Source: Botrytis cinerea B05.10
Taxonomy: Eukaryota; Ascomycota; Leotiomycetes; Helotiales; Sclerotiniaceae
Direction: 5' to 3'
DNA length: 64,000 bases
Assembly: GCF_000143535.2 (NCBI RefSeq)
Contig: NC_037316.1
Coordinates: 1,426,001 to 1,490,000, forward strand
Positions within the stretch are counted from its first letter, which is position 1. Every line of letters starts with the position of its first letter. The notes beneath the pieces are model-generated. The model did not search any database and was not told the origin of the DNA. It saw only the letters and a list, made by a program, of their open reading frames with translations. Shown in pieces: positions 1-64,000 of this stretch. The translations under genes were made by a program, and so were the position numbers.

Positions 1-925
1 ATAATGGCGAGCGAAGTTGGGGCTTCTTTCCCTGCTTTTGAATTCTGACACTGTACATACCATTTTCAGTGCCCAGATATTGAACATCGCTATTGTCGTT
101 TGAGATTCTTGGGGCTAGACTTTGTGCACGAGAATAACTATGACGTTTTTTTTTCTTGGGTGCACCGACTAGTTCGCGATTGGCTTTTGAACTTTCTTGA
201 CGACTTCGGCCAGCTGTTCTATGAGCATCTGTACCAGATGACATAGATCCGTAGGTTGACTCCTCCCTCATGCGCCTCTTAGTTTGAGCATTGTTAGGTG
301 AAAAGACACTTGGCTCTTTGTCGAACTGCCGGTTGTAATCTTTCATTGTAACATAACCTTGGTCCTCATACAAGTCTCTTGCAAGCGAATGACTACGGGC
401 GACCGATGTTCTGCTAACTGCTGAGGTGTTTTTGAAACTTTCATACTCTTCGAAAACATCATTTGCAACACTCTTATATCGAGCGTCATTGCGGGCAACG
501 GATTCATTGCGAGACCGCGGGATCGCTGAGATGTGATCATATATAACCTCCTCTACGTTTGTTGTGCGGCCACGTTCAATTCGATTTGGGTGTTCACTCT
601 GATGTCGCTTCCGTCTGTCCTTCGCAGGTTGAGCGGGACTTGTCACCCTTTTATTATTAATCTGTGGTTGTTGCAAGACGACAGGATATTCATCAGATGA
701 GCTTCCATCGTCTGAAAAGTCTTGATAAAGCTTCATGGGCGCGATCAGACCTCTGAGTTGTGAATGAGATGTTTTTGGTTGTTCGTAGTATTGATGCTGC
801 GGGTCCGGTTGTGCCTTAGAGTGATGAGATGTTTCTCTCTTGAATCGAGGCTGAGATTGGTTCCTAGAACTACCACTTGGCAAGGGATCAGGATCCCATG
901 TATCGTCAAGCTCCATTTTCGACAT
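1..925 (-). CDS. Hypothetical low-complexity, probably nuclear protein (3' end outside window)
   Basis: One reading frame stays open from a start codon at 925 to the left edge of the window, giving about 308 residues with no stop. The protein begins MSKMELDDTWDPDPLP. It is hydrophilic and rich in Ser, Arg, Asp and Gln, with no membrane segment. A basic run PKKKKRHS near residue 265 looks like a nuclear localisation signal. I do not recognise the family. The ATG at 925 was chosen because it lies just downstream of a pyrimidine-rich leader (about 930-1130, minus strand) typical of fungal 5' UTRs; an in-frame Met at 916 is the alternative. Two good donor sites further upstream on the same strand suggest that the leader is spliced. 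Function is unknown. Confidence 0.6.
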   Translation of the reverse strand, partial: MSKMELDDTWDPDPLPSGSSRNQSQPRFKRETSHHSKAQPDPQHQYYEQPKTSHSQLRGLIAPMKLYQDFSDDGSSSDEYPVVLQQPQINNKRVTSPAQPAKDRRKRHQSEHPNRIERGRTTNVEEVIYDHISAIPRSRNESVARNDARYKSVANDVFEEYESFKNTSAVSRTSVARSHSLARDLYEDQGYVTMKDYNRQFDKEPSVFSPNNAQTKRRMREESTYGSMSSGTDAHRTAGRSRQESSKANRELVGAPKKKKRHSYSRAQSLAPRISNDNSDVQYLGTENGMYSVRIQKQGKKPQLRSPL

Positions 926-3269
926 CAAATTCTTCAGAAGATTGTTGAAAGATGAAAGCGTCAGTGATGTAGATATGAAGTGATGAAGTATAAGGGTAAC
1001 TGGAAGCCGAAAAGGATAAGGGAGCTAAGTTTATTGGATCTGACAGGTCGTCAGTGAAAATTCACAATAAATTTCGAACGTTTGAAAGTTGTTGTGTTGA
1101 ATAAGTGCGGGGTAAAATCTATGTGTAAAGATGAACGAAGGGGGGTAGAAGGCTGGAAGGAGGGGAAGTCAGGGATGCAACTCGAGAAGCATGATCAAGA
1201 CTTCATTGAATAATATAAATAGGTACTTCGAGACGAAGAGAATAGAGGGTGAGTTGCATTCTTTTGGCTTTTGATAAAGAAAAATACTTACCCTGATTCT
1301 GGTGATACTATGTGGTTGTTGTTGCATTGTGGAAAGTGAGGCGACAGGCTTATAGTATCAAGATTTTAGAAAGAAGACTAATATACCTTGACTAGTGTGA
1401 CGACCAGCGCCCCCCAATAGGATATAATAGTTATGAAGAGTAGCACGTGGCCTGAGAATTATGTAGTTTGAATAGAGCTGATGTGAAAATTTAGATCAAA
1501 AAGTTATAAAGAGAAGAGAGAAAATTGCAAGAGAGGCAGACCTCGAATAAGCCCACAGTTCCTTTAAGTGAATTAAACGAGATTCGGCTAGGTGAATACA
1601 TGTATGTCAATGTAGATGACTCAAAACACCTTCAGAAGATCACTTACCCCGCTCCTCAACAAAAATATTTTTTCAGATGAAGCTCACAAGGTCAGAATGG
1701 GTGAAGAAAAGTGGCAATCTTGAGAAAATTATACTTGAGAATATTCATTAAGGCTCGTTTCAGTGAATGGAGAATGAAGTTGCCATAGATCACCAACTAA
1801 TAATATTGATACACTCACAAATGTGAGTGAGGAGAGAAGAGCGCTGGAGCCTATCGGCATAACAGAAGTATGCGGAATGGAATATCACTCGTCTGTCACT
1901 ATGGTAAAAGGTCAAAAAGTTAATCGTATCATCTTTGGTGTATACTTCTCAAAATCAATCGTACTCTCCAACAATTTGGATTCAATACCTCACAGCAGGC
2001 TCCATGTACAAGAACTTGAAGGAAGGAATGCTTTAAATCTGCTCATCCAGAGAATTGATTAAGACTTTCGACAACAACTTGAAAGTTGAGTGAGAGTTGA
2101 GTGAGAGTTGAATTTGTACTGCATAAGTATTCATCTGATTGGTTTCTAAAATCCATAACATGAACGTAAGAAAAGTGTGCCTAGTTATATTTCAATACTC
2201 ATTGATATACATAAACTTTCTTCATTCCCAGCCATCCATATACTTACAAAATATCTCAAAAGTACTATGCCTGAGTGAACGAAGCTTGCACCCCAATTGT
2301 TCAATATACCAAAGCAAATGATGCGAAGAGGAGGAGATCCAGTTGACGACGCACACTTATCGAAACACGGAGTTGTACTCTAGATATCAGGCCCTATAAT
2401 TATCCATACCAACACAATCAATCTCCGAATTTGTTTTTCCAAGAGTCTGTTTCACCTCGACTCATCCTGCTTCAAGCAGGCTGATTCATACCAATGCCTC
2501 AGATGAGATAAGATTCGATTAGGACCCGAGCAAGAAGATCCGTTTTCTCTACTAAGATTAGTCCTTTTTCATAGCACAATCAAAGTGGTACTCTTGAAAG
2601 ATTTCTAATGACGAACAAAAAAACCATTGCAAATCCAGCCTAAAATCCGAAAATTTCAGAGCTCCAACTTCCGAAAGTGTTGTTCTGATTGTGATCACGT
2701 GACCAAATTAATATCTTCAGGCTTCTTGGATATATCCACGAAGATCAGACGTGCAACAAAACAACTCGGTCATGAGACGGGTCTAGAATATATGATTGGA
2801 CCAAGGCAGGTGACTCGGCCGACATAAAATCCGGCCAATCATAGTAATTTGTCCAATTCACGTTCTCGATATTCCAGCATTTTTGTATCTCACGTTGGAC
2901 AACGATTGCCGAGTTATCATACGGAAATGCTAGCGAGTACCGTTTCTTGAGCACTGTTTGGACATTGGAAAGTTTAGCAGAAGCTCTCTTTGGAGATTCC
3001 GCAAGATGAGGAGTCGTGATCTTTGCCTCGACCAATGGCAAGGTAGGAGAGGAGCTACTTGGATTAGCCAAACTTATCATGAACATAAAAACTGTGAAAT
3101 ATCGCAAAGCAATGATACATTGTGAAATAAAAACTTCTACAGAATCATTATACAAAGTCGTTGAGTTATTTAGGTTAACAGTTGCCTGCCTTGGCATCAA
3201 CACATCATCACAGTATCTTGACCGTGGCCTTGACAAAAATGGTATCTTATTCAATACAGTGCTAATTAA
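926..3269. other. Intergenic region, probable 5' leader sequences, no supported gene
   Basis: The first 200 bases look like the 5' UTR of the edge gene. On the minus strand an ATG at 1327 is followed 12 codons later by a consensus donor GTAAGT, and another GTAAGTG lies near 1647. These may mark non-coding upstream exons. A short tandem repeat of a GAGAGTTGAGT-like unit sits near 2086-2112. The remainder to the DBP9 stop codon holds only short, unconvincing open frames. Confidence 0.5.
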
Positions 3270-5194
3270 TTACTTCTTTGACTTCGCCTTGAAAGTCTTC
3301 AAAGGGTCTGATTTCCTTCCTTTTCCTCGTCCCTTCGCCTTGTTAGCTGCCCTAGCTTTTCTAATTCTATTTTCTGTCGTCTTGTGCATTCCCACGAATC
3401 CAACATCTCCACCAGTGATTCCTTTCTTGCCTTCTTTTGGGAGGAGATAATCCGGCACATGCTTCAAATGTGCTTGTACTCTGGCGGGTCGTAATTCCCC
3501 ATCGTGGCGAAGATGGTACAAGTCGCCTGGGTTCTCTTCAAAATGGCGTTTGAGCTTGTCACTCTTCATTAATTCTTGTCTAATTTCTCGAGTTTTGGCT
3601 TCCTGGACCGCAATGCTTGTAACAGCTCGTAGTGCATCACCCATTCTGTATCGGAAAGCATCCACTTGCTTCATGTCAAAATTATATGGTTTAACCTCCT
3701 TGCCCTTCTTTGCTTGATGCTTGACAATCTTCGCCAAAACTTTCTCATCATTTTTCGCCGATTCAATGCTAGTAGGTTTGTGTTTTCGGTATTGTTCAGA
3801 TGGGATAACGAATGATAGCGCCATTCCTGTTTGGCCTGCTCGAGCGGTTCGACCAATTCTGTGGGTGTAGGATTTGGATGATGTTGGAAGATCGAAATTA
3901 AGAACACAGGCAACATTCTTGAAGTCAATTCCTCGCGATACTCCGTATTCTTTGTCCTTCTTTCCCGTCTTTTGCTTCTTCTTCGAGGGTTGCTTAGTTT
4001 CTTTCTTTGCATCCTTTGCGTCTTCTTTCTCTTCGTCAGCATCATCCGCTTCAACCTCTTCCGCATCCCCAGATTTGGGTTCGTCCTCATCTCCCAGAAC
4101 TTCGTGCTCATCCGAAGCAATGATGATATCATAAACGTTCTTGTTGAATTCTTCGACGACATGGATACGTGAGTTGACAGGTAATTGTGAGTTGAGAATA
4201 CAGCTTCTTGTTCCGAATTGTTCCAAAAATAACTTCAATCGATAACATCTATCGATGTCACCAACAAATATGATGCATTTTCCTTTTATAAGTTTCAATT
4301 TGAATATGACATATGTTAGGAGGAACTTCTCGTCTTCGGCGCATCTGTTACTTGTTAGCATCGATATCGTACAAAGAATTTGGAGAGATCTTACTTCACA
4401 ACGAATTGGCTAACACCCTCTCCCTCATCCTCTGCTTCCTCCAATTTCAATACCTCAGGGTTCCTACAGAACAGGCCTTTCAAAGTTTCAACCTCACTCG
4501 TCAATGTAGCGCTCATTAGAACAGTTTGAACACCCTTGGGCATGATTTTTGCAACATTTTGCAAATCCTCGTCATAACCATAAGATAAAACCAAATCAGC
4601 TTCATCAATTACCATGTGTGTAAGATTTGCGAGGGAAAGTGCAGAGGTGTTGGCGTTCAAAGAAGCTCTCGCAGGTGTTGCAATTACGATATCTGGCGAG
4701 TCTGCAAGAAGTGATCGTTGAACTGCGTCAGAAACTCGCTGGGTGAGGTTGACAGCTCGGACATCTTTCGCGCAGAATGCTGTAAAAGATTCAACGGTTT
4801 TGTAGACTTGATCTGCAAGTTCTCGAGTAGGTACAAGAATAAGAGCGGTTGTGCATTGAGTGGATGAAAGCTAGAACGATCAGTCTATGTAATTCCTTCG
4901 TAAGACGATTGGAACTCATACCTCCTTCCTCTTTAATATCGAATGAAGTATTGGCAGTAAGTAAGCAGCAGTTTTTCCAGATCCAGTCTTTGCTCTAGCT
5001 AAGATATCGCGTCCTTCCAATGTGAGCGGAATTGCTTTGCTTTGTACGAGTGTTGGTGATTGAAAGTTTTGCTTTGCGATTCCTTGAAGTAGGCGCGCAT
5101 CCAGTCCCAAACTAGCAAAAGTGACATTCTCTTTTATGGCATCGGATCCTTCTGTTGGTACAGGAACATCATTGGCATCAAGTTTGCGCTTCAT
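3270..5194 (-). CDS. DBP9: ATP-dependent RNA helicase Dbp9 (DEAD-box, 60S ribosome biogenesis)
   Basis: Exons are 5194-4922, 4870-4395 and 4344-3270, giving 607 residues, close to the usual Dbp9/DDX56 length. DEAD-box motifs appear in order: Q-motif region ([14 protein letters not shown]), Walker [23 protein letters not shown] (VIDEAD), SAT, SRGIDF and [14 protein letters not shown] Lys/Glu/Asp-rich insertion sits between the helicase C-terminal motifs, as is characteristic of Dbp9, and the C-terminus is basic (KGRGKGRK). The family unwinds pre-rRNA in the nucleolus during 27S processing and large-subunit assembly. The start at 5194 gives the conserved [13 protein letters not shown] beginning; an upstream in-frame ATG at 5245 adds 17 hydrophobic residues that do not fit a helicase. 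Both introns have GT-AG ends and short fungal lengths (51 and 50 nt). Confidence 0.95.
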
Positions 5195-5744
5195 GGTTGG
5201 TTTGGTGATTATGGAAATAAAATGATAGAAAAAGTTGTTTCTCAAAGTTCAATTTGCTTGGACATGAAATTATTTTTGCAACTTATCAGAAGCGGAGCAG
5301 TCGATAAGGATATTATGTAAGCAACGTCTCTCACGAACGTTGGGAATAATTCATACCACCATATGCGCATGGCATCGTCCACACGAATATATCATGCGCC
5401 TAGTTGGTTGGTTGTTGTGATCATATATCATTGAACATTTGAAGGGCAAGATAATCGCGCATATGAGGGATCACCTTTTTATGTTCAATGTGCCCTCCTC
5501 TCAAATGCATTGAAGCTATTCCGAGATCAAGGTTTATATGTGGTGGATTCATCACACAGTTCTTTGGCTATGTTTAAATCAACGCTTTGCATTCGAGGTG
5601 GAATCTATCTTAAGCCCTCTAGTTTAGGAAGCTATTAGAATGTCCAGTCTTTGGAAGTTGATTGGTAGTAGTACTGCCATCATCAATTCGCCAGAATATT
5701 GAGTTGATGTTCTCCATCAAGCTTTTCATGCTCATCAGAATCCC
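5195..5744. other. Intergenic spacer
   Basis: AT-rich spacer between the DBP9 start and the 3' end of the next minus-strand gene. It should contain the DBP9 promoter. No coding or RNA feature recognised. Confidence 0.5.
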
Positions 5745-6358
5745 TCAGCTTGCCAAAGTCCAAACCCTCCCAGCCATCTTCTCATCCTCGGGCAACGTAA
5801 CCCATCCAGCAACAACCCATGTCCGACCCCAATCGATCCGCATAGCAACTCTCTGACACCATCGCTTTTGCGCCTGTCCAATATTCGTGCCATTATTCCA
5901 GCACACCTTTCCCATGATTTCCACCACCCTATCTAAATCATTGACTTTTCCTAGCCAATGTACATCTGCTCTTTCCACCTGTTTTGCTCTTTTTTCCGCC
6001 GCGATGTTTGTTTTTCTATATGGCTTTCCCTCAAGTCTACCGGTAGTACCAGGTGCACATCCGATGTAGATTGTGGTAGATGCGTCCATAGGACCGCTGC
6101 CCCATCTTGGACGGTAGCCAACTAAAGCAATTAAAGAGTTGGGTGATCAGCAGCTGCACCACGTGAGAATTCTAGGGCAAAGTCGCGAAGGAAAGAAGTT
6201 TACTCACGAGCGTAGGATGATGGGCTACGAGAATTTTTGGTTGGAGAATAAAAACGAATGTAATAGAGTTGGTAAGGTGAGGATGTCGATTCGACAGATG
6301 ATGGGATGTTGAGATCTCCAAGGCCAGTCTTAGTTGGCTGCGGCGCTGTACTTGACAT
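5745..6358 (-). CDS. Unrecognised two-exon protein, 175 aa
   Basis: Exon 1 is 6358-6208 and exon 2 is 6121-5745. Splicing at GTGAGTA...CTTTAG keeps the frame and yields 175 residues. The protein begins MSSTAPQPTKTGLGDLNIP, continues into a Tyr-rich segment (YQLYYIRFYSP), and then has a globular C-terminal part ending RIDWGRTWVVAGWVTLPEDEK and a short tail. It has Trp- and Arg-rich stretches, no signal peptide and no membrane segment. I do not recognise a family. The start was chosen as the first Met after an in-frame stop upstream. A short upstream ORF begins at about 6632 (MAPFLRPGYGIA), which may be a leader or a separate 5' exon. Confidence 0.65.
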
Positions 6359-7628
6359 GACGAAGGTTGCAGATTCTTGCAGATGCTTTGCTAGAAACGA
6401 GCGATTTCTAGAGACTTCTCCAAGTTCTTGGAGAACTTCTTAGAATGAGCTCTTTTGCACGTTGGTCTTTCTGCAAAAGATATGCGGAGGATTTATGACT
6501 TACTAAAGAGCTTCTGTTGACCAAATCTCGAGCTGGTTTTTTTGAGTTGTCAGTGTCTAAGAGGTTATCCAATGAAGAACAGAAAGCCTACCGAGAAGCA
6601 ATGCCATAGCCAGGTCTCAAGAATGGCGCCATGATAAATCAATTTCTGAAATCGAGTCATCAAACCTTCCCGTTTCACCTACTATAATTTTAACCCCTTT
6701 CAGGTGGAATTATGTATCCCTAATGTCTGACCCAACAGTAGGGCAAACTGTTCTTGGTGTAATTCGTGTTCTCGAAATTTACGAAAATTTCCCATGCTCT
6801 CCCAGTAGAAGAATGGAATGATTATGCAATTCATGAAGGATCTCTTATATAGTGATCAATCCTTGCCTCAAAAACGAAAATGTGTTGATAGTATCAAGTG
6901 GAAACGGTGATATGCACATATGAGTCTCGCCTGAACACAGTTTTCTAATTTCTAAGAAGTCGAGTAATCAAGAAACAATCATAAATCCGCTGACGCGAGT
7001 GTGCTCGTGAGTTCAATTCACAAGGCCATGGTTCTGATACTTACAAATTTATCTCCTTTTATGATCATGAATTATTTGCTCCATTCAGATGTTTAGATCG
7101 AGATGGCAAAGATCCTGATTCGTAAAGGATTTCTTTGTGAATCGGGTGGATATTTTAGAGTACTTCGTTTGATGAAACCTCCCCAACGTTGGATCACCTT
7201 CCAGAAAAATTCTAAGAAGTAGGCTGGAAGCCTCAATTAATATTTGAATAACAATCTAAAAAAAACCTTTTGGAATATTAACAACCAGGTACTCTAATAC
7301 CGTGGTCAACACAAGTTCTATCGAGGGATATAGTACGCGAAAGAAATTGATGCAGAATATGCATGGCATGCAGCCGCACATTCGACCTACATTCGACCTA
7401 CATTCGACCTACATTCTAACTCCAGAGAGCATAGAACGCTTCAATTTGACAGGTGTCAAATTTCCATGCGCAGACACAAGAACATAGTTTTCGTTCTCCC
7501 TCACATCATCTTGTTAATTATATGTATGTTTTTGATCACTCAAAAAGAAAAAGCCCCAACACTCCAGAAAATACACAAACCCACCCGCACAAAGCAAACA
7601 ACATCTCCTATCAAGAAAGCCATTCAAA
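6359..7628. other. Divergent intergenic region with a short tandem repeat
   Basis: Spacer between the divergently transcribed 175-aa gene and the RING-type gene. It contains an 11-bp unit (ATTCGACCTAC) repeated slightly more than three times at about 7380-7417. No gene recognised; it should hold both promoters. Confidence 0.5.
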
Positions 7629-8889
7629 ATGGCAAGATGGGATGCTCGAGAGACCTTCTCCATCGACCCGAAAGTCACGCCGCGATTCAACTGCGTGGGC
7701 ATAGCTGTATCCGAGAATCGCGAATGCCTCAACCCTATTGGCAAACCGAAACGCATCACAGCAGCTAGATTACTGGATGAGCTTTCAGCATTGCCTATTT
7801 CTGGACCAGGCTATAATGAAAGACGGCTAAAACAAATGATAGAAGAGCTCCTTTTTGAAGTGCTTTGTTGTAGACACAAAGATGGCGGAGGACACTCTCA
7901 AATGGAAAGAGTAAAAAGAGATTGGTGGGGCAAGATTGAGATGGAGCAAGCAGCGATTAGAAATGATGGAGGACAACAGCCGGCGCAGATTATACAGCGA
8001 AGGAGGGAATACAGACCTTTTGCGAACGTGGAGCCAGCTGCTGCTGAATGGGCTCTTCAGCCCCTCGAAGTGAATTTTATGGGAATCGCGGGTCGAATCC
8101 AGGTTCTAGAGAAACGTATTGCGCGCGATGGGGCGGAGAGAGCGGAATTGATGGTGCGGGCAGAGGAAAGGAGGAGACTATATGAGAGAATACGAGAGGA
8201 CGAGAGGCGAGCAAGAGAGAGGGAGATGCGAGAAGCAGCAATGCGGCAAAGAGAAGAGGAGAGACGACGAGAAGACGAGAGGATACAAAGAGAGAGGGAG
8301 ATGCGAGAAGCAGCAATGCGGCAAAGAGAAGAGGAGAGACGACGAGAAGCCGAGAGGATGCAAAGAGAGAGGGAGATACGAGAAGCCGAGAGAATTCAAA
8401 GAGAGAGACAACTGGAAGCGAATAGGATACGCGAAGAAATAGAAGAATTGATGAGGATGGATAGAGAATTTGCGTTTAGACTGGCAAGAGAAGAAGAGGA
8501 GGAAGAAGAAGCACAACAACGAGCAGACCGACGGGCATTGTGGAGGGTCGAGAATAGATGGCAGGCGCAAATATTATATCCTGTTGCAGCACCGCAACTA
8601 TTTTGGCGTCGTCCTGCTCAACGCGAAGTCCGGCGCAGGCCTCTCGGCGATTGTTATTCCTGCCTTGAACTCATCCGCCGAAATGAAGACGCGGATTGGT
8701 GTCGTGCGGAGTGTGGACAGAATATTTGTCACGGATGCCTTGTGGAGTGGAGGAGAAATCATGTGGGGAGACAACTTACATGTGGTTTCTGGTATTTTAT
8801 TCTTTTGTTTTCTTTCCTGATTTTTGTGAGCAAAATAACTAATTTTAATATATGACAGTCGAGCAGTTTGGAAATTTGAGGACGCATAA
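7629..8889 (+). CDS. Coiled-coil protein with C-terminal RING-type zinc finger
   Basis: Exon 1 is 7629-8791 and exon 2 is 8859-8889, giving 397 residues. The unspliced frame would end in a hydrophobic tail that is intron sequence. Splicing GTATTT...GACAG restores a final Cys pair (LTCGFCRAVW), the expected last ligand pair of a RING finger. The finger spans about residues 345-393: CYSC, then WCRAEC, ICHGC and CGFC. Residues about 170-300 are a highly charged Arg/Glu coiled coil (repeated REREMREAAMRQREEERRRE). RING proteins of this kind usually act as E3 ubiquitin ligases; that role is inferred. The N-terminal third is unrecognised. A 75-bp near-perfect tandem duplication lies inside the coiled coil. 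Confidence 0.8.
8221..8370 (+). repeat. 75-bp tandem duplication within the coiled-coil coding region
   Basis: Two consecutive copies of a 75-bp unit encode 25 residues each (EMREAAMRQREEERRRE... repeated), with a few substitutions and a degenerate third partial copy. The period is a multiple of three, so the frame and the heptad-like charge pattern are kept. Confidence 0.75.
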
Positions 8890-11800
8890 GAAGCTAGCAA
8901 TGCAAAACTTGGACATTGAACTTCTAGTTGGCGTTGAGAAGTATGTTAGATTTTAACACGGGAGTTTATGTTTCATTGAGAAAAGAGAGATGGTCTGATG
9001 GAGAAATTGCATTGAAATGAATAATTTTAGTCCTCATCCCAAATTTGTGGTTTGAAGCATGATTATCCGGCTCACTTCTCATCTCATGGAGTTTTAAATT
9101 ATCAAAAATTCAGTATTCTGTTATAAGGTGTTATCATTCTGAAGCTCTGATGCTTGCTATAAAATAACGAAGTAGTGTACCATTGACCAACCTCAGCATT
9201 GTTTCCCGCAACTGACAGTCTCTCATGACTTGAACAAGCAATATTGGCTATCGTATGAAGAGAAACATTTACATAATGGTAAACTGCTGGAAGTTGAAAC
9301 GGGAGAGTCTGAAGTTTCTTGGCAGGGGTGAATAGAGAGGGTTGACAGGAGCGCCCCCAAGCATTGGCAAATAGCCTTGTGGAAATGATGAAAAAACAAT
9401 TGATATCGTTTTGGAAGTTTTGAGATGGGGAGACGAAGGCTTTTAGTAGTGGAGAGGGGTGAACATCTTGAGGATTTGGATATGTGGGTGTATGAATGGC
9501 CTTCAAAATTGTTGTCGCGAAAAGAAGTGTTGAAATTAGATTAGGGAGGTGTAGATGGCTTGGCGTGATGTAGTGCTTTCTTTTTTGGGCTGCCTAGTCT
9601 TGACTTACTACTCAAACATACTCCAACTTGCAAAATAAAGATATCGGAATGTTTTGATGATAGTCACAATATGGCAAAGTGCTAGATGCATCTTTACTAA
9701 GGCATGACCATGGTACTGTCGCGCTTAGGTATTCGCACCAACTCAGCCCAGAGTGTATCTCTCGAGTCATTAGAGACCAATATGAGAACAGACAATTTGA
9801 CTTATGAAAGATTCCCAGCATTTAGCTAGTAGATATCCCTTCGCCACAACCGTATTCGAGATACTAAATAGGTCAAGCACGAAATGTTTCCACTTCCTAC
9901 CACTCGGACACTCCCCCCAGTGCCATGATCAGCTGAATTCCCCGATTCTAAAAACGATCTCGGTCTTGCCACCGGACGAACAGAAGAAATGCATGAATAG
10001 AGTTCCTTAAACGAAGCTTCAATTTGACTGATCTACTCGAGACATCTAGGAAGAACCTCGAACTGAGTACTTGTGGCTGTGCGATCAGATTGTTATGCGA
10101 CAGACAGGGCACGTGCAGTGGGGAACCTGGACTTTGTTTGTTTCAATCTAGGAAGGATGCAAATATTATACGATAGCCCATGATGGTAACCTAGATTCCG
10201 GCTTGGGAGAGTAAAAAGAGTCAAAGAAACGTAAAGGAGTCAAAGGAAAGTCCCCGTAGTGGGGAAGCTAATCAGTCTATAAGCGCGCTTATCTTGACAA
10301 CGATGAAGCATTTTCATCACTTGTAGGAGTCAGGCTTGTAGGATTGGGGCCATTTACGGCATTTCAAAATCATGATGACGATTTTGACCACCTATGATTC
10401 CTCAGTACCGGCCATACGCAAAATCTCCGAAATGTTATTCTTCAACAGTCGAGACGTGTGTTTCATGATCAGCTTAACCATCAGAGGTGAGGTTAATACC
10501 ATCCAATAAGGATTGATTGACACGATCGACAAATTCCCGAAGCAATTCTTCGGACGAGCAAGCATCTAGGTCAAAGGAACGAGAAACATTTGGGCATTTT
10601 CAACAAATAGATTCACGATACAATAAAAGACGTAATACTGGTATGTGAATTCTTCTTGGCGCCCAAAGATCAGGTGGTCGTGGGTCAAAGGATCCAAGAA
10701 TACGATCTACAGAGTCAAAAGTACTTTTGGGTTGTTCGTTAGTGGGTATTGTGGACTCTCAGTTGTCGTATACGATTGTGGCGGCAACCTGTCCAGTTGC
10801 AAGGAGAATTCATCATAAGCTAATTTGATTGGCTGGCCCCTGCCAAGATGTTTACTCCCAGCTCCCGTGTGGAGGTCTATTTGTGATAAAGGGGGGATTC
10901 CCATATCTTAGCGTATATGCAAGACGATTGGGTTTTTTTCACATAAAGGGAACTCATGAAAATCCAGGGGTTTGGGCTGCAGGAACAGAAACAAAAAGAT
11001 TTGGTTTGAATAACTGCATCATCACGTAATGGGTTTATGGACTGCTGGCTACCTATAGCCATGCAGGCTTCTTGCATACGCGCAACGGCAACGCATTACA
11101 ATCCAGATCGGTTTGTTGGTTCCAATTCCAAACGAAACGCTCTCTCAAGCCCAACGGATGGTGTGCAATCCATAGGTTCAACGCGATAGAATGCAAGAAA
11201 AACAGAATCATCCATTGCCAGTCCATGATTCAAAATATTGATTGGTGTCCTCCTCCTCCTGATCTCCGTACAAATTCGAATAATACCGATAAACCTGACT
11301 CTTCCATGCATTTTCTCTGCTCCTTGAGAACTGTGGATATTACCCAGGGGCCAATAAACCCAGAGATTTGCCCTTTCAGTGGCACAGCATGCACAGCATG
11401 AGGTTTCGCCATTAACCGAAGCAAGGTACAAGAGCCTATCAAATGCAATTTTCCCCTGCAGATTCTCAATCATTCAACGTCTGTGCTAACCACACAAACC
11501 ACATCCCATCTATACTGATTCAAAATCATCCACATTCATCCTAAAATGTACGGAGGGGTACCAATGCTTCAGATGTATTTCTTCTTCAATCACATAGCCA
11601 CTTCAACTGGCTATGTATTATGTCTATCCTTTTCCCTAGCCTTGCGAGAATGGGTCATCTAAATGTAGTGGACTTTAGATCCTCGAGACCCTTGAACTTC
11701 CCGGATGGGACGTTTGTCGACCAGGTAGAGACAGAAGATATGCGGGCAACCATGACCAATCAAGCCATGGCTTTCCGACCTTCCTTGCTGCAGTTTCTGG

Positions 11801-12684
11801 TCGAAGAGGTTCTTTTCACCCATGTCCCTTTTGGAGATATCTTGATCGACCCTCAGACTGAGGGATATAAGATGGACAGGCCCGTCCCACCTTGAATCAT
11901 CTCGGCATCCTTCTCTCATTTCCATCTCTCCTTCGAGCACTTGCTTCTTCCTTCAAAGGTTATTGACCTTTTGTTTGTAACATTCGTCTTCCATCTTTTC
12001 GAGTATTTCTATTTCTCAATTGTCTGTGACAAGAGAAAAATTTCAATACCACTACATTCCTTGAGACACTTTCAGCGAAAGAACGAATTCCATTCCTTTA
12101 TCGACACATTAAGAAGAATATCGAATTCTTTGACCTTGAAACAACAATCTTTTTGAAGGTACGTGGAAAAAAAGCTTGAATCTTTTCTTTATTTAAATCA
12201 TCTCATTGTGGAATCCTCTTGTGATTTCGGAAAGTCAATTGTGACTTTATTTATCAGTCTTTTGTTTCGTCGTCGTCGGATGAGACAATAGGGATTCGGT
12301 TACGCACCATTCTTGATTATTATTCTCCATTGAAGTGTCATTTGAGAGAGTGAATAATCTGAATAATCTGAATAATCTCCTGGAGTACTCTTCCTTCGCT
12401 TCATAACAATAAAGAATTGTTTAATCATTAATGTGATTCCATTTCCTATTGTACATTTCGAGAACAGTCAGCCTCCTCGAATAATATAAACTTGGCATTC
12501 CGACTGACCTCGATCTTTTTTCCTCATTCCAGATTATAACCACATCCATTCTCTACAAGTACAACACCATCTTTCGACTTTCACAACGATCTTTCAACCA
12601 CACAAATAGAGGAAATCTATACAACAACAAACTACCAAGATTTTTCCGTCAGGCACGATTAAAATCTTCAACCACTCATTCAAT
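8890..12684. other. Gene-poor region leading into the LPMO promoter
   Basis: About 3.8 kb with no convincing gene. Open frames at 9102-9506 and 11096-11473 on the minus strand lack family signatures and overlap open frames on the other strand. A triplicated GAATAATCT occurs at about 12351-12379. The last 200 bases look like the promoter and leader of the next gene: a TATAAA-type box near 12485 followed by a pyrimidine- and CAA-rich 5' leader. Confidence 0.5.
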
Positions 12685-13923
12685 ATGTTTTCCAAAGCAT
12701 CCATCGTAGCGTTTGCTCTCGCAACTGTCAGCAATGCTCACATGATCATGACCAGCCCAATTCCATATGGAGTCGACTCTCTCAACAGCTCTCCTTTGGC
12801 CTTGGACGGATCCGACTTCCCATGCAAGCAAAGAACTGGAGTCTACGAAGTCACCACTCAAAACACCATGGATCTCGGTGGATCTTATGATCTCGCATTC
12901 AAGGGTAGTGCCGTCCACGGAGGAGGATCTTGCCAAGTATCTATCACCTATGATGAAAATCCCACTGCCTCAAGCACATTCAAAGTCATTCACTCCATCA
13001 TCGGCGGTTGCCCCATGAAAAACGTTGCCGGAAACAACGGAGACAACGCCAATGCCATCGATCCAGACACATACAATTTCACTATCCCCACAACTCTTCC
13101 AACAGGCAAAGCAACCCTCGCCTGGACTTGGTTCAACAAGGTCGGAAACCGTGAAATGTACATGAACTGTGCACCCGTGACACTCACCGGCGGCTCCAGC
13201 AAGCGCAGCGACCTCATCGCACGCGACCAAGCTGCTTTCAATGCTCTCCCAGACATGTTCACTGCCAACATTGACAATGGCGGTTGTTCGACAAAGGACT
13301 CTACGGATTTAGTTTTCCCAAACCCAGGTGATTCTGTTGATTATGATGAGGGTTCCACAACTGCTACTGCTGGACCAACTGGTTCTTGCGCTACTGCCGC
13401 CGGTGGCGCCGCTACTGTAAAGCCTACTGGAACTGGAACTGGAAGTGGAGCCACTAGTGCTGCAGCTCCATACGGTACAGCTCCCGCATCGACCGCAACT
13501 TCGCTCCCAGGAGGTGTTTTTGTCTCGATTGCTACTGGTACTGGCGCCGCTACTTCCGCCGCGACCTTGGCAGCAACTTCAGCAGCAGGAGCTGTCCCCA
13601 CCGTCGCCACTACTGCCGTCAGTGTCCCAACAACCCCAACTTCTGTTACCTCCGCCGTGGCACCAGCTGGCACCGGCTCATCATCAACCTCATCTTCGGG
13701 AGCCCTCACCGGTGCCTGTACAAGCGAAGGAATGTTTAACTGCATTTCTGGAACCTCTTATCAACAATGTGGTAGTGGCACCTGGAGCGTCGTCATGCAG
13801 ATGGCTTCCGGAACCACCTGCACGAGTGGCCAAACGATGAACATGGTCATTGCCAAGAGAAACGGAATGGGCTTGATGCGCCATGTTGCTCGACGGGGAT
13901 TGGGCGCTGAGATGTTTAATTAG
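12685..13923 (+). CDS. Secreted AA11-family lytic polysaccharide monooxygenase with C-terminal Cys domain
   Basis: Single exon, 412 residues. A signal peptide (1-18) ends in SNA, leaving His19 as the mature N-terminus, as needed for the copper histidine brace. The catalytic domain (about 19-215) starts HMIMTSPIPYG and carries a second His at about 78 in VHGGGSC and a FPCKQR motif, which are hallmarks of chitin-active AA11 enzymes. A Ser/Thr/Ala/Pro-rich linker (about 225-340) is probably O-glycosylated. The C-terminal part (about 345-385) has four Cys in a short module (CTSEGMFNC...CGSGTW...GTTC) resembling chitin-binding CBM19/X278-type domains, followed by a basic tail. The enzyme would oxidatively cleave chitin outside the cell, in wall remodelling or attack on other fungi or arthropods. 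Family assignment is from recognised motifs; substrate is inferred. Confidence 0.88.
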   Translation: MFSKASIVAFALATVSNAHMIMTSPIPYGVDSLNSSPLALDGSDFPCKQRTGVYEVTTQNTMDLGGSYDLAFKGSAVHGGGSCQVSITYDENPTASSTFKVIHSIIGGCPMKNVAGNNGDNANAIDPDTYNFTIPTTLPTGKATLAWTWFNKVGNREMYMNCAPVTLTGGSSKRSDLIARDQAAFNALPDMFTANIDNGGCSTKDSTDLVFPNPGDSVDYDEGSTTATAGPTGSCATAAGGAATVKPTGTGTGSGATSAAAPYGTAPASTATSLPGGVFVSIATGTGAATSAATLAATSAAGAVPTVATTAVSVPTTPTSVTSAVAPAGTGSSSTSSSGALTGACTSEGMFNCISGTSYQQCGSGTWSVVMQMASGTTCTSGQTMNMVIAKRNGMGLMRHVARRGLGAEMFN

Positions 13924-15326
13924 ATCAGCTTGCTGACTTTCTTAATTCACTCTCGGATCCTGGTTGGTGAGATGACGGTACCGGGCGATTTGAGCTCGCA
14001 GGACGTTCTTGAATCGAGGATTCGATCGGGACATATGAGGTTTCTCCGAGTATGGCATGATGCATTTACACACACAGCACAGCGCGCGTTGCATTTCCCA
14101 TCCTGTTTACTTACAGGGTGAGTTGGACACTTTTACAACTTGTACATATTATTCTACCACTTTTCTTTCCTTCTATTTTCTTGTGATACTACACGTTCGT
14201 TGTCTTTGAAGGCTCTTGTGATGATGACTTATGACTGGAGAACTGGATCGGTGCATGGATGGATGGAGGGCAGGGGTTATCACCAGGTGTGCAAATGAGA
14301 CAGGCAGGATGGTAAGGTATGCATAGATAGAGATTTTATTCACTGCAATGAATTTATGTTAAAAACAAATCAATTTGAGTTCGCTATGATTGTGAAGGTA
14401 GTTGTAAACACGACTGTGAATATGAATGCGAATATGATGAATATGGATCAAATTCAGCCAACGAGTAAGTGATCTGATGATAATCCTACCACATATCATA
14501 ATCATAACCAGTAATGAAATTAAACCAAGAAGCTTTCTACTTCGTCCTACTACCGTTATCAGAATACATTTGCAGAATCTGACTGTGCCTTCAGGTTTCA
14601 AGCTATACCAATTGCAAACCTTGATTGATGTTCAAACGACATATCCTCATATCCTCATATCCTCAACGATCTAGGCGTGAGACTCTTTCCAATTCTCAGA
14701 ACGAGAAGATTGATCAATCCACACGGCAATGCTTATTGCATCTTCCTATGATTCACCTTTTCACAACCGGCCGTCCCCTTTGATAATCCCACTCAAACGA
14801 CCAGTAGGTAAATCGTACGGCACACACAAACGTACTTGTATTGATAGGTATAGCTATGACCCGGAAAAGTGTCTAGTTGGTCAAACGTGTCCAACCAGAC
14901 ACACTTCTTTCCAAATTCAAAACATTTAAAATTTGATCATCCATATGTGTTTAAATGTTCTCTCACTCTTAATCTTTCCATAGCTTCTGCGAAGACATTA
15001 GTAGTCAAATGTCCTCTATAGAATGGATGTACGGGCGACAGTTGAAGGTTTGGATGAGTGGATACTTTACTAGGTTAGGAGAGAAATATATGAACAAAAA
15101 CTTTCGTTATCTGGGAGCCCGGAGCCTCACATTTTCTGGCTGTTTTGGCCTTTTTACTTGGTAGTAATTTGAGTGTAAGTTTGGAGGATGTATTGTAGAC
15201 TTAGGGGGATGAAGCTCGTAGAAAATTCAACGCGATGTGTATCGGCACATATAGCAAATGCATATACATGTCCGAAACCGAACCTGTAGTATACCATACC
15301 TCTCTCAAGCCTAACCTCATCCCTTA
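13924..15326. other. Intergenic region between convergent genes
   Basis: 3' region of the LPMO gene followed by AT-rich sequence. It contains a short ATATCCTC-type tandem repeat near 14641-14664. No gene recognised. Confidence 0.5.
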
Positions 15327-16193
15327 TCACTTTTTCCCCTTCTTCCCCTCCTTTCCATCACCCTTCTCAACCACAAATCCACCCCTCACAAAAGCATCCC
15401 TTGCCACTGCATTGATGACCGCAAACCTTCTAGCTCCTAACTTCTGTCCTCCATACCACCTTGTAACAACCACCATTACATTCCATAGATCCATCAGCTG
15501 CATTAAGTGCAGAACTCTTCCGCCTGCCGCAGATTCTCCATCGTCGTCGCAATCTTGGTAGGTTATACCTTCCGGTGTTTTGATACGCCATGCAGTGATG
15601 TTGTGGGTTGCAGAACGCACCTTTTTATCCGAAGCAAGGAGATGTTGTATGTATTGAGCTGCAAGCGTAGGAGAAGAAACGGAAATACAGCGTGCGATGA
15701 AAGTGGATTTCAGTTCGGTGGTTACTGAAGAAAGGGTCCAGTTGGGAGGTTCGATATCTATATTTATATCTCCACTCGAAGGATCTCGTCTACGTTCAAC
15801 GACTGTACCTTCCTCATCATCTGCAAACTCATCTCCTTCGTCATCTCCTCCATCGCCCTCCTCATCCCCAGCGCCAAATCTTTCTTCGACTTCTTCAATA
15901 ACATCAAATAGACAAACCTCTCCAACCTTCCAAGTCCTCCCCACAATGTCCCTCACAAAATCTGCCAGCTTACCCGCATCGCCCTTCCTCGCATTCTCTC
16001 CAGAGCTCTGCGCTCCCAATATTATAGGCGGGACATCTGGGTATGCTGCTGGGAATTGTATTCGGAGTGAGGTGGCTTGATTTGGGAGAGCGAGAACGTA
16101 AATCTCATCTGGAGTTTCGTGCGCGGAGGTAAGAGTCGAGGAGTCGTAGATGGAGTTTATGGCTTCAATCTCGTTCAGCAGGTCTTCGCTCAT
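15327..16193 (-). CDS. YIH1: RWD and Impact-domain protein, Yih1/IMPACT family
   Basis: Single exon, 288 residues. The N-terminal RWD domain (about 1-105) starts MSEDLLNEIEAINSIY and contains the YPDVPP motif typical of RWD folds. An acidic Asp/Glu/Gly linker follows (about 105-135). The C-terminal UPF0029/Impact domain (about 155-275) has the YQDCDDDGES...AGGRVL block and the strongly conserved VVVTRWYGGQKLGARR motif. In yeast, Yih1 binds Gcn1 and actin and restrains activation of the eIF2alpha kinase Gcn2, linking translation to amino-acid supply. The tail is Lys/Gly-rich (GKEGKKGKK). Orthology to YIH1, rather than another RWD-Impact paralogue, is inferred from domain order and length. Confidence 0.85.
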   Translation of the reverse strand: MSEDLLNEIEAINSIYDSSTLTSAHETPDEIYVLALPNQATSLRIQFPAAYPDVPPIILGAQSSGENARKGDAGKLADFVRDIVGRTWKVGEVCLFDVIEEVEERFGAGDEEGDGGDDEGDEFADDEEGTVVERRRDPSSGDINIDIEPPNWTLSSVTTELKSTFIARCISVSSPTLAAQYIQHLLASDKKVRSATHNITAWRIKTPEGITYQDCDDDGESAAGGRVLHLMQLMDLWNVMVVVTRWYGGQKLGARRFAVINAVARDAFVRGGFVVEKGDGKEGKKGKK

Positions 16194-17197
16194 TGTGAGT
16201 GTTGGGTGCTGAGACTGGTATTGAGGGCTCGACTTCGATGAGCGGATATTTAACCGATGTTCTACCGATATCTAACCACCAGGATAAATGCTTCCCATCC
16301 AGCTCTCAACATCCGCTTCATCCTGCTTTCTTTCCACCTGCATCATCTTCCATAGTTCTGGACACAACATTCAACCCTTTGTCAGTTCTACAACTGGAGA
16401 AGAACGATAATGCATGGCTGAGTAAATGCAGAACGTGGATTTTGATCACAGCAGCAGCGCACATGAACTGCTGCAGTACAACATTATACAACAACGATTT
16501 TGATGGAATCATGAGATGCGAGCAAACAAAAAAGCTGCATAATTTCTACACACAGGAAATGAGTTTTTAGTTCTTGAGCCAGTCGTTGTTCGATGTGGCT
16601 AGTATGATCGGCATGTATCCTTGAAAAGGTCTCAGAGACAAGTTGGAAAATAGAGACAAACATCGAAGAACCTCTATCAGATGGACAAGAGATCTACTTC
16701 AACCACAAGGTCTAATCTATCAGTGTTGGTTCTTATCAAGAATAACAATGCAAAATCCCCGGTAGATGATTGCGGGGGACCTGCAGGGGAGCGCGGGGAC
16801 GATTTTTCGTGTCGAAGATATATTGAATGATGCATTTCATTCGCTGTTGCGCCTGGCACTGTAACCGCACAATCCGGATTCCCCTGCATGTCACATACAC
16901 TATTTCTATCAGCTAAATTAAAGCATGTATTGCATTTCCATTCGCGCAGTTATTGCAACTCACTGTCAACCAGAAAAGCTCCTGCAACGTATGATTAGGG
17001 TTTATGAGCTTCCTTAATGGGAATTGATATGCGATCTTTATGGGAAAGAACAACTGCACGTGCAGTATTGATTCTGTACCCCTGCTCCTGAGTGCACTAT
17101 AAGATGGTCGAGTAGATCATATATAGTCTGGGTTTTGTTTATTCGATTTCTTCACTGGAACAGTTTCTGGGTTACTTGCTTCTATATACTGCCCGGC
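16194..17197. other. Divergent intergenic region
   Basis: Spacer between divergently transcribed YIH1 and the GH92 gene. It must contain both promoters. No coding feature recognised. Confidence 0.5.
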
Positions 17198-20154
17198 ATG
17201 GCCTTCTTCAACGGCCCGTACTTGGCCGTGTTCTCTACGATTTTTTGTCTGGTCGCGGGTCAGAATGGCACCACTAATTCAACGACGTATGATGTACTCG
17301 ATTATGTTGATCAATTGATCGGAAGTAGTAATGGAGGTTCGATCCTTGAATGCCATCCTCTCTCATTCCCGCTGACAACATCTTGAAGGAAATGTGTTCC
17401 CTGGTGCAACAGTTCCCTTTGGTGAGTAACTAATGAGACTGGCCGTGGAGTCTACCAACCTCTTATTAGAATGGTGATGGGAATATCGATCGGATAAATT
17501 ACCATGGCCTCAATGTATAGCTCAATTTTGTGTTAACGGCTCTATAGGAATGGCGAAGGCCGTAGCAGATACGAATTCTGGTAGCAACCAGGGCGGCTTC
17601 ACTACTGATGGTAGTAATATCACTGGATTTTCCAGTATGCATGATTCTGGAACCGGAGGTTCTCCATCCTTGGGGAATTTTGCATTGTTTCCTTATGCAG
17701 GATGCAAGGGAGATGCTGTGGATGGATGTACCTATCCTAAAAAATCAAGAGCTACCCCTTTCGTTGCAGATTCGGTCAAGGCATCTCCAGGATATTTCGG
17801 TCTTACATTATCCAGTGGCGTTGCTGTGGATATGACGACGACACAACATACATCATTGTTCAGATTCAAATTTCCAGCCACTTCAGATGGAAATGCTTCC
17901 AGCCCATTAATATTGATGGATTTGACGGATTTATCTGACTCTCGTCAAGACAACGCCAGCGTCTCTGTTGATACTACTACTGGAAGAATGACCGGAAATG
18001 GCAAGTTCTTGCCGAGTTTTGGTAGTGGAAACTACGTTCTATACTTTTGTGCAGATTTTTCAGGTGCTTCAATTCGAGATAATGGTATTTTTGTCAACAG
18101 TCGTGCCAGTGCTGATGTCAAGGATCTCAAAATCTCTCGTTCAATTAACGGTTATCCCCTTCCGGGAGGGGCATTTGTTCGTTTCCAGTCACCTGGAGAG
18201 GGTATACTAGCACGTGTTGGTGTCAGCTATATTAGCAGTGATCAAGCATGTGCAAATGCTGAAGCGGAAATTCCAGATTTCGACTTTGCTGCTGTACAGA
18301 GTGCCGCAGAGACTACCTGGCGCAACAAGATCTCGCCTATTAAAGTTTCTACGAAAGGAATCGACTCCTCGATTCTGAAAAACTTTTACAGTGGAATTTA
18401 TAGGACTATGGTCAATCCTCAAGACTATACTGGTGAAAATCCGTTGTGGCAGAGTGATGAACCTTACTTTGACTCCTTCTACTGGTAGGTTTTGAATACC
18501 AGCTTTTGAAAATATTGCTCACTGTGATTTAGCATTTGGGATTTGTTCCGTTCTCAGACACCATTTTTGACAGTGTTGGATCCTTCTACTGTGGCTAGAA
18601 TGGTTCGTTCGCTCATCGATACATGTTAGTGTCCTCTAACCTTTATGTAAAACGTGATTCACTAACATTAATCTCAGATGTTCACGAAGGATGGCTTCCT
18701 GATTGCCGTATGAGTCTTTGTAAAGGATTTACGCAAGGCGGTTCAAACGCAGACAATATTCTCGCAGATGTTTATATTAAGGGCATTACCGAAGGCATAG
18801 ACTGGGATCTTGGCTACGAAGCTGTCGTTAAGGATGCGGAAGTTGAACCTTACGATTGGTCAAGTGAGGGACGTGGCGGTCTAGATTCATGGAAAGCCCT
18901 TGGATACATACCTGTTCAAGATTGTATGTCCCGGGTTTACAGAACCTCAACAGTCTTTCTCTCAAGGATCTCCAACTAATTTATATGTAGTTGACTATAA
19001 AGGCTTCGGTACCATGACACGAAGTGTCTCCAGGACGCTCGAATATAGCTACAATGACTTCGTTATTGCAAGCATAGGCTCTGGGCTAGGAGGCCGCGAA
19101 TCAGATGTCCAAAAGTATCTCGAACGCAGCAAAAATTGGCAGAATCTATACAACGGTGCACAACCATCATACCTCACGAATGGTACTGATACAGGCTTCA
19201 AAGGATTTTTCCAACCAAAGTATCTCAATCAAACATGGGGCCTGCAAGACCCTTTAAAGTGCAGCAACATAGATTACAATCCTAATAGCGTTTGCTCATT
19301 GCAAAATTCGGGTGCCGAAACTTTTGAAAGTAGTATTTGGGAATATTCATTGTATGTATTGTTGCTTACTTTCAATCTCTTACCAAATTCGAAGCATCCA
19401 AAAACTAACTTGGATTCTCAGTTTTGTACCCCACGACCAAGCAAGTCTCATTACCACCTTTGGGGGGCCCGCAGCATTTGTGAAACGTCTAGACTACCTC
19501 CATGATAATAATATAACCTACATCGGTAACGAGCCCGCATTCCTCACCGTCTACCAATACCATTACGCCGGCCGTCCGGCACTTTCAGCTCGCCGCTCCC
19601 ATTTCTACATTCCATCTTTCTTTGCCCCCACAAACGACGGATTGCCGGGTAACGACGACTCTGGTGCCATGGGCTCCTTCGTGGCTTTCAGCATGATGGG
19701 GCTCTTTCCCAATCCAGGTCAGGACGTCTATCTTATTATACCTCCATACTTCGAATCTGCTTCGATCACCTCCCCTCTTACGAACAAAACCGCAACCATC
19801 AGAAACATCAATTTTGACCCCTCGTATAAAAATATATACGTCCAATCCGCAACATTGAATGGGAAACCCTATACAAAGAATTGGATCGATCATAGTTTCT
19901 TTACAGAAGGAAAGGAGTTGGTTTTGGTATTGGGAAGCAGCGAAAGTAGTTGGGGAACACAAGTTAGTGATTTACCGCCGAGTCTAGGTGAGTATGTGGG
20001 CTTCAATGGGACAGGAAATAACACGGCGAGTGGACAGCCGATCACCGGATTGGCTGGGAGGGCGGTACTATTTGACAAGAGGGTTGTGCCGGCTAGTAGG
20101 AATGAGCTGGGAGCTAATACTCGAGATAGTTATTGGGCAGAGGTGGCAGGTTAG
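17198..20154 (+). CDS. Secreted GH92 alpha-1,2-mannosidase
   Basis: Seven exons: 17198-17336, 17389-17421 (33 nt), 17548-18484, 18533-18624, 18678-18923, 18991-19351 and 19422-20154, together 846 residues, a usual length for fungal GH92. A signal peptide covers about residues 1-21 (MAFFNGPYLAVFSTIFCLVAG). GH92 landmarks are present: GNVFPGATVPFG near the N-terminus, SSMHDSGTGG, the SFYCIWDLFRS and HEGWLPDCRMS blocks, GFTQGGSNAD, and near the C-terminus GNEPAFLTVYQYHYAGRP, which carries the general-acid Glu, then LPGNDDSGAMGS. The family is Ca2+-dependent and inverting and trims alpha-1,2-mannose from glycoprotein glycans. Many N-glycosylation sequons suggest an extracellular enzyme. An upstream in-frame ATG at 17135 adds 21 residues; the chosen start gives a cleaner signal peptide. 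Confidence 0.93.
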
Positions 20155-20384
20155 GGTTATGAATGTATTTTTTTGCATGAGCAAATGAATTGGAGTGAAA
20201 TATCGGATGTTGGTATGTTTGTGGACAAGCAAAAACTTTACTTCTATGAATGTATTACTAAAATACAAGAGAGAGCTCTTCTCATGCTATCATTCTGTTT
20301 GTTTCCAAGATAAATTGACTTATGAGGGGCCAGATGTATCACATTACGAGGCTTAAACTCTGAGATATGTGAATCGATAGTACC

Positions 20385-21005
20385 GATTTAGACATACAAC
20401 AAAACGCCTTTCAAAAGTCTGAAAGGAAAAGCTGAAGCAATTCGATTTTCAGAAAAGAATCATGTTCAGACCTGAGATTGATTCAGTAACAATTTCCAGA
20501 GACCATTTTCAGAAAAGAGCCTTTAGAGATTGTTTTTCCAGAGCTAATACGCGACAAGAAGTCTTCCATATAGCTGAAGAAAAAAGCTGAAGAATTCAGA
20601 TTCTTAGATATGCAACAAAAGCGCACTCAAAGAATCATTACCAGAGATAGTTCTCATACAAGGCCTTCAGAGCAGTATTCCTTCAGAATAGATACGCAAC
20701 AAACGTCTTCGATATGCCTGAAAGAAAAGGTTGAAGATTTCAGACTTTTAGATATGCAACAAAAGATGCAACAGGTCTTTCAGAAGTCTGAATGAACTGA
20801 AATACTGAAGAAAATTGGTGTTCAGATTTTCAGATGTGCAACAAAAGGCACTTCAATCCTTGAGTGTTTCAATTTTCAAATCTAAGATTTCGGTGATATT
20901 TTCCAGAGGTATCCTTCAGGAACGAATTCTTCAGAGCAGATGTGCAACAAAGGGTAACCTGAAACCTCTGAGTACATCGAGTTCTCATACATGCAACAAA
21001 TAAAG
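20385..21005. repeat. Degenerate tandem array with a (A)GATATGCAACAAAAG core
   Basis: About eight diverged copies of a unit containing AGATATGCAACAAAAG (variants CATACAACAAAA, GATACGCAACAAA, GATGTGCAACAAA) followed by CTTTCAGAAGTCTGAA- and GAAGATTTCAGA-like segments. Cores occur near 20392, 20548, 20606, 20690, 20750, 20831, 20937 and 20990, so the spacing is irregular (about 50-140 bp). No open frame spans it. It looks like an old minisatellite or the decayed end of a repeat element. Confidence 0.6.
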
Positions 21006-21199
21006 GCATCTCACCAAAATATGTCAAGGTATTCCGTATTATGAGGCCATGGATATGGACTCAATAGTATATGTTTACTTTTTAACATATAGCAAAGCAG
21101 AAAATAACCTTTAATACATACACTTTGACTTACCAATCATCTACAAGTTTTTTTTATTTCGTTCCTGCCTCACTATCTCTTCAATCTCACAAAGTTTTT

Positions 21200-22021
21200 C
21201 GCTCTGTATTTCGATCAATGCGCCAATCCCCTCTTGGCTTTCTCATTAATTGGTCCTGTACGAGGAATCGCGGAAGTGATGTCTGTCTCGCCATCTAGAA
21301 CAGCATTGAGACTCGTAGCTGGTCGGCCATAGTTTGTTTCTTTCAAAAAGAAGAAGAGGATTGTGAAGACGAAACCACAGAAAATTGCAGACTAGTACTT
21401 TTAGAAGTTAGTTTGTGTTCATGTGCTAAGAAAATAAGTCTCACCATGACCCATTCCCAATTTTGACCACCAGCAACGAAACCGGCAAATACTGGAGCCA
21501 TGTAGTTACTACCGGCTAAGGTAAGGCCGTATAAAATCAAAAATGTTCCTCCATCATGTGTGAAACGAATGTCAGAAATAGAAACTTCGCATAGTGATTT
21601 AATCGGAGCGTCGAGAAATCGTTAGAGAATCTTTTGGACAATCCAGTCTCCGTTGAATTTGGTATATGGAAGCTACATGGTGACACCGAGAGTAGCTTTG
21701 AGGTGTAACTAGTAAAGTAAATGCTTGCGCCATCCAGATTTCTTAATTAGCAATGAAAATAAATAAACAGGAAGTTTGGCATATTGTAGTGCGATTGGTT
21801 GCTAGAATGCGCAACCCCAACCAAAAAACAAAAAAATACATCCAGTTGCAGTATTAAGTGTATCCAAAGTAAGGCCTGTGTCCATCAAAATGGGGACTGG
21901 TATTGAATAGATAGCCGAACACGGGAATCCGACAGCTAAGACATATCTTTACTCACTCATCAGTAAAGCCCAAGACAGATCATAGCACAACTCATAAACA
22001 GACACAGAGCGTAGGTAAAGC
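21200..22021 (-). pseudogene. Broken MFS transporter (DHA1-like drug/toxin efflux family)
   Basis: On the minus strand, pieces of a major-facilitator transporter appear in the right order but in different frames and interrupted by stops. In order they are: a GLTLDTLN...GWG block near 21880-21800; a PIALQYAKLPVYLFSLL segment; a WMAQA remnant; then DAPIKSLCEVSISDIRFTHD, LYGLTLAGSNYMAPVFAGF and LFFLKETNYGR. A TAA interrupts the block just before the FLDAPIKSLCEV segment, and a TAG lies before the PIALQY segment. The C-terminal piece also appears to shift frame near 21220. Fragment order and motifs fit fungal DHA1-type transporters. I see no way to read it as one protein, so it is called a pseudogene. 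Confidence 0.75.
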
Positions 22022-23149
22022 TTTATGCTTGGGAGACCAATTCAGCGGATCGTCAGGATGACTCGACGGCGGGGGAACCAATATGACTTCTTTAGCAGAA
22101 CCCTAAGCATGTTTTATGAGAAGTGTTCCATCAAGATCAATCATATGTACAGTTTCAGAAACAGGAATGTCATGAACAGCATTAACATTATGTCCAACAG
22201 AAACCATATCTGCCATTTTCACGTCTTCTCGACCGCGAAGGAAGATATCAAACAAATGCGGAGAAAACAGAGTTTAAAAGTTAGAATGCAATGTAACATT
22301 AGAAGAATGAGGAATCGCGGCACTTATCTGCGAAGCCAGAAGTGCGATACGCGTTCGCAAAAGTGGACATGGCATGAATCTGTGCAGAATATCCCCTGTT
22401 CACGCCGCGCCCAGAGTCCATTAAAGAACATGGCTTATTCTATTACACAAGAAAAAATTCCGCGCGAATCCTTTCACTACATACCATACTAGATTTCATT
22501 TGATTGCAATCATGCCATTCCCATTTCGTTTGACTCAAACTAGCTGTCTCGAATCTGAAAATTCTCAAATTTCAATAACTTTCGCGGTAAGAAACTCGTA
22601 TCGCATGCTATCAGGAAAGCATCCCTAGTTTCCCAACTTTGAAGGAAAATGAAACCAATTTCATATTTGCCGGCTGCTGCAAAATTTCTTCAAGTCATAG
22701 GAAGCAGTTGTTCAGGCAGTACGCAAGACGCCCAATGGAGATTTCTTGCCCTTGTTTACCTACCGTTGCAATTGGGTATTGGCATCGGGCGATAGCCGTT
22801 TTGAATCTTGGTTCGCAGTCTGTTCGCCATAGGTAGATCCGAAGGACATGCATATGCGACGAGGTTCAGAAATTTTATTGTGCATCAAGGGAATAAATTA
22901 GTAGCCTTACCTCCCAAGCTTCTTGGCTAGTCAAGCTCTGAATTACTGGGAAGTCTTTCAAAATGTGATTAGTCAGAAAAAGACTGGGCTTCCTAAAAAG
23001 AGCCAACATATCTGTAAAGAACTTTCCATTAGTTATCACAAACATAAAATACCATCTAAATATAACATCGCATTAATTAGAGAACAGCCTTTGAAATGAC
23101 TAACAAAACCTATCACAAGAATTGTAATTGGGGATTCAAGCTTACCAGA
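22022..23149. other. AT-rich region between two relics
   Basis: No intact gene recognised. A 155-codon frame at 22025-22492 on the plus strand is Arg/Asn/Ile-rich and has no family features. The minus strand near 22900-23050 may hold the eroded C-terminal end of the amidase relic. Confidence 0.4.
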
Positions 23150-24400
23150 ATCTTTTTACAATTATAATACTGATAGGATTTATATTCAATAATTTCAATT
23201 ACAACAACCTTTTTTAATTCCTCAACCACTTCATTCAAAATACCACCATTCTATATAACTTCAATAGTAAATCTATCTATTAACATTTGTTCAATTACCC
23301 ATAGCTTTTGATACAAACTGAAATCAACTACTCAAAATTTCGAATGAGTTGCTTCATAAAAAGATCGATCCCTTCGAGCAATCAACTTAAGGAACCAATA
23401 AAATGGTAATAGTATCAAATTTTATACTAAGATAGACATAAACCACAAAGTCCACCTTGAGCTGCAGGAGATCTGATACTGCCACCTACTAATGGTTAAA
23501 AAAACTCTAAATAATTAGGTAAGGCATTTGGAAGTATACAAATGTCCGATCTAATTCAAAGCAAACTCCCGTCAAAAGCTTGGAAGGCAGATTTACCATC
23601 CGGTGACCCGCCTGGGTATCAGTGATGTATTGTAGGCATTGGTAGTTGCACCAACTATATTATCGACAGTTTCTAGCATCATCCTGAAAGAAACTTCTGT
23701 CATTGGTATACGAGATTGAAGAAGATGAAAACTTATGATATCTTGAAAACTCACCACTGTTAAACTACCAAACCTTGCGGCTCATTAGCTCTCACATGTA
23801 GTGCTGCGCCAGCAGCCAAAAGAATCTTGAAGAGGTTCACATCATCATGATTCTTGCGGCCTACTCAACCAACCAGTCCACAAGTATCATCCAAGTCTTC
23901 CATACCATTATGTTCCTTCACACTTATTGGAAGACCATTCTTTGCAAAGTGCTCATCTAGTTCTTTTGCTCGTGCGACTGGTCGCCCAAGGAGAAGTTCA
24001 TAGACACAATTCACCTAAAAAATAGTATACTTGTCTCAATACTTATAATCATAAATTCCAAAACATGTATAAAGTAGCACGATCCAATTTCTGAGCAGTC
24101 GCAGCACGTCGAAGAAACGCTTTTGTGACAGTCAAAGAACCGAACTTTCCAATAGCAAGAGAAGCCACTAGTATCTCGATTGATATTTCAAGGATCGTAA
24201 TATCTCCTGAGCTCAATTACTTACTAGGAAGCTAATTACTCGAAGAAGTAATTCTTCGGTAATCTCGAAAATGGCGGGCTGAATTGAGGCAATTTTAGCA
24301 TCTAGACGCTTCTGGGCCTCGCTTGCTATATCCTGTCACTTTGAAATGCTTGCTGAAGCTCTTGATGCCACTTTGAAACTCTAATCTGAGATCTATGGTT
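23150..24400 (-). pseudogene. Broken fungal amidase (amidase-signature family)
   Basis: Minus-strand fragments follow the order of fungal AS-family amidases, which cleave carboxamides with a Ser-cisSer-Lys triad. They run from an N-terminal RLDAKIASIQPAIFEITEE-like piece, through SLTVTKAFLRRAATAQKL and CVYELLLGRPVARAKELDE, to GLPISVKEHNGMEDLD, LLAAGAALHVRANEPQ and ETVDNIVGATTNAYN. A GGSIRSPAAQGGLCGL piece and a GILNEVVEELKK piece follow. In-frame stops occur, for example TGA at 23865-23867 where a Trp codon is expected. The GGSSGGEGA nucleophile loop is missing, a short segment before GLPISVKE is deleted, and base composition is strongly AT-rich towards 23150-23450. It cannot encode an active enzyme. 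Confidence 0.8.
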
Positions 24401-25852
24401 TGTTCCAATGGGCAAGTCAAAGCTATATTCTCTGGGGAGTGATGGTAAACGCTTTACACTAATGAGTGTATTGTCGTCATTGCCTACTGTCTGTGTAGGA
24501 ATGCATTTGCAGATGCTTTAAGCATACGGCTCATAATTCTGCGCATGATTCGAAATTTATTTTTAACTTCAAAATTCAAGCCTTTGATGTCCCCTCATGT
24601 ATGCCTCCCTACATATACAATTCTAGACCTTTGATCAATTTATCTAGAAGCGGGATGAAAGCAAATATCAAGGCATGATATTCGACAGAAAAAGTTAAAT
24701 GAGTAAAGTTTGTGTAGTACCGGGATCGTAGACCTAGAATCTTCAGCGAATTTGAGGGTCTGATTTTCCCCCTCAGTGATTATTAATCCCGAAGTTAAGC
24801 ATGCAACATGAACATGGGGCACAAAGTTCAAGGCAGTAACCGAAAGCCGAGACGTTCCCTAGTGGCTCGTAACCACATACTATCCGCATGCAATCATTGC
24901 AAGTAGTGTGTTCCTGCCTGATCCTACTCCCAACTCAGGCCCGGGATTACTCCATGATTCTTGTATTCTTCCTAATGTGGCTTTCATGTCAACGTTAGAA
25001 TATTAGTTTTGAGGGAAGCATTCATTGCTTCTGTCTTTGCTCGAGGGGTATTTCGCAAATATTCAAACGAGTAAAACAAGCATCTGACTCCGTACTAAGA
25101 TATAGGTATTGACAGTCGCTCCAGGCACAGCCTCCTAGCGCACGTCCTTCCGCAATAGAATAGAGTTGTTCACACAGTGACGAGGCCCCAAAAATGGACC
25201 CTGAAGATGTGGGTGGATCGGCGGCGACCCAATACCTGGGTTGCGGCAAGTGGAAATCCACATCCGGCCAGGATAAATTATCAAAGCGGAAGCTCGGAAC
25301 GGGAGGTCAATTCTAAGAACGATTTACTTTCTAATTTTTAGGATAATACTCAGGAAATTCATGCGAGTGATGAGAAATGATGAAGCTGTAATAATAAGGT
25401 GATGATGGATGACCCAATGAAGTGTTCTGGCATAACTTTTGGGAGAAACACAAAAATTTTCAGATAAAAAATCGGTGTAGGATGTTTCAAGGGTTCTGTA
25501 AAGTTTTTGTCCGTGCAGTCAAAGTTGTTGCAGTGTTGTAATAAGTTGAAGACAAGAGACATGAATGCTTGTCGTGATCCAGCCAAAGTATCGTCATGAA
25601 AGTCTAATCAAGCTGTCACCCTTATATATGTTGTCCCGGTTTATTGAATTCTCTCCCGTTTATTGTGCTAGCCGGAGCACAGCCGGTACTCTTGTATATT
25701 TACTCCATGCCCGCCGTTCTGTAAATCTTCCCTATAAGTATACTTAGGATAGAATTCTCTTGAGACTCTCCACATGTATATTTTGCCTCTGATCCACTTC
25801 ATTGTATACCGCTACTGCTGGTAGTAGAGTCTTTGTCAAAGTGCAGAACATT
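24401..25852. other. Gene-poor region upstream of the receptor gene
   Basis: No supported gene. Short frames at 24640-24831 and 25022-25261 on the minus strand have no recognisable family. The last 200 bases should include the promoter of the Pth11-like gene. Confidence 0.4.
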
Positions 25853-27219
25853 ATGTCAAATTCGACGAATCTCTCGCCGGCTTACTTAGCAGAGAACAGG
25901 TCTTCTCGGCTTGTTATTTCGAACAGTATATTTTTCGGACTTGCGGCTATCAATGTACTTTTGAGATTTGTGGCTAGAAAGTTGAAGAATATATCGTGGG
26001 GAGTAGACGATTATTTGATTGCGTTAGCTCTTGTACGTTGTTTCCCACAAAGCGCCCCTTTTCAATATCAAGTCTCTACTCGTGCAATTGATCGAGTCAA
26101 AAATTCTCCAGCAACTCTCTCAAAAGAAGATGGAAAAATTGAGAACCAAGCTCTGATTTCTGCTATTAGATTTGGGTAACGGGACTATACGTCATCAGTA
26201 TTTTCTGTAAGTTGGTCTCTCAACGATTTGGCAAAGTCAAAAAATCGTAAAACAAGATGCTAACTTATATCTGGCACAAGCTGTCAAATATGGCGTAGGT
26301 CGTCATATTGAAGTAGTGGCGGAGGACAAAGTACAACAAATATTCAAACTTATATATGTTATGCAAATATTTTATGTTCTCGCGCCCGCCACTATAAAAC
26401 TTTCCATCCTCTTCCTCTACAAGCGCATTTTCGTTAGCGAGCGATTCATTCATATTGTGTACGCACATATAATCGTGATATCAGTTTGGGTCACTATAAT
26501 GTTGTTTATGGTTATATTTAATTGTTCACCGATCAGTGCGTTTTGGACGTATGACGGGAAATGCTTCAACTTTGAGAAACTTACAATTGGGTACGCGATT
26601 GTGAATATCTTGACAGATATGTCAATTTGCATACTGCCTTTGCCAAAAATCTGGAAGCTGCAATTACCTATTGGCCAAAAGATGGCAATCATGTTGATAT
26701 TCATGCTGGGGCTTTTGTAAGTACTCTCTTCAATAATTAACGACCGTTGAACTGATATAAGATAGTGAGATAGCAGCTGCCTTAATGCGTCTGATTTTTG
26801 CGATTTGTTTTATTGATTCTTCGGACGCAACTTGGGATTATACGATTGGCAACATTTGGTCCGTCATTGAGCCCGCGATTGGAATCGTGTGCGCCTGCCT
26901 TCCTACCACTCGTGTTGTTTTGCTTGCTATCCTCCCCGCGTCCTGGTGCTCAGTATTCTCTATCAATTTATGCCCATCCAAAACTATTACAAGCGGTCGT
27001 GAAAATGGAGACTGGCCACGTATAGCAACATACAGCGAAATTCAAATCGACAGTCAAATAAGATTATCGAAGAAGGATCACAGTGATGTAGGAAGTGAAA
27101 ATGCCCTGGAGTTGAGAGATGTCAACGGACTCGAACAACAGGAATCTGGAGATAGAATTGTGGTCAAGCAAGAATATATGGTCAGGGAAGAGTATGTGAA
27201 AGCAGATGAGAGTGTATAG
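25853..27219 (+). CDS. Integral membrane protein with fungal rhodopsin-like (Pth11-type) domain
   Basis: Exons 25853-26032, 26170-26206 (37 nt), 26281-26716 and 26766-27219 join in frame to give 368 residues. The N-terminus has a short extracellular stretch, then TM1 (ISNSIFFGLAAINVLLRF), the conserved RFVARKLKNISWGVDDYL loop with the Asp-Asp pair typical of this family, and further hydrophobic segments. VKYGVGRHIEVV and PATIKLSILFLYKRIF are also family blocks. After the seventh TM (WSVIEPAIGIVCACLPTTR) comes a hydrophilic, acidic tail of about 100 residues, presumably cytosolic. Related proteins include the Magnaporthe Pth11 surface-sensing receptor, but this one shows no CFEM domain. The 37-nt exon 2 encodes WVTGLYVISIF; without it a membrane segment would be lost. 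Confidence 0.8.
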
Positions 27220-28457
27220 CATTTCACTGCTCTACTCTGCAAGAAAACACAAGAAGTCTTTATTGTTGCCATTGATGACGTCAATATGGATATAAGGCAT
27301 GCTTCTGAAAGCTTGGGAATACTGCGAATGGAATGTCACTTTTGAACCTACAATACCTGCGCGTGTCATTGACACAAGAGGGCTGCCTTCTAAAGGTGTT
27401 GATCCCAAAACAATGCAATAGGTTCGGACATGGGCCAATAAAACCTCACCTATCAAACAGATCACCACCAACGCCACGGCCTATACATTTGTCCTCTAGC
27501 ATTTTTCCAATCACCCCAAAACTCTCTACGTCTACTTCACCACCCCAATCGCCATGCTCCGTGCCGGTTTACCCCGCTACGCTGTTCTCCTCACTGAAGG
27601 CAGCGTCTGGTCTGGTCTTGCTGCCAGGTGTCTCGTTCTCGTTGACAACAGGATTCTGCACGAGCATAAAGACGAAGAACGAAGGAATAAATATGGTTGT
27701 AGGAATGGAATTCGATTGGGACGACGAAACGATGAAATCATCCACGATCGATTCAACTCCTGGACTTTCATAGCCAAAGCTGGAACCCGTCACTGGGAGT
27801 ATAAATTACAATTAGTGATTTTACTATGATTACCGGGCTAAAGAGCATGACGGATGCTATTTTACAGAGGCTCGGTGAAATGATGGGGGGGTGGGGGGAT
27901 TCTGAACGATGGGAATATTCCCGATACGGAATTGAAGGAACATATTCTTTTGTGGGATCTATTGATTTTAGCAGGTGCCGTACCAAAACGATATGCCCTC
28001 TGATGAGGGTGAATATTTGGTCATGTATTACTATTCGGGAAGTCGGAAGAATCAGGATGGAGGCGAGTTTAATGGATAAATCTTAAAAGTTTATGTGTTC
28101 GGCGATATCATTGTATTTGGTGGGTTTGTACAAGAGATATGTATGATACAAGGAAGCAGAAATAATACAATTAGTATCAATTCTCAAAATAACTTTGCTT
28201 CAAATCAAATTAACAGAGAGATGGTGTGAGTGATTTTACCTTTTTTTATTTATAAAAAAGATAAAGGATTTGCCTGGAATGCAGTCACAGGTACATTCAT
28301 ATCCAATGACTCCCAGAAGACTCTCAAATGTTAAATATAAACTTCAAGTCTTCAACTCCAAAATGACAATACACGAAAAGGACCTCCACATTCAATCATG
28401 AGTAATCCAGCTTGTAAATACCAGACAAGACACCACCCCACAGAAAAATATAATACA
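27220..28457. other. Intergenic region between convergent genes
   Basis: Overlapping open frames exist on both strands around 27333-27830, none with recognisable motifs. One plus-strand frame (27333-27773) is Ser/Pro/Thr-rich. I do not call a gene here. Confidence 0.35.
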
Positions 28458-29266
28458 CTAGGAGAAAGTAACAGACACCTTTCCACCATTGTTGAACCCT
28501 TGACAACCACCTGATGGTTGACCGGCAGCAAGACCATACGTAGCACCAGTCTGGCTTCCAGCAGCACAGTTGATTAACGAATAAGTACCTGCCTCTCCGC
28601 ACGTGTTCCCGCTCTTGCAAGTAAAGACACACTTGGACATACTGGAGGTGCAACTGCCGACTTGGATGGTCATGGCGTTTCCACCCATGTTGACTTCACG
28701 AGAGACGTCTACTGTAGCATAGGCGCCGGTTGTGAATTCTCCCCAAGTATTAAACACTTGGCCATACTGACTTAGAGTGGTCTTTTGATTATAAAGACCA
28801 GCCCATCCACCGGATACTCCATTTGCCATGGAGATTGTAACGGATTGACCAGCGCCAATTGAATAGGAGACTTGAGGCTTTCGGGCGTTCATAAAGGAGC
28901 TTTGATAATCCCCAGCAGCTTGGGTCCAGATGATTACAGTGACGGGTGCGGATGCACTGTTTTTGAAAACAAATTTGTTGGGTCCCTGAGTTCCAATCCA
29001 GACTGCACCGTTGGCAGCCTTCGCGTTTGTTCCCATGCCGGCCATCCCGATGGCCGACATATGCTTGCAATCTGCGGCGGTGAGACCGGTGACAGGACTG
29101 GCACAAGAGAACCCTCGCTTCTCAAGAGTAACCTCACTAGATGGTGATGTTAGAAATATCACTATTGCGGGGGTAAAAGTGGTACTAACCCTGGAACTGC
29201 GGGGGCGGCTAGTGCCAGGGAGAGCAAGCTCATCCCCGCAATGATACTGGAGGCAGAAAACAACAT
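28458..29266 (-). CDS. Small Cys-rich secreted protein with Kex2-type propeptide site
   Basis: Exon 1 is 29266-29190 and exon 2 is 29136-28458, giving 251 residues. The signal peptide (about 1-20) is MLFSASSIIAGMSLLSLALA. A short propeptide ends in LEKR at about residue 33, a Kex2 processing site. The mature part starts GFSCASPVTGLTAADC and is Gly/Ser/Ala-rich, with Cys-rich C-terminal blocks (CTSSMSKCVFTC, CGEAGTYSLINC). Overall it resembles a group of abundant early-secreted proteins of plant-associated ascomycetes, which in Botrytis includes the IEB1-type elicitor; that link is from memory and uncertain. It has no enzyme motif. Conserved Cys and lack of a membrane anchor suggest an apoplastic or wall-associated protein. 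Confidence 0.75.
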
Positions 29267-31190
29267 TGTGGTATATTTACTGAAATTTGCTGATATGTGA
29301 ATCTTAACTTGCGACGTGCGACTTGGAAGAAGTGGAGTATAAGGTAAAGGAGTGACTTTTTAAATAAATCTAACAGAAAAAAATATGGCTGAGAACAGAT
29401 CTGAAAAGGAGTGACAAAAATGAGTGACAAAGGTGAATGCAGAAGTTGTGGAAAAGATCCGAGTACTGTTTTAAGAAGATCCAGACGCAGGCAGGTAAAG
29501 CTGCTGGTGGCTGCTTAAGTATAATACTCGAAACCGTTCATACGGCGCTGCTGATAACTGGAATGCTCGGCCTTGGGGCAGGAATGCCACCTCCAACAAC
29601 AAGGAAAATGAAATATTCCTGCAGTACGTAGGATAAGAGTATGGATACCACATCATGTTTGCAAAAAGTGCTAGAAACGGCTTCGTCCCTGTCAAATTTT
29701 ATTAAAAGTGCACTCAAGCCCATTACTTGATGGGAGACTGCCTTCGAATGTTACATCAGATCAAGGGCCTCAAGATGCTATTTCCGGCACGTGCATGCAA
29801 AGGAGTAGCACCAAGAGAGATCGTTTTGAGTTGTTTGATGCGATCAGCCAATTATGTAAGAGTAAAATTGTCGTAAGGATGCAAGATGAGGAGAGCCCAT
29901 GTCAGCATCGACGAAATAATCTAATTTCCCGAGATCCTAATCGCGGGCTGTGTTCTGGCACGAAACAACCGAATATTACGATTTCTGAGACCGAAATAAA
30001 ATTGGTACGCTGGATAGTATGATTGTAGCAAATGTCAGCTCTTATCGTAGGAGACATACCATGGTCATGTTTTGTAGGAAGAAACATTTTCCTTCGTCAA
30101 CGACTGCTCCCACAATCGTTTATCATGCCGTCCTATGGCTGCCATGAGATCTCCTTGCTCGTCAATAAATATCAAAATCTAATTCTCTTGGCAGGCGCCG
30201 TCCGACAGTAGTTCTCGAGTTTAGCCCTATGCGGGGATTCACCTGCAACCGCCATTCGCTCTCGTTTTGGGCCTCATAGCGGGGTTTGCGTTTCAGCGAC
30301 ACGTATATTATCCATTTGAACGTCTGCACGCGTCACCGGGAGTTTTTCTCTGGCTATGATTGCAAATTTGGGTCAAATGGAATACGTGGTGGCTAAGTAA
30401 AAGACAAGACGACGCCGGCTTGCCAAGTTAACGATGACAATGTCAATTCCTGAAGCTTGTTGATAAAACAATAATTGGCCCGTGCTTGTACGCCTTCCGA
30501 GACATTCGGAGAAAAAAGAGGCCGGTTCCGACCTTTCAAATAATCACTGATATCTTTCAATCAATTGAATCATAAATCAACCACAAATGAATCAAATAAT
30601 TTTGAGAGTATGAGATCAATTATAAACTTTTAGATATATCGAGTCTTGTTCAAATATATACTCAATGCTAAAGTTGATTAAAATAGCCAAGTTGAAAGCA
30701 TTAAGAAGTGGTCAAGCACTCAGCATGTTTTTTCTGCTCCAAACAGCCGAAGTAGAACGTTGTGTCGTACACGTGATGGTCATGAAAGTGATCAAAATCA
30801 TCATCATCGTTCAGTAAGATGATTACAAGTTTCAAACTACTTAATCGATTGCAGAAGCTTATTAGGCGCTTTCTTTATCAAATAGATCATAAAGCTACCC
30901 AATCTGAGATCCATAATTATCACGTGATATTCAATCTTCCATTATCCATATGCACAATCTTTCCTCTTCTTTTTACTATGTGGAACAACCGCATCCTGGT
31001 TCACAGCATTCACTTATCATATCTTCCAACCTTTCAATTTACCTATAATTAAAGTATCAGGAAGTCTCTCAAGAGACTGCTGAAGCTTTTGCGTCTCTTA
31101 TTTGATGTATTCAATTTGAGTTGGTGAAGTTACACAGCAATGCTGTAGTGTTTGACGAGGTATATATTGTTGTATTTAATCTTGTCCGTC
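29267..31190. other. Gene-poor region upstream of the 5S rRNA gene
   Basis: About 1.9 kb without a convincing open frame. It contains the promoter of the secreted-protein gene at the low end and a TATATATTGTTG stretch just before the 5S gene. No other feature seen. Confidence 0.45.
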
Positions 31191-31309
31191 ACATACGACC
31201 ATAGACTGAGGAGAATTGGGCATCCCGTCCGCTCTGCCATACACAAGCCTCAGATCGGCAGATTAGTAGTTGGGTGGGTGACCACCAGCGAATCCCTGCT
31301 GTTGTATGT
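31191..31309 (+). rRNA. 5S ribosomal RNA
   Basis: A 119-nt sequence matches the fungal 5S pattern: ACATACGACCATAG at the 5' end, CATCCCGTCCGCTCTGCCAT, then TTAGTAGTTGGGTGGGTGAC and CCAGCGAATCCCTGCTG. The ends ACATACGAC and GTTGTATGT pair (helix I with G-U pairs), and the CTGAGG/CCTCAG arms pair internally, which argues for a functional copy. The internal control region that binds TFIIIA/TFIIIC is intact. In filamentous ascomycetes 5S genes are dispersed, so a lone copy is expected. Confidence 0.93.
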
Positions 31310-31327
31310 TTTTTGCTTTTTTTTTGT
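31309..31327 (+). terminator. RNA polymerase III terminator of the 5S gene
   Basis: The 5S gene is followed directly by a run of six T, then GC, then a second run of nine T. T-runs on the sense strand terminate Pol III. Confidence 0.8.
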
Positions 31328-31508
31328 CCAGATGTTCTAGCGAGATACTTTACATATAAGGGACAGGATCGAGGGTTTATGTCAGTGACTTGATGTTGGT
31401 GGTCAATTTCCCCTTTTTCATTTTTATTTCACACGGACTCTAGTGTCAAGACTATCTATCGTACGTTCTCGTCCATAATGTCTTTTCCTAGCTCAAAATT
31501 TATTATCG

Positions 31509-34233
31509 TCAATGCCATGTTCCATTAGCTGGCCCAAATCTACCGCTTTCAGGTAATGAAAGCCATGGAAGACCATTCCCGTCTGCCGTGTTGAGATAAA
31601 CTGTATTGCCTGCGAGCCCAATGTTAATTGGTTATTCTTTTTACAAGCAAACCTGAGAAGAAAAATTTAACATACCCCACCAATCCGGAAATTGAGCTCC
31701 AGGATATGTGATACAGAAGAATATCACAATCGCTGACAGTGCGAGGCCTGTATCGAGAGCAGCTGCTAAAACGTAATTGTACTTGGCTTTGGTCTGTCAG
31801 CATTGACTTCCTTGAATCGATAGAGTCATACTTACACCACCACGCAAACCATTTTGCTTTGATCCACCAATTAAATGTCAGATTTACCAGTGCCCAACTA
31901 CTATAGTTGATGCCTGTGGCAGGTGGCACGTTGTATGTTCCAACAAATATTAAGGGCCAGTTGATAAGTCGTATCCAGCTTCTCTCTTCACCAGTATCCT
32001 TTCTCCAATATTTCCATATAACCCACGTGATTATTGGCATAAGTGCACCGATCCAAAAGAAGTGCAATAGGCCAGAATAAATTTTGCCGATAGAATACAC
32101 ACGTCCTGGTCCAATTGCACCCCATATCACAGAGGAAGAAAAAGTTGTGCGGCCATTTGGACACGTAAAACCATTCGATTGATCTTCTGAGCAGATATCT
32201 TTGACATTACCGAGCATCCATAGAGTTACTCCAACTTGTGTAAGAGCCCCAAGAATCTAGATTGGGCTTGTTAAAAACCTGTTTGAATTGATGAACATAG
32301 GCCGACTCACAGTGGCACTTCCTTGTGCGAAGAAAAGAGTTCGAGGCGGCACTTTCATGTAATGACCTAGCTTCATGTCTTGAGCGAAGTACAGACCTTG
32401 GCCCACTACATCAGTAGAAAGAACCTTGAAAATGATGTCTATAGTTGATCAGTCACTTCGTCTTTCGCACCAATATAGAAAAATACGTACTCGCTAACGG
32501 TCGTCCAGTAAACATGTATCCACCAATGAATTCGGCTAGAACATTGAGTTGGTTGGCATCTACGTTAGTTATCCCCTGAATAATACCACATGGAATCATG
32601 TAAAATGCCGGTATGATTACTGCCAGTATAACAGCCCACCACGGCAAGGTTGTGTCGTAAACTTCGACCATCACTATACCTAATGCAAGCATGATAATCG
32701 TAATAGCTCCATACCAATACCAAGGAGTCCGTGAGTAGAGGCGCATCAAACGAGCATGGATATCCAATTTGGTCCGACCAGCGAATGCATCCATGATTTG
32801 AGTGCCATGCCATAGGTATATGTGAACTGGAACGGCGGTAATGGCTGCAAAAGATATACCGTATACAAATGCAAATGTAGCAGGAAGGAATGCAGGTGAA
32901 TATTCGGCGTATGCAGTTGCGTTCAAAGTATTCGATGAAGTCATAATCCGAGAAACGTTATATAGGGACGCGGTGTTATCGTACACATCAGCCGAGCAAA
33001 GTGGAAGATAAGCTGTATACCAAACGTTTGCATAGCTGTGGATATGAGAGTCAATATTTAGATTGACTGAGAAGTGATGTACTTTGACTTACTAAAGACC
33101 AGGGGTGACAATCCAGAAGAAAATCACGAAACCACCGAATACATTCACGGCTATGAGCTTTTGTTAGCCATACGAATTGAATACATAGAATTGAAACAAA
33201 CTTACCAGCCCAAGCTGGGGAAAGTAGAGGATTTGTGTTATATGCTATCTGTGACCAATCAAACGTGATTGGGCTTAATCCGAGACCTGTAACCATTCCA
33301 AACAGATGATTGACGATCAGGTTATTCGGAGCAATCCAACAGACCCAGGTGAAATATGATAGAGCCACGAATATTAATCCGGGGAAAAAGTACCAGACTC
33401 CAGCTCCAACCATAACATACATGAAGAATCGTAGTCGACTAATCTTCCAACCATTGGCAATGGCATTTGCTCGAGAATGTAACGTGGAAAGTAAAGCGCA
33501 ATTAGACAGCACTCCTGGCCAGATTATCGCAGCTGGCTCTACCAACCAAGGCGAAGATAGTCCCGCAACGCCAAAGCCCATCATTTGACAACAAAGTACG
33601 ATAAGAATCGAGAAGCCAGGCTTCAAATCAAAGTTGTAAAATGCTTTTGCAGCTTGAATAATACTCGTTGAATCTGCGCTTCCATAACCGAAGCTCACAT
33701 TACTCATGATGGTTACAACAGTGTGTTCCTTTATATTGAAATGCCTGTCGGGGTTGATACACCATTTCCCCAAAGGCCCTAGATTAAGAGTATAGATGGG
33801 TAGGATCTTTGCCAAAAGTATGCCGAAAGGCATGGCCAAAAGTTCAGCAACGAGTGCAACAATATGGACTGAGGGGTAACGAAGACTGAAGAATTGATTG
33901 ATGCCAGCACCAATCATAGTGAAAGCGAACCCTAAAATCCACATCCTCAGAGTATTGACAGGAATGGCTTGATCGTCGACATCTGGAATCACGGCTCTGA
34001 CTGGAATGCTGTTAGTTTCACTATTTTTCGCAAGATTTATATGTATATTGACCTTCGGGGTAGGGTGATGTATCGCCCTCTATATCATCCAGTCCCTCAT
34101 CGTTGAGTATTTTTCCCACGTCAACCTCCAATTCTTGCATGTGTTGCGTTCCCACTTTGATCTCAGCATCTTGATCTTTGTCACTTTTTTCATTCAGATC
34201 TTGCCTTGCATTTGCTGATATTTCCGACGACAT
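31509..34233 (-). CDS. OPT-family oligopeptide transporter
   Basis: Eight exons join in frame: 34233-34053, 34000-33206, 33150-33093, 33035-32491, 32438-32311, 32256-31836, 31786-31676 and 31609-31509, giving 779 residues. An acidic cytosolic N-terminus leads to the signature SPYPE, then RAVIPDVDDQAIPVNTLRMW, typical of fungal OPT proteins (S. pombe Isp4, Candida OPTs). Many hydrophobic membrane segments follow. Recognisable blocks include LNPGPLGKW-like NLGPLGKWCINP, NVSFGYGSADS, FDWSQIAYNTNPLLSPAWA, GRPLANIIFK, GQGLYFAQDMKLGHYMKVPPR, and C-terminal TYPGAQFPDWWGNTVYLNTAD. The family imports tetra- and pentapeptides, and some members glutathione, by proton symport at the plasma membrane. All introns have GT-AG ends. 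Substrate is not predictable from sequence alone. Confidence 0.93.
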
Positions 34234-35401
34234 GTTGGTAACATCGAAAGGAAAGTTATTAGCGTGTTGTACGAAATGTAGTCAGGATATGTCTTTGTAT
34301 TTCAATGCGGATCATCTCACCCCAACATTGAAGTAACATTGCAGTAACATTGTAGCGAGTGAAGATAACGACACTTCATTGCCTATCAACCAATGGAACT
34401 TCCATTAATTCTCGTCACTGAGTTTTGATAAGGAATTCCACTCTGGGATAAACCAACTCAGAGTTGGAGGGGAGAACCACACGGCTGTCATTTGCCGCAG
34501 GATGTTTTATGCAGGGGATTTGCCAAGCAAACATTGCGTATTTGCCGTATGATAAGAAACATACACCTTCCTTTTTCGAGTACAGACGCTTGCAATTATC
34601 CAACTGCAATCAGTGGTAATGGGGCATTTACATCGTGTTTGAAGTTGTGAGCAGGAAGCAGGAAGCAGGAAGCAGGAAGCACATCCAATGGGTTCTTATT
34701 CGTGATCTCTCTCACGAGAACATGATAAGCTTAGGGTAACTGGAAGTCGGGAGAGCTTGAACTCTCATTCTGGAGCTAGATGTCTAGACTCTGGATTCAT
34801 CGCCATAGACATAGAGAAATACCAAGGCGGTGCGGTGCGCAGATATTCAACAATGGAATGCGCATCTGCATAGATACAAACCAATCTTCTGAATGGTTCT
34901 GGGGTTGGGCTGGGTACGCACTGTTAATTGCCACCTCACCGCCTTCTACTTTCATCTTGCGGCAGAATGATCGGAACCTTGGCTTATCTGCCGGGTACGT
35001 ACCCGTGACTACCAACCGTTGCATCTTGCGATTGTTTATCGACAGACCCGCTACAAGCTTTCTAGAATACGATTCGTGGCTATCTACTGCACTCGTTATG
35101 ACTGGACGTTATTTCGCCGGTAATAGATTACACGCATGCGAATCATCATGATTCCCTATCGTTATCAAATCTCAGACACTTACCTCATCGAATGTGGCAC
35201 AAATACATAATCGAAAGGCACACCACACACGATAGCAAACTTCTTTTGGCAGCAAGCGAATGCCATAGGAGTTTTGATTCAAGTTACCACTATCATACAA
35301 GCTGTATTTGCAGCTTTGCAGATCCATTGGATAAATGCAGTATAGTGACAGATGCGCTCAGAATATATACTGTTCATGCCAATAGGACAAAGCTAAATCC
35401 A
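34234..35401. other. Intergenic region with a short AGC-rich tandem repeat
   Basis: Promoter region of the OPT gene and 3' region of the next minus-strand gene. A GCAGGAA heptamer repeats four times at about 34650-34680. No gene recognised. Confidence 0.45.
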
Positions 35402-38234
35402 TCACCTAGGTCGATTTTGACCCCGATGCTTTGATGGGAGACCCAGTTGAGGGCCTTGAGCCGATCTTTTCTTGGATTCCTTTGCTTGCGGAGGCAGCCC
35501 AGGTAATTTGCGAACAATACCTTTGGGGCCAAGACTGCATTGTTAGTAAGCCATCCATGAAATCAGGACATCCGAAACTTACACAAATCGAGGCTGTACA
35601 CCTGCTCGTATACATGCTTCGAAAATGTCCTTTGGAAGAGGAGCTTGGTTATTATCGGCTAGCCAATTGTTACACAATACAAGAAATATATCTAGATCGG
35701 CATCCCAGAAATCCAATCTGTACCAAGGTTCTTTTCTGTCTGCTAAATAGATCGTAGTTGCATTCGAGAAGCATTCTGTCTGTGCCTCAGAGATCCTTAC
35801 TTGCATCGGAATTGTTGAAGCTCGTAATCTTGTGGGCCACCCATTACTAAGAGTACGGAGAATTGCATGGTACGGGGTTGGGGGCTTTCCGTTTTTGTTA
35901 CGGATTCTGATCTGTCAGTTATAAGATCTACGGCACGTAGCTGTGAGTACCTTACTGAAACATTTCCTTACGCTCAGTGGAATTCAAGAGAAACCTTCTC
36001 CATTCTTCGGCGCTTAGATCTATCCCGCCGTTCCTACGTATATATTGATGGAGGGTATGTTCTGGCATTCTAAATTTCATCGTATCGATAGCCAATTCTC
36101 TCTTCTGGTTGATTAAGTAGTTCTTGATCTCATCGTAACGTGGACAAGAAGGTATATCTTCTTCATCATCATCATCTTCTTCTTCCTCCTGATTTTCTTC
36201 CTCACTATTGTCATCCATGTCTTCGTCCTCCTCTTCATTGTCCCCTGGAGGAGGATAAGGTGGTAGCAAGTAACTACCTTCTAAGTCCCCGTGAGCTATT
36301 ATTGCATTTCTGATTGCATATGCGCGCTGCTTATACGAGTTGCGGAACCAATCTACAATGCCTTGGATTTGAGTCTTCGGTCCCGTTTCTATCATCGTGG
36401 TGTCTAAATCTATATTTTCGAAACCAACAGAGGGTGGCTCCGGAGGTGAACCATCTGGCCTGTTGATCGTTCTTTTCCCGTATAATTTCGGAATATGGGT
36501 ACTTCTAGGTCCGAATCTATATTCAAAGAATTAATAACCCTCAAGTCTGTAGCCTTGTAGAAACAACGCACACCGTTTTGTATGTATTCCACCAAAGTTG
36601 GTTCTGAATATCTATAAAATAAGTCAAAGTTACTGGCCATACATGCGAAACAAAATAGTTTGGAGGCTTCCTAATAAGAACCAACGGATTTGTTGTCAAT
36701 GGCTCAGTTACTGATTTGTCAAATTCGCTCCTGCTTCGATTAGCATTGTATCGCTGAGTAAAAGCGCAAAATCCAAGTCCTACAGAAAGAATCCCATGGG
36801 TGGAATGCCCCGACAAGGCACACTTTCTTCCCGCAAGAAATCTTGGGCGATGCCGCCGAATACCTTCCTAACGTATTAGCCTACTGTGAAACAAGAACAT
36901 AGTCAGAACACTGGGTATTCACAAAGCTTTCCATCGAGAAACCTCTGCCGTCAATCAGCAGACATCGACAGAATTGGGAATTGGATTAAAGACAACACAT
37001 ACAGCTCGGAGGTTCTTTGGTGTTCGAACCATGGTTCCAAATTCTGCCCAACGACATCTTCACCATCGATTCGTATGCCCCGTTTCCGTAGACATTCCCA
37101 AAAGGCATGCTATGCTCGCAGTCAGCGCCAAATTCACTAGGTCGCTATCTCTTTATGCCTGTAACTTTTGACAGAACTTACGCAAAGCTCATGCAGTAGG
37201 ACAGCCGCGAATCTATATACAACTATCATTCGCTCCGCCTCAGTTATCTTGTTATTGAACAACGGTTCCAATATTTCAAAAGCCATTGATATACCTATTC
37301 CTCTTTTGGTAACTACATTCAGAGACCCATTTGTGTTTGCGAACTCGAATTCATCTGGCAATCCTGATCTAGTATCTGTGTGTCCACTACTCAAATCCAG
37401 AATAACATCATCCCGAAACCTTTCAAGCATTTCTTGGACACGCGTACGCTCATTAGCTCGAGCACATATCTCAGGACGTCGTAATTTGAATCTTCGATAT
37501 CCCTTCTTTCCTTGTAGTTCGGGTGGTAGATCAACTGGGTCTACCTCTTCCATTTCTCCAAAGAATAATGCGTCAAACCTGCAAAGTCAGCATTCAATTA
37601 CACCAGTAACAGGAATCACTCACCAAGGCCAAGTATACAAATTTGCCATAAACATCGTTGTTAATTGCAATGACGGTACCATCATATTCCAAACTGTATC
37701 ATTTTCCCACTAATATCTCAGATTGTCAGCAGATATCCCATTCTTTTGAATTCCCCCTTCTTACAGCATCCCAGTATCCTTCTCGTCCATTTCCAAGTGG
37801 GTACCTAGCCAGTTGAGCAGGTAATTGCCGTCTCCATTTCGATCTTTGTAAAATCGGATGAATAGGGCAGGTTAATTGTCCAGTCGCTTTTAAATTCGAA
37901 TACGGGGCAAACGCATCGTGTAGATGGAGCTCTTGAGTCGTGAAACCTAATCAACAAGCCGATTTATATCAGTTCTATTCACTCGTGGGAATTCTAAGGT
38001 GGAGAGGTGGCACAAAAACAAAAAGAGAGACATACCACTAAATCTTTGAGACTGGTACCATTTCAAATTCTGATGAGCTTTATGTTTATAATAATTCTCG
38101 TATGGAGGTGGTGTAATTGGCGTAATACCGCTTTTGAGTAAACCGGGAAGTCGATGCAACGCTCTATGGTCTTCTCCAGTAGGATGCGTGTGCGATTCTG
38201 CGAGTCGAGTATATATTGATGGCTGAGCGGCCAT
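35402..38234 (-). CDS. Unknown protein with HExxH metallopeptidase-like motif, 768 aa
   Basis: Ten exons read in one frame: 38234-38036, 37946-37765, 37709-37624, 37578-37182, 37109-37003, 36944-36923 (22 nt), 36867-36572, 36516-35956, 35906-35583 and 35534-35402; 768 residues. I do not recognise a named family. Residues about 274-289 (VVYRFAAVLLHELCHA) contain HELCH, a zincin-type HExxH in a hydrophobic helix, split exactly by the intron between exons 4 and 5. A Glu in RTSELGFSMES, 34 residues beyond the second His, is a candidate third zinc ligand. Downstream come an aromatic region with YFVSHVW and QLWWNTY, then an acidic tract of about 40 Asp/Glu near residue 510. The C-terminal part has DFWDADLDIF and a basic tail (KESKKRSAQ). 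No signal peptide or membrane segment. A zinc peptidase function is inferred from the motif only. Confidence 0.75.
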
Positions 38235-39611
38235 TTTGAGACGTAAATATTCTTTAGAATTCCCGAAACAGGTGGAAATATATGAATTGAACCTTAGCTT
38301 TTCATGGAATTCTCTTTTCTTAGAGCTCCGGATGGGTGTTGGGTAAATCCATTGTTAGTGAAGCGAGGAGCTGGGTTGTGCAGTCCTGCATCTTATGTTC
38401 TTTGTTATGTAGCATCTCGTATATTGAGTTCACCATTAGTTTTCCTTTGTCAAGATAATTGAAGACCATTTACTCTTTCACACTTTATTTGGTCTTGCAT
38501 TTGTATAGCATTTGGATGACTATTCAAATTCTGTGTTGGGGGTCAAAACCACATAATGCTCTACAGAATTCCCAGCACCTATTGATTGTCTGATGGATTT
38601 CCGTTCGGAACAACTTCCCATCATACCGGACTACATAGGTCTGTTTATGTGAAAAATAAAGTGACCAGACGAGGAACCCAAAGGAGATTAGCGACTAAAA
38701 TTGAGAGGAATGGCTTAGTTCAATCTTAAATCGGTGTTGGAAGGGGAATAACCCATGGTAATTCAACTCTCTTCTATCAAATTCTATGTACAATACTCCT
38801 TCGAACCATATTTAAAGATAGAACATTGAAAAGAGGTGGTGTTAGCTTATAAATGACTTGTTACTCATTTTTCTTCTTGGCTAGATTAGTCGCTCGTTTA
38901 AATATGTCAACTTCATCGCAGCAGAGCACAAGAAGAGGGAAAAATATTCGGTAGTGCAAGATTTTATTTGAGGTAAAGTCAAAAGATCATGACTAAGTCT
39001 TATGACTAACCCGTAATGATATTATGGGGGAAATGACACGGTGTTCATAGGCAAGTGAAGACGATATGTAAGAAAGTTAAACTTTTGAAACGTCTTGAGT
39101 AATGAAGCTCACGAACACTTTCTAACGATTATCTAATGTTACCCAATGAAATCCGTTCAATTACTCCTAAAAATACAATCTAGCTTGGTAGATCCCCAAC
39201 GATCGACTAGTCTCCCCACGCCATCTATCTGGGCAACTCATGACGTTTCCCACACTTTTGAGAATTTGAATAATTATTTTAAATGCCTTTTTTCTGTTCT
39301 CATTATAAATCTGTCGTATTAATTCAATATCTCAATCATATTCAGCTCATTACTACTTCCAAATTCATCATCTCTACAATATAGCCATCACATTCTTCCC
39401 ATTTCAATCTCACCACCCAGGTCAAAGATACGCCTCCCGTCAAATTAATCAGACATTACGGTTCCAGTGATTGAATGCACAGTGTAAATTTAACATCGTC
39501 ACTCCCATATTATCCCGATTCCGAAATATATCACACCAGAAGTACTTTTCGACTTAATCACCCTCGTCGACTCCATCATCTCGAAGTCATTAAAATCATA
39601 ACATCCTCAGA
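38235..39611. other. Divergent intergenic region
   Basis: About 1.4 kb between the divergently transcribed HELCH gene and the F-box gene, AT-rich. The last 300 bases are pyrimidine-rich and likely the promoter and 5' leader of the F-box gene. No gene recognised. Confidence 0.5.
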
Positions 39612-40283
39612 ATGCCAACTGAGTGTGAACTCCTAGCAAGCATATGGTGCTCGCCAGCACCTATAGAACCTCTCGCAAAGGCACTTCACACTGAATGCCT
39701 ATCATACCTCGAATCGGTCAAATTGGCAATACCCCGTACTTTACAAAGCCTACCTGCCGAGATCCAATCCCAGATTATTGAGAAGCTAGGATTTGTAGGA
39801 AGAGCTAAATTGCGAGAGACGAACCATTTCTACAACGCCACTATTTCAGCCGTTACTCCTAATAGCGAAGAACTCCGTGAGTTGATTCTTGCTACCGAAT
39901 CGGAAGATTATGCAACGGAAAAACAACTATTGGCTTGTAACAGTTGTCTACGCTTGCGACATGCATCTAAATTTAGAGACACTCAGACAAGAGGAAAAAG
40001 AATCCGCAATGGATCAGAGCGCCATCTTCGTCTTTGCCTGCAGTGTGCAATATGGAAGGGGTGGTATCGGCTTGGTAAATTTATTCAAGTAGATGGCGAG
40101 GATGTATACCTCTGTCGATGCAGGAGGGTCACACTAAGGGCACACCTTCCTCCTAATTGGCTTACCCATAAACGATGTACAGATTGTTATTTTCAAACAG
40201 AAGAATCGCGGAAGATGAGAAAAGACCCCGATCGCGCGCGGGAGAAACCATGGATGGGATTGATGAAAGAGTTCACTTTATAG
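39612..40283 (+). CDS. F-box protein with Cys-rich C-terminal region
   Basis: Single exon, 223 residues. An F-box-like domain at about 40-80 (IPRTLQSLPAEIQSQIIEKLGF...AKLRETNHFYNATI) has the Leu-Pro and hydrophobic spacing that binds Skp1. A Cys cluster follows (CNSCLRLR, CLQC, CRCRR, CTDCYF; about residues 115-200), as in many fungal F-box proteins with a zinc-binding tail. Such proteins recruit substrates to SCF ubiquitin ligases; the target is unknown. The Cys cluster could alternatively be purely structural. A 99-codon open frame follows 24 bp downstream but shows no family. Confidence 0.78.
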   Translation: MPTECELLASIWCSPAPIEPLAKALHTECLSYLESVKLAIPRTLQSLPAEIQSQIIEKLGFVGRAKLRETNHFYNATISAVTPNSEELRELILATESEDYATEKQLLACNSCLRLRHASKFRDTQTRGKRIRNGSERHLRLCLQCAIWKGWYRLGKFIQVDGEDVYLCRCRRVTLRAHLPPNWLTHKRCTDCYFQTEESRKMRKDPDRAREKPWMGLMKEFTL

Positions 40284-40726
40284 CAGAGACAAATGGTCCA
40301 GTGATCATTGTGGTTTGCATTGTATAAGTACAAAGGACCACCTGCTTTCACCAAAGATCCCGAAGCACGTTTTTCCAGTTTTCTATCCCATATAGACCAG
40401 CTAGAGAAAGATATAACATATAACCCTACAAAAGGAGCTTTCCTCATGTACACAACCCTTGGGAATTTGAAGACTAAACTCGCAGACTGGGAAAGCTTCT
40501 TTGTTCTTTCTTCGCTTGAGAAGAGATATAAAGAAATGGGAGAGCCAATCACTAAGATACTAAAATCATTGACTCATTGCATACTCGATTTACCGATGCA
40601 GATATAAGAACATGCGTACTATCTCAGAATGGCATTGCCTTTACAACTAAATTTCGTACGACGCTAAAATCATTTAACCACGAAGCACTTCACAGAAATC
40701 GCAGCCCAAATTCTGCAGCCACGACC
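40284..40726. other. Region between convergent genes
   Basis: Contains overlapping plus- and minus-strand open frames (about 100-120 codons) without recognisable motifs; treated as the 3' UTRs of the convergent F-box and EthD genes. Confidence 0.4.
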
Positions 40727-41152
40727 TTAAACAACTCTCTCAACCTCTCCTCCAAAAACGAGCAAAGGCTGCTCAGAGCTAAAATTGGGAACATCACCCA
40801 TGATAGTTGGTCCTTCCGCCGCTCCGGCCTTAGCCCATGCCTCCTTGCTCTCGAACCATAGGAGTGCTTGCCTATTATCAATTTGTTAGCTATTTTACCA
40901 CATAAACATCATTCGGTATTCAGCCATTTTCTTCCGAGATATACACATCGGAGATAAGAACAGCACACAAGACTCGAGAAAAACATACACAGAGTATCCT
41001 CCGCTCTCATCCAACTTTGTAACGGTCCAATTCTTCAGTCCGTGAGAACCCCATTTCTCCTGAACGAGCGGCATGTGTGTCTTCATATAGTAATCCATGT
41101 CGAAAGTCGAGGTTTCGGTCTTAGGGTACATGACGGTGACGATTAAGGACAT
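40727..41152 (-). CDS. EthD-domain protein
   Basis: Exon 1 is 41152-40989 and exon 2 is 40871-40727, giving 102 residues, the usual length for single EthD-domain proteins. The N-terminal MSLIVTVMYPKTETSTFDMDYYMKTHMPL has the F-D-x-x-Y-x-x-x-H-M-P-L pattern of the family, and the second exon supplies WFESKEAWAKA and a GDVPNFSS motif. EthD proteins form dimeric alpha-beta barrels; in bacteria EthD accompanies ether degradation, while fungal members often act in polyketide tailoring or have unknown roles. No biosynthetic genes lie next to it. Without splicing the frame would end early in intron sequence. Confidence 0.85.
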
Positions 41153-42309
41153 TTTGGCGGTTTGCTTGATTGCTTTGAGATTGAAACAGAAGTAAAATTC
41201 GAGTTATGAGATCAGATGTCAATCCACTAGTTGTCAATTTGTTGTTGTTGTCGTTGAAAGAGGAGAGGTTGAGGAAAGAAAAAAAGAAGAGGGGTTGCTG
41301 GCAACATGACTAGTTTATAATCAAATCAACCCCGCACCTTCTTCCGTGCACGACGATAGCACAACCTTCCGTCCAGCCAGAGAATGTAAAACTCCGACGC
41401 TATACACGCTAAATCGGTGTTAACGAATTGGCAAAATCGATCATGTCTCTGACTTCAACTCGATTGAATACCTCGGGGCTCACACACAGTACGTACTCGG
41501 TGGGAATTTTGAAGAGAAACACATCCGATTAGGCTCCTGGGTTACATATTAAATACTCGCCTGCTTACAAGCTCTATCAGATTGATACCTGGTACTTGTA
41601 GATCAGATGCATCTACACTTCCTAACAATACGTGTAGAGTTCTTTACGGCTGTTGTTCTATTTGCTGGACGCACGAATACTTTAATCGAGCCTCTGTCGG
41701 TCTGATTTCAAGTGAGATTTGTGTAACGATTGATAGACAGATCTTCAAGTTTATGCAGATGGGTGGGTTCGCATCTGGTAATCGTGGCAGGATACCTTCA
41801 CGTGACCTTGGTGGAGAAGAGGGAAAATGGTGGCATGGGATGGGATGGAATGAGATGGTGAGAGATAATACTCAATCAAGAGTGCCTAGTTAGCTGTAGT
41901 GATTGGAGAGACACTGTGCTTTAAGTATGGAGTCAAGTAGAAGAATTTGAGAATCAAATGGATAAGTAAATTCCCAGTATGAATACGTAAAACACGGCCA
42001 GCTGCGTCAAAAGAATAATTATACCACCGAATAAATGATTTCCTCCCCAAATCGACATCAACGCCTCATATCGTGCTCACCATGCCATCCATTTCCAGTA
42101 TCTCGCGGTGCATATCCACTTTGCAGATCGACTGCATCCCAACCTCCCTGCACCATTCTTCGAGCAAAAGAATTTCTATCCAATCCTCCCCCAAGAGATG
42201 TTGAATTTTGATTTTCAGGTAAATCCTTTGATTGGAATGGTCGTGAATAATGCGATTCGTATCCAGAGAGGTGTGCTGGCTTTTGGTTACGGGGCTCTGA
42301 ATCTATATA
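41153..42309. other. Intergenic region
   Basis: Upstream region of the EthD gene and 3' region of the next minus-strand gene. A plus-strand frame at 41582-41893 has no recognisable features. No other feature seen. Confidence 0.45.
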
Positions 42310-43793
42310 TCATGAGTTTCTTGAAAGCAACGCGGGGAGCGGGAGACACGTACTATTATCCATACCTATCTTCGATCCATCCATAAGTCCCATATTCTGA
42401 TAATCTTTCAAACTGGCAGACCATGTCTCATTTGACGCTTCTTCACTGCTGTTCGATGTAGATGGCGCCATTCCTTTGAAAGGATAACTGGAGAGAGAAA
42501 TCCCCCGGATTTCTCTCGATGTCTTTTTCCATGGTAGTCGAGTAGATAAGGAAGCTATGATTGGTTTGTTGTTGTTCTTTTTGGCTCGATTTCGACTACG
42601 TATAAGCCAAGATACGAGTGCGAAGACCAAAATAAATGCGACTCCGCCAGTAGCGCCCCATGCGATGAGTTTCGTGTCGGCTGTGGTACTGGAAGAGGGG
42701 GCGGTACTAGGGGTAGGAGATGGGGATGCAGAACTAGCTACGTAGAGAGGGGAGGTTATGGACGAGGAACCAGGAGAGTTGGCAACGGGAGCTGATGTGG
42801 TTGTGAGTAAAGGTAGTGAATCAGAGGGGTAAGCAGATTCTGATGAGCTGTAAGGTACTGTATACACCGATATTCGGACAGCGGTGAATGTCGATATTGA
42901 GGTTACGGTCGCAATATTCGGATTAGTTGATATGGAACTGCTGTCATTGTTGGAATCACTGAAATTGGTCAATATTGTGCCTGACGGCGCAATTTGGGTA
43001 AAACTTGGAATATTGGATGCGGTGAGATAGAAGATTGAGGGCGTTGTAGATTCAGTTCCAGAGTTTGAATAGTTCAAAGACGACTGGGTCAAGTACCCTG
43101 TATTATTCCATGATGCTGTCTTTGAGAATTTCGAATATTCTAATGATAAAAATTGATCAATTGTAGATGCTCCAGGATGGGTCGTCACAGAGATCGTTGG
43201 GATTGGAAAAGTTGCCGTTGGAAGGATACCAGTCTGGAAAGTAGTGCTCCGTGAGCCAGCAACGTTCGAAGCAGTAGTCACCGACCTAAATGCCGCAGGA
43301 TATAGATGAGATTGAGGACAATTGGTAGCGTTGCTCGAACATGGATCGATATCACAACACCCTTGAAACGATGGATTTTTACTTGAACATATCCACCAGA
43401 TTCCAGAAGAACAATACACATTTGGCCAATATGAGCCAAGATTCATTGATCCTTCATCTCCAGTTTCTCCGTGTCCGAGTCCAGCTGCTCGAAGATCGCT
43501 TTCTGGGCATCCTTTATTGTTGCATGGGTTGCTTGTACAACATCCGAAGAAGGTTGGTGTTTGAGCTGTGCAGGTATACCTGTAATTTGATCATTCAGTA
43601 TTGTTATATAGCATGACAGAAGAACACCTCACCACTATCAAAACATTTGGTCAGTAATAGTTTGTAAGATAATTGAAGGACATGCATGGGATGAATACTC
43701 TGGAGAGATTCGATCAGGGTGGTTTAAAAGCAGAGAAAAAACTATACTCACAAGACCTCCTAGAGGACAAGTACCCATACTATTGTTTGTCAT
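42310..43793 (-). CDS. Single-pass membrane protein with two Cys modules (paralogue A)
   Basis: Best model: exon 1 43793-43752, a 2-nt exon 43634-43633, and exon 3 43579-42310, giving 437 residues. The N-terminus (MTNNSMGTCPLGG) leads into two related Cys modules: module 1 has YTCTAQTPTFFGCC...NPC...GCP and module 2 has YWPNVYCSSGIWWIC...PSFQGCC...DPC...CP. A long Ser/Thr-rich, probably O-glycosylated stalk follows, then one TM helix at about residue 320 (GATGGVAFILVFALVSWLI) with a basic stop-transfer RSRNRAKK, and a cytosolic tail. The design resembles fungal wall-stress sensors, but the modules are not WSC domains and there is no clear N-terminal signal peptide. It could be an orphan surface protein. 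The paralogue lies directly upstream on the same strand. Confidence 0.7.
43579..43752 (-). other. Two introns flanking a predicted 2-nt exon
   Basis: Intron 1 (43751-43635) runs from GTGAGT to GATAG and intron 2 (43632-43580) from GTGAGG to TTACAG, leaving only TG between them. TG plus the first G of the next exon makes the Trp codon expected from paralogue B. Skipping the two bases would shift the frame and hit a stop after about 20 codons. Confidence 0.5.
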
Positions 43794-44209
43794 ATTGCCA
43801 GAATATAAGTATAATTCGGGTAAGATAGGATACTTGGATGAAATATATGGTTTATGGTGTTTCAAGATAAGTTAAAAAGTGCTAGAAAATGTTTGGGTTG
43901 GAGAGTAGTAGGCTTCATGTAAACCTTTTGTAAAAATGATTGAGAATAAATGGATGTTAGACTGGTTAGGAATCTGCTGTTAAAATTGTGAATCAACAAA
44001 AAAATATCACAGGAAACTGATTCACTTCTCTCAAATACAAATTCGTGCAGATATTGAGCAGTATTCTCTGAGCATCTCATTATTCATCATAATAAAAACC
44101 ACGTGAATAACAATATAGATAAAATCCGTGAGGCAGATCCGAAGAAACATAGGGGAAAATTAAAAAGCTCCTCACTCCTCAATATCGCTCCAACGCGATC
44201 CTGTATATC

Positions 44210-45445
44210 TTAGTTTCTCGTAGATCCCGACTTCAAGACTTCCGGTAATGATGCTCTAAAGGGATCCTCCGACGTATCTGGTAGTTCTACCGTCCCTGGT
44301 CGAGAAACAAATGATTTTTGTTGAATATATGGGGATTCAACTTCGTGCAAGATAGAAGAGTCAATCTCATGGTGATTAGAGAATTCCGGAGATTGCGGCG
44401 CGGATTGATATGGTGGAGCAGGGCTAAGAGGTGGAGATGATGGTATCTCTGATACTGGACGATAATCTGCCAAACCATTAATGAGACATTCTGCCGTTCT
44501 TGAAGGGGTAGCAATCACCTTTTCGCAGAGCTTTAGCATCTGAAGCGCTACCTTCATAAACAGTAGGTGATGAAATTGCTTTAACCATGGATATGTCTTG
44601 AGGTGGCGGTTGATAATATGGCTCGACTGCACCCGCCAATGGAGTTCTCTTTCTATATCGTTGGACGCAAAAGATAATTAGAAGAACAAGTACGATAACA
44701 ACCACTCCACCTAAAGCGCTCCCTATGATTGCAGTAATCGGCAGTTTTGAGTTTGAATTGTGCCGACTTGAGCCTCCTGTCGCTGTCACTGTGGCCGAAT
44801 CTTGAGATGACGGAGTTTCAGTCGAACTTGTGTCAGTAGCAAAGTTCGTTACAGGAGATGAGGAAGTCGAAGATGTATAGATTGAAAGGGATGCAGAAAT
44901 CGAAGATAATGCCGGAGATGATAAAGTTGAGGGCGATGAAGCCGAAAATGATGAAATAGACAACGATGAAGTGGGGTCAGATGAAGTCTTTGAGGCAATA
45001 ATAGAGGCAAATGTAGCTGGGACGCTACTAAATGCTGCAGCGTAGAGCCTTGGTAACGGACAACCATTTTCGAGACACGGATTGAACTTCTCGCTCGAAC
45101 CAGGGTCATTGTGGTCATCACAACAACCTTGAAATGACGGAGTCTGTCGGGAGCAAGTATACCAGACTCCTCCATTGGGGCAATCCGCATTTGGCCAATA
45201 TGATCCATCGTTGCTAGAAGCATCCGGACCACCTGCTGTCCCCATTCCTGCAGGTAAGAGGTCTTCTTCAGGGCAACCAATTCCATTACATGGATCACTC
45301 GCACAGCACCCAAAGAATGTGGGCGACTGATCTAAACATATCCACCTAGAATTTTAAACTTATCAACGATATTCAGGGCTTTAAAAAAAGATGAAACTTA
45401 CCAACTACCGCCGAGTGGGCATGATCCCATGGAGTTTCCAGACAT
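44210..45445 (-). CDS. Single-pass membrane protein with two Cys modules (paralogue B)
   Basis: Exons 45445-45402, 45345-44552 and 44490-44210 join in frame to give 372 residues. The N-terminus MSGNSMGSCPLGGSWW matches paralogue A. Module 1 has ICLDQSPTFFGCC...DPC...GCP and module 2 has YWPNADCPNGGVWYTC...PSFQGCC...GCP. A Ser/Thr-rich stalk, one TM helix (ITAIIGSALGGVVVIVLVLLIIF) with a basic flank (QRYRKR) and a Pro-rich cytosolic tail (SEIPSSPPLSPAPPY) follow. The last intron (donor GTAGCG, acceptor GGCAG, 61 nt) is the least certain; reading through it gives a shorter C-terminus ending at 44478. Similar to paralogue A in order of parts, so a tandem duplication. Function unknown; surface sensing is a guess from architecture. 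Confidence 0.72.
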
Positions 45446-47371
45446 CTTTCTTTGCTTAATTGATGAAATCAGGATCAGGGAGAACTTAACGGAAGCTTTT
45501 TGTTAGATAAGTGCTGAGCAGAAGAATGGATTAGAGTTTCATGTATCAGGTATTATGGAGAGGATATAAGTATAGGCAGCTTATAGCAAAGTATCTAGGG
45601 AGCCTTGTACCTCAAGTCTGATGTGGGGGGGGATCAAGACAATAGTGGCTTGCATCAAAACGAAAAGTAATGGGACCAGAAAGTTGGCCTAGCATTGATT
45701 TGTGGGGAATATATTCCATCTGTGGGTATTACGTAGAGCTCTATGTGTGAGTAAACGTGGTGTGCTGTACAACAAATGGCAGCTTTAACTGCCACTACCC
45801 GTTACAATGTTTGCATCTAACACGTTGGCAGAACTCTCTAAGCGAAGTCCTAAAGGAGAACCCTACAGACAATGCAACGAGCTTATCAACCAAAGACGAA
45901 CGAAATGCGTGTTAATCAACCATTGTATAAGAACAGTAGAGGCACGGGTAATGTCACAAATTCAAAATGGATGGTTTGGACAAACTTGCGAACATGCAAG
46001 CTTTGAACAGAAAGACCAACCTCTTGTTATCTCTGAAACTTTGATAGCTTAATTAATGTCATAATGCGAGGTCGACATGTATCCACCGGCACTTGACAAA
46101 ACTGCTTGATCAATGATGAGTAGAGAATTATGACTAATTTCTGCGGCTCAATTTTTATGGACAATCTTTCATGCAAGCTACCGGACGGATACTTCAATTC
46201 CTACTTGAGCTTCTCTTTCGAGCCTTTCCAGTGAAATGCGGGAATTGTGTCTGCCTTGCACTGCAAGCTAATATTCTGACCAGCTCATTTGATGTGGGGT
46301 GATTTTTTCGGGAAGTCCGATTGACACAACTTGACAGTAACATCTAGCCTGATCGGACTTGAGCTGCGCAACATGAACATGAGTGGTAAGATTGAGTTTG
46401 AATCCAATGATTGTTAGCGAATTTTGGCTGATTTCGGTCCATTCTTCGAACTGCAAACTGCGGATACACATTGACCTACAGAGGATAACCTCAAATATCC
46501 TGCCCCAACCTCCCTTCTCTCAGCCTTCCCCTCTCTCACGGAGAGGACGTAACACCAAAAATGAGTAGGTATATTGAAATCTTCGGGCGATCCAATCAGT
46601 AACTCGAGACAACGCTCGAAAGATCAAGAACAGTGCATCATCGACGCAGCTAAGAGTTGCTCGTAAAATTTCTGGCGGGTTTCCATGTTGTACCATATGG
46701 AGAATGTGAATGCAATGGAATTGATTTTTATAAGTTTACACGTGCCGCTGAATACACTAGTACCAACTTGGGTTTAGCGCAAATTACCACAGTCCGCGAA
46801 ACGTGACATTTTTGTTTTATAATCAAGTCATTTCAGACATCTGCTTGAGAATTCAATAAGAATGAAACTCCAGAGTTTCTGAGAAACATACCTCCGAATA
46901 AAAATATAAGTAGTGGGTGTTAGCGAAAGATTTCTGTTGCCTCGTCTACAGTTCACCACAAGCAACATTGTATTGCGAATTGACCGCTTCAAGACGCATC
47001 AAACACACTTTCTCGGGCGAAGATTCCGGCTCTTTTTTGAAAGCACTCAAATAATCAACGGAAATAGCCAATTTTAAGAGCAAGCAACTAAATTCTGACC
47101 GAGTTCTTTGTAAATGTGAGGCTCCGGCGGACAATGGAGGCTCCGCGGAGGCGGGTGCGGGTGCGGCGTTGTCACGTGTGCGGATATAACAAATGTATAT
47201 ATTCCTCTACAGAACTTGGCTGGTGTTTCCCACAATATTTAATCATATCTCTAATTCTCATCGTCCAATCTTCCAAATTCATAGGATTGCAAATATTTGC
47301 AATACGCATTTTTCTCAATCTCCTTCCACGCCCCGTCAACTGCAGCCACTCCTATTGAACTAGTCTTCATC
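45446..47371. other. Gene-poor divergent intergenic region
   Basis: About 1.9 kb between the divergently transcribed membrane-protein gene and the methyltransferase gene. Short open frames only, with no recognised family. Should contain both promoters. Confidence 0.45.
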
Positions 47372-48726
47372 ATGGGCGTCTCAGAGCTTATCGATTCTAT
47401 CAATCTTGCTACTAGAAAATCTAGTGAGTTGAAAGATGAAGATCGAGAAAAGCTTCTTAATGCTTGTGGAAAACTACAATCAAGCCTAGAAGGTCCTCGA
47501 GATAAGTTGATGAAGATGATATTCTCGGTGAGTATCCATCGTGTTCACATATCTAAATGGTTTCTGACGAAGTTTTAGTCACTTCAACCAGTAGCACTTG
47601 GCCTCGCAGTCGACATGCAAATTTTCGATACAGCAGCTGCTTTGTCTGCGGCTAGGAAAGAAATTCGAGCCGAAGACCTTGCTTTGCCAAAAGGGGCTGA
47701 TACTTTGCTTGTTGGTGAGTCTCAATTTCAAGATGTAAAGGACTGTAAGGAACTGACCATATATTAAGTCAGGGTCATGAGACTTTTGGTAGGAATGGGT
47801 TACTTCACTGAAATGGCCAGAGAAACCTACAAACCAACACCATTAGCAAGCGCTCTCGTCACATCATCTCCATACGGCCAAGCCGTGATTCATTTGTATG
47901 ACAAAACTAATTTTCAACTTTTGTTCCATATCTAACAATCCCTAGTACAACCCAAAATGAAGTTGTAGCCTCTCTCCCGACATACTTTGCCAAAAAGGGT
48001 TATCAGAACCCCAACGATGCATACGATGGTCCATTCCAGTTTGCCCGACAAACAGACCTCCATTGTTTTGACTGGATTGCTACTCAGCCACGTATCCAAC
48101 ATGCTTTCAATACCGTGATGACCATTCCCCGCACCATCGGTCGTACAGCATGGTATGAGTATTTTCCCGTTGCGGAAAAGCTCAAGGTAAAATCGCCTAC
48201 AGATCCACTTATAGTTGATATTGGAGGAGGTATTGGACACGATTTGGTTCGTTTCAAAGAAGCACATCCAAACCTTCAAGGAAAACTTATCGTAGAGGAT
48301 ATTCCGGCAGTGGTTTCTGGTATCACGCCAGGCTCTCTTCCTGACGGCATTGAAGCTAAAACCTATGACTTCTTCAAACCACAACCTATTCACAATGCAA
48401 AAGCTTATTTTCTCGCCAACGTCTTGCACGATTGGCCTGACAAGCAAGCTTGTGTTATTCTCGAGCAGATTAAGGATGCTATGGGTAAAGATAGTATGTT
48501 ATTGATCAATGAAATTTTGATGCAAGAAGAGAATGTATCATTCGAGAGTGCCTGTACAGATTGGATGATGATGGGGGGATTTTCGGCTTTAGAAAGGACG
48601 GAGGGGCAATTCAAGGAGCTGATTGATAGTGTGGGGTTGGTTTTGGTGAATGTTTGGGGGGCTCCAGGTGTAGAAAGTGGACCTTGGGAGGGAAGAAGAC
48701 TATTGGAAGTGATGAAAAATCAATGA
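47372..48726 (+). CDS. SAM-dependent O-methyltransferase (COMT-like, plant/fungal type)
   Basis: Exons 47372-47527, 47579-47714, 47769-47895 and 47946-48726 give 399 residues, typical for fungal O-methyltransferases. The N-terminal part (about 1-160) is the helical dimerisation/substrate domain. The SAM-binding motif is VDIGGGIGHDLVRFK, followed by VEDIPAVV and YDFFKPQP. The catalytic His lies in ANVLHDWPD, and Glu in NEILM. The family methylates phenolic or polyketide hydroxyls. Neighbours are not biosynthetic genes, so it is not clearly in a cluster. Start chosen at the first Met that gives MGVSELIDSINLATRK; an upstream in-frame ATG at 47297 adds 25 residues. Confidence 0.92.
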
Positions 48727-50185
48727 ATGACTGGTAGTTCAGTATCATTTGTTCATTGGATATGCTATCAACTCTTGTGATTATCATTTCAGACACAAGA
48801 TGACGCAACTCGATGTAACCGTAAATATAACTAGGTTAACATAGATTGAAATCGAGATTACCGAATACCTTTCCTTGGTAGTACGCGGTATCTTGTAAAG
48901 CTAGGTAGGAATATCAATCAATCGAAAAATCGAAAGTCTGTTTTAATCCATTAAGGGTAACATGTAAGATGGAACAGGTGGGGTTCGATGTAACCAATCC
49001 AGGGGTGACCTAAGCGAGCTCTCTCAGATGACTCTTCTTCGGGTAAAACTGGGTTGTCCATCATTCTCACTCAATAAACCACCATCCCTCAAGCTTTCTT
49101 TCTCAAATTTCTACACCCTCTTTTCAAATACGATTCCTCAATTATTTTGTTGAAGCTTTTGTTGAAATTGTAATTTTTTTTTTGTTGGGATGAAGTTTAC
49201 AAGGCTGAATCTACGTCATCTGTTGAATCTCGATCCGATAATCTAAATTAAGAGTGACGGGCTACACAGCCTTATACTCGGGTAGATCATGCCCGTGCAT
49301 GAAATGGATGTGCCAGAAAAAGTACAGCTGGCATGGAAACTCTTGGGAATTCACCGAATGGTTTACGAGCTTGCTACGGAACGGACTCGACATGAAGGCA
49401 ACGACTCGATAATTGCTCGTTGATATAACTATACCGTTTCCGTCGGATCGAAGAGGTAGAGAACAAAGATGTTGTGAATGAAGAGGAATATGTTTGTATC
49501 ACCAAGTCGTGGAGGAGTTGCACCTTGTATCAGCTCCACACTACTATCTGAGTTCTGGTAAAGAGATATATAATTCTGGGGGTCAATCGCTAATACAGAT
49601 AGGCCATGAAAAATAGAAACAAATATCATGAGTCGCAAAAAGAATGAACCAGCCGACTCCGAAGAAAATCTCCGAAGACTCCTCAAACCAAGATGTCTCC
49701 TCATCTTCCTCCACCTTGCAAGTCTGTTTTGGAAATCAATTTTTTTCTTCTTGATGCACAAGGCCAGTCTAAAAGAAAATTCTGGAAAGGAATAAAAGTC
49801 GACAATGAAGCCTTTTACACAACTTCTCGATGCGTCGCATTTTTTTGATAGAGAAATTTTTATCCCGAGCATCGATTCCTCGTACGAAAACCGAAACAAT
49901 CTGGCAGCATACTACACGCAATAAGGGCTGAATAAGAGTAGTCGACACGACTCATGGCCAGAAACGATAGAATGCTCCTGCCGTATAGCATTCAAGTTCC
50001 CTCGAAAAAATCTTCTTTGTTGGAGTATCTGGTTTTCATTCGAGAGACAACACTTGTTGTCTCGAGTATTTTGAAACCATCCATGCTATGCAAAAAACAC
50101 AGCCATTTACTGTCGAGGAAAAAAACCAGACTGGTACGAGAAGATTTTTAATATGCGCTTGGCTACAAGAAGGCGAACTCCTCTC
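48727..50185. other. Gene-poor region
   Basis: Contains a minus-strand frame at 49429-49899 with a hydrophobic segment and an overlapping second minus-strand frame (EETSWFEESSEIFFGVGW...) in the same 300 bases; neither is recognisable. No gene called. Confidence 0.35.
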
Positions 50186-50470
50186 TCACTTTGGTTCCCT
50201 CAAACATTCGGTCCAGCTCGCCTGAAGTGCAAGCACGTTTTCGTATAACAGGGCTATTGTTCGACATGCGATGTAGATGAATGAGAGTATATGCTCGAGC
50301 AAATCAGGAAATTCATTTCCTAAAAGATCCAGGAGTGAATGAATATCCTGGCGCCACATTCCAGCAGGCATGTCGTATTTTGACGCTAATCGCAAAATAT
50401 CAAGGTTCACAAGTTGATGTCGAGAGGCCAGAAAGAAATTGTGCTTTCCGAGAAATGGGGTTCTATGCAA
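50186..50470 (-). pseudogene. Fragment of an Est1-type DNA/RNA-binding domain protein
   Basis: A minus-strand frame of 94 codons ends in HILSFIYIACRTIALLYEN, then WTECLREPK and a stop. The pattern HxLxFIYxA...ALLYExV...WxECL is the conserved core of the large fungal family of Est1-type (PIN/SMG-like) proteins, whose members are several hundred residues long. Here the frame lacks the upstream helical repeats (RPNxxxQLFYYxKSL block) and stops where GDLGRYR-like sequence is expected. I read it as a relic. It could instead be an exon of a gene whose other exons I cannot see. Confidence 0.5.
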
Positions 50471-50888
50471 GGTAATCAGAGCTTATTACTGATTATTGTG
50501 GGTCATTCATTAGTTCCAGAAACAATAGACGCTTGATAGACGCTGCTGACTTCTTTGACATAACAGATAATGTTTTCATTCTCCAATATGGTACCAGCTT
50601 TTAACGGTACTTGTTATGAGTACCTAGGAGGAGTTGAACGGTATAGCATGGCCATTGAAGAAGACAACATTCGAAATCGGGAGGTTGGACAGGCTTAGCA
50701 CGTCATCGGTATTCAAAGGCTTCCGACAAAGCCCCCCGATTGGTCAGCTTTATCATCACTTCGCGATTCTTGCACGACCAGTCGCCATCCATCCATTCTG
50801 AGTCTGCGTTAGATAATAACAATAGTAAGGCATGGCACGCACTTACATTTAATCAATGATTATTATTCGGGTACTGATTTGTTTTGGT
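50471..50888. other. Short spacer
   Basis: No feature recognised between the Est1-type relic and the next minus-strand gene. Confidence 0.4.
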
Positions 50889-51701
50889 CTAGTGGTTATA
50901 GTTATACCCTTCCATTTGATCGGCAGGCTAATGAGCAGTTAGTCGTCCGCAGAAATCTGATTATAACGAAACCTACTGTTATCTCATCATGGCGGTTTTC
51001 ATACGCCCATCTTTCCAGCTGGTATTGAATCGTCACCGGAAGGGTATCGAGAGTGGCAGTAGTAGGTTGGCTATAAACTGTTGAGATCGGAGAATCATAG
51101 GTGCCCCGGTAAGCGATCGCCGTAGTCGAAGCATTGTATGAAGATGGTGTAGAGAACGTAATGTTCTGAGTGGTAGTGACAGGAGCCTCCCACGACCACT
51201 GTGGTGAAGTGTACCCGGCGGATTGGGCGTCGAAGTGAATGGCAGTAGGTATGTGAGCACCTAAGTGATCGAATACCCCAAGGTCGTTTTCAAAGTCACT
51301 CGCAGATAACGGACCGTCGACCGGTCCCTGAAGTTCTTGTTCTGGTGCTTCGAAAAAAGAATTGGCCTCATCGAAACTCCGTTCATGAGAAGCGGAGGCA
51401 AGATCATCCTCGATCCATCTGTCTTCAACTGCTTTGGAATCAGGGTAGAGGCTTTGAAACCCTTGATCTATCTGCTCTTGAGATATGGGTCTCGCCTCTG
51501 ACTGCATGATAGTATCGATCTGGTGTCTCTGACGATCGTTGCTACTCGGCTGCGCAGTGAGTTCATCACAGGTTCTTTCACTCCTAGACCTGTATAGCGT
51601 CAGTAATACTTCACGTGTGAGCTCGAATGAAAGCAATACTTCCTGGTCTTCTGCTTCGGCTTACTAGAAGCTTTTCCTTGGTCTTTTGAATGCTTGGCCA
51701 T
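50889..51701 (-). CDS. Hypothetical acidic protein, 237 aa
   Basis: Exons 51701-51640, 51589-50977 and 50927-50889 join in frame to 237 residues. The N-terminus is basic (MAKHSKDQGKASSKPKQKTRK), the middle is acidic and Gln/Glu-rich (VEDRWIEDDLASASHERSF), and the C-terminal half is Ser/Thr/Tyr-rich, ending in TIQYQLERWAYENRHDEI and a short tail. No signal peptide, membrane segment or recognised domain. Composition would suit a nuclear or regulatory protein; that is a guess. Reading through the last intron gives an alternative tail ending at 50902. Confidence 0.65.
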
Positions 51702-53107
51702 GATGGATGTTCGTTGTAAGGGTTGATTATGGTTTAGAATGTATAGTGGCAGGGTTCGTTTGCCCAAGATTATTGATGCTGGAACGCAGAGGAAGTTTTG
51801 AACGTGTATGATGTATATCGACTAATAGTGATTAGATATGTGCAGGAGCAAAGAGGAAATGTAGTATTCTTTGTGATAAAAATGGGACACAAAGCTATCT
51901 GGATCTGGAGGAAGCAGACTGCAAAGTATGTAGTATTGAAAGAAATGAGGATAGAAATGTATTTGACTACTCGGCTGTGAAGAAGTAAAGGAGGTTGTGT
52001 TGCGACCGAGTGTGCTATGCGAAGGGAGGAGAGATATATAACCAATCATTTAGGCATCCAAATCTATCTTTCGAACCGTTTGCCACATATGTGGTTTGCA
52101 TTTAAATTGCGAACCATTTGCAACCCTTTTGTTCTTCGGCGTCAAGTGCTCCCCTTTAGGTGAGTTTTCCTGACAAGTCGCCTTACTCTTCCAATATCTT
52201 AGGGTTACAATTCCAAGCCACAGCAACAAACCAGATGAATATAAACAATATTCCTTTCATTATTTTCAAACAACACAGTAAAAGAGTGGCGGTGCGTAGA
52301 AAAAATGGATATCACCTCTACACCGCATTTATACAGCCAAATAAAATAGTATTGTCAAGCCTCGATCAGAATAGAAATGTGAAAATCATTTGGCTTCCTT
52401 CCCCATATCCAACATTTCCATAACAACAATACCATACAAAGATTACCTGGATATTAATCTTGTTTACTCTATCTGATTCTCCAGCTACAAATTTTACAAA
52501 TTTAAACGCGGTTGTCTATTTCGTTAATACTCATCACCTATCAGGAATTGGCACCAATACATTGTACCGGCATCTACCTAATTGACGGTCTAAACCTAGA
52601 TCGATTCTTGGAAAGGGCTGCTATTCCCCTACATGCGATGATCTTCCTAGTATTTCTTCGATTTTGCTCAAATCCAATCAATATAATACCGTAATATTTA
52701 ACAGGTGAATTGAGACGATAGCAATATACCGGATCCCGCTCTGCATATGATTGAGGATCCGAGAAAATACCAACGTATGTATGGGAAAGATGGGTTTGGA
52801 TTAGCTTACCCCGACTCTTTCTCGCTTCGATAGTCACGCCAACTAGCTATCAAGTAAAAGAATTTCAGTGCAGGTGTAGCAATATACGGGCTACTGCCTA
52901 CTATAATCACAACCCTGTAGATTCTCACTTTTGTTGATCTTGGTTACCTTTCAGTCTCTCACTAACAATCAATCAAACCAATCACCCATCTTCTCGAGTC
53001 CCAGTCTATCCGATATTCAATATATCTTTCCTAGGATTTTTCACAATACATAATTAAGTAATAAACTGACTAGATCGTAAATTCTTTTATTTCATGGTTA
53101 GCCAGCA
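51702..53107. other. AT-rich gene-poor region
   Basis: Upstream region of the 237-aa gene followed by AT-rich sequence with only short open frames on both strands. No feature recognised. Confidence 0.4.
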
Positions 53108-53560
53108 TTAATGGAATGGATCATCTTGGTCATTGGATGTGTTGTCAATTCCAGGCTCCTCCTCTGGAGATAGATTAATTTTGTTTCGTTCAAAAAGCAC
53201 TAACAGCGTTAGTTAATCACAGAAAATGCATTTACCTTGCACTTGATCCCTACCTGAAGGTCTGGCACAATGGTAAAAATGCTCAGAACCCTCCATGCTT
53301 GCCGGTGAAAAGTCTTTGAGTTGTATTGTTGCAGCGCGCCCTGATTTAGTAATTCTTGGCCCTGTAAATTTGACCTAAAGCGAACAAAGAAAAGAGAACT
53401 AGAGGTCTATATGAATTGTGCTAATTTTTTATATAGTACTAAATTTCGGCAAGAAATGGCAAGCTAATCATTTGACGCATCATTAATGATTAGGGCCCCA
53501 CCAAAACTCTAATCTCGAAGTCGTCGACTATCAAAAAATATCGTTCCTGACTTTCCCTGA
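53108..53560 (-). CDS. 3' exons of an unrecognised gene (5' end not found)
   Basis: Three segments read in one frame with GT-AG junctions: an upstream piece about 53557-53502 (ERYFLIVDDFEIRVL), then 53374-53254 (VKFTGPRITKSGRAATIQL...EHFYHCARPS), then 53199-53108 (VLFERNKINLSPEEE...DDPFH) ending in TAA. The second intron is 54 nt with donor GTAGGG and acceptor TTAG; the first would use a weaker donor GTGGGG (127 nt). I cannot see a start codon or upstream exons, and the sequence above 53640 has stops in all frames. It may be the tail of a degraded gene or a gene with more introns. No family recognised. Confidence 0.45.
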
Positions 53561-53639
53561 ACAAGGTATGGTGGGCAAGCGCTGATCGGCCAAGAAAAAT
53601 ATAGATTACTGCATCGAATAACGTTTATCTTAGATTCCA

Positions 53640-56600
53640 AAGAATCACATAACTAGTACCGGTAGCTTATTTTAGCCCACATCATCATTTGAATGGTGTG
53701 TCAATTGACCGGTTGCTACGCCTGGTTCATGCCGTTAGTAGTGACACAACATTTCTAACTCTCCGTTAATTCAAGCGGCAGAGTTACCACAGACTTAGTG
53801 TAGTGCTCAACAACAATAAAAATTCGCGGCTGCGGTAATATAAGATCACTCTCCAAAACAGAAAATCCACCATCCAATCATGTTTCGCAGATTATCACAC
53901 ACGAACTGGGCAAAGAGAATGTATGCGCTGGCTCCAATGTACAAGTACTAAACTGTAAGCACTTACAAACACATGCGGACACTAGCTAGAATAACTACTT
54001 TAAAAAGTGGCCTTTGTTTTGCAGATCGCAAGAGTCACCTAGGTATCGTTCATGCGTTGATCTATGATGCGGTATCGGCGCTGTGACTAGAGAACCAGAG
54101 ATCCGTGCAATTGTTGTTCTCATGGAATTTCATATTGATGGTCCTTATTTATCTACATGGTTGCAGAAATTCTGTTTCGGGAAGGTAAATCTTGCGCTCC
54201 AGAAAATATACGCAAGCCCATAGCAAGTGTGCTGACACTTGCACAACATACTCTGGGAATAACTTACCTTGCTTCTCCCTGTAGATTAGTTTTACCAAAA
54301 CACAAAAGATATGTAACTGAGATCTAAGCAAACCGAAATTGTACGTCGGCAAGAAACATTACAGAAAGGTAAGCACGCTACTATATTGATCACTAATTAG
54401 GTAGTTCATTGCCTTTTGGGGATCGGATCTAATCATCCCTATCCATACGTTTTACTTTCATCGTAACGAATTAGTAGGATAATAAGCAACGCTAGAAGAA
54501 AAGAATGTCAGACCGAAGTGCACAAGACTTAATTAGAGTTCAAAGCCTTGCCAATCATATATTGTCGCCCTGAAACAGGCCGGTTGGAGCTTTGCTGGTG
54601 CCTGTACTATTAGTCTTCTGGTAATATGTACCTAAAGTCTGACAGGAACGCTCTCTCTCTTGTTTCTAGGCGACCCACAAATTTCTATACAATGAAATCA
54701 ATGCTAAAGATGACTTTATCAAGTGGAGAAACAGATGCATTGTTGCTATAATGCAGACGCCCTGTTGAGCTAGCACATTTTCAAGATCATTGGGGTATGA
54801 CCGACGCCCGGAGGTTTATTCTGTGATACAATCGGCTCGAACAGAAGAAAGAATGCAATGAAGGGATGCGGCCAAATATTCATCGAGTCTGAAGCGTTGT
54901 ATGATGTGTGTTACACGACAGTATCAAATCCAGATGCAGTCAGGAATCGAATCACCCATGTTCCGCATTTAACAAAAACCATTAAAAGTCGTAGCATTAT
55001 CTTTGAATATTCCCAATCAACACAAAGCGATCTGTGGACAGCATAACCATCACGACAGTATCACAAGATCGATTGAGAATAGCCTATGATAACCCTCGCC
55101 GCGTATGACCTGGAATATCCAGGCACGTTAAGAGGGATTGCTGATTTGACAACACCCGGAGGAAACTTGCATCTCCGGAGTTGTGAAACCATTCAAAATC
55201 TTTCATTCGGCGAGCCTTTCATCTAACGGCACCGTATACGCCGTGTTCAAGATTGCCGAGTACTACTTTGGCTTACACCACAACATGATCGTATGCTTTT
55301 GAGTTGGAAGAATTTATGTCGACCAAAAAGCTCATGACCTACTTGGCCAACTCCAGCATGTGTTGATCATGCGGCCCGCCCCCCTGCGACCTCCTTCTTG
55401 ATTATGTCCAGTTCCGTCTCGGCATCATCGGTGTGGTCGGCACATTCCAAGGATGTGCAGGACTTTTCACGCGACTTCGCGAGGCAATTTTGACAAAACA
55501 GGGCGATAACCTCATTATCTTGAACTCGAAAAAATCACGAAGTTTCAAAGGGGCCATTGGTAAAAAATATAGTGTAGCGCACGTCTTCCACGTTGGCCAT
55601 TGCACTTTGGCAACGACTCGTACGATTTGCTAACATACGAGGGCTCGCTCGGTCATGTGACGACGGTGTAGCGCCAATGAACGTTTACCTTATTGACTAT
55701 CGAAGAAAGAACAGACCGACTTTCACTCTTCCCGCACTTTTGATCTCTTAACATCGAAATAAATTTGTGTTATGATTGAATTTGCTATCTTCATCTCAAA
55801 CCAGAAAGATCATTTTAGTTACAAGGTTCTTTCTTGGCATCAAATTATCTCTTATTGATAATCACAAACTCAATTGCGCACTCTGGGTGAGCGAATATGT
55901 TGACTTCACATTGCCAATGTTTGTTTCGGTTTGATACTCCGAGTTATAATCTGTTACTTCACGGTGGGCATGCAGATAGTGTCTCCCACAGGATCCTATA
56001 TTCTTGCACGAGTGTGACTTCAGAGGGGGTTTTGCCCAATATAGGATCACAATTTTACAAAGTGCTCATATGGATACCTGATTGATACTTGGTGTTTGGG
56101 TTGATTTCAGCAGCAGCAATATTTTGCATATTTCTTTAGGCTTCAACTGATTCAGTCCGGAGTATGAGGACACTGATGAAGAATCAGATAAGCTACCATA
56201 ACTAAGCTTCGTCGGGGGTAGAAGTCTCGCAGCTGTGGCATCTGCTTCAAAAACAGAATTTAGTTTAGCGCTACTAGTAATTATCTTGCAAATGGCACTT
56301 CAAAGAGGCAATTCCTTAATGTCCTTCCCAGTGCAGAATGAATGACTGCTAGCCTCGGAAACCAGAAAAGCTAGCGAGTTTTCGTGATCTTGACATTTTG
56401 TTACACGATGAATGGTTCATGGAAATCAGTTTGAGTTAGACTTATGAATCTCAGTGAACGCAGATCTAGTGACACAAAGAGCATTATATGGGTTGAGATC
56501 GCTCTGCGATATTAGTAGAAAGGGAGGCTCTTCTGCTCAATGCATGAGGCATAATCTCTCATTTCTTTTTGAAGGCGTTTTACGTAGAGACGGCAGAGTC

Positions 56601-58508
56601 TTTCTGTCTCGTTGAACAAAGCGAAAAGCCATCCAAAAGATCACAAACCATATTTGCCGCCTGGAAAGATTTTTGCACTCAACTGTTGATTCTTGAACAC
56701 GTTGACAGATGTTAAATTACATCGAGCGGGGATAGAGAGAGATAGCGTACCGAATTATCGGGTTCGTGGCTGTACAAGAAGACGAGGCTTTGAACAAGAA
56801 ATATCTGACGGGATGGTGACGGAGTAGCGGTAAGAGATCTTGCTTTTTGACATTATCATATGCGGGGTCTCACTATTTGCTGCATGCTACATCGTTTGCG
56901 AATGTGGTTGATCGACATGCTTTCTTTGCAACCATTTGCATGAGGTGCTTAAAGAACTAAAGTTAATCAAAAAGCATGGTACTTACCCACGCTAATAGTA
57001 ACGGGTGAAGAGTTGACGGACACAATTGGGCTTGACCGCCTTCAGAACTTTTCTTCCACGCGACACAAGTTGAGAATTTACATACATTGCAAGTTTATGA
57101 TTCGAAAAATCATCTATAGTGAGTGCGCGTTGCTTCATATGGTGATTGGTCAGGTACCTGTGTTGTGATGCAGTCAGCTTATCGAGTCAAACAACTTCGC
57201 CACACTGCGTACCTTGAGGGAAATGATCTACAATCATGTCATTACACCATCAAGTATCGTAGACTCAACGCGGAGTCGGCGGTGGATCATAGATTGTTTG
57301 ATTTGTCCATGGTTGCAACGCATCTATCCTTGCAAAGCCTTGTAAGGCATAGCAGCCGATATGTTTCTAACATAAAAATAACGTCGCAAAAGACAGTTGA
57401 AGAAACGGTGAAGAAGCAAATTTCTGAAGTCGGCAGTACCCATACGAATGATTTGCATCTAAAGCATTTCCCTAATCTGTGTTGTCTCACTTGTCACGAA
57501 TCAATGCAATGTACTCCACCAACCCATTTCTTGAGTGCCCGAGAGTGGAAACATTGATGTTGGTGGCGGCTGGGATAAATCTGCAATTTGACGTCTTTTT
57601 AGAAATTTAATCCCAATTATCCTTAGTTAAACACAACGCATCTCCCCTTTATTTCGGATAATTTCTCACCGCCAGATACAGCCTCTTTTACTCCATGTCA
57701 AGCTCATAGAACATCTTCAGCCTCACGAGTTTGAAGTTTGCGAACTGCCGACATCCGGAGGTTTCAATCCAGAGGTTTATTAATTTCGCGCTTCTGAGTT
57801 GTTATCATGAAGTAGGAGGTCGCCTAGAAACTTCGAAACAGTTAGTGTCATGTCCCGAGTGGATGCAGATAAGTGCCTAGGTTCAGATATTGTGCTTCGC
57901 AATCCACCAAGGTGCTGCTGCGTTCAAGCTCATGATGCAGACCAATATTTCTATGTAGCTTTTCTTGCATGATGCGAGCCAGGCACTTGGCATTCCCTGA
58001 TCATTATTTTAATTAGTCCACAGATCCTTTAATTATGCTTTTATATGTAAACATTTAACGATTCAAGGCAATGAATGACATGGATCGCACAAGAATGATG
58101 TTCAAAATCTCCATAATTTCTAGGTCTCCATTAAGCATTTTCGTCACCATCCTGATATATAACAAAACGGATGATATAGTTGGCCTCGCCGGACCCATTC
58201 AGGATTATCAATGGAGATCAGGACAAATACGTTTTTTCTCAATTCAACCAATCCTTTTCATTGTCTTTGGAATACCGTGTTGTTACAGCCTCACTAGACA
58301 GCTAGAATATCCAAGAAGAAAAGAGAAAAAAAAAATCAATGAAGTTTAGTTGCCGAGAGAAGGCAATACGCGGGAGTATCGCGCTCGGAAGAGGAAAGAA
58401 ATGTGTGAGAGAGATTTTTTAAACCGGTTAACTCTTCAACTTCTGTGTATACAATGTACATACATCCGAAGTATGGGATTTCACTTTCTCAAATGAGTCC
58501 TCTCGAAT
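53640..58508. other. Long gene-poor region
   Basis: About 4.9 kb with no supported gene. Base composition changes within it: most is AT-rich, but about 55370-55640 is distinctly more GC-rich and carries a plus-strand frame reading DLLLDYVQFRLGIIGVVGTF, then QGCAGLFTRL, which I cannot place. A 144-codon frame at 57123-57557 has no recognisable family. The rest shows nothing I can interpret. Confidence 0.4.
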
Positions 58509-58626
58509 ATGTCTTCTCAGCCTAACACAGTACAAGCCGCCAACTCATATCCAATCTATTCCAATCACCCATTAACTAGGACATCTACAAGCAACACCTC
58601 ATCTTCCTCCCTTCTTCCCTTCTTCC

Positions 58627-58792
58627 CTTCCTCCCTTCCTCCCTTCCTCCCTTCCTCCCTTCCTCCCTTCCTCCCTTCCTCCCTTCCTCCCTTCCTCCCT
58701 TCCTCCCTTCCTCCCTTCCTCCCTTCCTCCCTTCCTCCCTTCCTCCCTTCCTCCCTTCCTCCCTTCCTCCCTTCCTCCCTTCCTCCCTTCCT
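58627..58792 (+). repeat. Octanucleotide microsatellite (TTCCTCCC)n
   Basis: About 21 uninterrupted copies of TTCCTCCC, flanked by related CTTCTTCCC and CTCGCTCG stretches. All pyrimidine on the plus strand, so it forms a polypurine-polypyrimidine tract. It creates low-complexity open frames on both strands that I do not count as genes. Confidence 0.97.
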
Positions 58793-59406
58793 CACTCGCT
58801 CGCTCGCTCCTTTCCTTTCTTTCTTCTCTTCTTCCCTTCTTCACTTAAACTCAACCTCAACCCCAAATCAAAACAAAAACAAAAAACTATATGTATTCCA
58901 ACCCAATTATCCCCATCTCTCATCTCTCATCTCTCATCCCCAAAGCCCATCACCAAACCAACCCATAAAAACCAACCCCAAAACTCCTAAACTATCCTTC
59001 GCGCGACAACCTCTTCCTCACCCCCCACAGTCTCAAAAAAGTACACCATTCTCAAATCTCCGTTCCACCTATCCCAAATTATTCGATATCAATACCCAAA
59101 TACCTAGATAAAACTCTACATTATTATCAGTATACCAAGTATCTACAAGGCAAATACCATCAGTTTCATTCAGGTCCTGGATAATTGATGTTCACTGACC
59201 AACTCATTTACAGTCTTTTCTTTCATTTCACTGATAATTTGTAACATACATATAACATAACCGGTATACTAATTCAAAGTTCCCCTATCACAAATAATCA
59301 AATAGCTAAATAAAAGCAAATCATACAATAAACCCTATGAATCCCAAACCCAAACCGAAACCCAAAATATTCAATCCAATATCATCCCTCTATCCACTTC
59401 CCCCCT
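58793..59406. other. Low-complexity flank and 3' region of FOX2
   Basis: Ser/Pro/Thr-coding low-complexity sequence, including a CATCTCT repeat at about 58914-58936, followed by AT-rich sequence to the FOX2 stop codon. No gene recognised. Confidence 0.45.
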
Positions 59407-62400
59407 CTACAACTTCTCCTTCCCCTCCCCCACCAACTCCACCCCGGCACCACCGATGCACAACTTCCCGGTCTCCTTAACCTTCGTTTGGAAAACCACT
59501 CTATTACCACCCTCCTTCCACATTTCCGTGACCAATGTTTGGCCTGGGATGACTGTGCCCGCGAAGCGGACTTTGATGTTTTTGTAGGGACCAAATCTAT
59601 TCATTTGTATATTAGCAAGGGAAGTATATTTGAGTGAAGATAAAAGAAAAGGGGAGTTGATCGTGAGGGAGAAAGATGAGATGAGATAGGGAGACAAGGG
59701 GGGAGAAATAAAGAGGAAATAGAAGACCTACTTTTGATAAACTGCTTTCCCAGCAATCCCCATAAAACACAGACCATGAAGAATGGGTGCTTTGAAACCT
59801 CCCACAGCTGCGAAAGCTGGATCAACATGGAGAGGATTATACTATTCCCATTAGCAAATTACTACTTCTCCAGCATGAGAAAACTTACATCACCACTCAA
59901 TCTATAAATGACAGCCTGTTCCTCCGTTGTCTTCTCCTCCACTACCATATCCGGAGCTCTCTCGGGGACTTTATTCGCCCTTGTACTATTTCCTCTGTCC
60001 GCTCCCTTTCTCTCACCTCCAAATCCTCCACTGCCTCTCAAGAAAACTGTTTGTTCGTTGTAGAATACTTTTCTTCCAGTTTCTTTTTCTGTCGTGGTAG
60101 TTCCTACTTTAACAACGGCGGCACTGCCTTTATCGACTACCTCGAGGAGTTTTGGTGACGAAATGAGAGTACCAGAGGTAGGAATGGGGTAGGAAGCAAT
60201 TTCGAGATATTGCTCGCCGTGAAGAAGCATCATTGGAGAGAAATTGGGTACAACATCGTCAAAAGAAAAGGGGGCTTCAGCATTAAATGGTGGGATGACA
60301 CCGAATGTTGGGAGAGGTTGGAAATTTTCATCTCCCTCACTATACTTCAATCAGTAGAGTTTGGTGTGCAAGAATTGGAAACCTTACAAAACGAGAGACA
60401 ATTCAGATTTTTTGGCACCGACTCCAAGGTTGTATAGCATTACATCCCGCTCCTCGAATGTAAACTCACTTCCACTTGCTTCGGCTTTCTTGGCTGCCGC
60501 AATCTTATCAAGGATTTCTTGATTCACTTCAACCTTTTTTTCGGCTTTCTGTAACAAAAGAATGTGTTAACAAATATATCTTTATTGTTTGACTATAATA
60601 CACATAATGCCCCTTCTAAACATGGGGAGAAGGTTCATACCTTGCTCGCACCCTTCTTATTTTGCATGTTTGCCATAATACTCTTCAAACCATCTTGACT
60701 ATCCTCAGGGTTATCCGATCGTCCATCATCAAAGTTGATGATTTTCTCCCAGTTCTTCAAAACTTCTTCGGGGGTAAGCTTGACATCGACTGGGAAACCA
60801 TGTCCACCAGTTCGTTGCCATCTTGTTCGTCCAACCCATCCACTACCAACTTCGAAAAGACCTCCAGTTGGTGGTTTTGGAACCTTGTCGCTGCAAAGGG
60901 CGACGACTAGTGGCGCTATGTAGTCTGGCTTGAATGCTTGGACCATCTCTTCTGGCATGATGGTTCTGGTCATTGCGGTACCAGCATTTGGTGCAATTGT
61001 GTTAACGTAGATATTGTATTTGGCACCTTCACGAGCGAGAGCACGGGAGAAACCGAGAATACCACATTTCTTTGAAGGTCAGTAAATGTCTTTCAGATCA
61101 AGAAATAATAAAACTTACGGCAGCAGCATAATTAGATTGTCCAAAATTACCGTAGATACCACTGGTAGATGTGGTATTTACAACACGGCCATACTTTTGT
61201 TTCAAGAAGTATGGCCATGCAGCCTTGGTAACTTTGTATGTACCTCTGAGATGAACAGCGATAACTTGATCCCACATCTTATCATCCATATTAGTGAAAG
61301 CTTTATCACGGAGAATACCAGCATTGTTGATAATGATATCAATGCGTCCGAAAGCATCAATTGCAGCTTTAACGACAGCATCTCCATCTTCAGCAGATGC
61401 TTTGACACCGACAGCCTTTCCGCCAAGCTTTTGGATTTCTTGAACAACATCATCTGGGTTCATCAAATCATTGACAACAACTGATGCGCCATATTTGGCG
61501 AACGCTAAGCAGTAGCATCGACCAATACTAACAAAATTAGCTTGACCTCTTGGAAAATGAAATTTTGGCCACTTACCCAGCACCTCCACCAGTAACTAAA
61601 GCGACCTTTCCCTTGAAATCAAGAGTCTCTCCTTGCTCATTTGGACCCATCTTCATTGATTTCTCAAGAAGACCCATGAAATCCGCAGGACCAGAAGGAT
61701 GTTCGGCATCCTTAAAGTTACTGACTTGGTCCCATTTTTTCAGGATGGCTCCTGGGGTATATGAATCGTCTGCCTTGAGCAATAAACCGCTTGAACGTTC
61801 CCATCGAAGTTTGGCAACATGTCCACCGCCAACTTCGAAAATTGAGCCATTCTCTTGAGCATCCTTGTGTACCAAAACAGCCACAAGAGGAATAACCCAA
61901 TCCGGCTTTAAGTTGTCGAGAATCTCGGGAGGCATGACAGTTTCAGTCATACGACTGGCAGCTGTTATTCATTAAATTAGATACCGAATTAAATCTCAGG
62001 GGCAGTGATAAACGTACCGATAGGGGCAATAACATTAGCATGAATGTTGTACTTCGCACCTTCCTTCGCCAAAGTTTCGGTAAATCCGACCATAGCCAAC
62101 TTAGCGGCTGAGTAGTTCGTCTGACCGAAGCTTCCAAACAGACCTGCCGCACTAGCAGTATTGATCACTCTTCCATACTTTTGTTTTCTGAAATGTGGCC
62201 ATGCTGCTCTCGCGCATTTGTATGATCCCTTTACATGAACGTCGATGATCAAATCCCAATCTTTATCTTGCATGTTCTTGAATGAAATATCACGAAGGAT
62301 ACCGGCATTGTTGAGTAAGACATCAATGCGGCCGTAGGTTTTAATGGCAGTTTCGATGATTTTATCGCCTTCTGTGACGCTGTCGTAATTGGCAACAGCC

Positions 62401-62670
62401 TTTCCTCCTGCGGCTATAATTTCGTTGACTACGACATCTGCGGCCTGATGATGACGATGTTAGTTATGTCCAGGAATGCAAGATGGCTATTTGATAGTTG
62501 GAAAGAATCCATACCTTTGTAGAATTACCCTCGCCCTTGAACGATCCTCCAAGATCATTCACAACTACACTTGCACCTCTTGAACCGAAGAAAAGAGCAT
62601 ATGCCTTTCCCAATCCGCCGCCGGCTCCCGTTACAACAACAACTTGGCCATCATAGCGTAGCTCCGACAT
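59407..62670 (-). CDS. FOX2: Peroxisomal multifunctional beta-oxidation enzyme Fox2 (hydratase-dehydrogenase)
   Basis: Nine exons: 62670-62515, 62444-62018, 61961-61577, 61527-61119, 61069-60641, 60548-60388, 60339-59889, 59841-59732 and 59596-59407; 905 residues, as in yeast Fox2. Two short-chain dehydrogenase domains come first: A at about 1-300 ([23 protein letters not shown]) and B at about 315-600 ([24 protein letters not shown]); both are (3R)-hydroxyacyl-CoA dehydrogenases. The C-terminal third is the hot-dog hydratase-2 domain with [12 protein letters not shown] carrying catalytic Asp and His. It performs the second and third steps of peroxisomal beta-oxidation. The C-terminus is EKL, a weak variant of the PTS1 SKL. 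Regulation by fatty acids is suggested by a CCTCGG box about 210 bp upstream of the start. Confidence 0.96.
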
Positions 62671-63294
62671 TGTGATTGTGATTGTGATTGTATGTTATCT
62701 GTGATCCTCAATTGTTCGAGTGTGTATTAAGTGAGTTGGCGATATAGATAGGTGAGAAAGAGGGGGAGACTGAAGAATAAGATGAATAAGAGAACGGTTT
62801 GAAATGGGGATGTTATATGTAATTGATGCTGAAGTACAGTAGAAGATGGCTCGGTCGCTTTATTTAGATCCCGTCTGGATACCTCGGTTGTTCTGAAAAA
62901 ATGGGCGGAAATTGACCTTTTGGGGCCCGTCTTGATATCACTTGTTTATTGGATTATAAATTCAATTCATAATATATATTGGAATTAAAAGATACCAACT
63001 GAGTATTTGAGCCTTCTTTATACCGAAAATGGGACCTTCCGTTATTTAATATCATAATGAAAAGAGATTCGAGCTGTTATGGCTCTTTCAAAGGGCAGAG
63101 CTCGGTTCAAACTTACACTTGAAGCTCTGTTCCCATGACTCCACATTTCTGGGGTATTCAACGGCAGCAGCTGCACGCGGTGTGATGATGAATCTTTTTA
63201 TTTATTTTTCACATGCGAATCTTCACTGAAACCGATCTTCCTGTTTCTGACTAGGAGATCTTACCTTATTAGTAAGCACTTGTTTAGAAATCGC
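62671..63294. other. FOX2 promoter region
   Basis: AT-rich region upstream of FOX2, with a GATTGT repeat immediately before the start codon. No other gene recognised. Confidence 0.5.
62882..62887 (+). promoter_or_regulatory. CCTCGG box upstream of FOX2 (FarA/FarB-type)
   Basis: CCTCGG is the core recognised by the FarA/FarB zinc-cluster regulators that induce beta-oxidation genes in Aspergillus and other ascomycetes. It lies about 212 bp upstream of the FOX2 start codon. The six-base motif is short enough to occur by chance, so this is suggestive only. Confidence 0.4.
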
Positions 63295-63645
63295 CTAGTG
63301 AGTAAATGAAACTTGCTCACGTGAAGATTTATGAATTAACAAGGCTAGGTAGTTTTGAGTACTCGGTTGGTCGCTTTCGACCGCTTCATTGATCATAGTC
63401 ATTGGGTTCGTAGAGTCTCCTTGTATCTTCAATTCCTCCTTCTCCGCATCTGTGAGAGGAAAGTCTCCAATTTTGGCACTTGCACCGAACTTCTTGATGA
63501 GTCTCAACCTCTCTCTTTGCCTCTTTTCCGTCATCTGCTCAGCATCTCGTAGCCCTGCTGCGGCTGTTCCCGCCTCACTCCATGGCTTTGGTATGGTGCA
63601 TCGACTTTCAAACTTCTTGAAAAATCTCAGTCTCTTCTTCTCCCT
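63295..63645 (-). CDS. Partial hypothetical protein with paired basic repeats (3' part; frame break upstream)
   Basis: An open minus-strand segment of 116 codons ends at 63295. It contains two similar basic stretches, KKRLRFFKKFESRCTIPKPW and RERLRLIKKFGASAKIGDF, followed by an acidic tail. Just upstream, in a frame shifted by one, is a Cys-containing piece (ICGTCGCTEKWTNQLC, about 63710-63650) that looks like the start of the same protein, as in fungal proteins with a C-x2-C zinc knuckle before Lys/Arg-rich repeats. A splice junction (acceptor after TTGTAAAAG at 63646) or a frameshift would be needed to join them. No start is visible in the window. Family not recognised. Confidence 0.4.
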   Translation of the reverse strand, partial: REKKRLRFFKKFESRCTIPKPWSEAGTAAAGLRDAEQMTEKRQRERLRLIKKFGASAKIGDFPLTDAEKEELKIQGDSTNPMTMINEAVESDQPSTQNYLALLIHKSSREQVSFTH

Positions 63646-64000
63646 CTTTTACAAAGTTGATTCGTCCATTTTTCTGTACAACCACAAGTGCCACAGATGG
63701 GAGAATGTATACGCATGCGGAAAATTGGAGGTTGTGACGTTTGGGTAAACGAGCCTACCCCTTCATCGAGAAAATGCGAAAATGTTTCTTCTCTTTCAGG
63801 ATACTACACCCCCACCAACACTTCGAGCATCTCAAGAATTGTATTGAATTAGTTTTCATTCCATCAAAAGCAAGTCGAAAAAGATATTTTTCAATCTCTA
63901 TCCATTTCTTTGACCATGAGTAGAGATCATTTGGCCTACACTCAATTCTTCAATTCCATCCATCTCATCGAACAACTGCTTTAGTCGTTTAGATTTTTCA
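63646..64000. other. Right-edge sequence, possibly the 5' part of the preceding gene
   Basis: Carries the upstream Cys-containing open frame on the minus strand (about 63803-63649) and AT-rich sequence beyond it. Nothing further can be assigned without the adjacent sequence. Confidence 0.35.

Follow-up and report, generated by a model that had tools for sequence, protein, structure and literature searches.

A putative 2-nt exon in a membrane-protein gene of Botrytis cinerea and its probable origin beside an older family intron

The locus and its genes

The sequence analysed here (the window) comprises 64,000 nucleotides of Botrytis cinerea B05.10 (contig NC_037316.1, positions 1,426,001 to 1,490,000), and the coordinates below are those of the window. 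The gene of interest is located on the minus strand. Its exon and intron coordinates were read again from the window sequence; strand, exon 1, introns, TG exon and main exon are all placed as in the initial annotation. The coding part of exon 1 (43752..43793) encodes MTNNSMGTCPLGGL, ends in phase 0 and resembles the beginning of a tandem paralogue (MSGNSMGSCPLGGS). It is followed by intron 1 (43635..43751; 117 nt; GTGAGT...ACTGAC...GATAG), by the predicted exon of two nucleotides, TG (43633..43634), which would supply bases 1 and 2 of a Trp codon, and by intron 2 (43580..43632; 53 nt; GTGAGG...ACTGAA...TTACAG), located in phase 2 within the same codon. The main exon (42354..43579) contributes the final base of the Trp codon and, by reading, encodes two Cys-rich repeats, a Ser/Thr-rich stalk and one membrane span. 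Intron 3 (42303..42353; 51 nt; GTACGT...ATATAG) has a weak branch-point score; it is supported by the sequence beyond it, which also continues the orthologue models P0001 and P0005. The last coding exon runs to the stop codon (42058..42302), and the spliced translation gives a complete product of 504 aa.

The product is presumably a surface membrane protein with two Cys-rich repeats. With a threshold of E up to 1, the main exon matched no Pfam family, and three relatives gave only weak matches below the cutoff. As in several of its relatives, the Cys-rich domain starts close to the very beginning of the protein, and no obvious signal peptide is apparent by reading despite the membrane span located downstream. 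The tandem paralogue (MSGNSMGSCPLGGSWWICLDQSPTFFGCC..., 44210-45445, minus strand) lies directly upstream and contains one intron of 56 nt (45346..45401), at the TG|G position of the same codon that harbours intron 2. Elsewhere in the window, an open reading frame at 40895-41203 (minus strand) presumably resembles an EthD-type small protein, and another one at 47911-48726 (plus strand) is taken by us to resemble an O-methyltransferase.

The junction with the TG exon (CTT-TG-GTATACC) is contained in GGTCTTTGGTATACC, and the form used for comparison reads GGTCTTGTATACC. The exon stands between GATAG and GTGAGG, with ACTGAC and ACTGAA as branch points, and it thus has the features of a microexon, that is, an exon of 1-15 nt enclosed by AG and GT with plausible branch points. 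Besides, the enumeration of structures and the comparison of homologues described below indicate that it is needed both for the reading frame and for a conserved residue. When the outer intron alone is removed in translation (CTT joined to GTATACC), the reading shifts out of frame and meets a stop 21 codons on, close to the "about 20" extra codons given previously for the single-intron product.

Splice-site scores and alternative structures

Splice sites were scored with a model combining donor, branch point and acceptor, for which 51 candidate introns taken from 200 kb of this genome served as the training set. As these introns were self-selected, some of them may be false, and as they were restricted to 45-100 nt, the length of intron 1 (117 nt) is itself outside what the model tested. 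Among the 51 candidates, the total score of intron 1 is at the 82nd percentile and that of intron 2 at the 59th. The lowest-ranking elements are the GATAG acceptor (24th percentile) and the branch point of intron 2 (35th percentile). The outer single intron scores 20.2 (80th percentile) and would therefore compete. Exonic donor positions show little preference across the 51 introns, so a 2-nt exon need not weaken the recognition of the donor.

All structures leading from the ATG of exon 1 to the main exon were enumerated with at most two introns of at least 40 nt and GT or GC donors. This resulted in 84 in-frame structures free of stops, nine with a single intron and 75 with two introns. Ranked by the score of the weaker intron, the 2-nt exon is the first of the 84 with 18.4, followed by a structure with 16.2, and the best single-intron structure reaches 14.1. 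The initial annotation had claimed that no donor/acceptor pair keeps the frame with one intron; taken literally this does not hold, since nine such structures exist, but the best of them scores 14.1 against 18.4 and none of the nine contains WYTC. The one-intron in-frame structures were rejected. Among the 25 top structures listed, GGLWYTC without extra residues is produced by the TG structure only.

The chance expectation was estimated from 5000 dinucleotide shuffles of the intron interior, in which the exon ends, the outer donor and the last 30 intron bases were kept fixed. A 2-nt exon completing Trp with both introns scoring at least 18.4 was found in 0 of the 5000 shuffles (49 with a threshold of 12), and an internal exon of any length at 18.4 or above in 32; these figures are guides, because the thresholds were taken from the observed case.

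The tryptophan codon in distant relatives

Two protein searches provided 41 different homologous proteins, 34 from the first one, carried out with 406 residues of the main exon, and seven more from the other; the relatives were read from protein models alone. They consist of 18 Sclerotiniaceae orthologues (P0001-P0018, with P0007 and P0017 counted as such by similarity), P0035 and 22 more distant proteins. The alignment held 28 of the 41, including all 22 distant ones. Botrytis provides the most similar proteins, including two models of B. cinerea itself with 98% and 99% identity over the aligned parts (P0005, P0035). No DNA of the relatives was found in a search of genome contigs and viral contigs. 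A distant genomic relative (L004, 1441-1660, contig C15) carries one Cys-rich repeat of this kind (GQQWYVCTANSFQGCC), and its frame is open, by reading, through the Trp codon.

Trp is present at this site in the tandem paralogue, as it had been stated before, and in all 16 of the distant relatives with a complete start. The other six of the 22 appear to have been translated through an intron, and all six have Arg right before Y[TA]C. This residue fits AGG, in which the acceptor AG would precede the G that closes the Trp codon. In four of these six (P0020, P0021, P0027 and P0032), the upstream residues can be back-translated as CPxGG-x-TG|GT, in frame +1 only and from the first residue; as a control, none of 579 stretches of 25 residues allows such a reading in a shifted frame. 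No TG|GT reading was found upstream in the remaining two, P0024 and P0029. The back-translations in the four relatives therefore suggest that TG is joined to the CPxGG exon, with a single intron after TG, in at least four other sequences.

Gene models in Sclerotiniaceae

The sequence GGLWYTC is absent from all 18 Sclerotiniaceae models, so none of them includes the exon, whose placement may be beyond the reach of automatic pipelines. Nine models begin downstream of exon 1. Six others (P0004, P0006, P0009, P0010, P0011 and P0015) keep the start up to GGL and then leave the family sequence, as would be expected if Botrytis, Sclerotinia borealis and Ciborinia shared this phase gap. In two of these six, from B. 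deweyae (P0004) and B. fragariae (P0006), Trp comes directly after GGL. Counting this Trp, 12 and 13 of 18 residues, respectively, match the B. cinerea translation that begins at the GATAG acceptor and runs on through intron 2, and thus both models seem to use intron 1 as predicted and to miss the second donor. The donor of intron 2 in B. fragariae, deduced from the residues WCG, would be GTG[C/T]GG, which is weaker than the one in B. cinerea. The model from B. hyacinthi (P0002) shows exon 1 read in a shifted frame compatible with MGTCPLGGL, followed by the main exon.

Not all models agree with this picture. Residues 1-16 of the B. globosa protein (P0003) read MTNNTMGTCPLEVL-YTC; Trp is missing, and the outer junction keeps the frame. 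This implies an exon 1 that would be one base shorter, either as a real escape from the microexon or as an assembly error, and the model speaks against the universality of the TG exon. The S. nivalis model (P0008) defies interpretation. As far as conservation in the relatives can be read from protein models only, P0004 and P0006 fit the acceptor and Trp, and six models, including these two, fit the phase gap.

Proposed splicing mechanism and origin

The observation made on this gene was confirmed, and its interpretation as a 2-nt exon is supported at the sequence level. It is very probable that the gene carries the exon TG, which is most likely constitutive, that its two neighbouring introns are removed in two separate rounds of intron definition, and that intron 2 is the older and intron 1 the younger of them. 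In the sequence, this interpretation is based on the splice sites, the reading frame, the conserved Trp and the relatives that fit an intron at TG|G. From these features we infer the excision of both introns in vivo, the constitutive use of the exon, the order of removal and the intron gain in the lineage.

An exon of two nucleotides is hardly recognisable across the exon, but in fungi the recognition of short introns takes place across the intron, as reported for filamentous ascomycetes in the work on stwintrons (PMC6616335). The same source reports the experimental confirmation, in B. cinerea, of a stwintron, which requires two splicing rounds (PMC6616335). Under the mechanism proposed here, intron definition would operate twice on the pre-mRNA, in separate rounds of splicing. 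After the excision of either the 117-nt or the 53-nt intron, the other one would remain as a short intron of the usual kind, whose donor or acceptor would lie 2 nt away from the junction just formed. The spliced product would read CTT-TG-G, encoding Leu-Trp in frame.

Concerning its origin, intron 2 is most likely the older family intron, located within the Trp codon (TG|G), and TG is probably the tail of the old exon 1. Intron 1, probably the younger one, would have been gained afterwards in the lineage that gave rise to Botrytis, Sclerotinia and Ciborinia, at a site 2 nt upstream of the older donor, and this gain would have severed the final two bases from the original exon 1. Two possible sources of intron 1 were considered and rejected. 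A search of the genome (42.63 Mb, 18 contigs), which skips simple and very common words, found intron 1 in its own place only, against a copy of a repeated intron element; the local similarity between introns 1 and 2 (24.0) was matched by 76 of 500 shuffled pairs and is not significant, so a duplication of intron 2 is not indicated. The loss of a base followed by rescue, an idea put forward for a 1-nt exon of Fusarium (PMC12940212), is possible, and it explains less well that TG stands directly at the older donor.

A further reading goes beyond the origin of the exon: the intron gain would have taken place and become fixed in the ancestor of the Sclerotiniaceae, the 2-nt exon would be family-wide, its inclusion or skipping would set the amount of the surface protein, and B. 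globosa would have escaped by a change of one base in exon 1. Skipping would then remove the 172-nt outer intron and cause a frameshift. This reading is considered unlikely.

Among the rival explanations, a stwintron has to be taken into account because the outer junction scores 20.2 by itself and the donors of introns 1 and 2 (GTGAGT and GTGAGG) are reminiscent of the donor duplication that has been suggested for Lipomyces stwintrons (PMC7138796). In such a case an internal and an external intron would together account for the removal of all 172 nt; alternatively, removal of the outer intron alone would be the main event and out of frame, as in a decaying gene or in regulation coupled to decay. 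Both versions lead to an mRNA with CTT joined to GTATACC, out of frame and with the stop after 21 codons, yet the frame downstream is open and conserved in orthologues. Furthermore, the internal intron of a stwintron interrupts an element of the external one and no exonic base is retained, whereas here the elements of both introns are complete, and the TG case is not a strict stwintron because two bases must stay in the mRNA. Taken together, this explanation is very unlikely, although the skipped form made by the outer junction can coexist as a minor product. Even less credit is given to the proposal that exon 1 is unused and the protein starts at a downstream Met within the main exon (MNLGSYWPNVYC...), the 5' region having one outer intron or being unspliced. 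P0001 and P0007 begin exactly at the MNLGSYWPNVYC Met, and half of the 18 models start past exon 1. However, this start removes the first Cys-rich repeat, which is kept by all 22 outside homologues, and exon 1 or the first repeat can still be recognised in several Botrytis models. Automatic gene models are often truncated where exons cannot be joined.

Two more explanations are regarded as extremely improbable. According to one of them, the gene is fused with the upstream paralogue in a single transcript for 721 aa (H4I96_04766), its own exon 1 and TG being unused, and the B. cinerea model P0035 indeed joins ...EVLK to YTCTAQ. By reading, this fusion requires GTCGGG to serve as a donor within the final exon of the paralogue, the stop of which is bypassed, and no other of the 41 proteins shows such an architecture; moreover, other species have a recognisable exon 1 of this gene. 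The other one, to which hardly any probability is assigned either, is a different in-frame pattern, for instance a 67-nt middle exon (43699-43633) with a last intron ending at 43566, or a weak downstream donor with one intron. There are 83 further stop-free structures, the best with a weaker-intron score of 16.2, but all of them score below the TG structure. The form with the 67-nt middle exon loses WYTC and adds 22 unrelated residues, and two others among the 25 listed structures keep WYTC but insert residues and score 14.0 and 13.2.

Comparison with known systems

The following comparison is based on excerpts of the papers cited. Exons of this size are rare, as it had been noted at first, but sizes as small as 1 nt have been documented in plants and in Fusarium; the kind is thus already known. 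In land plants, 1-nt exons have been reported in APC11 (PMC4674806) and VPS55 (PMC8831610), with proof by RT-PCR or RNA-seq. There, as in the TG case, the frame depends on the ultra-small exon, and stepwise splicing by intron definition has been proposed for APC11 (PMC4674806, PMC8831610). In contrast with the TG exon of B. cinerea, these are plant exons of 1 nt, and the VPS55 exon is alternatively spliced in some species (PMC8831610). Exons of 2-5 bp have been described in Arabidopsis, Drosophila and human (PMC12940212, citing Volfovsky 2003).

The closest fungal case is CYP621A of Fusarium, in which a 1-nt exon is covered by 18 SRA reads (Nelson and Syed 2026, PMC12940212). Both cases concern an ascomycete, with out-of-phase exons around a conserved motif and an ultra-small exon between AG and GT. 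The Fusarium exon is conserved across the genus, and the transcripts of the gene models are reported to be wrong, with one named exception (PMC12940212). On the other hand, the Fusarium exon has 1 nt, is backed by reads and has been related to base loss and rescue, whereas the exon described here has 2 nt, is predicted from sequence and fits better with a new intron beside an old donor (PMC12940212).

Related to this, the stwintrons of Pezizomycotina, including that of rtnA in B. cinerea, also involve two short introns, two consecutive rounds and similar neighbouring donors (PMC6616335, PMC7138796). They differ in being nested, with no exonic base between the introns, whereas two bases would be kept in the mRNA of the present gene. 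The Xlr2 gene of Trichoderma virens likewise has a microexon in a filamentous fungus, which is functional and for which regulated inclusion has been reported (PMC11121469). The excerpt of a review on non-canonical splicing (PMC13149111) contains nothing on 1- or 2-nt exons. Neither a fungal 2-nt exon nor this gene appears among the literature matches listed, judged by titles and the beginnings of abstracts, which for the broader searches are a minority of all matches. As far as these matches go, the TG case and its readable history are new.

Implications

Exons of this kind are probably undercounted, and gene-finding software tends to miss them. If RNA confirms the TG exon, it would be a fungal 2-nt exon whose birth is readable from its relatives, with the old intron, the young one and the two bases stranded between them distinguishable from each other, and the locus would offer a natural test of stepwise splicing by intron definition. 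If true, it would also explain why the usual start of the family is missing from all 18 models of Sclerotiniaceae.
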